A DNA stretch of 64,000 nucleotides from positions 124,001-188,000 of the forward strand of contig JASEFA010000001.1 of NCBI GenBank assembly GCA_030019365.1, written 5' to 3'. A program made the translations under genes and the position numbers. Positions 1 through 64,000 of this stretch are shown piece after piece. Under the pieces are notes generated by a model that was given only the letters and a program-made list of their open reading frames with translations, was not told the origin of the DNA and made no database searches. Origin of the DNA: Bacillota bacterium. Lineage in GTDB: Bacteria; Bacillota; Sulfobacillia; JACIYH01. Each line of letters opens with the position of its first letter. Within the stretch, counting starts at the first letter, position 1.

Positions 1-240
1 GCCATCATGGTCACCCTGGGCACGCCCTTCTGGCGGGCGCTGGAGGTGGGTCTGCTGGCCTGCGTGCTGTACCACGGCGTCAACGGCATCCGCATCATCC
101 TGTTCGACCTGGGCTACGGCATCCGGGTGCACCGGGCCTGGTGGTATGCCACCGTGGTGGTGGTGGTGGTGCTGTTCGTGATGGGCGCGGTGCAGATGCT
201 GATGCCGCTGTTCGCGGGGTCCACCTCGCGGGTGGCCTAG
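1..240 (+). CDS. sdhC: Succinate dehydrogenase cytochrome b subunit, C-terminal part (cut by window edge)
   Basis: This is the C-terminal end of a membrane anchor subunit of succinate dehydrogenase/fumarate reductase; the reading frame is open at base 1, so the N-terminus lies outside the window. The visible 79 residues hold two hydrophobic segments and the family motif H-G-V-N-G-I-R followed by F-D-L-G, where the SdhC heme and quinone region lies. The partner anchor gene starts 3 bases after the stop, so the two are co-translated. The subunit passes electrons from the soluble SdhA/SdhB part to membrane quinone. SdhC is more likely than FrdC from the motif, but the direction of catalysis cannot be told from sequence. 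Confidence 0.85.
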   Translation, partial: AIMVTLGTPFWRALEVGLLACVLYHGVNGIRIILFDLGYGIRVHRAWWYATVVVVVVLFVMGAVQMLMPLFAGSTSRVA

Positions 241-243
241 GGG

Positions 244-588
244 GTGAAGGAATTGCGCACCTGGGCCTGGATTCTGCAGCGGGCAAGCGGTGCTGTCCTG
301 GTCTTTGCCCTGGGATTGCACTGGGTGGTCCAGCATCACGTGTCTCCAGGGGCGGAGATCACCTTCGCCGGGGTCCACCTCAAGCTGCAGTGGCTCTTGT
401 ACCTGGTGTCCGATGTTCTACTTCTGGCGTTCGCCCTGTTCCACGGGCTGAACGGCCTGCGCACGGTCATCCTGGACTTCCGGGTGTCCCGCTCCGCGGC
501 GGCGGTGCTGACGGTGGTACTGGTGCTGGTGGGGCTGGGAGCCCTGGTGTACGGGGTGCCACCCATCACGGCCTTGCTCAGGGGGTAG
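244..588 (+). CDS. sdhD: Succinate dehydrogenase hydrophobic membrane anchor subunit
   Basis: A 114-residue protein with three predicted membrane helices (about residues 12-30, 48-70 and 85-108). It repeats the anchor motif H-G-L-N-G-L-R followed by I-L-D-F at the end of helix 2, so it is related to the upstream SdhC. With SdhC it would form the quinone-binding membrane domain of complex II. It starts at a GTG 3 bases after the sdhC stop. The stop codon lies inside the first copy of a tandem repeat that reaches to the sdhA start. The length and paired-anchor arrangement fit SdhD; the name is by position and motif. Confidence 0.8.
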   Translation: MKELRTWAWILQRASGAVLVFALGLHWVVQHHVSPGAEITFAGVHLKLQWLLYLVSDVLLLAFALFHGLNGLRTVILDFRVSRSAAAVLTVVLVLVGLGALVYGVPPITALLRG

Positions 589-654
589 CCGACATGCGGC
601 CTTGCTCAGGGGTAACTGACATGCCACCTTTCTCAGGGGGTAGCTGACATGCCA
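573..654 (+). repeat. Three tandem 27-28 bp copies carrying a ribosome-binding site and ATG, ahead of sdhA
   Basis: Three near-identical units occupy 573-600, 601-627 and 628-654. Each has the form CTTGCTCAGGGG, then GTAGC-GACATG with small differences. Each contains a Shine-Dalgarno-like CAGGGG about 8 bases before an ATG (594, 621 and 649). The first two ATGs share a frame and would encode a 17-residue peptide ending at the TGA 645-647. The third, one base after that TGA, is the sdhA start. The array also contains the sdhD stop codon. Confidence 0.85.
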
Positions 655-2343
655 TATCATCGCATCCTGGTGGTGGGAGCGGGACTGGCCGGACTGCGGG
701 CGGCCATCGAGGCGGCCGGTGAGGACGTGGCGGTGCTGACGCGGGTGCACCCGGTGCGCTCCCACTCGGTGGCCGCCCAGGGGGGCGTGAACGCACCGCT
801 GGCTAACGTTCCGGAGGGCAAGGAAGACAGCTCGGATCGTCATGCCTTCGACACGGTAAAGGGTTCGGACTACCTGGCGGACCAGGACGCGGCGGAGCTG
901 ATGACGCGCCTGGCCCCAGAGCGCATCTACGAGATCGAGCACTGGGGCTGTCCCTTTTCGCGGACCCCGGAGGGCAAGATCGCCCAGCGTCCCTTCGGCG
1001 GCGCGGGCTTCCCCCGCACCTGTTACGCGGCGGACCGTACCGGCCACGCCATGCTGCACACCCTGTACGAGCAGGTGGTGAAGCGCGATGTGCGGGTGTA
1101 CGAAGAGTGGCTGATGCTCGACCTGGTCGTGTCCGGGGGCCGCTGCCGGGGGGTGGTGGCCATGGACATGGTGTCGGGGCGGGTGGAGGCATTCGGGGCC
1201 GAGGCGGTGATCGTGGCCACCGGGGGCGCCGGTCGCCTCTTTGTGCGCTCCACCAACTCTCACATCAATACGGGGAGCGCGGCGGCGTTTTGCTACCGGC
1301 GGGGGGTGCCGCTCAAGGACATGGAGTTCGTGCAGTTCCATCCCACGTCGCTTTACCCCAACAACGTGCTCATCTCCGAGGCGGCCCGGGGCGAGGGTGG
1401 GTACCTTCTGAACCGGGACGGGGAGCGGTTCATGGCCCGCTATGCCCCCAAGGCGATGGAGCTGGGGCCGCGGGACATCGTGGCCCGGTCCATCCAGACC
1501 GAGATCGACGAGGGGCGGGGGTTTGAGGACGCCTACGTGCACCTTGACCTGCGGCATCTGGGGGCGGAGAAGATCAAGGAGAGGCTGCCCGCCATCCGGG
1601 AGATCGCCATGTATTTCGCCGGGGTGGACCCCATCGAGAAACCCATCCCCATCCAGCCCGCCCAGCACTACACCATGGGGGGCCTGGACGTAGACAGAGA
1701 CGGTGCCTCCGAGCTGCCCGGCCTTTATGCTGCGGGGGAGTGTGCCTGCGTGAGCGTGCACGGGGCCAACCGCCTGGGCGGCAACTCGCTTTTGGAGACG
1801 GTGGTGTTCGGGCAGCTGGCGGGGGCGGCCGCCCTGCGCTACGTGGGGGGTCTGGAGAAGACGGGTGCGGGCGACGGCGCGCTGGACAGGGCGGTGGCGG
1901 AGGTGGAGGACCGCATTGGCGAGCTCTTGGGGCGGGAAGACGGGGAGAAGATGGCCACCATCCGGGAAGAGATGAAGCAGGTGATGTTCGAGAAGGTGGG
2001 GATATTCCGGCAGGAAGGTCTCATGCGGGAGGCGGTGGAGGAGATCCGCGAGCTCAAGGAGCGGGTGAAGGGGGCGCGGGTGGAGGCCAAAGGAAGGCGG
2101 TACAACCTGGAGCTGATGGGGGCCCTGGAGCTTCCTGCCATGCTGGACCTGGCGGAGGTGATTGCCCTGGGTGCGGTGACCCGCACCGAGAGCCGGGGTT
2201 CCCACTTCCGGCGGGACTACCCCGAGCGGGACGATACGAACTGGCTCAAGCACACGGTGGCGCGCCCGACCCCCGACGGTCCCCGGCTGGAGTACCGGCC
2301 GGTGGTGATCACGAAGTGGCAGCCCGAGGCGCGCAAGTATTAG
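649..2343 (+). CDS. sdhA: Succinate dehydrogenase/fumarate reductase flavoprotein subunit
   Basis: The catalytic FAD subunit, 564 residues, which interconverts succinate and fumarate on the cytoplasmic face of the membrane. The FAD dinucleotide motif GAGLAG is at residues 10-15. The R-S-H-S-V-A-A-Q-G-G segment places His39 as the candidate for covalent FAD attachment. The active-site block S-E-A-A-R-G-E-G-G carries the catalytic arginine, and later the Q-H-Y-T-M-G-G and G-A-N-R-L-G-G-N motifs are present. The C-terminus ends in the usual I-T-K-W form. The start is the third ATG of the tandem repeat. The next gene is a CitE-type lyase, not the iron-sulfur subunit sdhB, which must lie upstream of the window or elsewhere. 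Confidence 0.93.
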   Translation: MPYHRILVVGAGLAGLRAAIEAAGEDVAVLTRVHPVRSHSVAAQGGVNAPLANVPEGKEDSSDRHAFDTVKGSDYLADQDAAELMTRLAPERIYEIEHWGCPFSRTPEGKIAQRPFGGAGFPRTCYAADRTGHAMLHTLYEQVVKRDVRVYEEWLMLDLVVSGGRCRGVVAMDMVSGRVEAFGAEAVIVATGGAGRLFVRSTNSHINTGSAAAFCYRRGVPLKDMEFVQFHPTSLYPNNVLISEAARGEGGYLLNRDGERFMARYAPKAMELGPRDIVARSIQTEIDEGRGFEDAYVHLDLRHLGAEKIKERLPAIREIAMYFAGVDPIEKPIPIQPAQHYTMGGLDVDRDGASELPGLYAAGECACVSVHGANRLGGNSLLETVVFGQLAGAAALRYVGGLEKTGAGDGALDRAVAEVEDRIGELLGREDGEKMATIREEMKQVMFEKVGIFRQEGLMREAVEEIRELKERVKGARVEAKGRRYNLELMGALELPAMLDLAEVIALGAVTRTESRGSHFRRDYPERDDTNWLKHTVARPTPDGPRLEYRPVVITKWQPEARKY

Positions 2344-2356
2344 GGGGAGATGGGGC

Positions 2357-3238
2357 ATGTCGGGACCGATCCTGAGAAGCTGGCTCTTCGTACCTGCCAA
2401 TCACTCCCGGCGGGTTGAGAAAGCCCTGGGGCTGGAAGCGGACGCCGTCATCCTCGACCTGGAAGATGCCGTGGCCGCGAGCGAGAAGGGTACGGCCCGG
2501 CAGATGGCGCGGGAGGCCCTCTCCCTGCCCCGGCATCCCCGCCTGTACATCCGCGTCAACGGGCTGGACACGGGCCTGGCCCTGGACGACCTGGAAGCCG
2601 TGGTGCGGCCCGGTCTGGACGGGGTGATGATCCCCAAGGTGGAGTCGGCGCGCGACGTGCACATCGCGGCCTGGCTGCTGGGCCAGCTCCAGGGCCGGCA
2701 CGGCCTGGAGGAGGGGACGGTGGAGCTGGTGGCCCTGGTGGAAACGGCCCGTGGGGTGGAGAGGGCGGGGGAGGTGGCCGCGGCCCTGCCGGCTCCGGGG
2801 CGGATTGCCTTCGGGGCCATCGACTACAGCCTGGACCTGGGGGTATCCCATGCCGGGGCGGCCGAGGCGCTGGGACACGCGCGCGCCCGCCTGGCGGTGA
2901 CCTGCCGGGCGGCGGGGCTCGAGCCTCCCGTGGACACGGTGTATCCCGACATCCGGGACGGCGAGGGCCTGGAGCGGGAGGCCCGGGAGGCCCGCGCCCT
3001 CGGATTCGGCGGCAAGCTGGTCATCCATCCCGATCAGATCGCGCCGGTGAACCGGGTTTTCTCGCCCTCTCCCGAAGAGGTGGCATGGGCGCGCAGGGTG
3101 GTGGAGGCATTCACTGCCGCCGAGGAGGCTGGCTGCTCTTCCATCCAGGTGGAGGGCAAGTTCATCGACTACCCCGTGGCCGCCCGGGCCAGGCGGGTCC
3201 TGGCGCTGGCCCGGGCCGCGGGAGCGAGGGAGGAATAG
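2357..3238 (+). CDS. CitE/HpcH-type lyase (candidate malyl-CoA or citramalyl-CoA lyase)
   Basis: A 293-residue TIM-barrel protein of the HpcH/HpaI aldolase/citrate lyase beta-like family. The first strand has W-L-F-V-P-A-N-H, followed by L-D-L-E-D-A-V, the substrate-side arginine in I-R-V-N-G, the Mg-ligand glutamate in V-E-T-A-R-G, and the acidic F-G-A-I-D-Y-S-L-D-L-G loop. Members cleave citryl-, malyl-, beta-methylmalyl- or citramalyl-CoA. No CitD/CitF partners are present, so true citrate lyase is unlikely. The gene sits directly before a two-subunit acyl-CoA ligase, which would make the CoA ester this enzyme cleaves. The ATG follows a GGGGGAG ribosome site. The substrate is inferred from neighbours only. 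Confidence 0.82.
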   Translation: MSGPILRSWLFVPANHSRRVEKALGLEADAVILDLEDAVAASEKGTARQMAREALSLPRHPRLYIRVNGLDTGLALDDLEAVVRPGLDGVMIPKVESARDVHIAAWLLGQLQGRHGLEEGTVELVALVETARGVERAGEVAAALPAPGRIAFGAIDYSLDLGVSHAGAAEALGHARARLAVTCRAAGLEPPVDTVYPDIRDGEGLEREAREARALGFGGKLVIHPDQIAPVNRVFSPSPEEVAWARRVVEAFTAAEEAGCSSIQVEGKFIDYPVAARARRVLALARAAGAREE

Positions 3239-3241
3239 GCG

Positions 3242-4471
3242 GTGGCAAGGCTGCTGGAAAGCCAGGCGCTGGATCTGTTGCGGCAGGCGGGCCTCACGGT
3301 TCCCCGGTACGAAGTGGCCCGCGAACCCCGGGAGGCTGAGCAGGCCGCCCTGCGCCTGGGGGGGCCGGTGGTGGTCAAGGCGCTGGTCCCCGCGGGCAAG
3401 CGGGGCCGGGCCGGAGGGATTCTCTTTGCCGGGGACGCTGGGGAGGCGGCGCGCTGCGCCGAGAAGCTGCTGGGCACGAACCTGGCCTGCTACCCCGTCG
3501 AGCAGGTGCTGGTGGAAGAGCGCCTGGATGTGGACCGGGAGCTCTACCTCGCCTTCACCATCGCTAGCGGGCGCCAGGCCACGGCCGTGATCGCCGGCAG
3601 CGCGGGCGGCATGGATGTGGAAGAGCTGAGCCGGCTCCACCCGGAGAAGGTGAGAACTATCCATGTCGACCCCCTCGACGGGCTGCCCGACTTCGCCGCC
3701 CGCCAGTTGTGGTACGACGCAGGAGTGGGAGGCAGCCTCCTGCCGCAACTGGGAAGCCTGACCGCCCGGCTGCACCGCCTGTTCGTCAGCCTTGATGCCT
3801 ACATCCTGGAAGTCAACCCGCTGGTGGTGACCCGGGAGGGAAAGGCAATCCCGGCGGCCGTCCTGATGGGCGTGGACGATGCCGCCGTGTTCCGCCACTC
3901 GGAACTGGCCGGCCGGGTCCAGCCGGGCATGGAGCGCACCTGGCGGCCGCTCACGGGGCTGGAGAAGCAGGTGGTGGCGGTCAACGACGCCGATCCCTAC
4001 CGCGGTACGGCCCGGTACACCGAGATGGAGGGGGGCGACATCGGCTTTCTCTGCGGCGGAGGCGGTGCCAGCCTGCTCCTCTTTGACGCCCTGCGGCAGG
4101 CGGGCGGTCGACCCGCCAACTACAGCGAGGTGGGGGGTAACCCCACCGCGGACAAGGTATACGGTATCGCCCGGGCCATTCTCTCCAAACCGGGCGTCAG
4201 AGGCCTGCTGGTGGCCCACAACATCACCAACAACACCCAGGTGGACCTGGTGGCCGAGGGGGTGGTGCGCGCCCTGGACGAGCTGGGCCTGGATGCGCGC
4301 TCGTTCCCGGTGGTGGCGCGGGAGGCTGGGGTCAACGAGGAGCGGGCGCGCAGGCTTTTCCAGGACAGGGGTGTGGAGTATTACGGCGACGAGATAACGC
4401 TGGCGGAGGCGGCCAGGCGGATCGTGGCCAGGGTGAGGGAATGCGCGGGCGCGGGTTCGGAGGTGGGATGA
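3242..4471 (+). CDS. SucC-like ATP-grasp beta subunit of a dicarboxylate-CoA ligase
   Basis: A 409-residue protein with an N-terminal ATP-grasp domain (V-V-V-K-A near residue 40; E-V-N-P-L near residue 180) and a C-terminal CoA-ligase flavodoxin-like domain containing G-G-G-G-A-S and G-G-N-P-T. With the next gene it forms a SucCD-type acyl-CoA ligase. In the TCA cycle such enzymes link succinyl-CoA to ATP or GTP; close relatives (MtkA) activate malate. It is more divergent than textbook SucC, and its place between a CitE-type lyase and a fumarase favours a malate, citramalate or related substrate. GTG start, 3 bases after the preceding stop. Its stop overlaps the next start region. Confidence 0.82.
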   Translation: MARLLESQALDLLRQAGLTVPRYEVAREPREAEQAALRLGGPVVVKALVPAGKRGRAGGILFAGDAGEAARCAEKLLGTNLACYPVEQVLVEERLDVDRELYLAFTIASGRQATAVIAGSAGGMDVEELSRLHPEKVRTIHVDPLDGLPDFAARQLWYDAGVGGSLLPQLGSLTARLHRLFVSLDAYILEVNPLVVTREGKAIPAAVLMGVDDAAVFRHSELAGRVQPGMERTWRPLTGLEKQVVAVNDADPYRGTARYTEMEGGDIGFLCGGGGASLLLFDALRQAGGRPANYSEVGGNPTADKVYGIARAILSKPGVRGLLVAHNITNNTQVDLVAEGVVRALDELGLDARSFPVVAREAGVNEERARRLFQDRGVEYYGDEITLAEAARRIVARVRECAGAGSEVG

Positions 4472-5376
4472 TGGCCATCCTGGTGAACAGGCACTCCCAG
4501 ATAGTCATCCAGGGTATCACCGGCAGGGAGGCTTCCATGGTGACGCGCCACACCCTGGCCTACGGCACCCGCATCGTGGCCGGGGTTACTCCCGGCAAGG
4601 GCGGGCAGGAGGTATGCGGGGTTCCGGTCCACGACACCCTGGCTGCTGCCTGCCGGTATCACCGGATCGACACCGCCGTAACCTATGTTCCTCCGGCCTT
4701 CGTTTACGATGCCGTGGCGGAGGCGGTGGCCTGCGGCATCAGGTTCGCCTTCATTCCCACGGAGAACGTTCCCCGCCACGATGCCATGAAGCTGCTGGCC
4801 CTGGCCCGCCGGGCGGGGGTCAGGGTGGTGGGCCCCAATTCCGTGGGCATCATCAGCCCCGGGGAACGGGTGAAGCTGGGCGCCATCGGGGGCGACAACC
4901 CGGAAAGGTGCTTCCTCCCCGGTCCCGTGGGGGTGATCTCCCGCAGCGGGGGGATGACAGCCGAGCTGGCCTGGATGGTGAAGAGGGCTGGCTTTGGGGT
5001 AAGCACGGCCGTGAGCATCGGGGGAGACGCCCTCATCGGGAGCACCCCCCGTGATCTGCTCCAGATGTTCCAGGCCGACCCGGAAACCCGGGCGGTGGTC
5101 ATGTTCGGGGAACCGGGTACCACGTTGGAGGAAGAAGCGGCCGACTTCGTGGAACAGGGCGGCTTCACCAAGCCCCTGGTGGGTTTCGTGGCCGGTCGCT
5201 TTGTGGAGGAGCTGCCGGAAGAAACGGTGTTCGGGCATGCGGCTGCCCTGATATCGGGGAAGGTGGGCAGGCCCTCGGCCAAGATATCCCGGCTGCGGGA
5301 GGCGGGGGCGCTGGTGGCGGAGGATTTCGAAGACCTCATACCGCTGGTGCGGGAAGCCATGGGCAGGGCCGGTTGA
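4471..5376 (+). CDS. SucD-like alpha subunit of a dicarboxylate-CoA ligase
   Basis: A 301-residue CoA-binding and phosphohistidine subunit partnering the upstream ATP-grasp protein. The N-terminal CoA-binding Rossmann part has I-Q-G-I-T-G-R-E and G-V-T-P-G-K-G-G. Later come G-P-N-S-V-G-I and I-S-R-S-G-G-M, then the active-site loop G-H-A-A-A-L-I-S-G, with His256 as the residue expected to be phosphorylated. ATGs at 4468 and 4471 both overlap the previous stop; 4471 is chosen because it sits 7 bases from GGAGG at 4459-4463. A frame extension to an ATG at 4441 exists but has no such support. Succinate-CoA ligase proper cannot be excluded. Confidence 0.83.
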   Translation: MAILVNRHSQIVIQGITGREASMVTRHTLAYGTRIVAGVTPGKGGQEVCGVPVHDTLAAACRYHRIDTAVTYVPPAFVYDAVAEAVACGIRFAFIPTENVPRHDAMKLLALARRAGVRVVGPNSVGIISPGERVKLGAIGGDNPERCFLPGPVGVISRSGGMTAELAWMVKRAGFGVSTAVSIGGDALIGSTPRDLLQMFQADPETRAVVMFGEPGTTLEEEAADFVEQGGFTKPLVGFVAGRFVEELPEETVFGHAAALISGKVGRPSAKISRLREAGALVAEDFEDLIPLVREAMGRAG

Positions 5377-5479
5377 GGCGTGGTGATCCAGCAGGGTGCC
5401 GGCCCGTGCCCGGCGGCAGTGCGTCTGGCCACGGCATGCCGCGCCTGCCGGTAACACGTCCTGCGCAGGGGGTGGTGGA

Positions 5480-6844
5480 ATGTACCGGAGTCTATCCCAC
5501 ATGCTGGGGGAGTTTGCCGCCGGGGCGGACGCCGCCCGGTTGCCACCCGCGGCGGTAGCAGCGGCGCGGCGGTGTTTCCTGGACTGGCTGGGGTCGGCCA
5601 TCGCGGGCAGCGCGAGCGCCCCCGGCCGCATCATGCTGGCGGTGGTGGAGGCCCTGGGCGGTCACCCCCAGGCAACCCTGGTGCCAGTCGGCCTCCGCCT
5701 TCCCGTCACCGGTGCTGCCCTGTACAACGGTGCGGTATCCCACGTGGTGGAGCTGGACGACGTCCACCGGGAGTCGATCATGCATCCCGGTGCGGCGGTC
5801 ATCCCGGCCGCCCTGGCCGCGGCCGAGATGGTGGGGGCGACCGGCCGGGAGTTCATGGCCGCAGTGGTGGCGGGGTACGAGGTGGCCATCCGGGTGGCGG
5901 AAGCGGTGACTCCCTCGCATTATCGCTACTGGCATACCACCGCTACCTGCGGGACCTTCGGAGCGGCGGCGGCCAGCGCGAAGCTGCTGGGCCTGGACGG
6001 TGAGGGGATCGCTTCCGCCCTGGGGAGCGCCGGTACCCAGGCCGCCGGACTGTGGGAGTTCATCGCCGATGGGGCCATGAGCAAGCACCTTCACCCGGGC
6101 AAGGCGGCCATGAACGGGGTGCTGTCAGCCCTGCTCGCCCGGGAGGGGTTCAGCGCAGCCTCCCGCATCCTGGAGGGGGAGAAGGGCTTCTTCCGGGCCA
6201 CCGCCGCGACCTTCGACGAGAGCCGGGTGGGAGAAGGCCTGGGAGAATCCTTCAAGATCACGGGAGTTTCCTTCAAGGTACACGCTTCCTGCCGGCACAC
6301 CCATCCCGCCGTCGATGCCGCCCTGGAGGTGGTGCGCCGCCATCGACCTGATCCCGCCGCCGTCTCCTCCGTTCTGGTGCACACATACTCGGTCGCCCTG
6401 GACGTGGCCGGCAACCCCCGACCCGCCAGCGTGTACAGCGCCAAATTCAGCCTTCCCTTCTGCGTGGCCCTTGCCATCTGCCGGGGGAGAGCGGGGCCCG
6501 GCGAATTCAGTACCGGGGCGCTGGAGGACCCGGACATCAAGGGGGTGATGGAGCGGGTGCAAGTGGTGGTGAACCCGGCGTTCGACGCGGTGTATCCGAC
6601 CCGCTGGCCCGCCCGGGTGACGGTGCGTATGAACGATGGCAGTGAGCTGACCGGAGAAACCCATCATCCCCGCGGGGACCCGGAAAACCCCCTGGGGACC
6701 GACGAACTGGAGGAGAAGTTCCGTGCATTGGTCGTGCCAGTGGTCGGGGACACAGCGGCCGAAGGACTGATCGAGCGGGCGCGTTCCCTGGAATCCGTGG
6801 CCGACATGGGCGAGCTCATGTCCTGTTTCGGGCATCAGGCGTAA
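5480..6844 (+). CDS. MmgE/PrpD family protein
   Basis: A 454-residue protein of the MmgE/PrpD fold, starting at the ATG behind AGGGGGTGG. Family hallmarks are the early D-W-L-G-S-A-I-A-G motif, H-V-V-E-L-D-D-V-H-R-E-S-I-M-H-P-G near residue 90 (active-site His and Asp), and S-K-H-L-H-P-G-K-A-A in the middle. Known members dehydrate 2-methylcitrate, decarboxylate cis-aconitate to itaconate, or epimerise iminodisuccinate, so the family name does not fix the reaction. Position between a CoA ligase and a fumarase suggests a di- or tricarboxylate substrate. About 100 bases of non-coding sequence separate it from the ligase genes. Confidence 0.82.
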   Translation: MYRSLSHMLGEFAAGADAARLPPAAVAAARRCFLDWLGSAIAGSASAPGRIMLAVVEALGGHPQATLVPVGLRLPVTGAALYNGAVSHVVELDDVHRESIMHPGAAVIPAALAAAEMVGATGREFMAAVVAGYEVAIRVAEAVTPSHYRYWHTTATCGTFGAAAASAKLLGLDGEGIASALGSAGTQAAGLWEFIADGAMSKHLHPGKAAMNGVLSALLAREGFSAASRILEGEKGFFRATAATFDESRVGEGLGESFKITGVSFKVHASCRHTHPAVDAALEVVRRHRPDPAAVSSVLVHTYSVALDVAGNPRPASVYSAKFSLPFCVALAICRGRAGPGEFSTGALEDPDIKGVMERVQVVVNPAFDAVYPTRWPARVTVRMNDGSELTGETHHPRGDPENPLGTDELEEKFRALVVPVVGDTAAEGLIERARSLESVADMGELMSCFGHQA

Positions 6845-6866
6845 CGGGCCGCAGGGGGTGACGGGC

Positions 6867-7763
6867 GTGGGGGGCACGATCGGAGATGAACTGATTGGTG
6901 AGGTGGCCGGGCGCCTGATCCGCCAGGCGGCGGTGGTCCTGCCCGATGACGTCCGGCGGGCCCTGGCCGAAGCGTGCGACCGGGAAGAGAGCATGCTGGC
7001 CCGGCAGCAACTGGGGGCGATGCTGCAGAATGCCCGCGTGGCGGAAGAGAAGGGGGTACCCCTGTGCCAGGACACGGGGGTACCGGTTTTCTTCCTCTCC
7101 CTGGGCTCTGAGGTCAGGATAGAGGGGGACCCCGCGCGGGTGCTGGAGGAAGCTGTCCGGCGGGCAACGGAGGACGTGCCCCTGCGGCAGAACGTCATCC
7201 ACCCGCTCACCCGGCGCAATTCCGGCACCAACACCGGCTGGGGGGTGCCCATCGTGCACTGGGACTTCCTGCCCGGGGCGGACTACCTGGAGATGATGTT
7301 CGTTCCCAAGGGATTCGGGGCCGAGATGCGGGCGGCCCAGTGCTGGGTTCTCACCAGCGAGGACGCCGGCCGGGCGGCGGCGAAGGCCGTGCTCGACGTG
7401 GTGCAGGACAGCATGGGGGAACCCTGTCCTCCGGTTATCATCGGGGTGGGCATCGGCGGGACGGCCGATCAATCCGCCCACATTGCCAAGAGAGCCCTCT
7501 TCCGCAGCCCCCTGGGTACCCGCCACTCCGAGCCCCAGGTGGCGGCGCTGGAAGAGGAGATGCTGCAGGCGGTCAACGAGACGGGGTTGGGTCCCATGGG
7601 GCTGGGGGGGAAGACCTATGCCCTGGCGGTCCATGTTGAGATCTGCGGGGCCCATACGGCGGTGGTGCCGGTGTCGGTTTTCATGCAGTGCTGGGCGGCG
7701 CGTTACGCAGCGGCCAGGATCTACGGAGACGGCAGGGTGCTGTTCCTGACCCACGCTGGCTGA
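6867..7763 (+). CDS. Iron-sulfur hydro-lyase alpha subunit (class I fumarase/tartrate dehydratase type)
   Basis: The N-terminal half of a two-subunit [4Fe-4S] hydro-lyase, 298 residues from the chosen start. Cluster-ligand cysteines are apparent in P-L-C-Q-D-T-G, in the C-W-V block and in the I-C-G-A-H region, and the family signature C-P-P-V-I-I-G-V-G-I-G-G is intact. Enzymes of this type hydrate fumarate to malate; relatives act on tartrate or mesaconate. The GTG at 6867 is preferred over the in-frame GTG at 6858 because a GCAGGGGG site then lies 8 bases upstream. The beta subunit follows after 95 bases. Fumarate is the likeliest substrate given sdhA in the same operon. Confidence 0.85.
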   Translation: MGGTIGDELIGEVAGRLIRQAAVVLPDDVRRALAEACDREESMLARQQLGAMLQNARVAEEKGVPLCQDTGVPVFFLSLGSEVRIEGDPARVLEEAVRRATEDVPLRQNVIHPLTRRNSGTNTGWGVPIVHWDFLPGADYLEMMFVPKGFGAEMRAAQCWVLTSEDAGRAAAKAVLDVVQDSMGEPCPPVIIGVGIGGTADQSAHIAKRALFRSPLGTRHSEPQVAALEEEMLQAVNETGLGPMGLGGKTYALAVHVEICGAHTAVVPVSVFMQCWAARYAAARIYGDGRVLFLTHAG

Positions 7764-7858
7764 GATGCGAGAGCGGTCCTGGCGAGGGCCATCTTCTGGT
7801 GTTCCTCACCCGCGCTGAGCGGGGGCAGGGCTCGAGCGGGAAGGGAGGCTGACGGGCG

Positions 7859-8572
7859 GTGCGGGAAGTCAGGCTGGAGGGGCTTCTGACCGAACAGGCT
7901 GTGCGCGATCTGAGGGTGGGGGACGTCGTCCACTACACCGGCCCGGTGCATACCATGCGCGACATGGCGCACCGGCGGGCAGTGGACATGCTGGAGCGCG
8001 GGGAGGAGCTTCCCTTCGACCTGCACCGGGGAGTGCTCTGGCACTGCGCCCCCGTGGTCAGTCGCGCCGGGGAGGAATGGGTGGTTCGGTCTGCGGGGCC
8101 CACCACCAGCTCCCGTTTCACGGAGCTGGGTGCTGCCCTGATCCGTCTTCTGCAGATCAGGATGGTCGTGGGCAAGGGTACCATGGGTGCCCCCGCTGCC
8201 AGGGCGATGGCGGAGGTCGGTTGCTGTTACCTCACCATGACGGGGGGATGTGCCGCCCTCTATGCCGACCGGGTGCAGAGGGTGGAGCATCTGGCCTGGG
8301 CGGACTTGGGGTTGCCGGAGGCGGTGTGGGTCCTGCGGGTTACGGATCTGGGACCTCTGGTGGTGGGGATCGACAGCACCGGAGCCAGCCTGTACGAACA
8401 GATGGGTGCCAGGCTGGCCGGGACTCTTCCCGAGATCTACGCGCGCTCCTCGGTCGACCCCGAACGCAGCTATGCCTACCTGCCCAGGCGCATCGCAGCC
8501 GCTCCGGCAGTTTGGCGGCCGGAATCTAGGAGCTACACTCTGGAAAGGCGGGACGGCAGTGGACCGGGCTGA
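7859..8572 (+). CDS. Iron-sulfur hydro-lyase beta subunit (class I fumarase type)
   Basis: The C-terminal-half subunit of the class I fumarase/tartrate dehydratase family, 237 residues, partner of the preceding alpha subunit. Motifs include the opening L-R-V-G-D-V-V-H-Y-T-G, the substrate-binding S-A-G-P-T-T-S-S-R, and K-G-T-M-G. It supplies the swivelling domain that closes over the iron-sulfur cluster. It starts at a GTG behind AGGGAGGC. The last 14 bases overlap the start of the M20 hydrolase gene, so translation of the two is probably coupled. Confidence 0.85.
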   Translation: MREVRLEGLLTEQAVRDLRVGDVVHYTGPVHTMRDMAHRRAVDMLERGEELPFDLHRGVLWHCAPVVSRAGEEWVVRSAGPTTSSRFTELGAALIRLLQIRMVVGKGTMGAPAARAMAEVGCCYLTMTGGCAALYADRVQRVEHLAWADLGLPEAVWVLRVTDLGPLVVGIDSTGASLYEQMGARLAGTLPEIYARSSVDPERSYAYLPRRIAAAPAVWRPESRSYTLERRDGSGPG

Positions 8573-9983
8573 GCGGGCATTTGTGTGGATTGAGGGGAGC
8601 AGGGACCGGCTGACGGAACTGAGCGACCGCATCTGGCAGTTCGCCGAACTGGGGCTGCACGAGGACCGGTCGGCCGGGCTTCTCGCCGACGAACTCGAGA
8701 CAGCGGGATTCCGGGTAGAGCGGGGCGTGGCGGGCATGCCCACCGCCTTCGTGGCCACCTGGGGCGAGGGGCGGCCTGCCATAGGATTTCTGGGCGAGTA
8801 TGACGCCCTGCCCGGCGTTTCCCAGAGGGTTTCTCCGGTGAGGGAGGAACTGGTGCCGGAGGGACCCGGCCACGGCTGTGGGCACAACCTCCTGGGGGTG
8901 GGGGCCCTGGGGGCGGTGATTGCCCTCAAGCAGGAGATGGAGGAGCGGGGTCTTTCTGGCACCCTCAAATACTTCGGCTGCCCGGCGGAAGAGAACTTCA
9001 GCGGCAAGGCCTTCATGGCCCGGGATGGTCTCTTCAGGGGCCTGGACGCCTGCCTCACCTGGCATCCCGGCGCCATGAACCTGGTGCGCACCGGTAGTTC
9101 CCTGGCCCTCAACTCCATGAACGTGACCTTTCACGGGCGGGCATCGCACGCGTCCGGGGCGCCTCACCTGGGCCGCAGCGCCCTGGATGCGGTGGAGCTC
9201 ATGAACGTGGGCGTGAACTACCTGCGCGAGCACATCCCGGAGAAGGCTCGCGTGCACTACGTGATCAGGGACGGGGGGCTGCAGCCCAACGTGGTGCCCG
9301 CCCGGGCCAGCGTGTGGTACTACGTGCGCGCCCCCGAGCGCCACCAGGTGGAAGAGGTCTACGAACGGGTGCTGAAGTGCGCGGAGGGCGCCGCCCTCAT
9401 GACCGATACCACTTACGAAGTGGAGTTGCTGGACGGCATCTACAACCTGCTCCCCAACCGGGCCCTGGAGAAGGTGCTGGAAGAGGCCATGGCGGTGGCC
9501 GGGGTGCCCCGCTTCGGGGAGGCGGAGCTGGATTTCGCCCGGCGCGTCGCGGAGAGCTTCCCTCCCGGGCAGAAGCCGGGCATCATCGACGAGTTGCCCC
9601 TTGACGAGGAATCGAAGGATCTCCTGCGGGCGCAGGTGCTCAACGACACGGTGGTTACCATGCGGGAGGATCTGCCGCCCCGCGGCTCCACCGACGTCGG
9701 TGATGTGAGCTGGTGCTGCCCCACTGCCCAGTTCACCACCACCTGCGCCGCCCTGGGCACGCCCGGGCACTCCTGGCAGTTCACGGCCCAGGCGGGCATG
9801 GGTATCGGCCACGCGGGCATGCTGGCTGCCGCCCGCGTGCTGGCGCAGGCCGGCCTGAACCTGCTCCTGCACGGGGATGCGCTCGATCTGGCGCTGGCTG
9901 AGTTCCGCAAGCGCACGCAGGCCAGGCCCTACCGCCCTGCCATCCCTCCGGAGGTGAAGCCGGCCTTCCACCAGCTGGCCTGA
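8559..9983 (+). CDS. M20 family amidohydrolase, AbgB-like
   Basis: A 474-residue metal-dependent amidohydrolase resembling the B subunit of p-aminobenzoyl-glutamate hydrolase. Metal and catalytic motifs are G-E-Y-D-A-L-P-G, G-H-G-C-G-H-N-L-L-G, C-P-A-E-E-N and T-W-H-P-G-A; a dimerisation domain with H-G-R-A-S-H-A-S-G lies in between. It would hydrolyse an amide bond of an N-acyl amino acid or folate-breakdown product; the substrate is unknown. The GTG at 8559 has GGAAAGGCGGGA upstream and overlaps the fumarase beta gene. The open frame extends upstream to 8250, but that part has no family similarity. It appears to be the last gene of the operon. Confidence 0.83.
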   Translation: MDRAERAFVWIEGSRDRLTELSDRIWQFAELGLHEDRSAGLLADELETAGFRVERGVAGMPTAFVATWGEGRPAIGFLGEYDALPGVSQRVSPVREELVPEGPGHGCGHNLLGVGALGAVIALKQEMEERGLSGTLKYFGCPAEENFSGKAFMARDGLFRGLDACLTWHPGAMNLVRTGSSLALNSMNVTFHGRASHASGAPHLGRSALDAVELMNVGVNYLREHIPEKARVHYVIRDGGLQPNVVPARASVWYYVRAPERHQVEEVYERVLKCAEGAALMTDTTYEVELLDGIYNLLPNRALEKVLEEAMAVAGVPRFGEAELDFARRVAESFPPGQKPGIIDELPLDEESKDLLRAQVLNDTVVTMREDLPPRGSTDVGDVSWCCPTAQFTTTCAALGTPGHSWQFTAQAGMGIGHAGMLAAARVLAQAGLNLLLHGDALDLALAEFRKRTQARPYRPAIPPEVKPAFHQLA

Positions 9984-10089
9984 ACCGGGCGGAGGGTCAG
10001 GTTCGGCGTCATGGTTGCCCTGGCGCTCCTGCTACCAGGCGGTCTCTGAGCGGGCCTCAGGGAGGCTTCCGGGCAGGACGGGGACGGTT

Positions 10090-11661
10090 TCAGCGGGTGA
10101 GCATGCGGGCCAGGGCATATCCGGAGTTGCCCATGACCCCGGGACCCGGATGGGTGGCTGCTCCGGTGAGGTACAGGCGGCGGATAGGAGTACGATAGCG
10201 GGACCAGCCGGGGAACGGCCGGAAGAGCAGGGCCTGGTCCAGGTGAAGGCTGCCCGAACCCGTGTCACCGTGCACCAGGTTGGGGTTGAGCCGCTCCATG
10301 TCCAGGGGTGAGAGCACCCGCCGGCCCAGGATCTGCCCCTTCAGATTGGGGCAGTAACGGCTGAGGATGTCGATTATCCTGTCGGCATAGCTTTCCTTGA
10401 TGCGATCCCAGGCCTGGCCCCTGATTTGCCCGGCGGCATCGCCCCTCACCTGATACGGGGCCGGCCGGGCCAGGACCCAGAGCACACATTTTCCTGGCGG
10501 AGCGCGGCCGGGGTCCAGGGCGGAGTGCTGGCCCACCACCAGAAGAGGCTCGCGGGGGAGGTACCCCCGCAAGCCCTCGTTGTAGGCCAGGGACGCGTGG
10601 TCGACGGAGGGCGCCAGGTGGATGGCGGCCGCCCGCTCCAGTTCGGGGCTGCCTATCCACTCCGGCCTGGCGGCCAGGGCCAGGTCGATTTTCATCAGCG
10701 ACAGGCCGTAACGGTACTTCATCACCAGGGGGACGAACCCGGCAGGCAGTCGGTCAGCCCCCACCAACTCCAGAAACAGGCGGGTGGGCGCCAGGCCCGC
10801 GATGACCGCCCGGCGCGCTTCCACCGCCGTGCCGTCTTCCAGCTGCACACCTGCGGCCGCTCCGCGGCGGACGACGATCTTCTTGACCTCCCGGCCGGTA
10901 TGGATCTCGCCGCCGAGAGAGCGGAACAAACCCGCCAGGGCCTGCGCCAGGCGGTTGCCTCCTCCGGCGGGAGTGGCCAGGCCGGCTTCCGGGTCCATGC
11001 CCAGGCACATGTACAGCCAGCCCGCCAGTGCTCCCCCGACCGTTTCCGGGCCGGCATCCGTGTGCCGGGCTTTGGGGACGAACCAGGCCTGCACCCGGGG
11101 ATTCTCGAACCAGTACGCCGCGAAGTCGCGGGGCGGAAGGAGGAGCATCCTGAGGAACTGCATGTTGCCTCGCGGACCCAGGGAAGAGCGGATGCCGAGC
11201 GCCTTGAGAGCGGCTGGCAGTGAAGGCGGGGGTGAGCTGAGCACTCCGGCCAGGGAATCGCGCACGCGGCTGTAGGTGGCAAAAAGCTCCCGGCAGGCCT
11301 CGGCGTCCGCCCGCGAGTAGCGGGCGATGCTGGCCCGGGTCGCCTCGACATCGCCGTAGAGGTAGATGGTTTCGCCATCGGGGAAGAGACTGGCCGAGGG
11401 GATCCGGGCGCGGATGTATTTCAGGCCGTGCTGTTCCAGCTCCCCCCGCAGTTCGCGGTAGGCGGGTGAAAGGAAGATCAGGTTGTGGAATCCGGCCAGC
11501 ACGTCGTGGCGGAAGCCCGGCAGGGTAGCCTCGTCCGTCCTCAGGCAGCCGCCGATCTGGTGGTCGCGCTCGAAGATGGCCACCTTCCAGCCTGCCCGCG
11601 CCAGGTATATTCCGGTGATGAGGTTGTTGTGCCCCCCGCCGATCAGGATGCCGTCCGGCAC
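10090..11661 (-). CDS. Phytoene-desaturase-like FAD oxidoreductase
   Basis: A 523-residue flavoprotein of the phytoene desaturase/carotenoid isomerase superfamily (PYROXD2-like). The N-terminus holds G-G-G-H-N-N-L-I-T-G and then I-F-E-R-D, the Rossmann FAD/ADP site with its ribose-binding acid. The C-terminus has the family's closing FAD segment L-Y-L-T-G-A-A-T-H-P-G-P-G-V-M-G. No carotenoid genes neighbour it, so the substrate is unknown. The GTG at 11661 is chosen because AGGGG lies about 9 bases before it; an in-frame TTG at 11679 is the alternative. It converges on the M20 hydrolase gene and diverges from the aminotransferase gene. Confidence 0.8.
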   Translation of the reverse strand: MPDGILIGGGHNNLITGIYLARAGWKVAIFERDHQIGGCLRTDEATLPGFRHDVLAGFHNLIFLSPAYRELRGELEQHGLKYIRARIPSASLFPDGETIYLYGDVEATRASIARYSRADAEACRELFATYSRVRDSLAGVLSSPPPSLPAALKALGIRSSLGPRGNMQFLRMLLLPPRDFAAYWFENPRVQAWFVPKARHTDAGPETVGGALAGWLYMCLGMDPEAGLATPAGGGNRLAQALAGLFRSLGGEIHTGREVKKIVVRRGAAAGVQLEDGTAVEARRAVIAGLAPTRLFLELVGADRLPAGFVPLVMKYRYGLSLMKIDLALAARPEWIGSPELERAAAIHLAPSVDHASLAYNEGLRGYLPREPLLVVGQHSALDPGRAPPGKCVLWVLARPAPYQVRGDAAGQIRGQAWDRIKESYADRIIDILSRYCPNLKGQILGRRVLSPLDMERLNPNLVHGDTGSGSLHLDQALLFRPFPGWSRYRTPIRRLYLTGAATHPGPGVMGNSGYALARMLTR

Positions 11662-11830
11662 TACCTGTTTCCCCTGCAAAGGAACTCTTCACGGGGGGTG
11701 GCGACGGCGAGCCGTCGCGAGCGACTCCCCTGATGAATGTGGCCGGTTTGCCGTCGCAGTATCCCGGCCGGCGCGGGGCCCGACACGGGACCGTGGAGGG
11801 GTGGCGCTCCCCCGTATCGCTCCGGTGGGA

Positions 11831-11836
11831 TATAAT
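11831..11836 (+). promoter_or_regulatory. Perfect TATAAT -10 element upstream of the aminotransferase gene
   Basis: A consensus sigma-A -10 hexamer lies 47 bases before the ATG at 11884, in the divergent spacer between two genes. No convincing -35 hexamer is found 15-19 bases upstream, so the promoter call rests on the -10 alone. Confidence 0.35.
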
Positions 11837-11883
11837 CTGGGCGCGTGGCCGGTGAGAAAGACCCTGCCGGGAGGGGGAGGGCG

Positions 11884-13113
11884 ATGTCGAGGGAGATCCG
11901 GCGGGACGGGATGCTGGCGGAGGGCCAGAGCCCGGAGATGCCAAAGGACCGGATGGTGGTGGAAGGGCAGATCCCGGAGAAGGCGCGGGCCGGCTATCTG
12001 AACACGGGCACCAACGGCCTGCTCCCCCAGGTGGCGGCAGAGGCGGTGGCGGACGGGGTCCGCCGCGAACTGGAGCAGGGGCGGCGCTACCCCTGGCACT
12101 CGGAATGGGGCGAACAGGTCCTGGGGGAACTGCGCCAGGAGCTGGCGGGCTTCTTCGGGGTGGGATTCCACCAGGTGGCCCTTACATACAGCACCAGCGA
12201 CGCCATGAACGTGGCGCTGGCCGCCATGCGGTGGCAGCCGGGCGACGAGGTGGTGACCACGAACCTCGAACACCCCGGCCTGCTACTGCCCCTTTACCTC
12301 CTGCGCAGGCGGTACGGGGTGGTGCTGCGGGTGGTGGACCTGGGGTGGGGACATGGCACTCCCGGGGAACTCGCGGAGCGGCTGGGCCGCGCCGTGGGGC
12401 CCCGCACCCGCCTGGTGGCTCTCTCCCACGTGGCCTTCGGCACAGGCGCGGTGCTGCCGCTGGCGGAGATCACGCGGCTGGCCCACGACCGGGGCATCCC
12501 GGTGCTGGTGGACGGAGCCCAGTCGGCGGGGGCGATTCCCGTGGATGTGGGAGCCCTGGGGGTGGACTTCTATGCCGTGCCGGGCCAGAAATGGCTGTGC
12601 GGGCCGGTGGGGACGGGAGCGCTGCTGGTGCGGGACGAGATCCTCGGTGCTCTGGAGCTTCCCGCCATTGGCTACGCGGGGACGGAGCGGTGGGAGACCA
12701 CAGGGTACTTCGTTCCCGTGCCGGGGGCCCGGCGCTTTGAGGTAGCGGGCAGGTTCATCCCCGCGTATGCGGGATGGCTGGCGTCGCTGCGCTGGCTGGG
12801 GTCCCTGGGCTGGGCCGAGATCCACACCCGCACCGCGTACCTGGCAACGCGGGCCCAGGCCCTGCTCGGGGGACTCCCCGGGGTGAAGCTGGTGACGCCT
12901 TCCCCAGAGCCGGGCCTGGAGCCGGCCGGCCTGGTTTCCTTCCAGGCAGAGGGATACACCCCGCAGCGGGTGCAGGAGGAGTGTGCCCGGGCGGGACTGC
13001 AGCTGCGCACCATACCGGAGCCGCCCTGCTGCCGCATCTCCACCGCCTTCTACGTGGCCGAGCGGGAGCTGGAAGCCCTGGCCGACCTGCTCTCCCGCCT
13101 TCCCTCACACTGA
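11884..13113 (+). CDS. Class V aminotransferase / cysteine-desulfurase-like PLP enzyme
   Basis: A 409-residue fold-type I PLP enzyme. The cofactor aspartate is in V-D-G-A-Q-S-A-G and the Schiff-base lysine is K236 in P-G-Q-K-W-L-C-G-P-V-G-T-G. Substrate-side motifs such as Y-L-N-T-G near residue 40 and H-P-G-L-L-L-P (about 132) fit the NifS/isopenicillin-N-epimerase-like branch. No clear SufS/IscS catalytic cysteine loop can be recognised, so sulfur transfer is not assumed. The ATG follows GGGAGGGGGAGGGCG. The first 35 or so residues are charged and poorly conserved in appearance. It is monocistronic between a divergent and a convergent gene. Confidence 0.8.
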   Translation: MSREIRRDGMLAEGQSPEMPKDRMVVEGQIPEKARAGYLNTGTNGLLPQVAAEAVADGVRRELEQGRRYPWHSEWGEQVLGELRQELAGFFGVGFHQVALTYSTSDAMNVALAAMRWQPGDEVVTTNLEHPGLLLPLYLLRRRYGVVLRVVDLGWGHGTPGELAERLGRAVGPRTRLVALSHVAFGTGAVLPLAEITRLAHDRGIPVLVDGAQSAGAIPVDVGALGVDFYAVPGQKWLCGPVGTGALLVRDEILGALELPAIGYAGTERWETTGYFVPVPGARRFEVAGRFIPAYAGWLASLRWLGSLGWAEIHTRTAYLATRAQALLGGLPGVKLVTPSPEPGLEPAGLVSFQAEGYTPQRVQEECARAGLQLRTIPEPPCCRISTAFYVAERELEALADLLSRLPSH

Positions 13114-13160
13114 GGCTCGGGATGACCGCCTGGCGCCCGGAGAGTATGACTTCACCCGTC

Positions 13161-13190
13161 GGGGCCCGGAGTTCCCGGGCCCCTGGTCTT
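13161..13190 (+). terminator. Rho-independent terminator after the aminotransferase gene
   Basis: A perfect 9-bp stem GGGGCCCGG (13161-13169) / CCGGGCCCC (13175-13183) with a 5-base loop is followed by TGGTCTTTCT. It sits in the 87-base gap between two convergent genes and fits termination of the plus-strand transcript. No T-run is seen on the minus side. Confidence 0.7.
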
Positions 13191-13200
13191 TCTGCAGGCG

Positions 13201-15582
13201 CTATGGGCTGGTGGGGCCCATGATGACGCGCACGCGGTGCTCCCTTCCGTCCTCCAGGGGGGGAAGGAGATTGGTGGGCAACTCGTCACCATCCAGGTAG
13301 ACCCTCTCCACGCCGCGGCTGACGTGCCCGGGGTTTTCCACTTCGATCAGGTAGACGGCCCGGCGGAAGGCCCGGCGCAGCCGGAAGCCGTCCCATTCCG
13401 GGGGAATGGCGGGGTCGATGCGCAACCCGTCCAGCTCGGGCCGGGCTCCCAGGATGCCCTGATAACCCGCGATCTGGGCCCAGGCGGCGGTGCCGGTGGT
13501 CCAGGTGAACTCGCCCCGGCCGAACCAGGGGGAGTCGGGGCCGTGGACGTACTCGGCGTAGACATATGGTTCGGCCAGGTAGCGGTCGGGGTCGGCGGAG
13601 GCGGTGATGAAGGAGCTCTTGCGGAACCACTCGTAGGCGCGGTCGCCGCGGCCCAGCCTGGCTTCCGCCAGGATGGCCCAGGTGACCGGATGGTTGAAGA
13701 CGGCACCGTTCTCCTTGGCGCCGGGGGCGAACATGGTGATGATGCCCAGGCTCTCGTCCGGCTCCTGGTAGGCAGGGAGGAAAAGGGCGGGCCCGTAAGG
13801 AGTGTCCAGATGCTTCCATACGGAATCCATGGCCGCCAGGGCGCGCTCGGGAGGCGCCAGGCCGCTGAGCACGGCCCAGGTCTGGGCGTTCACGTAGATG
13901 CGACCCCAGCGGTTGAAGTGGCTGCCGAAGGCGTCCCCCCGGTCGGTGGTGCCCCGTACGTACCACTCGCCGTCCCAGCAGTGCTCGTTCACCAGCCGTG
14001 AGATTTCGTCGGCCCGCGCCCGGTAGCGGTGGGCCGGCTCCCGGTTTCCCAGGTGATCCTCGAGGGCGGCCATATCCCGGAGCATCCAGGCCAGGAACTC
14101 GGCGGTCATCACGCTCTCGCCCCGGCCCTCGACGCCCACCTGGTCCAGCCCGTCGTTCCAGTCGGCCGCCCCTATGAGGGGGAGCCCGCGGGCGCTCACC
14201 CGTCCCAGGGTGTACTCCAGGGACCGGCCCAGGTGGTCGTGGACGGTGCCCTCGCCTCCTCCGTAGAAGGGCACCACTTCCTGAAGGAAGTCCAGGTCCC
14301 CGGTCTCCTTGAGGTAGGCGATGACGGCCAGCACGGGCCAGAGGGCGTCATCGGAGTGGCCGGTGCGGGGCCCGGTGTCGGAAACAGGGTCCCAGTTGTG
14401 CAGGCAGCCGCCATCGGAAAACTGATGGCGCAGCATTTCCCGCAGCTTACGGGCGGCCGCCCCTGGCTCCATGGGGAGGATGCCCAGCAGGTCCTGGCAG
14501 CTGTCGCGGAAGCCGATCACGGACCCGCCCCCGATGTAATACGAGACCATGCGCGACCAGTGGAAGGTGACCCAGGACTGATACTTGGACCAGATGTTGA
14601 GGGCCAGGTCGAAGTCCTCATCGGGGGTGGAGGCCCACAGGCGCCCCACGTGGTCGTCCCAGTAGCCGCATACGTGGGCATACGCCCGCCGCACTTCGTT
14701 CAGGTCCAGGTACTTTCGCCGCAGGCCGGTGATGGATCCCCGGTCGGGAGCAGCCCCGGCCAGGATGACGAACTCCCGGGTCTCACCCGGTTCCAGGCGC
14801 AGGGAGGAGTGCAGGGCTCCTGCCGCGTCCTGGCCCGGGCCCTGGGAGTTGCTACAGCGGCCGCGCTCGACGGCCACCGGGCGGGAGAGACACCGCCCCG
14901 GTCCCACGAAGGCAGCCCGCAGCCCGTCAAAGCTCTCCACGGGCAGGCTGGAACAGGTGAAAGCCACCGCCGGCCAGGAGACGTGGGGCCTGGTGGGGCG
15001 GGTGGCCACCTCCCACAGCCGGTTTTCCGCCAGGAGGGTGCTGTCGGTCCATTCCACCCGCTTGAACAGGGAGGCAAAGGTGCTTTCCAGCAGGTCGTAG
15101 GGGAAGCTGCCCAGGGCCCACTCCAGATAGGAAAACACGGCCAGGTGGCGGGGCCGGGCGGAGCGGTTGGTAAGCCTGACCCACCAAATCTCCAGGTCGT
15201 CGCCGCGGGGGACGAAGAAGGTCACCTCCTGCTCTATCTCGCCGGCCAGGCAGTGGATACGGGTGTAGCCCAGCCCGTGACGGCACTCCCACCGGTCGTA
15301 TGGCGCCTGCACGGGTTGCCAGCCCGGCGACCAGACCTCCCCGGTGTCCTGGTCGCGCAGGTAGATGTAACGGCCCGGCCGGTCCGAAACCAGCATGTCG
15401 GCCGGGTGCGCTCTGGTGATGCGGTGGTAGCCGGAGCTCCCGAAAAAGGAGTAGCCTCCCCCGGTCTGGGAGATGAGGGCGCAGTAATGCCCGTTGGTGA
15501 GGTAGTTTGCCCAGGGCCGGGGGGTGTCGGGACGGTTGATCACGTACTCCCGGCCATCGGGAGAGAAGCTGCCGTAAGGCAC
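13201..15582 (-). CDS. GH94 family glycoside phosphorylase (cellobiose/chitobiose phosphorylase-like)
   Basis: A 793-residue protein with the GH94 layout: an N-terminal beta-sandwich (early motif Y-G-S-F-S-P-D-G-R-E-Y), a linker, an alpha/alpha6 catalytic barrel and a small C-terminal beta domain. The general-acid motif D-W-N-D-G is at residues 474-478, and phosphate/sugar site segments such as G-F-R-D-S-C-Q-D-L and E-N-G-A-V-F-N-H-P are present. These enzymes split beta-glucosidic bonds with phosphate to give sugar 1-phosphates; cellobiose, laminaribiose, chitobiose or sophorose specificity cannot be told here. The GTG start has GGAGG 8 bases upstream, just after the BON gene stop. It has no signal peptide, so it is cytoplasmic. 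Confidence 0.88.
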   Translation of the reverse strand: MPYGSFSPDGREYVINRPDTPRPWANYLTNGHYCALISQTGGGYSFFGSSGYHRITRAHPADMLVSDRPGRYIYLRDQDTGEVWSPGWQPVQAPYDRWECRHGLGYTRIHCLAGEIEQEVTFFVPRGDDLEIWWVRLTNRSARPRHLAVFSYLEWALGSFPYDLLESTFASLFKRVEWTDSTLLAENRLWEVATRPTRPHVSWPAVAFTCSSLPVESFDGLRAAFVGPGRCLSRPVAVERGRCSNSQGPGQDAAGALHSSLRLEPGETREFVILAGAAPDRGSITGLRRKYLDLNEVRRAYAHVCGYWDDHVGRLWASTPDEDFDLALNIWSKYQSWVTFHWSRMVSYYIGGGSVIGFRDSCQDLLGILPMEPGAAARKLREMLRHQFSDGGCLHNWDPVSDTGPRTGHSDDALWPVLAVIAYLKETGDLDFLQEVVPFYGGGEGTVHDHLGRSLEYTLGRVSARGLPLIGAADWNDGLDQVGVEGRGESVMTAEFLAWMLRDMAALEDHLGNREPAHRYRARADEISRLVNEHCWDGEWYVRGTTDRGDAFGSHFNRWGRIYVNAQTWAVLSGLAPPERALAAMDSVWKHLDTPYGPALFLPAYQEPDESLGIITMFAPGAKENGAVFNHPVTWAILAEARLGRGDRAYEWFRKSSFITASADPDRYLAEPYVYAEYVHGPDSPWFGRGEFTWTTGTAAWAQIAGYQGILGARPELDGLRIDPAIPPEWDGFRLRRAFRRAVYLIEVENPGHVSRGVERVYLDGDELPTNLLPPLEDGREHRVRVIMGPTSP

Positions 15583-15585
15583 CCT

Positions 15586-15897
15586 TCACACCTCCAGCCT
15601 GTCGTCTTCGTCCCGGGTCAGGGTGAAGTCGGCGTGGAAAACGCCTTCCGTGACGCCATACGGGTGCGGGAAACCGGCCGGTCCCCTCACCTCCAGCTCA
15701 TTGATCACCTTGCGCACGCCCGTCAACCCGGACACGATGGTCTCCGCCAGCCGGGCTTCGCGGGCGGAACCCACCGTCCCGCGCAGCCGCACCACCCCGT
15801 CCTGGGCCACGGCCCGGATGGGTGCGCCGGAGAGCGGGGCTATCTGCCCCAGGACCTCGTGCACCCTCTGCGACAACAGGGCATCTCTCAACTTCAT
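15586..15897 (-). CDS. BON-domain protein
   Basis: A 103-residue protein whose residues 5-70 match the BON pattern: an initial helix, then V-V-R-L-R-G-T-V-G-S-A-R-E-A-R-L-A-E and G-V-R-K-V-I-N-E-L. BON domains bind membranes or ligands and often tune the activity of neighbouring proteins. There is no signal peptide. The gene is packed between the alpha/alpha-barrel gene and the GH94 phosphorylase, with 3 bases to the latter, so a role with the carbohydrate enzymes is inferred. The ATG has GGGGG 7 bases upstream. Confidence 0.75.
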   Translation of the reverse strand: MKLRDALLSQRVHEVLGQIAPLSGAPIRAVAQDGVVRLRGTVGSAREARLAETIVSGLTGVRKVINELEVRGPAGFPHPYGVTEGVFHADFTLTRDEDDRLEV

Positions 15898-15916
15898 GCT
15901 TGAACCCCCTTGGCCG

Positions 15917-16999
15917 TCAGGAAGTGCCTGCCGCCGGCAGCGCCTCCGGGGTGACCTCCAACTCCCGCATGAGGACCTGGGTCCACAGGCAGGCGAGCAG
16001 GGATTCCGCCCCCTGGTTCAGGTTGACCCCCTCGGGGGTAAGGCCGTCGTAACAGCCGCCGGTGGCCGGGTCCAGCAGGGAAACCCCCAGCTGGTTCTGG
16101 CCCTGGAACCAGGCTGCCGCCCGGTGGGCCAGCTCCCGGTAGCGGGTCGCTCCGGTCACCAGGTATGCCTCCAGGTTGGCTTCCACCAGATGGGCGGCAT
16201 CCAGCGGTTGCTCGTCGAAGTCGGCGGGCGCGCCGCCCCGCCGGTACCAGTGCCGGTTTCCCACCAGTTTGGCGCAGCCGGGCCGGAAACAGCAGTCGTC
16301 GAGGAAGTCCAGGCTTTCCCTGGCCACGCGCAGGTAGCTGCGGCGTCCGGTGATCACGTACGCAGCCAGCATCCCCTGGGGGAGAACGCCGTTCGCGTAG
16401 GTCATGGTCTCCTCGAACCAGTGCCACCCCGGGGCCGCTGCCGCCCGGTAAGCGGCCAGCAGGCGTTGCCCCAGGCGGTGGGCCAGCACCCCGGTGGCGT
16501 GGTCGGGGGATGCCTCGTGATGGCGCCGCAGCGCCACCAGGGTGAGGGCCTGGGCGCGGAGAGCCCTCAGGGCCGCGACGTGAGGGAGGGCCCGTGCCCA
16601 GAGACGCCCGGCCAGGAGGCGGGAGCCGGGGCCGGCCCGGGGTGAGGCCATGACCTCCACGCACGCCCCCAGGGCGCGGCCGAAGCAGTCTTCGGAGCCA
16701 TCCTCGTCCAGGAAGCGCCTGGAGTAGTCCATGAAGTTGCGGAACCACCCGGTGGGGTTCTGGGCGTAAGCGAGGAAGGCCAGGTACCGCTCGGCCAGGG
16801 CAGCCAGGCGGGGGTCAGCGCACGTGCTTGGCACCCTCATCAGGAGTGCCAGGGCTCGGCTGTTGTCGTCGGTGGTGTACCCGCTGGCCAGGTCCGGCAG
16901 GGAATAGGTGGCGTGCTGGATGAGGCCGGTGCAGTCCGTCAGGCGCAGCAGGTGGTCCCAGTGCAAGATGGGGGACGGTAAGCTGTCGGACGCGCTCAT
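15917..16999 (-). CDS. Predicted alpha/alpha-barrel carbohydrate-active protein (detached C-terminal partner of GT4)
   Basis: A 360-residue, helix-rich protein with the T-G-L-I-Q-H-A-T-Y and G-Y-T-T-D-D-N-S-R-A-L opening. I associate this opening with the C-terminal alpha/alpha6 toroid found fused behind GT4 glycosyltransferases in other bacteria. Here it is a separate frame: ATG with AAGGAG 8 bases upstream, lying inside the 3-prime end of the GT4 gene (185 bases of overlap). Its catalytic role is not established; the fold suggests sugar binding or hydrolysis. Moving from the GT4 frame into this frame needs a +1 shift near the ATG, so a split ancestral fusion is likely. Confidence 0.65.
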   Translation of the reverse strand: MSASDSLPSPILHWDHLLRLTDCTGLIQHATYSLPDLASGYTTDDNSRALALLMRVPSTCADPRLAALAERYLAFLAYAQNPTGWFRNFMDYSRRFLDEDGSEDCFGRALGACVEVMASPRAGPGSRLLAGRLWARALPHVAALRALRAQALTLVALRRHHEASPDHATGVLAHRLGQRLLAAYRAAAAPGWHWFEETMTYANGVLPQGMLAAYVITGRRSYLRVARESLDFLDDCCFRPGCAKLVGNRHWYRRGGAPADFDEQPLDAAHLVEANLEAYLVTGATRYRELAHRAAAWFQGQNQLGVSLLDPATGGCYDGLTPEGVNLNQGAESLLACLWTQVLMRELEVTPEALPAAGTS

Positions 17000-18152
17000 A
17001 CCCCTTGCTCCTTCCCGTTACCTCCCTGAACAGGCTCGCGTAGCGAGCGCCCACCCGGGGCCAGGTCATGGTCATGCCCAGGGCCGCCGCCCGTTGCCCC
17101 AGTTGCCGGCGCAGCCGGAAGGACCCCAGGATGCGGTTGACCGCGTGTTCGATGGCGTTGGCGTTGCGGAACTCCACCAGCAGCCCCCGGTTTCCCGCCA
17201 GCAGCTCCCGGGCGTGCAGATAGGGCGTGGAGACGATGGCCTTCCCCAGTCCCAGGGCGTATGCCAGGGTGCCGGATACGATCTGGTCTTCCCCCAGGTA
17301 AGGGGTGACGTACACGTCGGCGGCCAGCAGGTAGTCAGTGAGCTCCGCCTCGGTGAGGTAGGAGTCCAGGAAGCACACGTGCTCGCTCACCCCCAGGTCG
17401 GCCGCCAGGCCCGCCAGGTGCTGCCGGTAGCTTTCCCCGTAGAGCTTTCTCACCACAGGGTGGGTCTGTCCCAGCACCAGGTAGAGCACCCGCGGATGCC
17501 GCCTCACGATGCCGGGCAGGGCGCGGAGCATGTATTCGATGCCCTTGCCCGGGTTGATGAGCCCGAAGGTGCACAGCACCTGCCTTCCCGCCAGACCCAG
17601 GCGCCGCCTGATTTCCCGGCGGCTCCACGCCCGCACGGCGGGCACGCCGTGAGGTATCACCTGCACCAGGGAGGGGTCGATGCCGTATACCTCCCCGAGC
17701 AGGCGGCGGCCGGTCTCCGTCATCACCAACAGGGCAGCCGAGCGTTCCCCCAGCCTGCGGATGATCTCGCGCTGGGCGGGTAGCGGGCGGGAGAGTACGG
17801 TGTGCAGGGTTACCACCAGCGGGCGCTGCAGGCGATCCACCAGCTCCAGCACCGTCTCGCCGTGCTCGCCGCCGAAGATGCCGTACTCGTGGTGGAGGTT
17901 CACCACCGGGCAGCCGGCCCGGTTCAGGAAGTCGGCGGCCGCCCGGTAGTCCGCGGGGTGGCCCTGGCGGATCTCGCCGATGACGACCCTGCCGTAATCG
18001 TATGCGCCCCCGTGGTCGCTTACCGCGATCACCCGGCTCTGCCATCCGGCGGCCTCTACGCCGGCCATGAGGTTGGACACGAAGGTGGCCAGGCCGCAAC
18101 GCCGCGGCGGAAAGGTGCTCAGGTAGCAAACCATGTTGGCGTCAACAAGCAA
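16815..18152 (-). CDS. GT4-family glycosyltransferase
   Basis: A GT-B fold glycosyltransferase of 445 residues. The N-terminal domain opens with M-V-C-Y-L-S-T-F-P-P-R-R-C-G-L-A, and H-H-E-Y-G-I-F-G-G-E-H lies near residue 100. The C-terminal nucleotide-sugar domain has C-T-F-G-L-I-N-P-G-K-G-I-E and the D-Q-I-V-S-G-T-L-A-Y-A-L-G block in the usual E-x7-E region. The TTG at 18152 is chosen for its GGAGGA site 7 bases upstream; ATG 18173 is the alternative. The last 60 or so codons overlap the barrel gene in another frame and look like read-through with no domain content. The product polysaccharide is unknown. Confidence 0.82.
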   Translation of the reverse strand: MLVDANMVCYLSTFPPRRCGLATFVSNLMAGVEAAGWQSRVIAVSDHGGAYDYGRVVIGEIRQGHPADYRAAADFLNRAGCPVVNLHHEYGIFGGEHGETVLELVDRLQRPLVVTLHTVLSRPLPAQREIIRRLGERSAALLVMTETGRRLLGEVYGIDPSLVQVIPHGVPAVRAWSRREIRRRLGLAGRQVLCTFGLINPGKGIEYMLRALPGIVRRHPRVLYLVLGQTHPVVRKLYGESYRQHLAGLAADLGVSEHVCFLDSYLTEAELTDYLLAADVYVTPYLGEDQIVSGTLAYALGLGKAIVSTPYLHARELLAGNRGLLVEFRNANAIEHAVNRILGSFRLRRQLGQRAAALGMTMTWPRVGARYASLFREVTGRSKGYERVRQLTVPHLALGPPAAPDGLHRPHPARHLFPAGPGQRVHHRRQQPSPGTPDEGAKHVR

Positions 18153-18297
18153 GGATCTTCCTCCCCGGTGCATGTTGGGCCGCCCCGGTGTAAGGTTTCC
18201 CGGCCCCGGTTTCCCTATCCTGAGGAAACCTTTCCAGATCCCCGGGACGTCGTTCCGCCCAGGAGGAATTCCAGCCCGGATGGAGAATAGGACAAGC

Positions 18298-18326
18298 AAA
18301 GTGGGTCAAAGTGGTGAACGGTGGGG
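18298..18326 (+). promoter_or_regulatory. Probable MraZ operator: three direct repeats at 10-bp spacing
   Basis: AAAGTGG at 18298-18304, AAAGTGG at 18308-18314 and ACGGTGG at 18318-18324 recur with an exact 10-base period; the TGG cores fall at 18302, 18312 and 18322. MraZ proteins are known to bind short direct repeats of this spacing (TGGGN in E. coli, AAAGTG-type in Mycoplasma) upstream of their own operon. The position just before mraZ fits autoregulation of the dcw cluster. Confidence 0.65.
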
Positions 18327-18354
18327 AAGCGGACGGCGAAGGGAGGGGCGGGGC

Positions 18355-18807
18355 ACGTTTCTCGGACAGTACGTTCACAGCATGGACGACAAGGGTCGGG
18401 TGGCCATCCCCGCCCGTTTCCGCTCTGAACTGGGGGAGCGCATGGTGGTCACCCGCGGGCTGGATAAATGCCTGTGGGTGTACCCCTGGGAGACCTGGCG
18501 CGTCATCTCCGGTCGTTTCACCCAGCTTCCCATCACGCGGGCCCGCAACCGCAACTTCCAGCGCTACTTCTTCGCGGGGGCGGTGGAGTGTGCGCCCGAT
18601 GCCCAGGGACGCATCCTCATCACCCCCGCCCTGCGCGGGTACGCGGGCCTGGCCCGGGAAGTGGTGGTGGCCGGGGTTTCCGACCACGTGGAGGTTTGGG
18701 ACCGGGCGGGATGGGAGGCTCTGGAGGAGCAGGTCAACGCCGAGTATGAGGAGATCGCCGAGAGCCTTTACGCCTCCGAGGACGCCCGAGAGGAGGGAGG
18801 CCGGTAG
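18355..18807 (+). CDS. mraZ: Transcriptional regulator MraZ
   Basis: MraZ has two tandem AbrB-like swapped-hairpin domains, and 150 residues are visible from the family-conserved beginning. The signature F-L-G-Q-Y-x-H-S-M-D-D-K-G-R-V-A-I-P-A-R-F-R opens the first half; D-A-Q-G-R-I-L-I-T-P-A-L-R opens the second. It regulates the dcw operon. The codon before F-L-G-Q-Y, where relatives have Met, is ACG at 18355, with GGGAGGGG 6 bases upstream. Conventional in-frame starts exist at GTG 18301 and ATG 18280, but they would put the MraZ repeats inside the gene and add a basic extension. The stop overlaps rsmH by one base. The product is certain; the start is not. Confidence 0.9.
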   Translation, partial: TFLGQYVHSMDDKGRVAIPARFRSELGERMVVTRGLDKCLWVYPWETWRVISGRFTQLPITRARNRNFQRYFFAGAVECAPDAQGRILITPALRGYAGLAREVVVAGVSDHVEVWDRAGWEALEEQVNAEYEEIAESLYASEDAREEGGR

Positions 18808-19733
18808 TGCACCGGCCGGTGATGGTGGCGAAGGTCCTCGACCTGCTGGGAGTGAGAGAAGGGGGCGCCTACGTGGACTGCACCGTGGGTGAAGGGGGCC
18901 ACGCCCGCGCCATCCTGGAAAAGGCAGGTCCCCACGCACGCCTGCTGGGCCTGGACCGGGACGGAGAAACCCTGGAGACGGCGGCCCGGCAGCTTTCAGC
19001 CTGGGGGGAGCAGGTGTGCCTGCGTCATGAGTCCTTTTCCCGCCTGGAGAACGTTCTGGCGGTAGAAGGCTGGGGACGGGTGGACGGCGTGCTCTTCGAC
19101 CTGGGCGTCTCCTCCCGGCACCTGGACGATCCCGGGCGGGGTTTCTCCTACCGGCAGGAGGGGCCGCTGGACATGCGCATGGACCGCCGCCAGGAGACCA
19201 CGGCTGCGGACCTGGTGAATCGGCTGCCGGAGGACGAGCTGGCCTTCATCATATCCCACTACGGCGAGGAGCGCTGGGCGCACCGCATTGCCCGCCGCAT
19301 CGCGGAAAGCCGGACGCGGGCCCCCATCCGCACCACCACGGAGCTGGCAGCGATCATCAAGGATGCTATCCCGGCCCCGGCGCGCCGGCGCGGGGGACAT
19401 CCCGCCCGGCGCACTTTCCAGGCCCTGCGCATTGCCGTCAACCGGGAGCTGGCGGAGCTCGAGCAGGGTCTCGAGCAGGCCGCGGCGGCCTGCCGGCCCG
19501 GAGGCCGGGTGTGCGTGATCGCGTTTCATTCCCTGGAAGACCGCATCGTCAAGCAACGGTTCCTCGCCCTGGCCCGGGCGGGACGCGGCGCGGTGCTGAC
19601 GCGCCGCCCCCTGGTGCCGGGGCGCCAAGAGGTGGAAGCAAACCCGCGGGCGCGCAGCGCCAGGCTGCGGGGTTTCCAGGTTGGGGACGAGGGCGGGCAG
19701 CCCGAACCCGGCAGCGGAGCGACCATCGCATAG
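18807..19733 (+). CDS. rsmH: 16S rRNA (cytosine-1402-N4) methyltransferase RsmH
   Basis: The 308-residue S-adenosylmethionine methyltransferase that modifies C1402 in the ribosomal P site (formerly MraW). It begins H-R-P-V-M, then the SAM motif Y-V-D-C-T-V-G-E-G-G-H. Family blocks F-D-L-G-V-S-S-x-x-L-D, G-P-L-D-M-R-M-D, Q-A-L-R-I-A-V-N-x-E-L and F-H-S-L-E-D-R-x-V-K are all intact. GTG start overlapping the mraZ stop by one base, so the two are translated together. Length is normal for the family. Confidence 0.95.
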   Translation: MHRPVMVAKVLDLLGVREGGAYVDCTVGEGGHARAILEKAGPHARLLGLDRDGETLETAARQLSAWGEQVCLRHESFSRLENVLAVEGWGRVDGVLFDLGVSSRHLDDPGRGFSYRQEGPLDMRMDRRQETTAADLVNRLPEDELAFIISHYGEERWAHRIARRIAESRTRAPIRTTTELAAIIKDAIPAPARRRGGHPARRTFQALRIAVNRELAELEQGLEQAAAACRPGGRVCVIAFHSLEDRIVKQRFLALARAGRGAVLTRRPLVPGRQEVEANPRARSARLRGFQVGDEGGQPEPGSGATIA

Positions 19734-19755
19734 GGCAGCGAGGGGAGGAATAGGC

Positions 19756-20430
19756 ATGGTTATGGCCGATGAGGCCTGGACCGGCCGGTGGGGAGGATAC
19801 GCTCGCCCGCAAAGGCAACGGGCGGGCCGGGTCCGTCCCGCGGGCGGGGCGCAGGCCCATCCCGTGCGACCCGCCCGGGTCCATGCGGCCGCGCAGGCCC
19901 ATCCCGTGCGACCCGCCCGGGCCCATGCGGCCGCGCAGGCCCATCCCGTGCGACCCGCCCGGGCCCATGCGGCGGCCGGGGCTCGTGCCGGCGGGGCGGC
20001 CCGGGCCCGTCAGGCGTGGGCGGTCCGGCTGCGCACCCTGGCACGCCCGCTGGGTTCGGTGTGGGTGATGGGACCGGCGCTGGTGGGAATGGCGGTACTG
20101 GTGGCGCTGGCCCTGGTGTATCTGCACGTGGCCTGCCTGGACACCGGGCACCGCATACTGGCCCTCGAGAAGGAGCTGCGGGCCTTACAGGCCGACAACG
20201 AACGCCTGCAACTGGCGGTCCTGCGTCTGGATTCTCCGGCCCGCGTTGAGCAGGTGGCCAGGGATAAGCTGGGAATGGTGCCCGTCCGGGAGGCCCGGGT
20301 GGTGACGGCCGCGCCCGACCAGGTGCGCGAGGTCCAGCCGCCGGTGACCGTGTCCTGGCTGGAGCGGGTGGCCTTGTACCTGGCGGGGTTGCTGGAAGGA
20401 CGGGGAGTGCTGGCCGGTCCGGCCCGATAG
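19756..20430 (+). CDS. ftsL: FtsL-like divisome protein with repeat-bearing N-terminus
   Basis: A small bitopic protein, 224 residues, in the FtsL position between rsmH and the PBP gene. A membrane segment runs about residues 103-125. It is followed by a coiled coil (I-L-A-L-E-K-E-L-R-A-L-Q-A-D-N-E-R-L) and a short extracytoplasmic tail with A-R-V-E-Q-V-A-R-D-K-L-G-M-V. FtsL bridges DivIB/FtsQ and the septal PBP. The cytoplasmic N-terminus is unusually long, basic and proline-rich. It contains three copies of a 14-residue unit (A-Q-A-H-P-V-R-P-A-R-x-H-A-A); most FtsL proteins have only about 30 residues there. ATG with GGAGG 7 bases upstream. Confidence 0.8.
   Translation: MVMADEAWTGRWGGYARPQRQRAGRVRPAGGAQAHPVRPARVHAAAQAHPVRPARAHAAAQAHPVRPARAHAAAGARAGGAARARQAWAVRLRTLARPLGSVWVMGPALVGMAVLVALALVYLHVACLDTGHRILALEKELRALQADNERLQLAVLRLDSPARVEQVARDKLGMVPVREARVVTAAPDQVREVQPPVTVSWLERVALYLAGLLEGRGVLAGPAR
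19849..19974 (+). repeat. Three in-frame 42-bp tandem repeats inside ftsL
   Basis: Units at 19849-19890, 19891-19932 and 19933-19974 are almost identical (GCGCAGGCCCATCCCGTGCG at the start of each). The period is a multiple of three, so copy-number change would keep the frame. Each unit adds 14 residues to the cytoplasmic tail of the FtsL-like protein. Confidence 0.9.
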
Positions 20431-20449
20431 GGGCTGAAGGGGGCGCAGG

Positions 20450-22438
20450 GTGGTGTCGAATCCGCCTCTGAGCCTGCGCAGGCGGGTGGTGCTGCTCTTT
20501 TTTGCTTTCCTCCTGTCTTTCGCCGTGCTGGCCGGGCGGCTGGGCTGGCTCCAGGTAGTCAAGGGGGAGGAGCTGCGCAGCCGCGCCCTGGAGGTGCGCA
20601 TGAACGACATCCCCGTGCAGGCCCGCCGCGGCCTCATCCTGGACCGCCGCGGGCGGGAGCTGGCCCTTTCGGTGGAAGTGAACTCCGTATATGCCATCCC
20701 GCCCCAGATCAGGGACGGGGAGAAGACCGCCCGGGAACTGGCCCGCGTGCTGGACATGGCGCCGGGCGAGGTGCTGGACAGGCTGCGCCAGCGCACCTTC
20801 TACGTATGGATCAAGCGCCGGATCGGTGAAGAGGAGGCCGCCGCCGTCAAGGCGCTCAAGCTGCCGGGGATCGGGCTCACCCGCGAAGCCCAGCGTTTCT
20901 ATCCCCAGGGGCAGCTGGCCGCCCACCTTCTGGGGATCGTCGGCATCGACAACGTGGGGCTGGAAGGACTGGAGCTCATATACGATCGGGACCTGCACGG
21001 CCAGCCCGGCCGGGTGGTCATCGAGGTGGACGCCCTGGGGCGGGAGATCCCCCAGTCGGAGCGCCAGTTCGAGCCGCCGGTACCCGGCAACAACCTGGTG
21101 CTGAGCATCGACCAGGTCCTGCAGTATATATGCGAGCGGGAACTGGAGCGGGCCATGGCACGCACCGAGGCCAGGGCCGGGTCGGTAGTCTTGTTGGATC
21201 CTGCCAGCGGCGAGATCCTGGCCCTCACCAGCCGCCCCACCTTCGACCCCGGGCGGTACCAGGATTTCCCTGACTCATACCGGCGCAATCCCGTGGTTTC
21301 GGACACCATTCCCCCCGGCTCCACCTTCAAACCCATCACCGCGGCCGCCGCCCTGGAAACGGGTGTGGTTACCCCGTCGAGCGGCTTCTATTGCGGAGGG
21401 AGCATCACCGTGCCCGGGCACACCTTCTCCTGCTGGCTGGACGGCGGTCACGGGGCCATCAACTTCGAGCGGGCGGTGGCGGAAAGCTGCAACGTGGCCT
21501 TCATCCAAATGGGGCTGAGGACCGGCGTGGATGCCTTCTACCGGTATCTCCACGAGTTCGGGCTCACCTCGCCCACGGGAACGGACGCCGGCACGGGCGA
21601 GGCTCAGGGGCTGCTCCTGCCCAAGGAGGAGTGCAAGCCGGTGGACCTGGCCGCCATGGCCTTCGGCCAGACCCTCACCGTGACACCGCTGCAGCTATGC
21701 CGCGCCATCGCCGCCATTGCCAACGGGGGCGTGATGACCACCCCCCATGTGGCGAAGGAGATACGCACGCCTGCGGGGGAGCTGGTGCGTGCGTACGAGG
21801 ACCGGGGGGTGCGGCGGGTCATCTCCCAGGAGACGGCCCGCGAGCTGGTGCGGGCCATGGGCCTGGTCATGGAGGAGGGGACGGGCAGGTCGGCCCAGGT
21901 GCCGGGGTACCGGCTGGCGGGTAAGACCGGCACCGCCCAGAAAGTGGAGGAAGGCCGCATCGCCTCCGGCAAGTACATCAGCTCTTTCATCGGATTCGGC
22001 CCCCTTCCCCAGCCCCGGCTCCTCACTCTGGTCGTGCTGGACGAACCCAAGGGCGAGTATTACGGGAGCCAGGTGGCGGCGCCGGTGTTTGCCGCCATCA
22101 TGGCCGATGCTTTCCGCTACCTGGAGATTCCTCCGCAGGGTGTGCCCGCGCCGTCCGCGGCCCGCGGGAGCGGGACCCAGGTCGGGGCGGAGGCAAAGGC
22201 GACCGCCGGGCAGGCTGCGCCCCCCGGGCAGGCTCCGCCCCCCGGTACGGTGGCCGTGCCGGACGTGCGCGGGATGAGCATGCGGGCTGCTGCCTCGTCC
22301 CTGGAGAAGGCGGGCCTGCGCCTGGTGGCCCGGGGCACGGGCCGGGCGGTCCGCCAGGAACCTGCCCCCGGTGCCGCCTTGCCTCCCGGAGGAGTGGTGA
22401 GGGTGGAGTTCGCCCCCCCGCCTTCCCTGCCTCCGTGA
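20450..22438 (+). CDS. spoVD: Class B penicillin-binding protein, SpoVD/FtsI type, with PASTA domain
   Basis: A 662-residue DD-transpeptidase that cross-links septal or spore-cortex peptidoglycan. The order is an N-terminal membrane anchor (about residues 14-32), a dimerisation/pedestal domain (R-R-G-L-I-L-D-R-R-G), a transpeptidase domain and a C-terminal PASTA domain (about 600-655: V-P-D-V-R-G-M-S). Catalytic motifs are S291 in P-G-S-T-F-K, S346-x-N348 and K492-T-G. A proline/alanine-rich linker precedes PASTA. One PASTA domain fits SpoVD-like proteins, but as the only class B PBP of this cluster it could also be the vegetative FtsI. GTG start 19 bases after ftsL. Confidence 0.9.
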   Translation: MVSNPPLSLRRRVVLLFFAFLLSFAVLAGRLGWLQVVKGEELRSRALEVRMNDIPVQARRGLILDRRGRELALSVEVNSVYAIPPQIRDGEKTARELARVLDMAPGEVLDRLRQRTFYVWIKRRIGEEEAAAVKALKLPGIGLTREAQRFYPQGQLAAHLLGIVGIDNVGLEGLELIYDRDLHGQPGRVVIEVDALGREIPQSERQFEPPVPGNNLVLSIDQVLQYICERELERAMARTEARAGSVVLLDPASGEILALTSRPTFDPGRYQDFPDSYRRNPVVSDTIPPGSTFKPITAAAALETGVVTPSSGFYCGGSITVPGHTFSCWLDGGHGAINFERAVAESCNVAFIQMGLRTGVDAFYRYLHEFGLTSPTGTDAGTGEAQGLLLPKEECKPVDLAAMAFGQTLTVTPLQLCRAIAAIANGGVMTTPHVAKEIRTPAGELVRAYEDRGVRRVISQETARELVRAMGLVMEEGTGRSAQVPGYRLAGKTGTAQKVEEGRIASGKYISSFIGFGPLPQPRLLTLVVLDEPKGEYYGSQVAAPVFAAIMADAFRYLEIPPQGVPAPSAARGSGTQVGAEAKATAGQAAPPGQAPPPGTVAVPDVRGMSMRAAASSLEKAGLRLVARGTGRAVRQEPAPGAALPPGGVVRVEFAPPPSLPP

Positions 22439-22462
22439 GGGGGACCGGCACGACGGGGCACG

Positions 22463-22491
22463 TTGTGCCCGTGTCCCGCGTCACATAAAAT
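22463..22491 (+). promoter_or_regulatory. Candidate sigma-A promoter before murE
   Basis: TTGTGC at 22463-22468 and TAAAAT at 22486-22491 are separated by 17 bases, in the 96-base gap after spoVD. The -10 matches 5 of 6 consensus bases and the -35 matches 3 of 6. An inverted repeat GGGCAC-gtt-GTGCCC overlaps the -35. It would allow mur genes to be transcribed apart from mraZ-spoVD. Confidence 0.45.
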
Positions 22492-22534
22492 GAACGGGGC
22501 TGAGCCACAATACTGGAAAAGTCAGGGGAAAGCG

Positions 22535-24034
22535 GTGGCCGTTGCTATGAACGTGGGGGAACTGGTGAGGATACTGCCCGAGAAAGACTTAAGGGGCGAC
22601 CCGGCGACGGAGATCACAGGTCTGGCCTACCACTCCGGGGCGGTGCGCCCCGGGTTCCTTTTCGCCTGCTGGCGGGGGCTGAAGTTCGACGGCCACGACT
22701 TCGCGCCCGAGGCGGTGCGCCGGGGGGCGCGGGCTCTCCTGGTGGAGAGAGGCGTGGACCTCCCCCCCGGCGTGGTCCAGGTATTGGTACCTTCCTCCCG
22801 GCGCGCCCTGGCCCTGGTGGCCGCCACCTTCTGGGGGCACCCTTCCCGCCGCCTGCGGCTGGTGGGTGTGACCGGCACCAACGGCAAGACTACCACCACC
22901 TACCTGATCCGTCACATCCTGGCTGCCTGCGGCCACCGGGTGGGGCTGATGGGCACCGTGCGCAACGTGGTGTGCGACCGGGAGCTGCCGGTGGAGCGGA
23001 CCACGCCCGAGTCGGTGGACATCATGGCGCTGCTCGCCCAAATGGTGGAGTGCGGGTCTGCTTACTGCTCCATGGAAGTATCTTCCCACGCCCTCGACCA
23101 GGAGCGGGTGGCCGGATGCGAGTTCGCTGTAGCGGTGTTCACCAACCTCACCCAGGACCACCTGGACTACCACCCCACCTTCGCGGATTACCTGGAGGCC
23201 AAGCTGGGGTTGTTCCGCAGCCTGGGCCGGGGATACCTGGGAAGCACCACGGGCAAGAAGCTGGCGGCGGTCAACACCGACGACGCTTCATACCCTCGCT
23301 TTGCCGGGGAGGCCCGCCGGGCGGGGGCGGGCGTGGTCAGCTACGGCATGCACCCTCCCGCCGATGTCACGGCGGCCGGCGTGCGCATGAGCGCGGAGGG
23401 GACCTCCTTCCTGGTCCGGACTCCGGCGGGGGAGGCCCCGGTGAGCCTTCCCCTGGTGGGGCGATTCAACGTATACAACGCCCTGGCCGCCCTGGCCGTG
23501 GCCGTCGGGGAGGGCGTGCCCCTGGCCCTGGCCGTGCGGGCCCTGGCTGAGGCGCCCCAGGTTCCCGGCCGGTTCGAAAGGATCAGGGAGGCGCGCGAGT
23601 TCTCGGTGATCGTGGACTACGCCCACACCCCCGACGGCCTGCGCAACGTGCTGGAGACCGCCCGGGAGATCACGCCGGGCCGGGTGATCGCGGTGTTCGG
23701 TTGCGGGGGCGACCGGGACCGGGGCAAGCGACCCATCATGGGCCGGATCGCCCGCGAGCTGGCCGACGTGACCGTCATCACCTCTGATAACCCGCGGAGC
23801 GAAGATCCCCGGGCCATTATCGGGGAAATCGAAGAGGGGGTGCGGGCTCCCGGTTACCGCTACCTGCTCGAGCCCGACCGGCGCCGGGCCATATCCCTGG
23901 CGCTGGCCGAAGCCGCCCCGGGCGACCTGGTGCTGGTGGCCGGCAAGGGGCACGAGACGTACCAGGTGATCGGGGACCGTACCCTGCCCTTCGACGATCG
24001 CCAGGTGGTGCGGGAACTGCTGGCAGGGAGGTGA
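22535..24034 (+). CDS. murE: UDP-MurNAc-L-Ala-D-Glu:meso-diaminopimelate ligase
   Basis: A cytoplasmic ATP-dependent ligase adding the third stem-peptide residue to the peptidoglycan precursor; 499 residues. The P-loop V-T-G-T-N-G-K-T-T-T-T sits in the Mur central domain. The C-terminal domain has the D-N-P-R-S-E-D-P motif, which marks meso-diaminopimelate specificity as opposed to lysine. The carbamylated-lysine region and H-T-P-D-G-L motif are intact. The GTG at 22535 has AGGGG 6 bases upstream; the ATG at 22547 is possible. The end overlaps murF by 4 bases. Confidence 0.94.
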   Translation: MAVAMNVGELVRILPEKDLRGDPATEITGLAYHSGAVRPGFLFACWRGLKFDGHDFAPEAVRRGARALLVERGVDLPPGVVQVLVPSSRRALALVAATFWGHPSRRLRLVGVTGTNGKTTTTYLIRHILAACGHRVGLMGTVRNVVCDRELPVERTTPESVDIMALLAQMVECGSAYCSMEVSSHALDQERVAGCEFAVAVFTNLTQDHLDYHPTFADYLEAKLGLFRSLGRGYLGSTTGKKLAAVNTDDASYPRFAGEARRAGAGVVSYGMHPPADVTAAGVRMSAEGTSFLVRTPAGEAPVSLPLVGRFNVYNALAALAVAVGEGVPLALAVRALAEAPQVPGRFERIREAREFSVIVDYAHTPDGLRNVLETAREITPGRVIAVFGCGGDRDRGKRPIMGRIARELADVTVITSDNPRSEDPRAIIGEIEEGVRAPGYRYLLEPDRRRAISLALAEAAPGDLVLVAGKGHETYQVIGDRTLPFDDRQVVRELLAGR

Positions 24035-25422
24035 GGCCGCTGCTGTTCACCGTCGCGGAAGCCTGCCACATCCTGGATGCCCGCCTCCTCTTCCCCGGTG
24101 AAAACGCGGAGATCCTGGCGGTGACCCACGACAGCAGGCGGGCGGGTCCCGGGTTTCTCTTCGTGGCCATACCGGGCGCCACCACCGACGGCCACCTCTT
24201 CCTGGAGGACGTCTTCGCCCGCGGAGCGGTGGCGGCCCTGATCTCCCGGGAGCCCCCGCGGCATCCGGGTGGTCCCTGCCTGCTCGTCCCCGACACGACC
24301 CTGGCCCTGGGCAGGTTGGGACTTGCCCATCGCCTGCGTTTCGCTCCCCTGGTGGTGGGGATTACCGGTTCCCTGGGCAAGACCAGCACCAAGGACATGG
24401 CGGCGTCGGTACTGGGGACCCGTTACCGGGTGCTGAGGAACGAGGGTAACCTGAACACCGAGGTGGGGGTTCCCCTGACCCTCCTGCAACTTGATTCGAC
24501 TCACGAGGTTGCGCTCATCGAGATGGCCATGCGGGGACGGGGGCAGATCACCTACCTGGCCGGCCTGGCCCGGCCCCGCATGGGGGTAGTCACCAATGTG
24601 TCCGAGAGTCACCTGGAGCTGCTGGGGTCGGTGGAAGAGGTGGCCCGCGCCAAAGCCGAGCTGGTGGCGGCCCTTCCTCCCGACGGTACCGCCGTCCTGA
24701 ACGGGGACGATCCCCGGGTGCGCGCCATGGCCGAGGAGTGCCCGGGGCGGGTGGTGTACTTCGGCCTGGGGGAAGAATGCCAGGTACGGGCCACGGGGGT
24801 GCAGTCTCTGGCCGACCGGGGGAGCCGCTTCCTCCTCCACCTGGACGGGGAAAGGGCGGAGGTGCTGCTGCCCGTTCCCGGCCGGCACCAGGTGCCCAAC
24901 GCTCTGGCCGCCGCCGCCCTGGGGTGGGTGCTGGATCTCCCCGCCGCCGACATCGTGCGGGGCCTGCAGGACCCCGCCCTGTCGGGGATGCGCATGGAAG
25001 TCCTGCGGCTGGGCGGGCTGACCGTCCTCAACGATGCCTACAATGCCAGCCCCACCAGCACTTCGGCGGCCCTGGAGACTCTCGTGGAGATGCCGGGGAG
25101 CCGCCACCTGGCCGTGCTCGGTGACATGCTGGAGCTGGGGTCGCGCACCGTCCCCGGGCACCGGGAGGTGGGGAGGCTGGTGGCCCGGCTGGGGCTGGAT
25201 CACCTGGTGACGGTGGGCCCCCATTCCCGGGAGCTGGCCCGGGCTGCCCGCGAGGAGGGCATGCCCGCCCCCCGCATCGCCCGGGTGGATGCCGCCCCGG
25301 AGGCGGCCCGGCTGGTGAGCGACCTGGTGAAAGAGGGAGACGTGGTGCTGGTGAAGGGGTCGCGGGGCATGAAGCTGGAGCAGGTGGTGGCCGCGTTGCG
25401 GCAGAGGTGGGGGCCCAGATGA
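24031..25422 (+). CDS. murF: UDP-MurNAc-tripeptide:D-Ala-D-Ala ligase
   Basis: A 463-residue Mur ligase adding the D-Ala-D-Ala dipeptide in the cytoplasm. The P-loop is I-T-G-S-L-G-K-T-S-T-K, followed by N-E-G-N-L-N-T-E-V-G-V-P, the MurF-specific substrate motif. The adenine/ribose block is N-A-L-A-A-A-A-L-G, and the C-terminal domain has N-D-A-Y-N-A-S-P, typical of MurF. GTG start inside the murE stop region (4-base overlap); the end overlaps mraY. Confidence 0.95.
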   Translation: MRPLLFTVAEACHILDARLLFPGENAEILAVTHDSRRAGPGFLFVAIPGATTDGHLFLEDVFARGAVAALISREPPRHPGGPCLLVPDTTLALGRLGLAHRLRFAPLVVGITGSLGKTSTKDMAASVLGTRYRVLRNEGNLNTEVGVPLTLLQLDSTHEVALIEMAMRGRGQITYLAGLARPRMGVVTNVSESHLELLGSVEEVARAKAELVAALPPDGTAVLNGDDPRVRAMAEECPGRVVYFGLGEECQVRATGVQSLADRGSRFLLHLDGERAEVLLPVPGRHQVPNALAAAALGWVLDLPAADIVRGLQDPALSGMRMEVLRLGGLTVLNDAYNASPTSTSAALETLVEMPGSRHLAVLGDMLELGSRTVPGHREVGRLVARLGLDHLVTVGPHSRELARAAREEGMPAPRIARVDAAPEAARLVSDLVKEGDVVLVKGSRGMKLEQVVAALRQRWGPR

Positions 25423-26375
25423 CCGTGGCCGTCCAGCCCCTGGTGGCGGCGTGGCTGCTGGCCCTGGCCGCCGGCAGCCTGATGATTCCCGGCCTGCGCC
25501 GTCTCAAGGCGGGACAGGTGGTGCGCAGCGACGGCCCCCGCAGCCACGCCGGTAAGGCCGGTACCCCTACCATGGGCGGGGTGATCTTCCTGGTGGCTCT
25601 GTCGGCGGCGGCCCTGTGGTGGGGTCCGCGCACCGGGGCTCTGTACGTCCTCCTCTTCAGCGCCTGGTCCTTCGCATTGCTGGGCTGGGCGGACGACTTC
25701 CTCAAGGTGGTGGCCAGGCGACCCCTGGGACTGCGGGCCCGCTACAAGGTGGCGGGGCAGCTGGTGCTGGCGGCGGGCATCGTGGCGGCTTCCCTTCAGC
25801 TGGGCCGGGGGACCATCATCGAGGTGCCCTGGTACGGCCCCTTCGACCTGGGACGGGCCTACTGGTTGCTGGGCATGCTGGTGGTGCTGGCCGGGGCCAA
25901 CTCCGTCAACCTCACCGACGGCCTGGACGGCCTGGCGGCGGGGGCCACGGCCTGCTCCTTCCTGGCGTACGGTCTCATGGCCTGGAGCCTGGGAGAGGAG
26001 CCGGTGCTCACCTTCTGCCTGGCGGCGGTGGGGGCCCTGGTGGGTTTCCTGCGCTACAATGTGTATCCCGCTCGGGTGTTCATGGGGGATACCGGTGCCC
26101 TGGCCCTGGGGGCGGCCCTGGGGGCATGTGCCATCCTCACCCGCGCCGAGATCCTCCTCCTGCTGATCGGCGGGCTGTACGTGGCCGAGGCCCTTTCCGT
26201 CATGCTGCAGGTTTTCTGGTTCCACGTTTTCGGGCGGCGCATCCTGCGGATGAGCCCCCTGCACCACCACTTCGAGCTTTCCGGCTGGCCCGAGCCCCGG
26301 GTGGTGGAGTTCTTCTGGGCGTGCTCGGCGGTGTGCGCCTTTCTGGGGCTGCTGGTGTGGCGGGGGATGGGATAA
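25419..26375 (+). CDS. mraY: Phospho-MurNAc-pentapeptide transferase
   Basis: An integral membrane enzyme that makes lipid I from UDP-MurNAc-pentapeptide and undecaprenyl phosphate; 318 residues with about ten membrane helices. Hallmarks are G-T-P-T-M-G-G near residue 45, the aspartate pair in the A-D-D-F-L-K loop, N-L-T-D-G-L-D-G-L-A-A-G, G-D-T-G-A-L-A-L-G and the H-H-H-F-E motif. The ATG at 25419 overlaps the murF stop and has GAGGTGGG upstream. In Bacillus murD follows mraY; here ftsW starts one base before the mraY stop is complete. Confidence 0.95.
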   Translation: MTVAVQPLVAAWLLALAAGSLMIPGLRRLKAGQVVRSDGPRSHAGKAGTPTMGGVIFLVALSAAALWWGPRTGALYVLLFSAWSFALLGWADDFLKVVARRPLGLRARYKVAGQLVLAAGIVAASLQLGRGTIIEVPWYGPFDLGRAYWLLGMLVVLAGANSVNLTDGLDGLAAGATACSFLAYGLMAWSLGEEPVLTFCLAAVGALVGFLRYNVYPARVFMGDTGALALGAALGACAILTRAEILLLLIGGLYVAEALSVMLQVFWFHVFGRRILRMSPLHHHFELSGWPEPRVVEFFWACSAVCAFLGLLVWRGMG

Positions 26376-27532
26376 TGGCGCGCCCCGGCAGGCCCCGTCC
26401 CACCGTGAGGAGCGTGCGGGCGCGGCCCGTTCCCGCCCGGGCGGGCAGTCCCGATCCCCTGCTCTTCCTGGTACTTGTGAGCCTGGTGGCCATCGGCATA
26501 GTCATGGTGGCCAGCTCTTCGGCGGCCAAGTCCATGGAGACGCTGGGAGACCGCTACTTCTACCTGAAACGGCAGGCGGTATGGGCCGCCCTGGGCCTGG
26601 TGGTAGCCCTCTTCACTTCCCGCCTGAAGTACTGGCACTGGGTGTCGGTGGCCCGCCCCGCCCTGGTGCTCACCGTCTTCCTGCTGGTACTGGTGCTCGT
26701 TCCCGGAGTGGGGCGGGCCTCGCGGGAGGCCCAGCGCTGGCTGGGTTACGGATCCCTGGCCTTTCAGCCTTCCGAGCTGGCCAAGGTGACCATGACCATT
26801 TTTGCCGCCTACCACCTTTCCCGCCGGGAGGGGATAGCGCGTGACCTGTGGCGGGGGGTGGTACCCCTCCTGTTCTGGACGGGCCTGGCTGCGGCTCTCA
26901 TCCTGAAGCAACCCGACCTGGGTACTGCGGTGACGGTGGGCGGTACCCTGTTCCTGGCCCTGGTCACTGCCGGCGCCCGTATTTCCCATGTGGCCCTGCT
27001 GGGGGTGGCGGCTGTCCCCACCACCTTCTGGGCCATCTTCGCGGAGGAATACCGCCGCCGCCGCTTTCTCGCCTTCCTGGACCCCTGGGCAGATCCGCAG
27101 GGGTCCGGGTTCCACATCATCCAGGCTCTCTACGCCCTGGGATGTGGTCGCCTGTTCGGGGTGGGCCTGGGGCAGAGCAGGCAGAAGCTCTGGTACCTGC
27201 CCGAGGAGCACACCGACTTCATCTTCGCCATCATAGGGGAAGAGCTGGGATTGGTGGGGGCCGCGGTGGTGGTGGGCCTGTTCTTCCTGTTCACCTGGCG
27301 CGGGTTCCGGGCGGCCATGCACGCGCCCGACACCTTCTCGTCGCTGCTGGCGGCCGGGCTCACGGGGATGATAGCCCTGCAGGCGGTGGTGAACATGGGG
27401 GTGGTGACCGCGCTGCTGCCCATCACCGGCATCCCGCTACCCTTCATAAGCTATGGCGGATCGTCCCTGGTGTTCTCCCTGGCCGCGGCCGGCATCGTCC
27501 TCAACGTCTCCCGTTACAGCCGTCCCCCCTGA
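26375..27532 (+). CDS. ftsW: SEDS-family peptidoglycan polymerase FtsW/SpoVE
   Basis: A polytopic SEDS glycosyltransferase of 385 residues that polymerises lipid II together with the class B PBP encoded upstream. About ten membrane helices follow a basic N-terminus of some 25 residues. Conserved features are R-Y-F-Y-L-K-R-Q near the second helix, R-W-L-G-Y-G-S-L-A-F-Q-P-S-E-L-A-K, K-Q-P-D-L-G-T, E-H-T-D-F-I-F-A-I-I-G-E-E-L-G and I-P-L-P-F-I-S-Y-G-G-S-S. Whether it is the vegetative FtsW or the sporulation SpoVE cannot be decided. The start TAATG overlaps the mraY stop. Confidence 0.9.
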   Translation: MARPGRPRPTVRSVRARPVPARAGSPDPLLFLVLVSLVAIGIVMVASSSAAKSMETLGDRYFYLKRQAVWAALGLVVALFTSRLKYWHWVSVARPALVLTVFLLVLVLVPGVGRASREAQRWLGYGSLAFQPSELAKVTMTIFAAYHLSRREGIARDLWRGVVPLLFWTGLAAALILKQPDLGTAVTVGGTLFLALVTAGARISHVALLGVAAVPTTFWAIFAEEYRRRRFLAFLDPWADPQGSGFHIIQALYALGCGRLFGVGLGQSRQKLWYLPEEHTDFIFAIIGEELGLVGAAVVVGLFFLFTWRGFRAAMHAPDTFSSLLAAGLTGMIALQAVVNMGVVTALLPITGIPLPFISYGGSSLVFSLAAAGIVLNVSRYSRPP

Positions 27533-27546
27533 AGGAAGGTGATGGT

Positions 27547-28674
27547 ATGGGGGAAAGGGATCTCCGCATAGCGCTCACCGGCGGGGGGACGGGCGGGCAC
27601 ATCTACCCGGCCCTGGCGGTGGCAAAGGTCCTGCAGGAGGATCACGGCGCCTGCCTGCTGTACGTGGGCAGCGGCGGGAGCATGGAGGCCGACCTGGTCC
27701 CCCGGGAAGGCATTGCCTTCGAAGGGATCACGGTGACGGGGCTGCGGGGCAAGTCGCTCCGGCAGGTGATGCTGGGGACCGGAAGGGCGGCTCTGGCGGT
27801 GGGACAGGCCCTGGCCATCCTGGGACGGTTCCGCCCCCACGCCGTGCTGGGGACGGGAGGGTACGTCACCGGTCCGGTGGTGCTTGCCGGCCTCCTGCGC
27901 CGCATTCCGGCCGTTCTGCAGGAGCAGAACGTGGTCCCGGGCGCGACCAACCGCTGGCTCTCTCCCTTCTGCCGGGCCGTATGCGTCCCCTATGCCGGCT
28001 GCCTGGTGCACTTTCCCTCCCGGGCCAGGCTGGTGGTGACGGGAAACCCCGTCCGCCCCCGGGTGATCGCCCGCACCCGGGAGGAGGGCTGCCGGTCCCT
28101 GGGACTTGACGCCCGCCGCCCCACCCTGCTGGTGCTGGGCGGGAGCCGGGGCGCCCGCCGGGTGGCGGAGGCGGCCCTGGACGCCCTTCCCGCCATCAGG
28201 GAGGCTCAGCCCGGCGTGCAGGTCCTCATCATCGCCGGCCGGGACTACTACCCGGAGGCCCGCACCCGGCTGGCCGCAGCGGTGGCGGACGGAGACGTCC
28301 GCCTGGAGCCCTACGTCTATAACATGGAGGATGCGCTGGCGGCCGCCGACCTGGTGGTGGGACGGGCGGGGGCCATGACGGTGGCGGAAGTGACCGTGCG
28401 CGGGCTTCCCGCCGTCCTCATCCCTTCTCCCAACGTGGTGGGGCGGCACCAGGACTACAACGCCAGGCAGCTGGAAAAGGAAGGAGCAGCCCGTGTGATC
28501 CCGGAGGACCGGCTGGATGGACAGGCCCTGGCCGCGGCTGCGAATACCATACTGGGGGATGCTTCTCTGCGGGAGGCGATGGCCCGGAGCTCCCGCCGCC
28601 TGGGCCGGCCCGATGCCGCCCGGCGGGTGGCGGATGTGGTGATGAAGACGGGCCGGTTACCCGCGGCATACTAA
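27547..28674 (+). CDS. murG: UDP-GlcNAc:lipid I N-acetylglucosamine transferase
   Basis: A peripheral membrane GT28 glycosyltransferase, 375 residues, converting lipid I to lipid II. The G-G-T-G-G-H-I-Y-P-A loop begins the N-domain. G-T-G-G-Y-V-T-G-P and Q-E-Q-N-x-x-P-G-A-T-N-R follow, and the C-domain carries G-G-S-R-G-A-R and the U-N-P-sugar contact region G-R-A-G-A-M-T-V-A-E. The ATG at 27547 fits the family beginning; the much longer open frame upstream overlaps ftsW and is not used. Confidence 0.94.
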   Translation: MGERDLRIALTGGGTGGHIYPALAVAKVLQEDHGACLLYVGSGGSMEADLVPREGIAFEGITVTGLRGKSLRQVMLGTGRAALAVGQALAILGRFRPHAVLGTGGYVTGPVVLAGLLRRIPAVLQEQNVVPGATNRWLSPFCRAVCVPYAGCLVHFPSRARLVVTGNPVRPRVIARTREEGCRSLGLDARRPTLLVLGGSRGARRVAEAALDALPAIREAQPGVQVLIIAGRDYYPEARTRLAAAVADGDVRLEPYVYNMEDALAAADLVVGRAGAMTVAEVTVRGLPAVLIPSPNVVGRHQDYNARQLEKEGAARVIPEDRLDGQALAAAANTILGDASLREAMARSSRRLGRPDAARRVADVVMKTGRLPAAY

Positions 28675-28705
28675 TGGGATGCGAGGGAAGCGGGTGGAGG
28701 AGTTC

Positions 28706-30073
28706 ATGCCCAGAGTGCACTTCGTGGGGATAGGCGGGGCCGGCATGTCGGCCCTGGCCGGTGTTCTCCTGGAGATGGGATATGAGGTGAGCGGGTCCGA
28801 CCTGGCCTCCGGCGACGCCACCCGGCGGCTGGCCGCACGGGGAGCCGCCATCTTTCAGGGGCACCGGGCCGAGCAGTTGGGCGACGCCGACCTGGTGGTG
28901 GTTTCCGCCGCGGTTCCCGAGGACAACGTGGAGGTGCGGGAAGCCCGTTCCCGCAGGCTGCCCATCCTGGGCAGGTCCGAGCTGCTGGCCCGTCTCATGG
29001 AGGAGAGGCACGGGGTGGCGATTGCCGGGGCTCACGGCAAGACCACCACCGCCTCCATGGTGGCCGTCTGCCTGGAGCAGGCCGGGTACGACCCCACCGT
29101 CCTCATCGGAGGCGAGCTCAACGACGTTCCCGCCACCTCGCGCCTGGGCCGGGGACGCTACCTGGTGGCGGAAGTGGACGAGTACGACGGAACCATCCTG
29201 CTCCTGCACGCCTACCTCGCCCTGGTGACCAACATCGACGACGATCACCTGGAACGGTATGGCTACTCCCTGGACCGCTTGATAGGGGCATTCCGCCGCT
29301 TCCTCGACCAGGTGCGCCCGGAGGGGGCGGCGGTGGTGTGCCTGGACAGCCCCCACCTGCGCCGCGCCCTGGACGGGTACGGCGGGCGCCTCGTCACCTA
29401 TTCCCTGAACGGCGCCGCCGACTACACCGCCCGGGACATGCAACTCCTGCCCGGGGGGTCGCGGTTCACCGCCTGTTCGGGAGGTGAGCCCCTGGGAGAG
29501 GTAACGCTCTCGGTGCCCGGCCGGCACAACGTCCAGAACGCCCTGGGGACCATAGCTGCCTGCTCCTTTCTGGGAGTGGGTTTCCCGCCCCTGGCAGAGG
29601 CCCTGGCCTCCTTCCGGGGAGTCAGGCGGCGGTTTCAGACCCTGGGGGTGGCCAGGGGCATCCGGGTGGTGGACGACTTCGCCCACCACCCCGCCGAAGT
29701 GGAAGCCACCCTGCGGGTCGCCCGCCTGGAGGCGGGAGAGGGAAGGGTGATATGTCTGTTCCAGCCCCACCGTTACACCCGCACCGGGATCCTGCACCGG
29801 GCCTTCGGGCCCGCCCTGGCCCTGGCCGACGAGGTGGGGGTCATGGACGTGTATGCGGCGGCCGAGCCGCCCATCCCCGGGGTGACGGGAGAGCTGGTGG
29901 CACGGGCCGTCCGGGATGAGGGCAAACCGGCGCCCTTCCTGTCCACCCCCGGTGAGGCGGTGGAGTGGCTGAAGGGGGTGGCCCGGGCGGGGGACCTGGT
30001 CCTGGTGATGGGAGCCGGCGACGTGTGGAAGGTGGGGAAGGACTTCCTGCGGTGGCTCGAGGAGCCCGGGTAG
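28706..30073 (+). CDS. murC: UDP-MurNAc:L-alanine ligase
   Basis: A 455-residue cytoplasmic ligase adding the first stem amino acid. It begins H-F-V-G-I-G-G-A-G-M-S, the UDP-binding signature. The ATP loop A-G-A-H-G-K-T-T-T lies near residue 110, followed by E-V-D-E-Y-D-G-T and N-I-D-D-D-H-L. The C-domain has D-D-F-A-H-H-P and Q-P-H-R-Y-T-R-T. The ATG at 28706 is chosen because GGAGG stands 5 bases upstream and family members start here; an ATG at 28679 is in frame. MurC lies beside murG, as in many clostridial clusters. Confidence 0.94.
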   Translation: MPRVHFVGIGGAGMSALAGVLLEMGYEVSGSDLASGDATRRLAARGAAIFQGHRAEQLGDADLVVVSAAVPEDNVEVREARSRRLPILGRSELLARLMEERHGVAIAGAHGKTTTASMVAVCLEQAGYDPTVLIGGELNDVPATSRLGRGRYLVAEVDEYDGTILLLHAYLALVTNIDDDHLERYGYSLDRLIGAFRRFLDQVRPEGAAVVCLDSPHLRRALDGYGGRLVTYSLNGAADYTARDMQLLPGGSRFTACSGGEPLGEVTLSVPGRHNVQNALGTIAACSFLGVGFPPLAEALASFRGVRRRFQTLGVARGIRVVDDFAHHPAEVEATLRVARLEAGEGRVICLFQPHRYTRTGILHRAFGPALALADEVGVMDVYAAAEPPIPGVTGELVARAVRDEGKPAPFLSTPGEAVEWLKGVARAGDLVLVMGAGDVWKVGKDFLRWLEEPG

Positions 30074-30121
30074 GCGGGAAGCGCGGGCGGCTGGAGGGCT
30101 TCGGGTAGGCCGCAACCTCCG

Positions 30122-31081
30122 GTGTCCTGGTGGCGACGGGTATGGGGGGCACGTCTCTTGGAGCAGGTACTGGTGGAACAGGTGCTGGCCCGCCTGCGTA
30201 GCATGGTGCGGGGCGATGTCAGGTCATCGGAGCCCATGAGCCGCCATACCTCCTTCCGGGTGGGGGGACCGGCCGACCTGTATGTACGCCCCGCGGATTT
30301 GCCCTCCCTGGAGGCCGCTCGGGCCGTCCTGGCGGAGGCCGGGTTGCCCGTGCTGGTGGTGGGCCTGGGTACCAACCTGCTGGTCCGCGACGGGGGCGTC
30401 CGCGGGGCGGTGTTGTCCACGGCCCGTCTGAGCGGGTGGCGAGTGGACGGTACCCGGGTGGTGGCGCAGAGCGGCTCGCCCTTTCCCGCCCTGGCTCGCG
30501 AGGCAGCCCGATTGGGGCTGAGTGGTCTGGAGTTCGCCGCCGGCATACCGGGAACCCTGGGCGGGGCGGTAATCATGAACGCGGGGGCCCACGGGATGTC
30601 CCTGGCAGACGTCATCGAGCGGGTCACGGTGCGCGGCCGCGCGGGTCAGGCGGTGCTCGACGGCGATGAGCTCGGGCTGAGCTACCGGAGCAGCGCCCTG
30701 CGGGGCCAGGACCTGGTGGTCACCGAGGCCGTCCTGCAGCTGCGACCTTCGTCGAGCACCGAGGTGCAGGAGCGCATGCGGGCACTGCTGGAGGTCCGGC
30801 GGCGCACCCAGCCCCGCGGTGTGCCCTCGGCGGGGAGCTTCTTCCGCAACCCGCCGGGAGCGGCGGCCGGCTTCCTCATCGAACAGGCGGGCTGCAAGGG
30901 CATGCGGGTGGGAGGGGCGGAAGTCTCCCGGGTGCATGCCAACTTCCTGGTCAACCGGGGCGGAGCCACCGCCGGGGACATCCTGGCCCTGGCCGCCGCG
31001 GTGCGCCGGCGGGTGGCCGAGCGGTTTGGCGTCTGGCTGGAGCCGGAAGTGGAGACAGTGGGAGAGGACCTGACGATCTGA
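30122..31081 (+). CDS. murB: UDP-N-acetylenolpyruvoylglucosamine reductase
   Basis: A flavoenzyme, up to 319 residues, reducing enolpyruvyl-UDP-GlcNAc to UDP-MurNAc with NADPH. The FAD domain has S-F-R-V-G-G-P-A, G-L-G-T-N-L-L-V-R-D and G-I-P-G-T-L-G-G-A-V-x-M-N-A-G-A. The C-terminal domain has P-S-A-G-S-F-F-R-N-P with the proton-donor serine, and ends with the W-L-E-P-E-V glutamate. The length suits the shorter B. subtilis-like class. Several in-frame starts exist (GTG 30122, TTG 30158, GTG 30173) and none has a strong ribosome site, so the first 12-17 residues are uncertain. Confidence 0.92.
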   Translation: MSWWRRVWGARLLEQVLVEQVLARLRSMVRGDVRSSEPMSRHTSFRVGGPADLYVRPADLPSLEAARAVLAEAGLPVLVVGLGTNLLVRDGGVRGAVLSTARLSGWRVDGTRVVAQSGSPFPALAREAARLGLSGLEFAAGIPGTLGGAVIMNAGAHGMSLADVIERVTVRGRAGQAVLDGDELGLSYRSSALRGQDLVVTEAVLQLRPSSSTEVQERMRALLEVRRRTQPRGVPSAGSFFRNPPGAAAGFLIEQAGCKGMRVGGAEVSRVHANFLVNRGGATAGDILALAAAVRRRVAERFGVWLEPEVETVGEDLTI

Positions 31082-31100
31082 CCCCCAGGGAGCACCGGGG

Positions 31101-32393
31101 GTGAATGGTGTGGAGCAATTCGTGATCCACGGGGGGCGGCGTCTCTCCGGTACCGTGACCGTCAGCGGTTCCAAGAACGCGGTGCTGCCCATGATGGCGG
31201 CGGCGGTGTTGAGCCCGGAGCAGTGCACGCTCAGGGGCGTGCCCCGGCTGCGGGACGTGGCCGTGATGCGAGAGATCCTGGAGAGGCTTGGCGTCCAGGT
31301 GGCGTGCCACCCCGACGGCACCCTGGAGATGTGGGCGCGGGAGCTGGGGACGTGCGAGGTGCGGGATGAGCTGAGCCGGCAGATGAGGTCCTCCATCTTC
31401 CTCATGGGGCCGCTGCTTGCCCGCGCCGGAAAGGTGAAGGTGGCATATCCGGGGGGATGCGCCATCGGGCCGCGTCCCATAGACCTGCACCTGCGGGGGC
31501 TGGAGGCCCTGGGGGCCCGGTTGCGGGAACGCCACGGGTACATCTACGGCGAAGCCCCTCGCCTGCGGGGGCAGGAGATCCACCTGGACTTCCCCAGCGT
31601 GGGGGCCACGGAAAACATCATGATGGCGGCCGTCCTGGCCCGGGGGGTGACGGTGATCGGGAACGCGGCCAAGGAGCCGGAGATCGTGGACCTGCAGAAC
31701 TTCCTCAACGCCATGGGCGCCCGCATCACGGGGGCCGGGACCGACGTCATCCACGTGGAGGGCGTGCGGGAGCTGGGCGGGTGCCAGCACCAGGTGATCC
31801 CCGACCGCATCGAAGCGGGGACCATGATGGCGGCGGCGGCCATCACCGGCGGCGAGGTGCTCATCTCGGGGGTCATCCCGGAGCACCTGGAATCGGTGAC
31901 CGCCAAGCTCAAGGAAGCGGGAGCGGCCATATCGTGCCCGCAGCCGGGTCAGATCCTGGTGAGGGGCCCCGAGCGGATCCTGGCCACGGACTTCAAGACC
32001 CTGCCCTATCCGGGCTTCCCCACCGACATGCAGCCCCAGGTGATGGCCCTCATGTGCCTGGCCGAGGGGACTTCGGTCATCACCGAGACGGTGTTCGAGA
32101 ACCGCTTCAAGCATGCCGATGAGCTGCGACGCATGGGTGCCCAGATCAAGGTGGAGGGGCGCGCGGCGGTGGTCAAGGGCGTCCCCGTCGTCTTCGGGGC
32201 GCTGGTGGAAGCCACCGACCTGCGCAGCGGGGCAGCCCTGGTGCTGGCGGGGCTGGCGGCGGAGGGAGTGACCACGGTGGAGGACACCTCCCACATCGAC
32301 CGCGGGTACGAGCACCTGGAGGCCAAGCTGGCCGGCCTGGGGGCCCACATCGAGCGCTCCCGGGCGGGGTCGGGGCCACCCACAGGCGTGTGA
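31101..32393 (+). CDS. murA: UDP-N-acetylglucosamine 1-carboxyvinyltransferase
   Basis: Catalyses the first committed step of peptidoglycan synthesis, transfer of enolpyruvate from PEP to UDP-GlcNAc; 430 residues, two inside-out alpha/beta barrel domains. The active-site cysteine is C120 in P-G-G-C-A-I-G-P-R-P, so classical fosfomycin sensitivity is expected. The G-S-K-N-A-V-L motif with the catalytic lysine is near residue 23, and P-T-D-M-Q-P-Q and E-N-R-F-K-H are intact. GTG start shortly after murB. Whether a second MurA paralogue exists cannot be seen here. Confidence 0.95.
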   Translation: MNGVEQFVIHGGRRLSGTVTVSGSKNAVLPMMAAAVLSPEQCTLRGVPRLRDVAVMREILERLGVQVACHPDGTLEMWARELGTCEVRDELSRQMRSSIFLMGPLLARAGKVKVAYPGGCAIGPRPIDLHLRGLEALGARLRERHGYIYGEAPRLRGQEIHLDFPSVGATENIMMAAVLARGVTVIGNAAKEPEIVDLQNFLNAMGARITGAGTDVIHVEGVRELGGCQHQVIPDRIEAGTMMAAAAITGGEVLISGVIPEHLESVTAKLKEAGAAISCPQPGQILVRGPERILATDFKTLPYPGFPTDMQPQVMALMCLAEGTSVITETVFENRFKHADELRRMGAQIKVEGRAAVVKGVPVVFGALVEATDLRSGAALVLAGLAAEGVTTVEDTSHIDRGYEHLEAKLAGLGAHIERSRAGSGPPTGV

Positions 32394-32506
32394 CCGGCGG
32401 GCGGGGCGTTTGCGCTCCTCCGCGCGGCCCGGGTGGCGGGTCGGCCTTGCAACTGGCGGCCGCGAACAGGGTAGGGTACAATTAGGTGCTTGAGGGCGGG
32501 GTGTGA

Positions 32507-33247
32507 ATGCGCACTTCGGGTGGACAGGCTGGTCGGACGAGGTTGACCTGGTGCCTTCTCCTCCTGCTGGCATCTGGGGTGGTGGTGGTCTTTGCCCAGT
32601 CCCGCTATGCCCAGTTGCAGGAGGTTGCCGTCACGGGGGCCAGCCGCCTCGACCCGGAGCAGGTGAAGGAGATCTCCGGGCTGCGCCCCGGGCAGACCGT
32701 GTTCTCCCTGCGCCCCGGACAGGTGGCCGCCCGCCTGCGATCTCTCCCCTGGGTGAAGGAAGCCCGGGTGGCCTGGGCGTGGCCGGGCCGGGCTCTCATC
32801 CGGGTGAGTGAGCGCACGCCCCTCGCTCTCCTGCCCTACCACGACCGCTTCCTGGTGCTGGACGGTGAGGGTCGCGTTCTCACCACCAGCCAGGAGGCAG
32901 GTCCCTGGGAGCTGCCCCTGGTGACCGGCCCGGTTCCCCCCGATCTGGTGGCGGGCCAGTTCATCACCGACGGGGCCGTCCTGGGAGCCCTGGCGTGCGT
33001 GGAAGCCTTCCCTCCCGCGGCCAGGGAGAGACTGGGCGAGGTGCATGCCGGCGACCGGGGAGAGCTGGTCGTGTACGACCTGGAGGGTGTTCCCGCCCTC
33101 ATGGGGTTCCCCGACGCCCAGCTGCCCCACAGGGTGCAGGTCCTCCTGGCCGTCTGGGAGGACTTGCGCCGCCAGGGAGGGCAGGCGGAATACATCGACG
33201 TGCGCGACCGCGACCGGGTGGTCGTGAGGCCGGTCCAAGGGGGGTGA
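32507..33247 (+). CDS. divIB: Cell division protein DivIB/FtsQ
   Basis: A bitopic divisome protein of 246 residues: a short basic cytoplasmic tail, a membrane helix (about residues 12-30), then a POTRA domain (L-Q-E-V-A-V-T-G-A-S-R-L-D) and the FtsQ beta domain (W-V-K-E-A-R-V-x-W-A-W-P-G-R-A-L-I-R-V-S-E-R-T-P). It forms a complex with FtsL and the septal PBP outside the membrane. The 113-base gap before it contains TACAAT at 32477-32482, which could be a -10 element, but no -35 is found at the right distance. ATG start. Confidence 0.88.
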   Translation: MRTSGGQAGRTRLTWCLLLLLASGVVVVFAQSRYAQLQEVAVTGASRLDPEQVKEISGLRPGQTVFSLRPGQVAARLRSLPWVKEARVAWAWPGRALIRVSERTPLALLPYHDRFLVLDGEGRVLTTSQEAGPWELPLVTGPVPPDLVAGQFITDGAVLGALACVEAFPPAARERLGEVHAGDRGELVVYDLEGVPALMGFPDAQLPHRVQVLLAVWEDLRRQGGQAEYIDVRDRDRVVVRPVQGG

Positions 33248-33253
33248 GGGGGT

Positions 33254-33967
33254 TTGCGGTCGAGAGGAGCGCAGGTGGCGGTGGCACTGGTCATGCTGGT
33301 GCTGGGGTTGATGCTGGCCCTGCAGTACCGCGTGCAGCAGCGGGCCGCCACCGACCTGGCCCACCGCCGGACCGAAGAGCTGGTGGAGCTCCTGCAGAAA
33401 TCCGAGACCGAGCGGCGCCGCCTGGAGCAGGAAGTGGCCGAACTGCGCAACACCGTTACCGGACTCACCCAGGGCCAGGCTGCCCTGGGGGCCCTCCAGG
33501 AGGAGCTGACCAAGGCTCAGATCCTGGCGGGGCTGGTGCCGGTAAAGGGACCCGGGGTTAGCGTCACCATGGACGACTCCAAGCGGCCCCTGCAGAAAGG
33601 GCAGGACATCAACGCCTTTCTCCTGCATGATGAAGACGTGCTGCGCGTTGTGAACGAGCTGTTTGCCGCCGGGGCGGAAGCCATGTCCCTGAACGGACAG
33701 CGCGTGATAGCCACCACGGAGGTGCGCTGCGCCGGCCCGACCATCTCCGTCAACCGGGTGATGACGGCGCCCCCCATCGTGATCCAGGCTGTGGGTGACC
33801 CCGACGTGCTGGAGAGGGCGTTGCGCATGAGGGGGGGCGTGGTGGAGTCGCTATCGTTCTGGGGGATCGAGGTGACCGTGAAGAAGGAGACGGAGGTCAC
33901 CATCCCGGCGTATACCGGCAGCCTGCGTTTCCAGTTCGGCCGGGTGGCCCAGTCGGGAGGAAAGTGA
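33254..33967 (+). CDS. DUF881 family membrane protein (YlxW/YlxX-like)
   Basis: A 237-residue protein with one N-terminal membrane helix (about residues 8-24) and a coiled coil (residues 35-80, rich in L-E-Q-E-V-A-E-L-R). The DUF881 domain follows (G-P-G-V-S-V-T-M-D-D-S, V-N-E-L-F-A-A-G-A-E-A-M-S-L-N-G-Q-R). In B. subtilis two such genes, ylxW and ylxX, lie between divIB and sbp; here there is one. Its function is unknown; it is probably a cell-envelope or division accessory. The start may be TTG 33254 or GTG 33275; the latter has AGGAG 5 bases before it but would remove the basic residues that orient the helix. Confidence 0.85.
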   Translation: MRSRGAQVAVALVMLVLGLMLALQYRVQQRAATDLAHRRTEELVELLQKSETERRRLEQEVAELRNTVTGLTQGQAALGALQEELTKAQILAGLVPVKGPGVSVTMDDSKRPLQKGQDINAFLLHDEDVLRVVNELFAAGAEAMSLNGQRVIATTEVRCAGPTISVNRVMTAPPIVIQAVGDPDVLERALRMRGGVVESLSFWGIEVTVKKETEVTIPAYTGSLRFQFGRVAQSGGK

Positions 33968-33968
33968 G

Positions 33969-34316
33969 ATGTGGATTCCGCTGGCGGCGCTGGTGGCGGG
34001 GGTCCTGCTGGGGGCCAGCATTCCCCTGCAGATCCCCATCTTCTACGGGCGGTATCTGTCCGTCGCCCTCCTGGCCGCCCTCGATTCCTCCTTCGGCGGG
34101 GTGCGGGCGGGACTGGAGGGCAAGTACGACAACACCGTCTTCATCAGCGGCTTCTTCCTCAACGCCCTGCTGGCGGCAGGTCTCACCTACGTGGGCGACC
34201 GCCTGGGGGTGGAGCTGTATTTCGCCGCCCTGGTGGCATTCGGCATCCGCATCTTCAACAACCTGGGCGCCATCAGGCACCTGCTGCTGGCCGCATGGCG
34301 CAAGCGTCGCCAGTAA
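33969..34316 (+). CDS. sbp: Small basic membrane protein Sbp (DUF1290)
   Basis: A 115-residue membrane protein with three hydrophobic segments and the family pattern I-P-x-x-Y-G-R-Y-L-S-V-A-L-L-A-A-L-D-S and D-N-x-x-F-I-S-G-F-F-x-N-A-L-L-A. It ends in a basic tail (W-R-K-R-R-Q). It lies one base after the DUF881 gene and just before ftsA, as in B. subtilis. Its function is not established. Confidence 0.88.
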   Translation: MWIPLAALVAGVLLGASIPLQIPIFYGRYLSVALLAALDSSFGGVRAGLEGKYDNTVFISGFFLNALLAAGLTYVGDRLGVELYFAALVAFGIRIFNNLGAIRHLLLAAWRKRRQ

Positions 34317-34390
34317 AGGGATGGCTGAGCCGGTGTTCAAAGGAAAAGCAGAGGGCGTTGCAGAAATCAACGCCCCGGGAGGTGCATGGG

Positions 34391-35623
34391 TTGCCCAGGC
34401 GCGATCTGGCGGTTGGAATTGACGTCGGGACGAGCAAGGTGGCCGCCATTGTGGGAGAAGTGCGCCGGGACGGCACCTGCGACATCATCGGATTCGGCGT
34501 GACCCCCTCGGCCGGCATGCGCAAGGGTGTGGTGGTGGACATCGAGGGCGTGTCCAGGGCCATCGCGGAGGCTGCCGAGAAGGCAGGGCGCATGGCGGGG
34601 GTGGAGATAAAGTCCGCATACGTGAGCATCTCCGGCAGCCATCTCTCCAGCCTCAACAACCGGGGAGTGGTGGCGGTGGCCAGAGACGACCGTGAGATCA
34701 CCGCCGAAGACGTGGATCGGGTGCTGGACGCGGCCCGCGTCCTCAACATCCCAGCGGACCGGGAGATCGTGCACGTGGTCCCGCGGGAGTTCGTGGTGGA
34801 CGGCTACGATGGAGTGAAGGATCCGGTGGGGATGCTGGGAGTGCGCCTGGAGGTGGAAGCCCACGTGGTTACGGGGGCGGTGACCTCCATCCAGAATCTC
34901 TTGAAGGGCGTGGCCAGGGCGGGGCTGCAGGTGGAAGACCTGGTGGTGGCGCCCCTGGCGTCGGGAGAAGCGGTACTGCTGCCGGCGGAACGGGAGCTGG
35001 GTGTGCTCGTGCTGGACGTCGGTGGCGGCACCACCGACCTGGGCATGTTCGAGCGGGGCAATCCCGTGTATTCGGCGGTCGTACCCATAGGCGGGGACCA
35101 TGTGACCGGGGACCTGGCCGTCGGCCTGCGCACGCCACCCCCTGAGGCGGAGAGGATCAAGCTGGAACACGGGCGGGCCCGGCCCTGTCCCGAGGCAGAT
35201 GACGACGTGTTCGAAGTGCCCAACGTGGGTGGCACGGGCACCCGTCAGATCAGTGGGGCTCTGGTGACCCAGATCGTTGCTCCCCGGCTGCAGGAGCTGT
35301 TCGGGCTGGTCAGGCAGCAGATAGCTCGATCCGGTCGCGGCGGGCAGATTCCGGGCGGGGCGGTGCTGTGCGGAGGATGCGCGCTCCTGCCCGGGATAGG
35401 GGAAATGGCCGAAGAGGAACTGGGGATGCCGGTGCGGGTGGGGACCCCCGGCGGGCTGGGAGGCCTGGCGGACCTGACCTCCAGCCCGGCCTTCGCCACC
35501 ACCGTGGGCCTGCTCGTGTATGCCACCCGGGGCCAGCCGGGGCTGGCGCGGGTGGAGCTCAGGGGCGGCATGCTGGGGTCCCTCTGGGATCGGGTGCGCC
35601 GCGCCCTGAGCGATTTCTTCTGA
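34391..35623 (+). CDS. ftsA: Cell division protein FtsA
   Basis: An actin-like ATPase of 410 residues that tethers FtsZ filaments to the membrane. The phosphate-1 loop G-I-D-V-G-T-S-K-V is at the N-terminus; the SHS2/1C region follows (G-M-R-K-G-V-V-V-D-I-E). Phosphate-2 is V-L-D-V-G-G-G-T-T-D-L, and the late motif G-G-A-V-L-C-G-G-C-A-L-L-P-G-I completes the nucleotide pocket. The last 14 residues (S-L-W-D-R-V-R-R-A-L-S-D-F-F) form the amphipathic membrane-targeting helix. The TTG at 34391 is chosen from GGGAGG 8 bases upstream; the frame runs far upstream over sbp without similarity. Confidence 0.93.
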   Translation: MPRRDLAVGIDVGTSKVAAIVGEVRRDGTCDIIGFGVTPSAGMRKGVVVDIEGVSRAIAEAAEKAGRMAGVEIKSAYVSISGSHLSSLNNRGVVAVARDDREITAEDVDRVLDAARVLNIPADREIVHVVPREFVVDGYDGVKDPVGMLGVRLEVEAHVVTGAVTSIQNLLKGVARAGLQVEDLVVAPLASGEAVLLPAERELGVLVLDVGGGTTDLGMFERGNPVYSAVVPIGGDHVTGDLAVGLRTPPPEAERIKLEHGRARPCPEADDDVFEVPNVGGTGTRQISGALVTQIVAPRLQELFGLVRQQIARSGRGGQIPGGAVLCGGCALLPGIGEMAEEELGMPVRVGTPGGLGGLADLTSSPAFATTVGLLVYATRGQPGLARVELRGGMLGSLWDRVRRALSDFF

Positions 35624-35719
35624 AGGTCGCTCCCCGCAGCCGCAGGTGGGCCGCGCGGTCGGCCCGGGCTGCGGGGCTGCGGGTGGGCGTGCAGGGAGAG
35701 GGAATCGGGAGGTGTGGGG

Positions 35720-36784
35720 ATGCTGGACCTGGAGCTGGAGGGGGAACCCTTCGCCGTCATCAAGGTGGTGGGGGTGGGGGGCGGGGGCAACAACGCGGTC
35801 AACCGCATGGTGGCCACGGGCGTCAAGGGAGTTGAGTTCATATCCATCAACACCGACGCCCAGGCCCTGGCCGCCTGCCACGCCACCCGGAAGATACAGA
35901 TCGGAGCCCGCATCACCAAGGGTCTGGGGGCAGGGGCCGATCCGGAAGTGGGGAACAAGGCGGCCGAGGAGAGCCGGGATCAAGTCGTGGAGACCCTCAA
36001 GGGGGCCGACCTGGTGTTCATCACCGCCGGTATGGGAGGGGGGACCGGTACCGGGGGGGCGCCGGTGGTGGCGGAATGCGCCAAGGAGGCGGGTGCCCTG
36101 TGCGTGGGCGTGGTGACCAGGCCCTTCACCTTCGAGGGCCGGCGGCGCATGGCGGTTGCGGAGCGGGGGATTGCCACCCTGCGCAGCAAGGTGGACACCC
36201 TTATCACCATTCCCAACGACCGGCTGCTGCAGGTGGTGGACAAGAAGACCTCCATAGTGGAAGCCTTCCGGGTGGCCGATGACGTCCTCCGCCAGGGGGT
36301 GCAGGGGATATCGGATCTCATCGCCGTCCCCGGGCTCATCAACCTGGACTTCGCCGACGTGCGCACCATCATGGCGGAAACGGGGTCAGCCCTCATGGGT
36401 ATCGGGGTGGGCTTCGGGGAGACCCGGTCTGCCGATGCCGCCCGGGCGGCCATCTCCAGTCCCCTCCTGGAGACGTCCATAGAGGGGGCCCGCGGGGTCC
36501 TGCTCAGCATCACGGGAGGGCCGGACCTGGGCCTGTTCGAGGTGAACGAGGCGGCGGAGATCGTGGCCGAGGCCGCCGACCCCGATGCCAACATCATCTT
36601 TGGAGCCGTCATAGACGACAACCTCAAGGACGAGGTGCGGGTCACGGTGATCGCCACCGGCTTCGATGCGCGTCCCAAGGCCGCGTCCGGCCGGGAGAAG
36701 CTGCCCCTGGAGCAGATCGACCTCAAGGGGTTCGCGGCCGAGGACGACCTGGACATCCCCGCCTTCCTGCGCCGCCGCTCCTGA
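35720..36784 (+). CDS. ftsZ: Cell division GTPase FtsZ
   Basis: A tubulin-like GTPase of 354 residues that forms the Z ring. The GTP signature loop is [12 protein letters not shown], and the T7 catalytic loop is N-L-D-F-A-D-V-R. The globular domains run to about residue 315, followed by a very short linker and the conserved C-terminal peptide D-I-P-A-F-L-R-R that binds FtsA. The ATG at 35720 has GGGAGGTG just upstream. The linker is only about 20 residues, short compared with many FtsZ proteins. It is the last gene of the dcw run; the next gene converges on it. Confidence 0.96.
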
Positions 36785-36881
36785 CCCGAGCCGGGTGGGT
36801 AGCACCCTGCGCCGCCCGGCGCCACCGCGGGCAGCGTCCCGCGTCACCCGGCGCCAAGCCGGCCGCAGCCTGCGGCGCCGC

Positions 36882-38033
36882 TCATGGTTCCGGTGGCGCC
36901 ACTCTCAGGATGTCACCACGCCAGCCGTCCAGTTCCACCGTCCAGCCGGGTTTCACGGGATCGGGGCTGGGGATCTTCAGCCCCGAGGAGACGACCACGT
37001 AGTACCCGCCCCGGGGCGACGGGTGACAGTCGACCGCCGTCTCGGTGATCGCCAGCGGGGGAACAGGCGCCAGTTCGCGGCTTATCTCCTCCACGGCCGA
37101 TCGCACGGCTTCCGGCAGGGCCCGCGCCGCGCCGGCGTTTTCCCACACCTGCTTCGGGCGCGTGGCGCCTGCCAGGGCGGCCACCACTCCGGGCCGGTCT
37201 ATCACCCAGCGCAGGGCCAGCTGGCCCGGCGTCAAGCCCAGATCCCGCCCCAGCTCTCTCATGCGCGCCACCGCTCCTGCCAGGCGGTCGACGTAGGTCA
37301 GGGGCAGGAGGGCGCGGTGGGGATCCCCCTCCAGCTCTCCGGGCTGCGGTTCCCGGGCCAGATATCCCAGGAACAGGGGCATGTAGGCCAGCAGCCCCAA
37401 CCCGTGCTCCCGGGCCAGGGGGAGGGCCTTCTCTTCTATTTCACGCTGCACCAGGCTGTACGGCATCTGCAGGGTAACCGGTCGCGACTCGGCCCGCCAG
37501 GCGGGTTGCCCGGCCAGCCATGCCTGCAGGTCGGCGATCGGGAAGTTGCAGAGCCCGATGGCGCGGGCCTTGCCCTGCTGCACCAGCCGGGCCAGGGCCC
37601 CCGCTGTTTCCTCAAAGGGGGTGGCGGGGTCGGGGTAGTGAAGCTGCAGGAGGTCGACGTAGTCAGTTCCCAGGCGGCGCAGGGAATCCTCCGTCGCCTT
37701 GATGAGATGGCGGGCAGAGCCGTCCTGGGTCGTCAAGTCCGCCCGCGCCGGCTCCTCCGCAGCCTCGCCGGCACCGCCCCCGACGCCGCGGCGGATGCCC
37801 GCTTTGGTGGCGATCACCACGTCGTGCCGGTGACCGCGCAGGGCTTTCCCGAGCGCCTCTTCCGACGCGCCCCGGCCGTAGTTGTCCGCGGTATCGAAAA
37901 GCACGATCCCGGCGTCCAGGGCCGCGTGGACCACCTGGCGGGCGCGGTCGGGATCCATACCCGGTGCTGCCAGGCGCCGGCATCCCAGGCCGACCACCGA
38001 CACCCGCAGCTGCCCCACCATCCTGTACTCCAC
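36882..38033 (-). CDS. Aldo/keto reductase
   Basis: A NADPH-dependent TIM-barrel oxidoreductase of 383 residues. The catalytic tetrad is seen as Asp and Tyr in F-D-T-A-D-N-Y-G, Lys in A-T-K-A-G and His in Q-L-H-Y-P-D-P; G-L-C-N-F in the middle and A-L-A-G-A-T-R-P-K-Q near the end are typical of the NADP site. A C-terminal part of about 70 residues after the barrel is unassigned. The substrate is unknown. The GTG at 38033 has GGAGGGG close upstream on the minus strand; the open frame reaches 38783 only as a shadow of the gene on the other strand. It interrupts the usual ftsZ-spoIIGA neighbourhood. Confidence 0.85.
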   Translation of the reverse strand: MEYRMVGQLRVSVVGLGCRRLAAPGMDPDRARQVVHAALDAGIVLFDTADNYGRGASEEALGKALRGHRHDVVIATKAGIRRGVGGGAGEAAEEPARADLTTQDGSARHLIKATEDSLRRLGTDYVDLLQLHYPDPATPFEETAGALARLVQQGKARAIGLCNFPIADLQAWLAGQPAWRAESRPVTLQMPYSLVQREIEEKALPLAREHGLGLLAYMPLFLGYLAREPQPGELEGDPHRALLPLTYVDRLAGAVARMRELGRDLGLTPGQLALRWVIDRPGVVAALAGATRPKQVWENAGAARALPEAVRSAVEEISRELAPVPPLAITETAVDCHPSPRGGYYVVVSSGLKIPSPDPVKPGWTVELDGWRGDILRVAPPEP

Positions 38034-38247
38034 TGCCACCCCTCCATTTGGTGGGATCTTCTCGGTTGATCTTCCACCCCGGTCGCCCGTTATCCTTCGG
38101 GCGCCCAGGCTGCCTGCGCTGCGTCCGTGGGCGTCTTGCCAGGGGCCGCCACCTCGGCGTATGCTGTGCTTGCGGCTGTGGCGGCTACGAAAGGGGAATC
38201 CGGGAGCGGGGCCGGACGAACGGAGTCCGGGCGGGGGAGGGGCGGCG

Positions 38248-38880
38248 GTGGACTGGTTCGGGCGGTGGCTGGGGACAACGGAGCTGGTGGTAACGGTACT
38301 CGGGTTCCTCGTCCTGGTGCTCGCTGTGCTGTATGTGGTGATGCGACTGCGGGCGGCGGAACTCGCCACGTCCCTCGCGGTCCTGCAGCGCCAGTTCCAG
38401 GCCCGCGTGGAGGAGCAGCGTCGCACGCTGGAGGAACAGTACCGGGTGGCTCTGGAGTCCTGGAAGCGCGAGGTGGAGGGATCGATCCGGCAGGACGCGG
38501 TGGAGAAGAGCCGCGCCGTCACGGCGGGCAAGGTGAGAGAGCACCTGGTCCCGTACCTCCCCGGGTTCCCATACAACCCCAGGGATGTGCGGTTCATCGG
38601 GTCCCCGGTTGACCTCGTGGTGTTCGACGGCCTGGACGAAGGGGCGGTGCGCCGTGTCGTCTTTGTGGAGGTGAAGACGGGACGGTCCGAACTCAGCCAC
38701 CGGGAACGCCTGGTGAGGGAGGCCGTGCTTCGGCAGGCTGTGGGCTGGGAGGAGCTGCGCCTGCCCGAGGGTCGCTCGCACAAGTCGCCGCCGGAGGGCA
38801 GGCAGCGGGAATCCCCGCCGGGGGGCGGGCCGCACGAATCGCTGGCTGAGGGCAGGCAGGAGGAGACGTGGCATGAGTGA
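38248..38880 (+). CDS. Membrane-anchored Holliday-junction-resolvase-related nuclease-like protein
   Basis: A 210-residue protein: a membrane helix (about residues 12-32), a coiled coil (about 40-85) and a small nuclease-like domain. That domain carries the pattern F-I-G-S-P-V-D-L-V-V-F-D and then V-F-V-E-V-K-T-G-R-S, i.e. an acidic residue followed by E-x-K, as in the Endonuc_Holl/PD-(D/E)XK fold. The C-terminal 40 residues are low-complexity and charged. Such membrane-tethered proteins are of unknown function; DNA cleavage is inferred from fold only. The GTG has GGGGGAGGGG 5 bases upstream. The end overlaps the next flavoprotein gene by 8 bases. Confidence 0.7.
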   Translation: MDWFGRWLGTTELVVTVLGFLVLVLAVLYVVMRLRAAELATSLAVLQRQFQARVEEQRRTLEEQYRVALESWKREVEGSIRQDAVEKSRAVTAGKVREHLVPYLPGFPYNPRDVRFIGSPVDLVVFDGLDEGAVRRVVFVEVKTGRSELSHRERLVREAVLRQAVGWEELRLPEGRSHKSPPEGRQRESPPGGGPHESLAEGRQEETWHE

Positions 38881-40462
38881 TCGATTTGAAGTGGTGGTGG
38901 TCGGTGGCGGTGGCGCTGGCTTGTGTGCGGCTGCGGCGGCCCGGGCCATGGGCGCGCGGGTAACCCTCCTCTGCAAGGCCCCGGCCGGCCTGGCCAACTG
39001 CACCGCCTACGCCGGGGGCGGCTTCACCCTGGGCGTGGAGGGAGTTACGCCTGAGCGTCACCGCACCCTGACCTGGGAGACGGGCCGGTTCATGAGCCAG
39101 CCCCACCTACTGGACGTCTTCAGCGCCGAGGCTCCGCGGCGGGTGCAGGAGCTTCGCCAGTACGGTGTTGGCCTCGATGTGCGCCGGGGCGGTGCCCGCG
39201 TGGCGGGCCACGCCCCTCCCTCGGGCCCGGGGGGCATGGGGATGACCCTGCCTCTGGTAAGGTGGGCCCGTGAGCACGGCGTGCAAATCCGCGACCGGGC
39301 CGTGGTTACCCACCTGTGCCTGGACGATGCCGGCATCAGCGGGGTCGAGTACGTCGATCTCGTCTCGGGGGAGATCAGCCACCTCGTGGCGGGGGCGGTG
39401 GTGGTGGCCACCGGTGGGGCCGGACGCCTGTATGGCCGCACGGACAACCCGGTGCGCACCACCGGTGACGGCTACGCCCTGCTGTACGCGGCGGGCCTGC
39501 CCCTCCTGGACATGGAGTTCGTGCAATTCTACCCGCTCGGATTCGCCGAGGAGGGTCTCCCCACCTGGTTCATCCCGCTGAACATCCTGGACTACACGTA
39601 CCTCACCAACTCCGCGGGGGAGCGATTCCTGGACCCCCAGCTGCGGTCCTGGGGGATCTCCAGCGGCCGGGAGGCGAACCTTTTCGCGCGCGACCGCTGC
39701 GCGGTGGCCGTAGCCAGAGAGCTTGAGGGGGGGCGCCAGGTGTTCCTGCACCTGGAGGCATTGACCCCCCACCAGTGGAGAGATCCCCTGCCGGCCGACC
39801 TGCGGCGATACTTCCCGGCTCACCGCGATCCGGCCTCCGGGCCGGTCCGGGTTGCCCCCGTGCAGCACTATTTCTCGGGGGGAGTGGCCATCAACGACCG
39901 GGGCGAGACGGAGATACCGGGTCTTCTGGCATGTGGCGAAGTCACCGGAGGAGTGGACGGTGCCAACCGCATCGGTGGCAACGCCCTCACCAACATCACC
40001 GTGTTCGGGCTGCGGGCTGGGGAGGCCGCGGCCGCTCACGGCCGGAGCCGGCTGCCTCAGGTCCGGGAGCCCGCGGGCCCGGTACCGGGTGCCACCGGGA
40101 CCTGGGTGGCCCGCTGGTGCTCGCAACAGACGGATATCAGCCCTGCCGGGGTGAAGAGGCGCCTTAATGCCGTGGCCGACCGGCTGCTGGGCCCGCTGCG
40201 CAGCGGCGCCGGGCTCAAGGAAGCGTTGCGGGCCATCGATGAGATCTCCGCGGATTTTCCGCTCATGACGGTGCGGAACCGCAGGGATCTCCTGGATGCC
40301 CTGGAAGTCCGGAACCTGGCGGTGGTTGCGGAGCTGGTGGCGAGGGCGGCCCTGGCCAGGGAGGAGAGCCGGGGCGTCCACTTCCGATCGGACTTCCCCC
40401 ATGAGGACCCCGCCTGGCAGCGCCACATCTGTCTCCGCGCCCCTGAGGTGCTGCCCCCCTGA
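38873..40462 (+). CDS. SdhA/FrdA-superfamily FAD-dependent oxidoreductase
   Basis: A 529-residue flavoprotein related to succinate dehydrogenase, fumarate reductase and L-aspartate oxidase. The FAD motif G-G-G-G-A-G-L-C-A is at the N-terminus, and A-T-G-G-A-G-R-L-Y, D-M-E-F-V-Q-F-Y-P, V-Q-H-Y-F-S-G-G-V and G-A-N-R-I-G-G-N-A-L fit the family. The E-A-x-R-G-E-G-G block that carries the catalytic arginine in true SdhA is replaced by Y-L-T-N-S-A-G-E-R-F, and no covalent-FAD histidine segment is seen. So it is probably not a succinate dehydrogenase. No iron-sulfur or anchor partner lies nearby. The ATG overlaps the nuclease-like gene. Confidence 0.8.
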   Translation: MSDRFEVVVVGGGGAGLCAAAAARAMGARVTLLCKAPAGLANCTAYAGGGFTLGVEGVTPERHRTLTWETGRFMSQPHLLDVFSAEAPRRVQELRQYGVGLDVRRGGARVAGHAPPSGPGGMGMTLPLVRWAREHGVQIRDRAVVTHLCLDDAGISGVEYVDLVSGEISHLVAGAVVVATGGAGRLYGRTDNPVRTTGDGYALLYAAGLPLLDMEFVQFYPLGFAEEGLPTWFIPLNILDYTYLTNSAGERFLDPQLRSWGISSGREANLFARDRCAVAVARELEGGRQVFLHLEALTPHQWRDPLPADLRRYFPAHRDPASGPVRVAPVQHYFSGGVAINDRGETEIPGLLACGEVTGGVDGANRIGGNALTNITVFGLRAGEAAAAHGRSRLPQVREPAGPVPGATGTWVARWCSQQTDISPAGVKRRLNAVADRLLGPLRSGAGLKEALRAIDEISADFPLMTVRNRRDLLDALEVRNLAVVAELVARAALAREESRGVHFRSDFPHEDPAWQRHICLRAPEVLPP

Positions 40463-40464
40463 GC

Positions 40465-40525
40465 CCCTGCCCCCCTGCCCCTCTGCCCCTCTGCCTCCAC
40501 CCCTGCCCCTCTGCCCTGAGCCCCG
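40465..40525 (+). repeat. C-rich low-complexity tract (CCCCTGCC/CCCCTCTG units)
   Basis: Directly after the flavoprotein stop, short units such as CCCCTGCC and CCCCTCTG recur, irregularly spaced by 6-9 bases. The strand is strongly C/T biased. No coding or structural role is apparent. Confidence 0.7.
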
Positions 40526-40547
40526 GGTGCTAGTTTTTGGCGCACCC

Positions 40548-40572
40548 AGCCTGTCTACACAGGCTAATATTT
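40548..40572 (+). terminator. Candidate terminator after the flavoprotein gene
   Basis: A perfect 7-bp stem AGCCTGT (40548-40554) / ACAGGCT (40559-40565) with a CTAC loop is followed by AATATTT. On the other strand a TTTTT lies at the opposite side, so it might act in both directions. The stem is short and the T-run weak. Confidence 0.45.
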
Positions 40573-40701
40573 GGCGTAAGGCGGGGGGAGGAGCAGGTCC
40601 GCGTCGGTCTGTGGTACCCTTGTGAAACCAGGGAGAGTATGGTATCCGTACGGACTGGTGGGGGCGGCAAGGGTCCGCTGAGCATCCTGTGGGCCGAAAT
40701 A

Positions 40702-40735
40702 TGGCGCACCAGGAAGGCGCAGGTGCGCCACTTTT
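40702..40735 (+). terminator. 9-bp inverted repeat followed by CTTTT
   Basis: TGGCGCACC at 40702-40710 pairs with GGTGCGCCA at 40722-40730 over an 11-base loop, and ACTTTT follows. It could be an intrinsic terminator or a protein-binding palindrome ahead of spoIIGA. The long loop makes the terminator reading only moderate. Confidence 0.45.
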
Positions 40736-40738
40736 CGG

Positions 40739-40794
40739 CGTATCCGGTTCGGGGTATCCGGTTCGGCGTATCCGGTTCGGGGTATCCGGTTCGG
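40739..40794 (+). repeat. Four tandem 14-bp repeats
   Basis: CGTATCCGGTTCGG and GGTATCCGGTTCGG alternate in units at 40739-40752, 40753-40766, 40767-40780 and 40781-40794. The period is not a multiple of three and no gene covers it. It lies 160 bases before spoIIGA. Confidence 0.88.
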
Positions 40795-40953
40795 CAGAGG
40801 GGGTGGCGGAGGCAGGCGGATTTCGCCCTGTTTTGCGGGATGGGAGGTGTATGATTCTGGTAGTTTCCCCTGTGGGGGCTGATGGCGCAGGGGATCAGGC
40901 ATATGCCGGGGCAGCCGGGCATAGCCATTTAGTATGCCGGGCAGGGACGGCCG

Positions 40954-41961
40954 GTGGTAGTCTACGCGGACCTGTTTTTCCTCACTAACTGGGGGATGGA
41001 CTACCTGCTCCTGTGGGCGACGGCCAGGTTCGCCGGCGTGCGCGCCCGGTGGTTGCGCCTGGCTGCCTCCTCCTTCCTGGGAGCAGCTTATGCCACCGCC
41101 TTCCTGTTTCCCGCCGCCCGCCCCCTTTACTCGGTGAGCGCCAAGGCCGCCTTCTCCCTCGTTATGGTCGCGGTAGCCTTCCCCGTTCGCTCCCTCGCCC
41201 ACCTCGGTCGCCTGTGGGGGTGCTTTGCGGTGCTGTCCCTGGTTGCCGGTGGCGGCGCCATCGCCCTCGCGTACCTGTCCTTACCCGGTCTGGGAGGGCC
41301 GTTCCCCGGTATCCCTTCCTGGCTGGTGGGCCTGGCCGTGGCGATCACTCTGGCCATGGCCGGACGGGCGTGGGCGTACCGCCGGCAGCACGATAACCTG
41401 ACCGTGCTCCCCGCGGAGGTAATCCTGGGCGCACGCAGGGTGGTGTTCCCCGCCCTGGTGGATACCGGAAATCGCCTGCGTGATCCCTTCACGGGTGCAC
41501 CCGTCCTGGTGGTGGAGTATGGGACGGCCCGCCGGCTGGTGCCGCGGCCCCTGCAACCCCTCCTGCTGGGCCGGTCTGTGCCGGACGTTGAGCAGGCGGG
41601 TGGGGGCAGCCCAGCAGCTCCCCATGTGCCTGCGGATAGAGGTGCTCGGGAAGCCCCGGTAGCCCCGGACGCCTGGGATGCCCCGCAAGCCCCGGGGGCG
41701 GCAGTAGCCCCGGGAGCGCATCACCCACTGGCGGAACGGTTCTGCATCGTACCTTTCGTGGCACTGGGGAGCCAGCGGGGCGTCCTCTACGGATTCCGTC
41801 CCGACCGGGTGAGGGTGCAGCAGGAGGGGGGCTGGCAGCGCCTGGGACCCGTGGTGGTGGGGGTCTGCCCGGACGTCCTGTCCCCGGACGGGTGGTACCG
41901 GGGCCTCCTGCCCCAGGAGGCTCTGGAGAAAGAAAGAGGCGGGGGAGGCGACATGCCATGA
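40954..41961 (+). CDS. spoIIGA: Sporulation sigma-E processing peptidase SpoIIGA
   Basis: A membrane aspartic protease that cleaves the pro-sequence from pro-sigma-E in the mother cell. Five hydrophobic helices fill residues 1-150. The protease half has the active-site motif A-L-V-D-T-G-N-R-L with Asp170 as the catalytic residue, and D-P-F-T-G-A-P-V follows. A proline/alanine-rich stretch (about residues 215-250) interrupts the domain and looks like a low-complexity insertion. Length 335 against about 310 in B. subtilis. It is activated by SpoIIR, encoded three genes downstream. Its stop overlaps the sigE start by 4 bases. Confidence 0.92.
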
Positions 41962-42689
41962 GGTTATGGGAGGTCTTGCGCTGGCGGGTACACCTCTGGT
42001 TCCGCGGGCTGCTCGTGCGCCGGGGGGTGCCGCCGGGCATCTGGTACGTGGGCACGGCGGAGGTGCTGCCACCGCCGCTATCCGGTGAGGAGGAAAGCTA
42101 CCTGCTCGCCCGGCTGGAAAAGGGAGACCTGGCCGTGCGTGGGGTGCTCATCGAACGAAACCTGCGCCTGGTGGTGTACATCGCCCGCAAGTTCGACAAC
42201 ACGGGGATTCCCATGGAGGACCTGGTATCCATCGGTACCATCGGCCTCATCAAGGCGGTGAACACCTTCGACCCCACCAAGAGGATTAAGCTCGCCACAT
42301 ACGCCTCCAAGTGCATCGAGAATGAGATCCTCATGTACCTGCGCCGCAACGGCCGTACCCGGCTTGAGGTTTCCCTGCACGAGCCGCTGAACATCGATTG
42401 GGACGGCAACGAGCTGCTCCTGTGCGACGTGCTGCCCGACACCGGGGGAGAGGCGGTGTCCAAGCGCATGGAGGACGAGGTGGACCGGATCCTCCTGCAC
42501 CGGGCGCTGGCCCGGCTCACCCCCCGGGAGCGGCGCATCCTGCAACTGAGGTTCGGGCTCAAGGATGGCAAGCCCCGCACCCAAAAGCAGGTCGCCGACC
42601 TGCTGGGGATATCCCAATCCTACATTTCCCGGCTGGAGAAGCGCATCCTGAGGCGTCTGCAGGGCGAACTCACCAGCGTCATGCAATAG
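41958..42689 (+). CDS. sigE: Mother-cell sporulation sigma factor SigE (pro-sigma-E)
   Basis: A 243-residue sigma-70 family factor for early mother-cell transcription. An N-terminal pro-sequence of about 30 residues, amphipathic and basic ([10 protein letters not shown]), ends before [14 protein letters not shown], which resembles the B. subtilis cleavage region. Region 2 has [26 protein letters not shown] and the -10 recognition helix [13 protein letters not shown]. Region 4 has [14 protein letters not shown]. The ATG at 41958 has GGGGGAGG 9 bases upstream and is coupled to spoIIGA. Confidence 0.95.
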
Positions 42690-42723
42690 CAGGTGCCGGA
42701 GGTGACGCACCGGGGTGCAGCCG

Positions 42724-42797
42724 TCCTGCGGGTGGGAGCCGGACCCGGGGGCGATGGGGATCCTGCGGGTGGGAGCCGGACCCGGGGGCGATGGCGG
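42724..42797 (+). repeat. Two tandem 37-bp repeats between sigE and sigG
   Basis: TCCTGCGGGTGGGAGCCGGA begins both units (42724-42760 and 42761-42797), and a further partial copy TCCTGCGATGG follows. The units are non-coding and end about 75 bases before the sigma-F-type promoter of sigG. Confidence 0.88.
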
Positions 42798-42873
42798 TCC
42801 TGCGATGGACGGTGGTCCCATAGCTGGCGGGGGGACCCTTTGCATATTTGTCCGACTTGACATGCAACGTTGC

Positions 42874-42903
42874 GCATAGAGGACCTTGCCTGCGGACATA
42901 CTT
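42874..42903 (+). promoter_or_regulatory. Sigma-F (and sigma-G) type promoter of sigG
   Basis: GCATA at 42874-42878, a 15-base spacer, then GGACATACTT at 42894-42903. This matches the sigma-F consensus (GYATA, N15, GGnnAnAHTR) at all but the last base. CATACT within it also fits a sigma-G -10. In B. subtilis the sigG gene is transcribed by sigma-F in the forespore and then by sigma-G itself. The predicted start site falls ahead of the sigG ribosome site at 42926-42932. Confidence 0.7.
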
Positions 42904-42939
42904 GTTATGCGAGATGTCCGCTGGCAGGGGGTCAGATGG

Positions 42940-43707
42940 ATGAACCGGGTGGAGATCTGCGGGGTCGACACCGCGCGTCTGCCCGTACTCTCCAACGCCC
43001 GCATGCGAGAGCTCTTCGAGGCCGTCAAGCAAGGTGACCGGCGCGCCCGCGAGGAGCTGATATTCGGAAACCTGCGCCTGGTGTTGAGCGTCATCCAGCG
43101 GTTCAACAACCGCGGGGAGTACGTGGACGATCTCTTTCAGGTAGGGTGCATAGGCCTCATGAAAGCCATCGACAACTTCGATCTGGGCCAGAATGTGCGC
43201 TTCTCCACGTACGCCGTCCCCATGATCATCGGTGAGATCCGCCGCTACCTCCGGGACAACAACACCATAAGGGTGAGCCGCTCGCTGCGGGATGTAGCGT
43301 ACCGCGCCCTGCAGGTGCGGGATGCCCTGGTGGGCAAGTACTCGCGGGAACCCTCCATCGCCGAGATCGCCCAGGAGCTGAAGCTGCCCCAGGAGGAAGT
43401 GGTGTACGCCCTGGACGCCATTCAGGAGCCCATTTCCCTCTTTGAGCCCGTTTACCACGACGGAGGGGACCCTATCTTCGTCATGGACCAGATCTCCGAC
43501 GAACGCAACGAGGACATCAACTGGCTGGAAGGGATAGCCCTCCGGGAAGCCATGGGCAAGCTCTCGGACCGCGAGAAGCTCATCCTCACCCTCCGGTTCT
43601 TCGAAGGGAAGACCCAGATGGAAGTGGCCGAGGAAATCGGCATCTCGCAGGCCCAGGTGTCGCGTCTGGAGAAGGCGGCCCTCCACCACATGCGCGAACA
43701 CATGTAG
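42940..43707 (+). CDS. sigG: Forespore sporulation sigma factor SigG
   Basis: A 255-residue sigma factor for late forespore genes. The N-terminus N-R-V-E-I-C-G-V-D-T-A-R-L-P-V-L-S is the sigma-G signature. Region 2 has G-N-L-R-L-V-L-S-V-I-Q-R-F and F-S-T-Y-A-V-P-M-I-I-G-E-I-R-R-Y-L-R-D; region 4 has I-G-I-S-Q-A-Q-V-S-R-L-E-K. The ATG at 42940 has AGGGGGT 7 bases upstream and matches the family start; longer frames begin inside the promoter. Unlike sigE it has no pro-sequence. It follows sigE after a 250-base gap with its own forespore promoter. Confidence 0.95.
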   Translation: MNRVEICGVDTARLPVLSNARMRELFEAVKQGDRRAREELIFGNLRLVLSVIQRFNNRGEYVDDLFQVGCIGLMKAIDNFDLGQNVRFSTYAVPMIIGEIRRYLRDNNTIRVSRSLRDVAYRALQVRDALVGKYSREPSIAEIAQELKLPQEEVVYALDAIQEPISLFEPVYHDGGDPIFVMDQISDERNEDINWLEGIALREAMGKLSDREKLILTLRFFEGKTQMEVAEEIGISQAQVSRLEKAALHHMREHM

Positions 43708-43814
43708 CACCCTGGGTGCGACACCGGGCCGGGATGGACCCCCGGGCGGGGGCTCCCGCGGCGGGGTGACACAGACGGGGTGGTAAGGGAGGAAGAAAGT
43801 AAGGTGAAGCGAAG

Positions 43815-44585
43815 GTGAGGCGGAAATCCGGCCGGGCGGGGCGATGGGTTCTACTTGGGATGACGGCGGTGCTGGCGGCTGCCCTGGTCGGCGCGGTGGG
43901 CCTGGTGGCCAGCGTGCGCCCGGCTTTTCCCGGGCCCCACCTGGCCTACAATCCGTACAATCTGGTCAGGCTGCACGTTCTTGCCGCCAGCGATCTCGCT
44001 GAGGACCAGGCCCTGAAGCTGCGGGTTCGGGATGCGGTGATCCAGTTTCTTTCCCCGCGCTGGGGCGGGGTGGTTGAGACTCGGGGAGCGCTGGCCGTGC
44101 TGGAGGCGAACAGGGCCGAACTGGCCCGACTGCTGGGGGACCTGGTGGCATCGGCCGGTAAGCCTTATGGTGTTACCGTACAGGTGGGTTACTTCCCCTT
44201 TCCCGAGCGCACCTATGGCGAAGTAACCCTACCGGCGGGGACGTACCCGGCCCTGCGGGTCATCCTGGGTGAAGGTGCGGGGCAGAACTGGTGGTGTGTC
44301 CTGTTCCCGCCCCTCTGCTTCCTGGACGCCCGCGTGGGTGCTCCGGGGCCGGCCCTGCTGACCCCCGCAGAAGCGGCCTTCTTCCTGGCGGCTGCGGATG
44401 GGGGACAGGTTTCCGGCGTCGCCGGTCAGCCGGCCGGACAGGAGGCCGTACTCGGGCCGTTGGCGGGGGGCCAGCCCTGCCCGCGTCCCGAGGTGCGGCT
44501 GTTCTTCCTGGAGTGGTTGCGGAAGCGGGGGGTAGATCCCGCCGTCTGGGTGCAGAGGTGGCGGCAGGACCAGGCCCGCCCCTGA
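43815..44585 (+). CDS. spoIIR: Stage II sporulation protein R, signal for pro-sigma-E processing
   Basis: A secreted forespore protein, 256 residues, that crosses into the intermembrane space and triggers SpoIIGA. The N-terminal signal/anchor helix is at residues 12-33. The domain begins Y-N-L-V-R-L-H-V-L-A-A-S-D, has D-Q-A-L-K-L-R-V-R-D-A-V, and carries the family hallmark G-Q-N-W-W-C-V-L-F-P-P-L-C-F near residue 155. GTG start behind AAGGTGAAGCGAAG. Its place right after sigG is unlike B. subtilis, where spoIIR is unlinked. No sigma-F promoter is evident just before it, so it may be read from the sigG promoter. Confidence 0.92.
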   Translation: MRRKSGRAGRWVLLGMTAVLAAALVGAVGLVASVRPAFPGPHLAYNPYNLVRLHVLAASDLAEDQALKLRVRDAVIQFLSPRWGGVVETRGALAVLEANRAELARLLGDLVASAGKPYGVTVQVGYFPFPERTYGEVTLPAGTYPALRVILGEGAGQNWWCVLFPPLCFLDARVGAPGPALLTPAEAAFFLAAADGGQVSGVAGQPAGQEAVLGPLAGGQPCPRPEVRLFFLEWLRKRGVDPAVWVQRWRQDQARP

Positions 44586-44671
44586 CCCTGTCGGGGTCGC
44601 GGGCGGGGACGTGGCCTGCCGCCCGGGGGATGGGGTGGCGGCGGGCCTCATAGATTTAAGCGGGGGTCCCC

Positions 44672-44902
44672 GTGCGCCTGTCGGACCTGCGCTTTCGCGA
44701 TGTGGTGACGGTCAAAGATGGCCGCCGCCTCGGCTTTGTCACCGACTGGGAAATCGACCCGCAGTCCGGGAGGCTGCTGGCCATGGTGGTCCCCGGCAGT
44801 CCCCGCGCCCTGGGGTTGCTGGGCCGGGAGCCGGACTGTGTCATACCCTGGGAACAGATAAGGAAAATCGGCGAAGACGTCATCCTGGTGGAGGTGGGTT
44901 AG
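44672..44902 (+). CDS. ylmC: YlmC/YmxH family PRC-barrel protein
   Basis: A 76-residue single-domain protein with the PRC-barrel pattern: L-S-D-L-R-F-R-D-V-V, G-R-R-L-G-F-V-T-D-W-E-I-D and C-V-I-P-W-E-Q-I-R-K-I-G-E-D-V-I-L-V. These proteins are common beside sigG in spore formers and are sometimes called sporulation proteins, but no reaction is known. GTG start behind AGCGGGGGT. Confidence 0.85.
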   Translation: MRLSDLRFRDVVTVKDGRRLGFVTDWEIDPQSGRLLAMVVPGSPRALGLLGREPDCVIPWEQIRKIGEDVILVEVG

Positions 44903-44950
44903 CAGGAGGCCGCCGGCGGGGGGACGAAACCAAACGCAGGTGGTTGTCCC

Positions 44951-45721
44951 GTGGATCTTTCCGGCGCTGGCGATGTGTGGCAGTTCGACTCCGTGGGCGC
45001 GGGTGTGCCGGTGCTGCGCCTGCGGCCTTTCGAAGAGGCCGGGTGCCTGGCCCTGTTCACCCTGCGTCCCCTGAGCATGGCAGGTGCCCTGCGCGGTCGG
45101 GAGGCGGTGCTGGCGGCCCGGGCTTCCCTTCAGGGTTGCCTGCCCCGCTCGCCCTTCGTGGTGCACCAGGTGCATGGGGGCCGGGTGGTGTACGTGGGGG
45201 AGAGCCCCGCCGACCCGGGCGAGGCCGACGGCATGGTCACCTGCCGCCCCGGCCTGCCGCTGGCGGTGTTCTGCGCGGACTGCGCACCCGTCTACCTGTA
45301 CGACCCCCGACGGAGGGCGATAGGGCTGCTCCACGCCGGCTGGCGGGGGACGGTGGCCGGCGTGGTGGAGCAGGGGCTGGCGACCATGGCCAGGACGGCG
45401 GGCAGCGACCCCGCCCACGTGCTGGCCGCGGTGGGGCCGTGCATCGGACCGTGCTGCTACGAGATCGGTGACGACGTGAGATGCCGCGTGGAAGAACGGC
45501 TGGGCGAGGACGCCGGGCGGGTGCTGTCCGTTCGGGACGGCCGCCTGTACTTTGACCTGCGGGGGGCTATCGTCATCCTGCTGGAGAGAAGTGGGGTCCC
45601 GTCCACACACATATTTGGGTCGGGCATGTGCACGGCCTGTCGATCCGACCTCTTCTGGTCGCACCGCCGGGACGGGGGTGTGACGGGCCGGATGGCCGCC
45701 GTACTGGCCCTGCTGGCATGA
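44951..45721 (+). CDS. pgeF: Peptidoglycan editing factor PgeF / YlmD (laccase-domain family)
   Basis: A 256-residue protein of the DUF152/laccase-domain family. Metal-site residues occur in H-Q-V-H-G-G, C-A-D-C-A-P-V and H-A-G-W-R-G; the G-P-C-I-G-P-C-C-Y-E signature follows. Members have been shown to act on purine nucleosides or to remove wrongly incorporated L-Ser precursors from peptidoglycan synthesis, so the role here is open. GTG start; the stop overlaps the next gene's ATG. The position between ylmC and yggS is the standard one. Confidence 0.88.
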   Translation: MDLSGAGDVWQFDSVGAGVPVLRLRPFEEAGCLALFTLRPLSMAGALRGREAVLAARASLQGCLPRSPFVVHQVHGGRVVYVGESPADPGEADGMVTCRPGLPLAVFCADCAPVYLYDPRRRAIGLLHAGWRGTVAGVVEQGLATMARTAGSDPAHVLAAVGPCIGPCCYEIGDDVRCRVEERLGEDAGRVLSVRDGRLYFDLRGAIVILLERSGVPSTHIFGSGMCTACRSDLFWSHRRDGGVTGRMAAVLALLA

Positions 45722-46773
45722 GCCGCCGTTCTCGGGCCTCGAGCGGGCGGAGCCGCACGCGGGCTGCGCCCAGGCGGGGCCGCTCCGCCAGCGCCTCCAG
45801 GGCGAGGCCTTCCATGGCGCGGCGGCGACGGGGGGGTTCCTCCCGGGCCCGCCGCCACCTGCCGTTCGCCGCTCCCCGGGGAAAGTGGATCTTGGTGGTG
45901 GTGGGCGTCCTGGCGGGTCTAGCTCTGGTGGGGCTGCTGGGCTATACCTGGGCGCGGGCCGCCCTCCTGCCCCACCTGGTACGGGTGGTGGAGGCCAGGC
46001 CGGGTAATCTGGAGACTGCGGTGACCGGCCAGGCCGTGGTCATCTGGGACGAGTGGGTGCTCACGGCGCCCGCCGCCGGGATGGTGCACCTTCGGGTGAG
46101 GGAAGGGGACAGGGTGCGCACGGGCACTCCCGTCTGCCGGGTGGACGGCCACCAGGTGGTTTCTCCGGCCCCCGGTGTGGTCACCCTGTTCACGGACGGG
46201 ACGGAAGGTCGGCTCTCCTTTGCCCCGGGGACATCCCCCCCTGCTCCCCAGGTCCTTGCCCTCAAGCCCCAGCCGGGGCAACTGCAGGAGGGCCAGGCGG
46301 TGACGGTGGGACAGCCCCTGGCCCGCGTGGTGGACACCAGCAGGATGCGCCTGTGTGTGGTGCTGCCTCCCGCGGAGGTCGCCGGGCTGGCCGAACGCTC
46401 GCGGGCGCTGGTGCGGTTCCCCGACGGACGGGAAATGACCATGCGGCCCGAGGCATACCATGCCGGGGACGACCGTACGTACGGTACCATCACCCTGGTG
46501 AGCGGGGAGTGGGTGGAGGATCTCCTGCGCACGCGGTTGATCACAGTGGAGATCATCAAGGATCGGGCCACCGGCCTCCTGGTGCCCAGGCGGGCCCTGG
46601 TGGAGCGGGACGGGCAGGCCGGAGTGTTCGTGGTGAAGAAGACCCTGGCCCAGTGGGTCAAGGTGGAGGTGAAGGGGGAGAAGGGTGCGCTGGTGGCCAT
46701 CGGGGGAATCGCCGAGGGAAGCCAGGTCATCACCAACCCCTGGCTGGTCCGGGACGGAGCCATCGTGAGGTGA
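45718..46773 (+). CDS. HlyD-like single-span membrane protein
   Basis: A 351-residue protein with an arginine- and serine-rich N-terminus (residues 1-50), one membrane helix (about 56-78) and an extracytoplasmic region. That region holds a lipoyl/HlyD-like part (T-A-P-A-A-G-M-V-H-L-R-V-R-E-G-D-R-V-R-T-G) and a second half with L-V-P-R-R-A-L-V-E-R-D-G-Q-A-G-V-F-V-V, the beta-barrel and membrane-proximal pattern of efflux adaptors. No ABC or RND partner lies nearby. Similar genes occur between pgeF and yggS in clostridial genomes, function unknown. The ATG overlaps the pgeF stop by 4 bases. Confidence 0.75.
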   Translation: MSRRSRASSGRSRTRAAPRRGRSASASRARPSMARRRRGGSSRARRHLPFAAPRGKWILVVVGVLAGLALVGLLGYTWARAALLPHLVRVVEARPGNLETAVTGQAVVIWDEWVLTAPAAGMVHLRVREGDRVRTGTPVCRVDGHQVVSPAPGVVTLFTDGTEGRLSFAPGTSPPAPQVLALKPQPGQLQEGQAVTVGQPLARVVDTSRMRLCVVLPPAEVAGLAERSRALVRFPDGREMTMRPEAYHAGDDRTYGTITLVSGEWVEDLLRTRLITVEIIKDRATGLLVPRRALVERDGQAGVFVVKKTLAQWVKVEVKGEKGALVAIGGIAEGSQVITNPWLVRDGAIVR

Positions 46774-46779
46774 GTCGAA

Positions 46780-47496
46780 TTGGATGTAGCTGATCGCTAT
46801 CGCCGGGTGCTCGATCAGGTGGCGGAGGCGGCCCTGCGGGCAGGGCGCAGGCCGGAGGAAATCACCGTGGTGGCGGTTTCCAAGGGCATAGACGATGAGC
46901 GCGTCCGGGAAGCAGTGGCCGCCGGTGTGCATATCCTGGGGGAAAACCGGGTCCAGGAGGCTCTCAGGAAGCGGGAGCGTCTGGCGGGCCTGGTGGCGCC
47001 GGTCGGGTCCCCGGTGTCCTGGCACCTGGTTGGACACCTCCAGACCAATAAGGTAAAATTTGCGGTACAGCTCTTCGACCTCATCCATTCCCTGGATAGC
47101 GTGCGGCTGGCACGGGAAATCCAAAAGAGGGCGGAGGAGCGGGGCGCGGAGGGTCGCCGGGTGCGGGTGCTGGTGGAGGTCAACCTCTCCGGTCAGGCGT
47201 CCCGGTTCGGGGTCAAGGAAACCGGGTTGCGTCCCCTGCTGGAGGAGGTGGCCGCCCTGCCGCTGGTCCGGGTGGAAGGCCTCATGACCATAGCTCCGGT
47301 GGTGGAGCGTATGGAACAGGCCCGCCCGTATTTCCGCCAGCTCTACGAGCTGGCCCAGACGGTGCGGGAATGGGGCATTCCGGGAGTGCAGATGCGGGAC
47401 CTGTCCATGGGCATGAGTGCCGATTTCCCGGTGGCAGTGGAGGAGGGGGCGACGATGATTAGAGTGGGCACGGCCATCTTCGGCCCGCGCGCGTAG
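46780..47496 (+). CDS. yggS: YggS/YlmE family pyridoxal-phosphate homeostasis protein
   Basis: A 238-residue single-domain PLP-binding TIM barrel. The cofactor lysine is K35 in A-V-S-K-G. Family blocks L-G-E-N-R-V-Q-E, W-H-L-V-G-H-L-Q-T-N-K and L-S-M-G-M-S-x-D-F follow. It buffers PLP in the cytoplasm and has no known catalytic activity. TTG start shortly after the HlyD-like gene. In Bacillus the next genes are sepF, ylmG and ylmH; here divIVA follows directly. Confidence 0.92.
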   Translation: MDVADRYRRVLDQVAEAALRAGRRPEEITVVAVSKGIDDERVREAVAAGVHILGENRVQEALRKRERLAGLVAPVGSPVSWHLVGHLQTNKVKFAVQLFDLIHSLDSVRLAREIQKRAEERGAEGRRVRVLVEVNLSGQASRFGVKETGLRPLLEEVAALPLVRVEGLMTIAPVVERMEQARPYFRQLYELAQTVREWGIPGVQMRDLSMGMSADFPVAVEEGATMIRVGTAIFGPRA

Positions 47497-47562
47497 GGCG
47501 CAGGACTTCGGTCGGCTCCTGTCGAAGATGGCAGAAGTTTGAAGGCAAGGGAGGTTGCCCCC

Positions 47563-48165
47563 GTGCTGACGCCGCTAGACATCCACAACAAGGAGTTTCA
47601 CCGGTCCTTTCGCGGATACTCGGAGGCTGAGGTGGACGAGTTCCTGGATCAGGTGGTACGGGATTTCGAGGCCCTGCTCAAGGAGAAGAGCGGGCTGGAC
47701 GAGCGGGTCGAGGATCTGGAGAACCGGCTCTCCAACTACCAGGCCCTGGAAGAGACGCTCAAGCAGACCCTGATCCTGGCCGAGGCCACCGCCGACGAGG
47801 TGCGTGCCAACGCCCGCCGGGAAGCGGAGATCATCATCAGGGAAGCCCAGACCAAGGCAAAGGAAATCCTGGATGACGCCGAAGCCCGCGCCCAGCTCAC
47901 CGTCCGGGAGGCCCAGGCCCGGGTCAAGCGCACCCAGGACGAATACGAGGAGCTCAAGCGCCAGGTGCACACGTTCAAAGCGCGCGTGCGCAGCCTGTTC
48001 ATGACCCAGCTCGACCTTCTGGGGGACGTGGCCGCCGAGCAGGCGGCGGCTGCCGACCGGGGAGCCGCCGTGGACCGGGGAGCCGACCAGGCATCGGCAG
48101 CTCCTGCGGGCTCCCCGGCGTCGTCCTCGCTGGCCGGGCCGGACGGAGATGACGACGGTCCATGA
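47563..48165 (+). CDS. divIVA: DivIVA-family polar/septal coiled-coil protein
   Basis: A 200-residue coiled-coil protein that recognises curved membrane at poles and septa. The N-terminal lipid-binding motif L-T-P-L-D-I-H-N-K-E-F-H-R-S-F-R-G-Y precedes the coil E-V-D-E-F-L-D-Q-V. Helical coiled coil runs to about residue 155, then an alanine/serine/aspartate-rich tail. In spore formers it helps chromosome anchoring and septum placement. The GTG at 47563 is chosen for GGGAGG with 8-base spacing; an in-frame TTG at 47539 is less well placed. The end overlaps the DUF167 gene by 4 bases. Confidence 0.92.
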   Translation: MLTPLDIHNKEFHRSFRGYSEAEVDEFLDQVVRDFEALLKEKSGLDERVEDLENRLSNYQALEETLKQTLILAEATADEVRANARREAEIIIREAQTKAKEILDDAEARAQLTVREAQARVKRTQDEYEELKRQVHTFKARVRSLFMTQLDLLGDVAAEQAAAADRGAAVDRGADQASAAPAGSPASSSLAGPDGDDDGP

Positions 48166-48464
48166 GCCTGCCCATGGGCCGGACGCGGGAGGGCGCGGTG
48201 TTCAGGCTGCGGGTGCAGCCCCGGGCCCGCTGCCAGGAGTTGGCCGGGGTGCGGCAGGAGGCCCTCCTGGTGAAAGTCACCGCCCCCCCCGAGGGCGGCC
48301 GGGCCAACGAAGCCTGCCGCCGCCTGCTGGCGAACATCCTGGACGTGGCTGCCGAGCGGGTGGAGATCATCCGGGGGCACACCGCGCGCGACAAGGTGGT
48401 GCTGATTCACGGCCTCGCTCCCGATGAAGTGGCCGGGCGCCTGAAGGAGTGTTTGCAGAAGTGA
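48162..48464 (+). CDS. DUF167 (YggU) family protein
   Basis: A 100-residue protein with the DUF167 core: [27 protein letters not shown] and [14 protein letters not shown]. Function unknown across the family. It is translationally coupled on both sides: ATG within the divIVA stop, and its stop overlaps the ileS start. Confidence 0.85.
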
Positions 48465-51367
48465 GCAAGGATGGGAAGTACGACCATACGCTGAATCTGC
48501 CCCGCACGGAGTTCCCTATGAAGGCCAACCTGGCCCGCCGGGAGCCCGAGCTGCTGCGGTGGTGGGCGGAGAAGGATCTTTACGGCAGGCTCCGCCAGGC
48601 CCGGCAGGGCAGGCCCCGGTACATCCTTCACGACGGTCCCCCGTATGCCAACGGGAGCATCCACATCGGCACCGCCCTGAACAAGATCTTGAAGGATTTC
48701 GTGGTGCGGTCCGCCTCCATGAGCGGGTACGATGCCCCCTACGTGCCGGGCTGGGACTGCCACGGTCTGCCCATTGAACTGGAAGCCTTGAAGAGCCTGG
48801 GCATCGACCACCACCAGGTGGAGTCCCTGGAGTTGCGGCGCTTCTGCCGCGACTACGCCCTCAAGTACGTGGACGTGCAGAGGGAGCAGTTCATGCGCCT
48901 GGGCGTCATGGGCGACTGGTTCCGGCCCTACCTCACCCTGGACGGCTCGTATGAGGCGCGTCAGGTGGAAGTTTTCGGCGAGATGGCCCGGCGCGGTTAC
49001 ATCTACAAGGGGCTCAAGTCGGTGCACTGGTGCGCCGCCTGCGAGACCGCCCTGGCCGAAGCGGAGGTGGAGTACCACGACCGGCAGTCGCCCTCCATCT
49101 GGGTGGCGTTCGCCGTCAGCGACGGCCGCGGCGTGCTCCCGCCCGACAGCCGGGTGGTGATCTGGACCACCACCCCCTGGACGCTGCCCGCCAACGTGGC
49201 CATCGCCGTGCACCCGGAGGCCACCTACGCTCTGGCGGACACCGGTCGGGGGAAGCTGGTGCTGGCCCGGAGCCTGGTGGACAACACCTGCGCCGACCTG
49301 GGCCTGGAGCACTGCCGGGTGGAAGCCACCTTCCGGGGGAAGGACCTGGAGGGTATCCGCTGCCGGCACCCCTTCTTCGACCGGGAGTCGGTGGTGGTGA
49401 CGGCGGAGTACGTGTCCCTGGACGAGGGCACGGGCTGCGTGCACATCGCCCCCGGCCACGGTCCCGAGGACTTCGAGGTGGGGCGGCGCTACGGCCTGCC
49501 CGTCCTCTCCCCCATCGACAGCCGGGGCCGCTTCACCGCCGAAGCGGGCTGGCTGGAGGGCAGGTTTTACCGGGACGCCGACCCCGAGATCATCGCCGAG
49601 CTGGAGCGGCGGGGAGCCCTCCTGGGATCGGGCAAGACCCTGCATTCGTACCCGTGCTGCTGGCGGTGCAAGAACCCGCTCCTGTTCCGGGCCACCGAGC
49701 AGTGGTTCGCCTCCGTGGAGGGCTTCCGCGACCGGGCCCTGGAGGCCATCGACCGGGTGACCTGGGTACCCGCGTGGGGGAAGGAGCGCATCCGCAACAT
49801 GGTGCGCGAGCGGGCCGACTGGTGCGTGTCCCGCCAGCGCGCCTGGGGGGTGCCCATCCCCATCTTCTACTGCACGTCCTGCGGCGCACCCCTGATTACT
49901 CCCGAGAGCATCGCCGCGGTGGCCGACCTCTTCCGCCGGGAAGGCTCCGATGCCTGGTACCGGCGCGAACCCGGGGAGATCCTGCCGGCCGGGACCGCCT
50001 GCTCCTGCGGCGGCACGTCCTTCCGCAAGGAAGCGGACATCATGGACGTGTGGTTCGACTCCGGGTCCAGCCACGTGGCCGTCCTGGAGGAGCGTCCCGA
50101 CCTCTCCTGGCCGGCGGATTGCTACCTGGAGGGGTCCGACCAGCACCGGGGGTGGTTTCAGTCCTCCCTGCTCACGGCGGTGGCCACCCGGGGGCAGGCG
50201 CCCTACCGCACCGTGGTGACCCACGGCTTCGTCCTGGACGGCGAGGGCCGGGCCATGCACAAGTCCCTGGGCAACGTCATCGACCCCGCGGAGGTGACGG
50301 ATGAATACGGCGCCGACGTACTGCGCCTGTGGGTGGCGGCCTCCGACTACCGGGACGACGTGCGCCTCTCGCCCGTCATCCTGGAGCAGCTGGCTGAGGT
50401 GTACCGCAAGATCCGCAACACCCTGCGCTACGTCCTGGCCAATCTCTACGACTTCCGGCCCGGTCGGGACGAGGTGCCCTACGACCGCCTGCTGGAGGTC
50501 GACCGCTGGGCCCTGTACAGCCTGTCCAGGGCGGTGGAGCGGGCCACGCGCGCCTTCGCCGAGTACGAGTACCACGTGGCCCAGCAGGTGGTGCACACCT
50601 TCTGCACCGTGGATATGAGCGAGATCTACATCGACGTGGTCAAGGATCGCCTCTATTGCTCGGGGCCGGCAGACCCCGTGCGGCGCGGCGCCCAGACCGT
50701 CCTCTATCACGCCGGCCGCGCCCTGGTGCGCCTGCTGGCGCCCATCCTGCCCTTCACGGCGGAAGAGGTGTGGCAGCACTTCCCCCGCCGCGAGGACGAC
50801 CCCTGGAGCGTACACCTCGCCGAATGGCCCCGGCCGGAACCGGCCTGGAGGGACGAGGAGCTGGGCCGCCGCTGGGAGGTTCTGCAGGCCGTGCGCGAGG
50901 TCGTCAAGAAGGCTCTAGAGGAAGCCCGCGCCGCCAAGCACATCGGCAAGTCCCTGGAGGCTGCCCTCCACATCTATCTTCCCGAGGGGCAGGGCCTGCC
51001 TGGTGCGGCCAGCGCTGCGGGCTCGGCCAGCGCGGTGGGTGCGGGCGGCGCGGCGGGGCCGGGCGGCGCGGCGTCGTGGCCGGCGCCGGCGCCCGCGGGC
51101 GAGGTACTGCGGCGCCACCTGGAAGACCTTCCGGCCCTGTTCATCGTATCCGGGGTGGAACTGCGGGAAGGTGACCCCAACCCGGGCTGTTACCTGGGCT
51201 GGGCCGCCGGCGAGCGCGGTCCCGTCGCGGGCGTGGGGGTGGGCGTGCTCAGGGCCGCCGGCACCCGCTGCCAGCGCTGCTGGATTTACTCCGAGACGGT
51301 GCGTACCGACGCCGAGCACCCGGAGCTGTGCGAACGCTGCGCCGACGTCATCCGCCGATACTTCTGA
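48461..51367 (+). CDS. ileS: Isoleucyl-tRNA synthetase
   Basis: A class I aminoacyl-tRNA synthetase of 968 residues that charges tRNA-Ile in the cytoplasm. The order is a Rossmann domain with [10 protein letters not shown] (HIGH motif, with Thr as fourth residue), an inserted editing domain (T-T-P-W-T-L-P-A-N), the second signature [10 protein letters not shown] where KMSKS is usual, an anticodon-binding helical domain and a C-terminal zinc site (C-Q-R-C-W ... C-E-R-C). An alanine/glycine-rich stretch near residues 845-880 is a low-complexity insertion and explains the extra length. The GTG at 48461 has AAGGAG 11 bases upstream. No T-box leader is possible, because the gene overlaps its upstream neighbour. 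Confidence 0.94.
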
Positions 51368-51440
51368 CCCGCCCCCTGAACATGCGCGGTGCATTCCATC
51401 CTTCCGCTTTGCGCCTGCAGGGTGGCATGCCCGCGCGCTG

Positions 51441-52040
51441 TCAGATGAGGCGAGAGAGGGCGTCGATGTAATTGAGCGCCGCCCGGTAGCCCTCCGAGGC
51501 CATCTGGCGGGCACGATCGGTATAGAGGGAGCCGTAGACGTCTTCCTGATGGCGGCGGGCCCGTGCCAGGAGGGACCGGAAGGCGGCCGGGCTCTGATCC
51601 GGGCTCTCGCGGGCAGCCTGCCACAAAACGTCCAGGGCCGTCAGCCCCGATGCCCGCTGCAGCTTGTCGGCGTCGTACAGGATCCTGGCCTCCATGCTGA
51701 GGGCCTCCCGCTCCGGTCCCCATACCGGGTCGACGTGGGCGAGGATGGCCTGGGCCACTCGCTCCACACGCTGCGGCGGTATCCCCCTGCCGGCAAGGAA
51801 TCGGCGGGCCTCCTGCGCGGACCGTTGCTCGTGTCCGGGCGCGGTCCCGGTGGCGCGGCCTACGTCATGCAGGTAAGCCGCCAGGAGCAGGACCTCCCGG
51901 TCCACGGGGGTCGTGGACGGCGCCAGTTGCTGGCACAGTTCAACCACCTTCTGGACGTGCAGCCACAGGGGCGACTCTTCCCCTCCCAGCAGGTCTCGCG
52001 CCCAGGACGCAGCGGCGTCAGCGAGTTCCATGCTCATCAT
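51441..52040 (-). CDS. HD-domain phosphohydrolase-like protein
   Basis: A 199-residue HD superfamily protein. Metal ligands are suggested by H in W-L-H-V-Q-K-V-V-E-L, the H-D pair in A-A-Y-L-H-D-V-G-R, the histidine in I-L-A-H-V-D and the aspartate in L-Y-D-A-D-K-L. This is the pattern of small single-domain HD hydrolases of nucleotides or other phosphoesters; the substrate is unknown. It is transcribed towards ileS and away from the racemase gene. Start codons ATG 52040, 52037 and 52031 lie close together behind GGGGGG. Confidence 0.8.
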   Translation of the reverse strand: MMSMELADAAASWARDLLGGEESPLWLHVQKVVELCQQLAPSTTPVDREVLLLAAYLHDVGRATGTAPGHEQRSAQEARRFLAGRGIPPQRVERVAQAILAHVDPVWGPEREALSMEARILYDADKLQRASGLTALDVLWQAARESPDQSPAAFRSLLARARRHQEDVYGSLYTDRARQMASEGYRAALNYIDALSRLI

Positions 52041-52243
52041 CCCCCCCTGATGTTCCCTGCCTCCCCGCGGCGGCGGGGCCCTTAGCCTGGATTTCGGCTC
52101 GGGAATCGGGTCCTCCTGCGCGGCCGGGCAGGACGCGCCCGGGAAGGGGCGAATCTGCTAAGCAGAGGCACTCGGCCCGGAGAAGAGCAGACATCCGGGC
52201 CGCGCAGCCGCGCTCAACTGGCACCTGCTCGAGGTGAGGTGAC

Positions 52244-53062
52244 GTGGCGGAGATCATCGGAATCCTGGGAGGCATGGGGCCGGAGGCCACCTGCGACCTT
52301 TTCCACAAGATCATCCGGGTGACGGTCCGGTTCAAGCCGGTGGTACGGGATCAGGATCACCTGCGGGTGATCGTGGACTCCAACCCCCTCATACCCGATC
52401 GGACGGCGGCCATCCTGGGGAACGGGGAAGATCCGGTCCCCGCCTTGCAGGAGACGGCCCGCAACCTGGAGCGGGCGGGCGCCGGGCTGATAGCCGTACC
52501 GTGCAACACCGCCCACTACTTCTGGGACCAGATCCAGGCGGCAGCCGGCATTCCCGTGCTACACATGATGCAGGAGGTGGCCCGCGCCCTGGCCGCGGGT
52601 GAGCCCGGCCCGGGGGGACCCGGCGGCCTGAACCCGGGGGTGACGCGGGTGGGATTGCTGGCCACCACGGCGACGGTGAGAACCGGGCTCTACCACCGGG
52701 CTCTGGAGGTACGCGGCATGCAGTTGGTGGTGCCGGATGCTGCCAGGCAGGAGTCCGTGATGGAGGCCATCTCCCGCGTGAAGACGGGCGACCTTGAGGG
52801 TGCGCGCGACCCTCTGGTGGCGGCCGCCCGCGCCCTGGAAGCTGCCGGTGCGGAGGCCATCATCGAGGGGTGCACCGAGATCCCCCTGGTGCTGCGGGAG
52901 GGGGACGCGGGCGTGCCCCTGGTGGATGCCACCTGGGTGCTGGCGGCGGCCGCGGTGCGGACCGCCCTCGGGCAGGGGATCGCTGGCCACCCCAGGACGG
53001 CAGCCCCCGGGCAACCCGGCGGCAGCGACCCGGGGACGCCTGCGGCTGGCTGCGCGGACTGA
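52244..53062 (+). CDS. Aspartate/glutamate racemase family protein
   Basis: A 272-residue PLP-independent racemase of the two-cysteine type. The catalytic cysteines are in V-P-C-N-T-A-H and E-G-C-T-E-I-P-L; the start I-G-I-L-G-G-M-G-P-E-A-T is typical of aspartate racemases. It would interconvert L- and D-aspartate, or glutamate. The MurI-type motifs are less evident, so a direct role as the peptidoglycan D-Glu supplier is uncertain. The last 30 residues are proline/glycine-rich. GTG start behind GAGGTGAG. Confidence 0.82.
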   Translation: MAEIIGILGGMGPEATCDLFHKIIRVTVRFKPVVRDQDHLRVIVDSNPLIPDRTAAILGNGEDPVPALQETARNLERAGAGLIAVPCNTAHYFWDQIQAAAGIPVLHMMQEVARALAAGEPGPGGPGGLNPGVTRVGLLATTATVRTGLYHRALEVRGMQLVVPDAARQESVMEAISRVKTGDLEGARDPLVAAARALEAAGAEAIIEGCTEIPLVLREGDAGVPLVDATWVLAAAAVRTALGQGIAGHPRTAAPGQPGGSDPGTPAAGCAD

Positions 53063-53091
53063 GAGGGCAGGCGGATGGGGAGACGAAGCTG

Positions 53092-53667
53092 ATGGATGAT
53101 GGGGAGAGGACGCGCAGGCTGGTGGCTGAGGCGGCCTGGCAGGTGGGGCCCGCGGAGATCGCGATCGCGGCCTTTCCGCAGGAAGCCGGGCGCCGGGTGC
53201 TGGCCGCCCTGGCGAGCGGGGATGTGGCGAGGCCGGTGTGGTGGGCTGACGACGGTTTCGAGGTGACTGTGGTGGCACCCCGGGAGGTGCTGGAGGCGGA
53301 GGACCTGGGCAGCATCCCGGGCACCCGCGTCGAGAGGGGCTGGGCCCTCGTCACCTGCCTGACACCTCTTCCCTGGGACGTGGTGGGATTCCTGGCCGAG
53401 GTGACCGCCCGCCTGGCACGGGCGGGGATCACCTGCGGTGCCCTCTCTGCTTACTCCCGCGACCACCTGCTCGTCCCCTGGTCCCGGAGGGAAGAGGTCC
53501 TGTCGCTGCTGGCGCGCGGAGACCCGCAGCGCCTGGCGGCGAGCATTGATGACCACGTCGGGGGGAGCGAGGAGCCGGCCGCGGGCGCTGGCGGCGACGT
53601 CGGGGGGAGCGAGAAGCTGGCGGCGGGCGCTGGCGGCGACGTCGGGGGGAGTGAGAAGTGTTCCTGA
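53092..53667 (+). CDS. ACT-domain-like protein with C-terminal glycine-rich repeats
   Basis: A 191-residue protein. The middle part (about residues 80-145) reads T-C-L-T-P-L-P-W-D-V-V-G-F-L-A-E-V-T-A-R-L-A-R-A-G-I, an ACT-like fold of the two-domain type that binds amino acids. The N-terminal half may be a second such domain. The C-terminus is built from repeats of D-V-G-G-S-E-K-L-A-A-G-A-G-G. The ATG lies 29 bases after the racemase gene, and the end overlaps the Nudix gene by 10 bases, so the three may form one operon. An amino-acid sensor role is inference. Confidence 0.6.
   Translation: MDDGERTRRLVAEAAWQVGPAEIAIAAFPQEAGRRVLAALASGDVARPVWWADDGFEVTVVAPREVLEAEDLGSIPGTRVERGWALVTCLTPLPWDVVGFLAEVTARLARAGITCGALSAYSRDHLLVPWSRREEVLSLLARGDPQRLAASIDDHVGGSEEPAAGAGGDVGGSEKLAAGAGGDVGGSEKCS
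53554..53658 (+). repeat. In-frame 42-bp tandem repeat at the end of the ACT-like gene
   Basis: Two full units (53554-53595 and 53596-53637) and a half unit (53638-53658) repeat GTCGGGGGGAGCGAG and GGCGCTGGCGGC. The period keeps the frame and adds 14 residues per copy. The last half unit reaches the Nudix start codon. Confidence 0.88.
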
Positions 53668-54374
53668 CGGCGGAGAAACTGGCACCGCTCATTGCCCGGT
53701 ACGGGCAACCGCGGCTGGTGGACGTGACGCAGGCCGTTTCCACAGCCGAGATGGACATGGTCCTCGACAGTCGCAAGGACGGGCGCGCCCATGACGTCAC
53801 CTGCTTCATCCTGGACGGGCGGGGGCAGGTGGCCGTCATCCGCAAGCATTTCCATCCCCCGGGGGTATGGCGGGCCCCCAGCGGGGGCATCCGGCTCCAC
53901 GAAGATGTGGAACACGGCATCAGGCGGGAGATGCGGGAGGAGACGGGCCTCGATATCCGCCTGGAGCGTTATCTGCTCAGGATCAGCGTGACCTTCTTCG
54001 AGGAGGGCAGCAGGCGACGGGAGCAGGCCTGGACGAGCCACGTCTTCGCCGCCCGTCCGGAGCCCCGGTGGGCGGAGCCCCGGTGCGCGGGCGGGGCGGG
54101 CGCCCCTCTCGAACCCCCCGGTGCCAGCCTCGAGCCCCCGAGTGCCAGCCTCGAGCCCCCGAGTGCCAGCCTCGAGCCGCCTGGTGCCAGCCTCGAGCCC
54201 GAGGACAGGGACGAGATCGCCTCGGCCCGCTGGGCGACCATCGGGGAACTGCAGGGGCCCATCCACCGGGCCCTGCTTGCCACCGGACGCGGCCTTTTCC
54301 GCTACCGGGTGGCACTGACGGACCTGGCCGTAGCGGAGCTGCGGAAGATGGGATGGCCGCAGGCGGTGGTCTGA
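53658..54374 (+). CDS. Nudix hydrolase with an internal heptapeptide repeat
   Basis: A 238-residue Nudix-fold hydrolase. The Nudix box starts G-G-I-R-L-H-E near residue 77 and continues to R-R-E-M-R-E-E-T-G-L, matching G-x5-E-x7-R-E-U-x-E-E-x-G-U. It would cleave a nucleoside diphosphate linked to another group; the substrate is unknown. Between the box and the C-terminal helix a tract of S-L-E-P-P-G-A repeats (about residues 151-183) is inserted. Such a repeat inside a Nudix fold is unusual and probably forms an exposed loop. GTG start overlapping the ACT-like gene. Confidence 0.82.
   Translation: MFLTAEKLAPLIARYGQPRLVDVTQAVSTAEMDMVLDSRKDGRAHDVTCFILDGRGQVAVIRKHFHPPGVWRAPSGGIRLHEDVEHGIRREMREETGLDIRLERYLLRISVTFFEEGSRRREQAWTSHVFAARPEPRWAEPRCAGGAGAPLEPPGASLEPPSASLEPPSASLEPPGASLEPEDRDEIASARWATIGELQGPIHRALLATGRGLFRYRVALTDLAVAELRKMGWPQAVV
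54108..54204 (+). repeat. In-frame 21-bp tandem repeats inside the Nudix gene
   Basis: Four full units (54108-54128, 54129-54149, 54150-54170, 54171-54191) and a partial fifth repeat CTCGAGCCCCCGAGTGCCAG with few changes. Each unit encodes seven residues (L-E-P-P-S-A-S). The array is frame-neutral. Confidence 0.9.
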
Positions 54375-54524
54375 GGCGTCCATTCTTCTGGCACCCGAAA
54401 GATATGCCCCTGTTTACAAGTTTATCAAACGAGGGTTTGAGGGACCCTGTATCGAATCATTCTGGAGAGCGTCGAGAAAGAGGCTGGGAAGCAAAGGCGC
54501 GGGGGGACACAGGGGGCGGGGTCG

Positions 54525-55490
54525 TTGCTGGAGGGCCTGCGGGTGGCCGGGTACCGGTTCGTGCTGGAGGCGCGCACACCCATTCATCTGCCGCCGTACA
54601 AAGGTGGTGTGCTGCGGGGGGCGCTGGGGACGGTCCTCAAGCGGGTGAGCTGTTCCCTCAGGGACGGTGACTGCCCCGATTGCGTGCTACGGCCGTCCTG
54701 TCCTTACGGCGTGATCTTCGAGAGCGGACCGGGCCCCGACGCCGAACGCCTGCGCAACTTCGAGCAGGTGGCCCGGCCCTTCGTGCTGCGGCCTCCCTCT
54801 GACCACCGCACTGTGGTGGATGCGGGGCAGGACCTGGAGTTCACGCTCATGCTGGTGGGGCGGGCCATCGAGTACCTGCCCTATTTCATTGTGGTCTTCC
54901 GGGAGCTCGGCCAGGAGGGCATTGGCCTGTGGAGTGGGGGGAAGCGGGGACGCGCCTTCCTCCGCCGGGTGAACGGGGTCCACCCCGTGGATGGCCGGGA
55001 GGAGAGGGTGTTCGACGGCGGCTCGGGGCGGGTTTACAATGCCGACGTGGTGGTACGGGGTGAGGATCTGGAGGAGTGGGCGCGGGGGTTGCCGCGCCGC
55101 GCCCTGGAGGTGGAGTTCCTCACCATGACCCGGCTCCAGCACGAGGGGCAACTGGTGCGGGTGCCCGAGTTCCACGTGCTGGTACGGGCCCTCCTCCGGC
55201 GGTTGTCCACCCTGGCCTACTTTTACCACGGCGTGGAGGTCGACCTCGATTTCCGGGGGATGATTTCCCGGGCAGAGGGGGTGGTCACCGAGCCGCTCAC
55301 CCTCAGGTGGGAAGGCTGGCAGCGCTATTCGGCCCGGCAGAAGGCGGCCATGGATCTGGGCGGGCTGGCGGGTAAGGTGTGCTACCGGGGCAACCTGGAG
55401 GAGTTCCTGCCCCTGCTGGCCTTCGGGTGGCTGGTCCACGTGGGCAAGAACGCCACCTTCGGCCTGGGGCAGTACCGCTTCTCCCTGTGA
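54525..55490 (+). CDS. cas6: CRISPR pre-crRNA endoribonuclease Cas6
   Basis: A 321-residue RAMP protein of the Cas6 family that cuts CRISPR transcripts into guides. The N-terminal ferredoxin-like part includes a cysteine cluster (C-x6-C-x2-C-x5-C, about residues 44-60), as in several Cas6 proteins of this branch. The C-terminal glycine-rich loop G-K-N-A-T-F-G-L-G-Q-Y is the RAMP RNA-binding signature. The TTG follows GGGGGCGGGGTCG. The 150 bases before it are noticeably A/T-rich (54400-54470) and may hold the promoter, though no clear pair of hexamers was found. GC-rich like the flanking chromosome. Confidence 0.88.
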   Translation: MLEGLRVAGYRFVLEARTPIHLPPYKGGVLRGALGTVLKRVSCSLRDGDCPDCVLRPSCPYGVIFESGPGPDAERLRNFEQVARPFVLRPPSDHRTVVDAGQDLEFTLMLVGRAIEYLPYFIVVFRELGQEGIGLWSGGKRGRAFLRRVNGVHPVDGREERVFDGGSGRVYNADVVVRGEDLEEWARGLPRRALEVEFLTMTRLQHEGQLVRVPEFHVLVRALLRRLSTLAYFYHGVEVDLDFRGMISRAEGVVTEPLTLRWEGWQRYSARQKAAMDLGGLAGKVCYRGNLEEFLPLLAFGWLVHVGKNATFGLGQYRFSL

Positions 55491-55617
55491 CCCATACGGC
55501 TGCGCTGGTTGGGGGAGTGGCGTGCGCCGTGCGGGGGGTGGGCAGGTGCTACGGTGGTATGGCGAGTCGGTCGCGCAACAGACCGGTGTCGGCAGGGTCG
55601 GTCAGGGGGTAATGTGG

Positions 55618-55636
55618 TCCGTCACCTAATGACGGA
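55618..55636 (+). promoter_or_regulatory. Perfect palindrome upstream of the WYL regulator gene
   Basis: TCCGTCA (55618-55624) and TGACGGA (55630-55636) form a 7-bp inverted repeat with a 5-base spacer, about 90 bases before the WYL start codon. The size and spacing suit a dimeric HTH protein. Autoregulation by the WYL protein is inferred. Confidence 0.45.
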
Positions 55637-55727
55637 GTGGGTGCGCTAAGCTGGATACGTGCGAGGCAGTGAGCCTGACGCCCCCGGGAGCGGGCGCGCA
55701 GAGTGGAGTGCTGCGGAGGTGGCGCAC

Positions 55728-56765
55728 GTGCAGCAGGCCAAGCAGCCCGGCGTTCCGCCTGACCGCCACGTGATCTGGCGGCTCCTCACCATCCACAGGT
55801 TGATCAAGGAGAAGCGCTATCCCAACACCAGGACGCTGTCCGAAGAGCTGGAGTGCTCGCGACGGACGGCGGAGCGTTACATAGAGAAGCTGAAGATCTG
55901 GCTGGCGGCCGAGATCGCCTACGACCCGGTGAGGCGCGGGTACTACTACGTGGGTGGGACCCCGGAGTTCCCGCCCCTGCGCCTCACCGAGGGCGAGGCG
56001 GTGGCCATATTCCTGGCAGAGAAGCTGCTTCGCCAGTGTCGTGGCACCCCCTACGAGAGGGAGGTGTGCGGGGCGCTGGACAAGCTCACCGCCCTGCTGC
56101 CCGACGAGGTTACGGTGGATGCGTGCGACATGGTGGGCTGGATCACCTTCGACGTGGAGCCGCTGCGAGGAGACGAGCAGCGCGTGGCCCAGGTGTTCGC
56201 GGACCTGGACCGCGCTCGCGCTGCGCAACGCACGGTGTGGATGGAATACTACACCGCCTCCCGTGACGCCCACACCCAGCGCGAGATCGACCCCTACGGC
56301 CTGCACCTCTATGACGGGGTGTGGTACGTGATCGGGCACTGCCACCTGCGGGGCAAGGTGCTCATCTTCGCGCTGGACCGCATCGGCGACTACCGCCTCA
56401 CTGACAAGACCTTCACCATCCCTGCCGACTTCGACCTGCGCCAGTACCTCTCGTGCGGCTTCCGCATCGAGCGCGGCGAGCCCCGGGACGTGGTCATCCG
56501 CTTCGCCTCCGAGCAAGCACGATACATTAAGGGAAAACAGTGGCACAAGAGTCAGGTGCTGGAAGAGGGGGAAGACGGCTCCCTGGTGATGCGCATGCGG
56601 GTGGGCGGCCTGGGTGAGGTAAAGCGCTGGGTGCTGCAGTACGGCGCCGGCGCCGAGGTGCTGGCCCCACCTGACCTCCGCCAAATGGTCGCCGACGAAA
56701 TCGGTTGCATGAGCCGGACGTACGGGCTCGTGGAACAACCAACTGCTCTTACGCCGCCGGGGTAG
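55728..56765 (+). CDS. WYL-domain transcriptional regulator inside the cas locus
   Basis: A 345-residue regulator: an N-terminal HTH (about residues 15-75: L-T-I-H-R-L-I-K and T-L-S-E-E-L-E-C-S-R-R-T-A-E-R-Y-I), a WYL domain (D-P-Y-G-L-H-L-Y-D-G-V-W-Y-V-I-G-H-C, about 195-212) and a C-terminal WCX-like part. WYL proteins sense nucleic-acid ligands and often control defence genes; one in Synechocystis represses a CRISPR locus. It ends 7 bases before cas3, so it may be co-transcribed with it. The GTG at 55728 has GGAGG 8 bases upstream; an in-frame GTG at 55659 is less supported. Confidence 0.87.
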   Translation: MQQAKQPGVPPDRHVIWRLLTIHRLIKEKRYPNTRTLSEELECSRRTAERYIEKLKIWLAAEIAYDPVRRGYYYVGGTPEFPPLRLTEGEAVAIFLAEKLLRQCRGTPYEREVCGALDKLTALLPDEVTVDACDMVGWITFDVEPLRGDEQRVAQVFADLDRARAAQRTVWMEYYTASRDAHTQREIDPYGLHLYDGVWYVIGHCHLRGKVLIFALDRIGDYRLTDKTFTIPADFDLRQYLSCGFRIERGEPRDVVIRFASEQARYIKGKQWHKSQVLEEGEDGSLVMRMRVGGLGEVKRWVLQYGAGAEVLAPPDLRQMVADEIGCMSRTYGLVEQPTALTPPG

Positions 56766-56772
56766 TTCAGGT

Positions 56773-59145
56773 ATGTCAGCCTTTATGCCCGACCGATACA
56801 GGGAGTTCTTCAGAAGTGTCGTTGGAGTCAGCCCCTACGACTATCAGGTTACGTTGGCTGAAGAACTCACCGCTGGCCATAATGTGGTATTACGTGCTCC
56901 CACAGGCGCAGGCAAGACGTGGGCTGCGATGGTCCCACTGTTCTATGAGGGGTGGGGGCAGCGTCCGGCGCGGCTGGTCTACGCGCTTCCCCTTCGAACC
57001 CTGGCGCAGGGTATCTACGTCGAGGCCTCGCGTCTCGCGCAACGTCTGGCTCAACCTGTCGCGGTTACCCTGCAGACCGGCGAACAGCCAGACGACCCAT
57101 TCTTCAACAGGGGCACGATAGTGGTGACTACATATGACCAGGTCCTTAGTGGCCTCCTCTGTGGTCCTTACGGATTGTCAGATCGGCTTAGCAACATCAA
57201 CGCAGCCGCAATCGCGGGTGCGTTGGTGGTCTTTGATGAGTTCCACTTGATGGAGCCGCAGAAGGCATTCCTGACCGCCGTGGCGACAATGCACATGTTC
57301 GCAGGGCTCTGCCAGAGCGTCTGGATGACGGCCACAGCTACGGAGTCCCTGGTCCGCGCTTTGAGTGAAGCCCTTGAGGTTCGCCAGGTACCTCGCGGCA
57401 CCGCACAATTCGATGCGCTCCTTAGGGAACTGCCCTCCGTCGACTCGGTTTCGCGAGGATTGACCGTCGAGCAGAGTTGCCTGTCGGCTGAGTCGGTGCT
57501 CAGGGTGCACGAAAGACGCTCTATAGTCGTGTGCAACCAGGTAGGGCGGGCCCAGGAGCTATTTCGGTTGCTGCGCCAGCAGTATGATCCTCGCGAGATC
57601 GTCTTGCTTCACTCGCGGTTTCTCAAGGCTGACCGCAGCTGCAAAGAAGCCGAACTACGGAAACGGTTCGGGAAGGGGGCCGTCGGCGGGGGCATCCTGG
57701 TCGCCACCCAGGTCATCGAGGCGGGTCTGGATATCTCATGTGAACACTTACACACCGAGATGTGCCCCATCAATTCTCTGGTGCAACGTGCCGGACGCTG
57801 CGCGAGGTTTCCAGATGAAACGGGTCTGGTTCACGTCTATCCCCTCCCGCCAGACGGAAATGCACACCGCCCCTATGAGGCTTTGGAGATCCGGGTCGCC
57901 CAGGACACCATCGGCCGAGGTGCAACGAGGCTGACCCCTGAGCTGTGCGCTCGATGGGTGGAGAAGGCCCACGGCGAGTCAGACGGGCTGGCGCTCCGCG
58001 ACGGGTGGCGCAGCCGCTACGAGGAATGCCTCCGCCGGATTGAGGACAATTCCCTGGGTGGCCAGCACGTGAGGGTTGCAGATCTCATCCGCGAGGTAGA
58101 TAACATCCGCGTCGTTATTGCGCCTGAGCCGCCCGGGTCACCCGGGGAACTGGAGGGCGTAGCCGTCCCCAGGACGACCCTCTACGGGCTGATCGGACGA
58201 CACCACACGGCTTTCCGAGGGTGGGTTTACAAAGGCGATGACGAGCAACCCTGGGAATCCGTTACTGCCGAGCAAGATGTGCGTCAAGCGTATGTGGTGT
58301 GCCTGTCACCCGCTGTGGCTGCCTACGACCGCGAGCTCGGACTTCGGCTGGGTGTCCCCGGCGAAATGACCAGCCCGAGCCGGTCAGTTCCCGACAGGCC
58401 TGGCTGGAAAACTATCAAGGGTGAAACATGGGAGCGCCATGCCAGAGAGGTGGCTTCGCAGGCGCTGGCGCGTCTGGAAAGGGAAGGCCCAGACGGGGGT
58501 CTGGTGGGTGGGGGACTGGTCAAGCGATATGGCCTTGACTGGGCTGCGGCGAAGGCTGCGGTTGGTGCTGCTTCGCTGCTTCACGACCTTGGCAAGGTCC
58601 AGACGACGTGGCAGGCGTGGGCTCGGGCCGCCATGGAGACAACCCGGCCCGGATACGTCCATGCGCGCGCCATCGCGCACACCGACTTCAACCCTGAGAG
58701 CCGGGACGATCGAAGGCGCGAGCGGGCTTTGGGTTTGCGTCGTCCTCCGCATGCTGCGGCGGGGGCGTACTACGCTGGACTGTTTCTGCCACGGCTCTTG
58801 CAGGCTCTTCCCACCGGTGTGAGGGCACAGGTTGGGGCAGCATGCGTGGTTGCGATCCTAGCTCACCACGGGGGGTGGTTGCCGGGAGACTTAGGGATGC
58901 AGGTTGCACCGCTCTGGGACGGTTGGCCGCAGGAGTTGGCTTCGGTCGTCGGTTGGGTGCCAGACGGGCAGAGGGTAGTCCGCCTTGCAAAGCACGCTGA
59001 CAAGAAGGGCCTGCTCGAGCGGGTTGTGCGGGAGGTGGTAGGCCCTGATCGGATCGCATGCTGGTGGCCGTTGGTGGCATACCTGATCAGGACCCTGCGT
59101 CTGTCGGATCAACAGGCGACGGCGGAGGTGGGTTCCGATGACTGA
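56773..59145 (+). CDS. cas3: Cas3 helicase-nuclease with the HD domain at the C-terminus
   Basis: The 790-residue effector nuclease of a type I CRISPR system. A superfamily 2 helicase comes first: Walker A A-P-T-G-A-G-K-T at residues 42-49, D-E-F-H at 155-158, T-A-T-A-T near 186-190 and Q-R-A-G-R-C in motif VI. The HD nuclease follows: H-D at 604-605 in L-L-H-D-L-G-K, with further histidines in A-I-A-H-T-D, P-P-H-A-A-A and L-A-H-H-G-G. In most Cas3 proteins the HD domain is N-terminal. It unwinds and degrades target DNA after Cascade recruitment. Base composition is lower in GC than in the genes before it. The stop overlaps the cas8-like gene by 8 bases. Confidence 0.92.
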   Translation: MSAFMPDRYREFFRSVVGVSPYDYQVTLAEELTAGHNVVLRAPTGAGKTWAAMVPLFYEGWGQRPARLVYALPLRTLAQGIYVEASRLAQRLAQPVAVTLQTGEQPDDPFFNRGTIVVTTYDQVLSGLLCGPYGLSDRLSNINAAAIAGALVVFDEFHLMEPQKAFLTAVATMHMFAGLCQSVWMTATATESLVRALSEALEVRQVPRGTAQFDALLRELPSVDSVSRGLTVEQSCLSAESVLRVHERRSIVVCNQVGRAQELFRLLRQQYDPREIVLLHSRFLKADRSCKEAELRKRFGKGAVGGGILVATQVIEAGLDISCEHLHTEMCPINSLVQRAGRCARFPDETGLVHVYPLPPDGNAHRPYEALEIRVAQDTIGRGATRLTPELCARWVEKAHGESDGLALRDGWRSRYEECLRRIEDNSLGGQHVRVADLIREVDNIRVVIAPEPPGSPGELEGVAVPRTTLYGLIGRHHTAFRGWVYKGDDEQPWESVTAEQDVRQAYVVCLSPAVAAYDRELGLRLGVPGEMTSPSRSVPDRPGWKTIKGETWERHAREVASQALARLEREGPDGGLVGGGLVKRYGLDWAAAKAAVGAASLLHDLGKVQTTWQAWARAAMETTRPGYVHARAIAHTDFNPESRDDRRRERALGLRRPPHAAAGAYYAGLFLPRLLQALPTGVRAQVGAACVVAILAHHGGWLPGDLGMQVAPLWDGWPQELASVVGWVPDGQRVVRLAKHADKKGLLERVVREVVGPDRIACWWPLVAYLIRTLRLSDQQATAEVGSDD

Positions 59146-60892
59146 GTTAGGAGACACGTTTGGCATTCCCAAAGTGACGGGGACTCATGCCGACGTTCTG
59201 GCGGCGGTTGGCCTTGCGGACGTCCTCGCTGAGTCCACAGCCGGGCCGGTGGTCGTAATTGAAAACGAAGCGGAGTACCGGGTCCGCCTTGGTCATCCCC
59301 TCGACGAGAGTGCCGTGGCCCGCATACCTCAACGCCCCGGCTACCCTTACCTAAAGCTGGGCGGGGCCTCCGCGCCGCCAGCAGGCGCCGGGGACGTTGT
59401 GGACTACGAGGCGGAGAGAGAGCGTGCCGATCGCTTCAGGGAGGCACGAAGCAAGCGAGCTCCGGCAGATGCGGAGCAACGGGAGTTGGAGCAGCAAGAC
59501 GTGTTGCGCGGCGACTGGCGTGAGATACAGATGCTGAGAGTGCTCCAGGGGCACGAAACGGCCAACAAAGTATACAGAGCCATAGTGAGTGTCGACGGGG
59601 CCACCTTCTGGAAACAGTTGGAGCAAGGGCTGTCGGCCGTTGCCTCGGGACAGCACAGCGGGCTCAAGTGGGGTGCCACCCTGGTTCAGATCTTCAATCC
59701 CAACGCTCCGAAGGGTTATGCCCGTCTCAAGCCGGACAGCACGGACAGGAACGACAAGACGAAGGAACGTTGGACGGACCCGTTCGTGGAATGGCTCAAG
59801 TACCGGGGCTACTTCAGAGTGGCTTGGGGCTATTTCCACGGCCCGCGGGGGGAGCACGTACGCCTTATTTGCCCGGTGCCCCGCCACATTACAGTGCGGA
59901 ACCTTGAGGCGGTCGCTCGAGCGCTCCGCCGGTCTCGACTGGGTGGGGGTCCGCCCAAGCACGATGCGCTCGCCGTGCTGCGCCTGGCAGAGTTGTTGAT
60001 CAGGCACTCCGAGGACTACCACGTCGGGGAGGAGTTCTTCCCCGGCCTGCTCATGGGGGGCAACAGTCCGGCAGATGTAATCAGCGGAGTGATGATCACC
60101 AACTATCAGTCCCTGGGCCAAGCTCGTGCCGTGACTGAGATGATGACGCTGGAGCTGCCCGGCTGGTTTCCGATCAGGAACGCACATGACGCGGAGGCCT
60201 GGCTGGAGGTTTTGAACGAACACCAGCGCGTCCTTAGGGCTCTACGGGATAACCGATCCGATGAGATCGATCTGTTGTTACGCTACCGCCGCTTTCTGCA
60301 GGCGCGCGGTGAGTCATGTACCCACGAACTCTTGGACTTTCTCGGTCGGTACGGCTGCTTCTGGATGAGGGCCTACGGAAGTCCCCGCGACGGGGGACTT
60401 CGCCGGCCTCCCAGATTCACGGATTCGCTGGTAAGGAGGATCGTTATGGAGAACGCTAGAGGTTATTCGGCGATCCTGGATGACCCCGGTTTCAACGCGG
60501 TAGCGGCCGCAGTACGCAGGTCGACGGTGAGCGCCCAAGCCTTGAAGGCCGTGAATCGTGATCACAGAGAGATCCGGTACGATTTGTTGCACGAGCTAAG
60601 GCGCAATCGCAACCTGCCCGGGCCTGCTCTGGTGGAGACAGTCGCGGAGTTCGTTTCGGTGTACAATGCGGAGAATGCCAGGATCAGGGAGGTGAAGAAA
60701 GACCTTAGGGCTGCGCCATCCAACGTAACCACGGAGGACTTCGCTTCGTTCTGTCGGTTGGTAGAAAGGTACGGGCCCGCTCTTGTAGGTGCACTGCTCT
60801 GCGCATTCGGTTCGTGTCGCGAGGTTCGGGACGAAGTGGTCGAGGATCGGGAAGAGGAGCCGGGGTCGGAGGCTCCATCGGTGGAAAGCTAG
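59138..60892 (+). CDS. Uncharacterised large-subunit candidate (Cas8-like) of the type I effector
   Basis: A 584-residue protein I cannot assign to a named Cas8 family. It stands between cas3 and cas7, where the Cascade large subunit is expected. Visible parts are an N-terminal segment with G-I-P-K-V-T-G-T-H-A-D-V-L-A-A-V, a charged helical stretch (about residues 88-125), a middle alpha/beta region and a helix-rich C-terminal third (about 430-565) that could be an equivalent of the small subunit. No HD, zinc-finger or polymerase-palm (GGDD) motif is seen, so it is not Cas10d. Role in PAM recognition is inferred from position only. ATG start, coupled to cas3. Confidence 0.65.
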   Translation: MTELGDTFGIPKVTGTHADVLAAVGLADVLAESTAGPVVVIENEAEYRVRLGHPLDESAVARIPQRPGYPYLKLGGASAPPAGAGDVVDYEAERERADRFREARSKRAPADAEQRELEQQDVLRGDWREIQMLRVLQGHETANKVYRAIVSVDGATFWKQLEQGLSAVASGQHSGLKWGATLVQIFNPNAPKGYARLKPDSTDRNDKTKERWTDPFVEWLKYRGYFRVAWGYFHGPRGEHVRLICPVPRHITVRNLEAVARALRRSRLGGGPPKHDALAVLRLAELLIRHSEDYHVGEEFFPGLLMGGNSPADVISGVMITNYQSLGQARAVTEMMTLELPGWFPIRNAHDAEAWLEVLNEHQRVLRALRDNRSDEIDLLLRYRRFLQARGESCTHELLDFLGRYGCFWMRAYGSPRDGGLRRPPRFTDSLVRRIVMENARGYSAILDDPGFNAVAAAVRRSTVSAQALKAVNRDHREIRYDLLHELRRNRNLPGPALVETVAEFVSVYNAENARIREVKKDLRAAPSNVTTEDFASFCRLVERYGPALVGALLCAFGSCREVRDEVVEDREEEPGSEAPSVES

Positions 60893-60915
60893 CTTGATTC
60901 AGGGGGTGGATTCTG

Positions 60916-61908
60916 ATGGGTACAGTGTTCTCTGTCGGGATTAGCGCGCGCCTCGTTCTGGACATGCACAGTCTGAACAACGAAGGTACCGAAGGGAACC
61001 AACAGTTGACGAGGATGGTGCACATCATCGATCACGCCGGACAGCGGGCAGTGGTAAACGCCATAAGCGGCGACATGTTCAAGCATATCTTCGTGGAACA
61101 CCTGGTTCCTCTGCTGGAAGAAGCCGGGGAGCCCCTATCCCCGGGAGCGAAGATTCTAGATGCCGACCGTATCAACGCACTTAACCCCGCCTTCGTTGAC
61201 TTCTGTGAAAAGGAGCAGTCCTTTACGGTCAACGGTAGAACCGAAAAGCGGATGGCAATGGAGTCCGAGATCCTCGACAAGATGCTCCAGGACTGCAGCT
61301 TGACCGACATCGCGGGTGCCCTCGTAACCCGCAGGCGTGCCGTTGGCCGTAAGTCCACCGTCGAATTCGGCTGGGTGGTGGGCCTCCCGGATCGAACCGT
61401 GACAGAACAGTATTTCCACGTCAAGTATGCCCCTGAGGGGCGGGCTGCGGCTACAGGCGCAGACACGGTTGCGGGACGTCAGGCCATATTCCATCGTCCC
61501 GCTTCTTCCGGCATATACGCACTCGTCTGCAACCTCGATGTCTGCAGAATCGGAGCAAACGATGTCACCCGGAAGGCGGCCGTCCCGGCGGCATCGCGCA
61601 AAGCACGAGCCGTAGCCGCGGTCTGGGCGCTGGCAGCGACTTTGCTCAAGCCTGCAGGGGCTCAACGAAACACGCAAAACCCCCACATTGTGGCATGTGA
61701 AGGCGCGGTCGCGGTCTCCTCGAGTTCCCTGCCTGCCCCCGTGTTCAGTCCGCTGAGCGACCGCTACGCTGACGAGGTGGGCCGAGCCGCAGAGATCCTG
61801 AACGCCATGCGTCCCGGGAGTGTGGAGGTGCGTCAGTTCAGGACCTTGTCCGAAGGGATGGAGATCCTGGCCAACATCGCTGAATCTCTGGAAGTACCGG
61901 GGGCGTGA
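60916..61908 (+). CDS. cas7: Cas7 backbone protein, DevR/Csa2-like
   Basis: A 330-residue RAMP protein forming the crRNA-binding filament of the effector. The N-terminus reads F-S-V-G-I-S-A-R-L-V-L-D-M-H-S-L-N-N-E-G-T followed by E-G-N-Q-Q, the DevR-family signature; A-I-S-G-D-M-F-K-H-I-F follows near residue 52. Insertions in the middle of the chain would make the thumb. DevR-type Cas7 occurs in subtypes I-A and I-B. ATG with CAGGGGGTGG upstream, 23 bases after the large-subunit gene. Confidence 0.88.
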   Translation: MGTVFSVGISARLVLDMHSLNNEGTEGNQQLTRMVHIIDHAGQRAVVNAISGDMFKHIFVEHLVPLLEEAGEPLSPGAKILDADRINALNPAFVDFCEKEQSFTVNGRTEKRMAMESEILDKMLQDCSLTDIAGALVTRRRAVGRKSTVEFGWVVGLPDRTVTEQYFHVKYAPEGRAAATGADTVAGRQAIFHRPASSGIYALVCNLDVCRIGANDVTRKAAVPAASRKARAVAAVWALAATLLKPAGAQRNTQNPHIVACEGAVAVSSSSLPAPVFSPLSDRYADEVGRAAEILNAMRPGSVEVRQFRTLSEGMEILANIAESLEVPGA

Positions 61909-61911
61909 GGC

Positions 61912-62712
61912 ATGAAGAGCGATTCGGGACGACCCCGCGCCCCCACGGGGGCGGGCCGCGAGGACCGTTTGAACGCGCCGGGTCCGGTCGCTGGAGTCCC
62001 GGGCCCTGGCCGGTGGCTAGTCTTCGAATACGTCCCGGTGGGCCTGTTCTCCCTTAAGTCCAGCCGCGCCACCAGTGCGGTGGGCATCACGTTACTCGTA
62101 CCCACTCCTTACGCGGTTAAGATGGCGTTCGTCGACGCGGCCTTCCGGGCTGGTTTCCCCGACGCGTTGTGCGGCAGCCTTCTCGAGAGCCTGTCGCGAG
62201 TGGAAATCCGCTTGTCTCCGCCGGCTCGGGCGGTGATAACCCGGACCTTCGTTAAGATCAGGCAAGAGTCCCGGCAAGGGGACCCTCTGCGGCCTTACGG
62301 GCCGAACGTGGCCTACCGCGAGTTTGTGCATTTCGCGGGAAGGTGGAGGTGGGCTTTTGACCTGGGTCTGCTGGAGGATCACATCGCGGAGGTGCTTGTC
62401 GAGTGCGCTCCGCACGTGAATTACGTGGGGAAACGTGGCTCTTTTGTGCAGTATGACGGCGTCTACCGGTTGCCGAATCTGGATGCGGCGTTCACTGAGC
62501 CTACCAACGGGCCGGCGGAGTGGACCATCCCTCCCCGAGCTCACATCGCTGAGTTGGATGATTTCGGGCCGGACGCTACGCTCGATGTGCTGAGCTCCTT
62601 TTCCCCCGCAGATGCTAAGGCTGGAAGGCACCGAGTGTTCGTACGCACGGTGATCCCCCTCGGGTTGGTCAATACCGGTCCTGGGTTTCGTGAGTACTCG
62701 ATGTGGGTGTAG
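61912..62712 (+). CDS. cas5: Cas5-like RAMP subunit of the effector
   Basis: A 266-residue protein in the Cas5 position, 3 bases after cas7. The first 35 residues are glycine/proline-rich and probably disordered. The fold then begins W-L-V-F-E-Y-V-P-V-G-L-F-S-L-K-S-S. The segment H-V-N-Y-V-G-K-R-G-S-F-V-Q near residue 170 corresponds to the glycine-rich G-K-R-G-S motif of Cas5 proteins. Cas5 would bind the 5-prime handle of the crRNA. The catalytic Cas6 function is encoded separately, so no nuclease role is expected. The ATG may be preceded in other members by fewer residues. Confidence 0.78.
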   Translation: MKSDSGRPRAPTGAGREDRLNAPGPVAGVPGPGRWLVFEYVPVGLFSLKSSRATSAVGITLLVPTPYAVKMAFVDAAFRAGFPDALCGSLLESLSRVEIRLSPPARAVITRTFVKIRQESRQGDPLRPYGPNVAYREFVHFAGRWRWAFDLGLLEDHIAEVLVECAPHVNYVGKRGSFVQYDGVYRLPNLDAAFTEPTNGPAEWTIPPRAHIAELDDFGPDATLDVLSSFSPADAKAGRHRVFVRTVIPLGLVNTGPGFREYSMWV

Positions 62713-62719
62713 CCGGTAA

Positions 62720-63733
62720 GTGGACGGGCATGTGATTGTGGATCAATATGGGGCGTTCGTGGGGAAACGGTCAGAGCGCCTGGTGGTCCGCCAGGGCAAA
62801 GAGGTGCTGGTGGAGGTCCCGTTCGTGAGCGTAGAGCAGGTGACCATTGCCTCGGGCGGGGTGAGCGTGTCGTCCGACGCCATCCGCGAGTGCGTGGAGC
62901 AGGGGATTCAGATCAACTTCCTTTCCGGATCGGGGAAACCGTACGCAAAGATCACCTCGCCCCACCTGTCCGGCATGGTTATCACCCGGCGCGAGCAACT
63001 CCTGGCGTACTACGACGAGCGGGGCCTCCAGCTGGCACGCTCCTTCGTGGAGGGGAAAATCCGCAACCAGATCAACGTCCTCAAGTACTTCGCGAAGCAC
63101 CGCCGGAGCATCGACGCCGCGCTGCACCGCCGGCTGTATGAGGCGGCCGAGAGGATGGATGCCGTCAGAGCGGAGCTGCACGATCTCGAGGCATCCAACG
63201 TGGAAGCCATACGCGGGCAGATGATGTCCATCGAAGGGCGGGCCGCGGACGAGTACTGGCAGATGGTGGGTGAGGTCATCCTGGGCAAGGTGGAGTTCGT
63301 GGGCCGGGAGAGGCGGGGCGCCACCGATCCCTTCAACTCCATGCTCAACTACGGCTACGGCATCCTCTACCAGCAGGCTTCCGGGGCCCTGCTGCTGGCC
63401 GGGCTGGAGCCATACGGAGGGTTCCTGCACGCCGACCGCTCCGGCAAGCCCAGCCTGGTCCTGGACTTCGTGGAAGAGTTCCGGGCCCAGGTGGTGGATC
63501 GCACCATCATCGCCATGATCAGCCGCGGTTTCGAGCCCCAGATGGAGGAAGGCCGCCTCACCCAGCCCACCCGCAGGGAGGTGGCCGACCGCGTCCTGGA
63601 GAGGCTGGAGTCCACCGAGCGGTACGAGGGGGAGAAGCACAAGGTGAAGACCATCATGCAGAGGCAGGCCCGACACCTGGCCACCTTCGTGCGGCGGGAG
63701 GGCAACTACCGGCCCTTCGTGGCCACCTGGTGA
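62720..63733 (+). CDS. cas1: CRISPR integrase Cas1
   Basis: A 337-residue Cas1 that integrates spacers together with Cas2. The N-terminal beta domain is followed by the helical catalytic domain. Metal ligands are E172 in S-I-E-G-R-A-A, H237 in F-L-H-A-D-R-S-G-K-P-S-L, and D249/E252 in L-D-F-V-E-E-F. GTG start 7 bases after the cas5 stop. From this gene onward the GC content returns to that of the surrounding chromosome, unlike cas3 to cas5. Confidence 0.95.
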   Translation: MDGHVIVDQYGAFVGKRSERLVVRQGKEVLVEVPFVSVEQVTIASGGVSVSSDAIRECVEQGIQINFLSGSGKPYAKITSPHLSGMVITRREQLLAYYDERGLQLARSFVEGKIRNQINVLKYFAKHRRSIDAALHRRLYEAAERMDAVRAELHDLEASNVEAIRGQMMSIEGRAADEYWQMVGEVILGKVEFVGRERRGATDPFNSMLNYGYGILYQQASGALLLAGLEPYGGFLHADRSGKPSLVLDFVEEFRAQVVDRTIIAMISRGFEPQMEEGRLTQPTRREVADRVLERLESTERYEGEKHKVKTIMQRQARHLATFVRREGNYRPFVATW

Positions 63734-63808
63734 GGCGTGGGCGGGCGGTCTGGCGAGGAGTTGCGGGCCGGCTGGGGTGGGTGATGCTGAGGGCGGCGGG
63801 GTGATCCG

Positions 63809-64000
63809 GTGCAGACCCTGGTGATATACGACATCGTGGATGACCGCCTGCGCACGAAGATCTCGGAGACCTGCAAGGACTACGGGCTCCAGCGCATCCA
63901 GTACAGCGCCTTCTTCGGCTATCTCAACCGCAACCGGCGGGAGGAACTCCAGCAGAGGCTCAAGCGCCTGCTGGGCAGGAAAGAAGGGAACATCCAGATC
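63809..64000 (+). CDS. cas2: CRISPR adaptation protein Cas2, N-terminal part (cut by window edge)
   Basis: The first 64 residues of Cas2, the ferredoxin-fold partner that bridges Cas1 dimers. It starts L-V-I-Y-D-I-V-D-D-R-L-R with the conserved aspartate, then G-L-Q-R-I-Q-Y-S-A-F-F-G-Y-L. The GTG at 63809 lies about 75 bases after cas1, and the gene runs off the window. Any cas4 and the CRISPR array would be expected beyond it. Confidence 0.92.
   Translation, partial: MQTLVIYDIVDDRLRTKISETCKDYGLQRIQYSAFFGYLNRNRREELQQRLKRLLGRKEGNIQI

Follow-up and report, generated by a model that had tools for sequence, protein, structure and literature searches.

Probable loss of the mraZ ATG start codon to ACG downstream of a predicted sigma-H-type promoter and MraZ boxes in a Sulfobacillia genome

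Introduction

MraZ, a repressor encoded by the first gene of the dcw cluster, is among the most widespread bacterial regulators. In the genome analyzed here, the codon directly before the conserved MraZ N-terminus reads ACG, raising the question of where translation of mraZ begins, how the gene came to carry this codon and what the change would mean for control of the division cluster. We therefore compared the locus with two genomes of the same genus, with the mraZ loci of its class and with genomes across the phylum.

Results

The mraZ locus and its ACG codon

The stretch of 64,000 nucleotides analyzed here (the window) belongs to contig 1 of a genome assembled into 27 contigs totalling 2.94 Mb. 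Its dcw cluster spans 18.3–36.8 kb, with mraZ, rsmH, an ftsL-like gene and spoVD/PBP as the first genes and ftsZ at 35714. Read from 18358, the mraZ product scored 137.6 bits against TIGR00242, the curated MraZ equivalog model (cut-off 98.35), and 126.8 bits in two stretches against PF02381, and it matched the solved MraZ chains 9qlr, 9qlg, 9sx6 and 1n0e. The TIGR00242 alignment starts at model position 2, the query protein having begun at the F of FLGQY. The gene heads the cluster with rsmH next to it, and is preceded by direct repeats in a 10-base register, to which binding and repression by MraZ are predicted; a canonical start at the conserved N-terminus, which is usual for the family and not family-defining, is replaced by ACG. 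Further along the cluster, the ftsL-like gene (37.6 bits, cut-off 42.45) and the spoVD/PBP gene (593.3 bits, spoVD cut-off 688) fall under their model cut-offs. The N-terminal part of the ftsL-like gene (19780–19960) carries three near-identical repeats (AHPVRPARxHAAAQ) that resemble a tandem expansion.

The first-pass annotation had proposed that mraZ may start at this ACG, with FLGQY right after it and a strong ribosome site 6 bases upstream, and both elements were located as described: the codons TTT CTC GGA CAG TAC (F-L-G-Q-Y) lie directly 3' of ACG 18355–18357, and the 6 bases that separate it from the Shine-Dalgarno site GGGAGGGG are a good spacing. A start at 18355 would give the peptide Met-FLGQYVHSMDDK. 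The closest canonical in-frame codon upstream is GTG 18301, 18 codons away, and ATG 18280 is likewise in frame with mraZ. The features of the locus are collected in Table 1, in which G001 (JACIYH010000039.1, a Bacillota metagenome assembly) and G002 are the two same-genus genomes.

Table 1 Predicted features of the mraZ locus (positions in the window).
Feature	Position	Strand	Comparison or basis
-35 element GGAGGAATT, fits RNAGGAWWW	18262..18270	+	printed consensus PMC8510167
In-frame ATG, judged unused	18280..18282	+	overlaps -10 element; GTG in G002
-10 element GGAGAAT, fits RNNGAAT	18282..18288	+	conserved in G001 and G002
Three predicted MraZ boxes (AAAGTGG, AAAGTGG, CGGTGGG), 10-base register	18298..18325	+	conserved in both sisters
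Shine-Dalgarno site GGGAGGGG (contains GGAGG)	18341..18348	+	identical in G001, G-rich in G002
ACG at ancestral mraZ start codon	18355..18357	+	ATG at aligned codon in G001 and G002
mraZ coding region after start codon, TAG stop 18805–18807	18358..18807	+	intact frame, purifying selection
rsmH (mraW), GTG start sharing one base with mraZ stop	18807..19733	+	TIGR00006

Across the trio of the window, G001 and G002, the dN/dS of mraZ was 0.11–0.19, and the window-specific codon changes comprised 19 silent and 7 replacing ones. The unbroken frame and these ratios speak against decay of the gene, with the caveat that they would not reveal a recent loss of the start. Since the purifying selection mostly predates the start change, it is no proof that MraZ is still produced.

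Same-genus genomes carry ATG at the aligned codon

In both sisters, ATG stands exactly at the codon aligned with ACG 18355 and is followed by TTT CTC GGA CA(G/A) TAC. This alignment supports the earlier suggestion of an ATG-to-ACG change. Because both sisters have ATG and the upstream starts are very unlikely (see below), a single T-to-C substitution appears to have removed the start codon of mraZ.

The main rival to a genuine substitution is that the organism has ATG and that the ACG stems from a consensus or sequencing error or represents a minor allele, which we consider unlikely, though it deserves serious weight. Such an error would involve a single base only, both sisters have ATG, one of them (G001) is a metagenome assembly, and canonical starts are otherwise kept in this assembly of 27 contigs. 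We compared starts between about 0.72 Mb of the window's genome and about 0.86 Mb of G002, dropping 154 of 307 orthologue pairs in which the G002 start had no ribosome-site support. The 153 retained pairs had a canonical start at the same site in 127 cases, within 15 codons in 25 and not at all in one, whose upstream parts appear to have been mispaired; with the two genomes exchanged, the counts were 122, 25 and 0 of 147. These counts speak on both sides, since they also indicate that starts have not generally been lost in the assembly. The comparison omits mraZ, whose protein alignment begins in a box, so that the mraZ result itself rests on the sister alignment. Also against an error, mraZ has no frame break, and in two further class genomes (G073 and G042) no canonical codon lies within 9 codons of the conserved mraZ N-terminus, so the gene seems occasionally to tolerate such a loss. 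Elsewhere in the cluster, at murF (24025–24050), CTG 24040 of the window aligns with a TTG in G002; the window instead offers GTG 24031, which is in frame and forms GTGA with the murE stop.

Upstream and downstream starts

An N-terminally extended MraZ of 18–25 residues, initiated at GTG 18301 or ATG 18280, would rescue the lost start. The window frame is indeed open for 76 codons upstream, and its spacing sets ATG 18280 in frame with mraZ, whereas in the sisters it is out of frame. In the two sisters, however, a TGA ends the open mraZ frame 14 and 16 codons 5' of the ATG, so a coding extension is not conserved; a conserved extension is what the first-pass annotation had named as evidence against its reading. 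Its placement of the boxes ahead of the start is likewise supported. ATG 18280 shares its last base with the conserved sigma-H-type -10 element, and a transcript from the predicted promoter would thus exclude it. GTG 18301 lies a few bases from the predicted mRNA end, within the first box, and has no ribosome site of its own; the added residues would be rich in Gly and Arg, and the alignment to the family model begins at the F of FLGQY (the query protein was given from F only). With the frame closed in both sisters and ATG 18280 touching the -10 element, ordinary upstream starts are very unlikely, and we give an extended protein little credence. Least credible is a shortened MraZ from ATG 18382, which is the next downstream in-frame ATG but has no preceding ribosome site and would lose FLGQYVHS, part of the conserved family N-terminus (the family alignment runs from model position 2).

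Missing canonical mraZ starts are rare in the class

We took the N-terminal regions of all 145 mraZ genes found among 154 class genomes and assessed 144 of these loci, leaving out one at a contig edge (L053). Directly before the conserved F/L, 114 of 144 carry a canonical codon (ATG 57, GTG 52, TTG 5); a canonical codon lies 2–6 codons upstream in 24 of 144 and 7–9 codons upstream in 3 of 144. The three loci with no ATG, GTG or TTG within 9 codons are those of the window (ACG), G073 (F preceded by CTC) and G042 (F preceded by CTG). Near-cognate or missing mraZ starts are thus rare in the class but not unique to the window. At the G083 locus (L130), CTG precedes the conserved Leu, and a GTG inside a box lies 8 codons upstream; there and in G042 (L148), the CTG stands behind a good ribosome site, marking possible further non-canonical starts.

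A predicted sigma-H-type promoter precedes three MraZ boxes

The three boxes, AAAGTGGgtc-AAAGTGGtga-ACGGTGGgga, start at 18298, 18308 and 18318. The window has a single instance of three GTGG at 10-base spacing (0.06 expected) and a single instance of AAAGTGG-N3-AAAGTGG-N6-GTGGG (0.01 expected), and genome-wide the box pattern has a sole mismatch-free match at 18298–18325, the other two matches having 3 mismatches. The operator is kept in both sisters, although the first box has two changes in G002, and a GTGG pair in 10-base register lies within 150 bases upstream of mraZ at 132 of 144 class loci. Four loci (L020, L062 and L063 of family f32, and L124) have at least four tandem boxes in 10-base register instead of three. 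The Mollicutes MraZ box is described as AAAGTG[T/G] repeats, the same motif as the window boxes (PMC8475190).

Just upstream of the boxes we identified a predicted sigma-H-type promoter (18262–18288) that the first-pass annotation had passed over. Sigma-H elements are spaced by 11–12 bases. In the window, 11 bases separate the -35 element GGAGGAATT from the -10 element GGAGAAT, so that the site fits RNAGGAWWW-N11-12-RNNGAAT; in the longer consensus RNAGGAWWW/RNNGAATWW (PMC8510167), the second W of the -10 element is G in the window. All three genomes of the genus share AGGAATT or GGAATT followed by GGAGAATAGGACAAGC at this place. The pattern AGGAWW-N14-17-GAAT has one site in the 64 kb window, that upstream of mraZ, with 0.32 expected; this single site is not significant alone, while the comparative count over 144 loci is. 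A scan of 18100–18420 returned no sigma-70-like promoter, and an Rfam search of 17500–19500 had no match, indicating no known RNA element in the leader. The RNA fold of 18295–18400 gave z -1.71, with 13 of 200 shuffles equally good, and was not counted as evidence.

The promoter and box arrangement recurs across the class and phylum

Upstream of mraZ, AGGA-N16-19-GAAT was present at 84 of 144 class loci versus a mean of 3.3 and a maximum of 9 in 100 shuffles, while the reverse complement gave 0 and reversed sequence 3; the full sigma-H consensus was present at 24 of 144 versus 0.11. The class genomes are related, and these counts are therefore not independent; promoter-bearing loci occur in at least one member of 28 of 47 families, and the simple pattern is absent from 60 of 144 loci. 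The commonest spacing sets GAAT 14–15 bases before the GTGG pair (27 of the 75 loci with a pair following). Across the phylum, the promoter plus two boxes was found in 187 of 398 genomes and the backwards pattern in 4 (counted from the table), and mraZ follows in all 30 of the 187 that were examined (24 by script, 6 by reading translations).

SigH is encoded in the window's genome (TIGR02859, 377.7 bits; cut-off 294.8). Promoter plus boxes occurred in 180 of the 358 of 398 genomes with a SigH match at E <= 1e-70, compared with 7 of the 40 with no or a weaker match (Fisher p = 8e-5), and in 0 of 14 genomes with a weak, diverged match; the SigH lists were hand-copied from tables, with six no-match genomes inferred by absence from the listing. 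Counting against the sigma-H reading, the promoter and boxes are present in 7 of 26 sampled genomes without a SigH match (E 1e-50). For six of the seven, another genome of the genus does carry SigH, so missing contigs are a likely explanation.

We also inspected the region upstream of mraZ in two chosen sets of 30 genomes: one in which SigH is absent or diverged, where 25 genomes have mraZ, and one of SigH-positive genomes picked non-randomly from the head of the list. A sigma-H-type site was present at 1 of 25 loci in the former and 12 of 30 in the latter (p = 0.003); boxes were present at 18 of 25 and 28 of 30, and sigma-70-like sites (>=9 of 12) at 16 of 25 and 10 of 30, respectively. Shared ancestry and base composition confound both SigH tests, which hence provide support and not proof. 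Together, the counts of 84 of 144 loci in the class and 187 of 398 genomes in the phylum, against 1 of 25 loci in genomes that lack SigH or have a diverged form, suggest sigma-H as the driver of the division cluster, with MraZ providing feedback. Among the open-access papers listed by our literature searches, none dealt with a sigma-H promoter in front of mraZ.

Discussion

We regard it as probable, on the comparative evidence above, that mraZ of the window starts at 18355, that its ATG became ACG by a single T-to-C change, and that a sigma-H promoter repressed through the MraZ boxes now operates with weakened MraZ feedback. Sigma-H RNA polymerase would begin transcription a few bases past the -10 element, at about 18295–18297, and an mRNA starting there would include the boxes, the ribosome site and ACG and leave out ATG 18280. 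MraZ would bind the boxes at about +1 to +30 and block the promoter. At ACG, initiation by Met-tRNAi should drop to a small fraction; in an E. coli RFP reporter library, an ACG start is reported to give 0.1–1.5% of ATG (PMC6925171). Such low initiation would make MraZ output low and feedback on the dcw cluster weak, leaving the operator, promoter and protein sequence intact. The same report describes the strength of non-canonical starts as context-dependent and of little predictive value (PMC6925171), and ACG could therefore be stronger or weaker in this organism. RsmH, encoded by the next gene, makes the m4C1402 mark, which is described as restricting initiation at non-AUG codons in E. coli (PMC7694415).

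A broader reading, which we offer tentatively and hold to be rather doubtful, is that across the phylum sigma-H commonly drives all of the division and cell-wall genes of the cluster from the mraZ promoter, with the boxes at a fixed distance behind it, and that the window species has nearly cut the feedback and kept the sigma-H half intact. Since rsmH provides the mark that restricts non-AUG initiation, residual MraZ output could on this reading even depend on the level of RsmH. If true, entry into transition or sporulation and MraZ feedback would converge on one short switch. The start change by itself is a curiosity, and the sigma-H/MraZ promoter architecture is more worth following: the sigma-H-plus-box promoter, found in about half of 398 genomes, offers a testable link from sporulation entry to division-cluster control. 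Loss of mraZ in E. coli is described as having no evident phenotype (PMC8475190), and a natural near-null at the mraZ start would be a test case for why cells keep MraZ.

The locus resembles known MraZ systems (TIGR00242/PF02381) in family, in its place before rsmH-ftsL-pbp-mur and in its AAAGTGG-type direct repeats, and differs from them in having ACG for ATG and boxes just after a sigma-H-type promoter. The predicted promoter is like the sigma-H (Spo0H) promoters of endospore formers, such as that of Bacillus thuringiensis spoVS, in its RNAGGAWWW and RNNGAAT elements (PMC8510167). In Clostridioides difficile, two genes from this type of cluster, ftsZ and spoVD, are reported to have sigma-H promoters (PMC7438776), whereas the window site precedes mraZ, the first gene, and is followed by MraZ boxes at a set distance. 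As for the codon, the window's near-cognate ACG stands behind a ribosome site, as do other non-AUG starts, among them infC and those of engineered NNN libraries. The AUU of infC is a bacterial non-AUG start codon. Unlike infC and the NNN libraries, the window combines a natural ACG with a repressor gene that adjoins rsmH.
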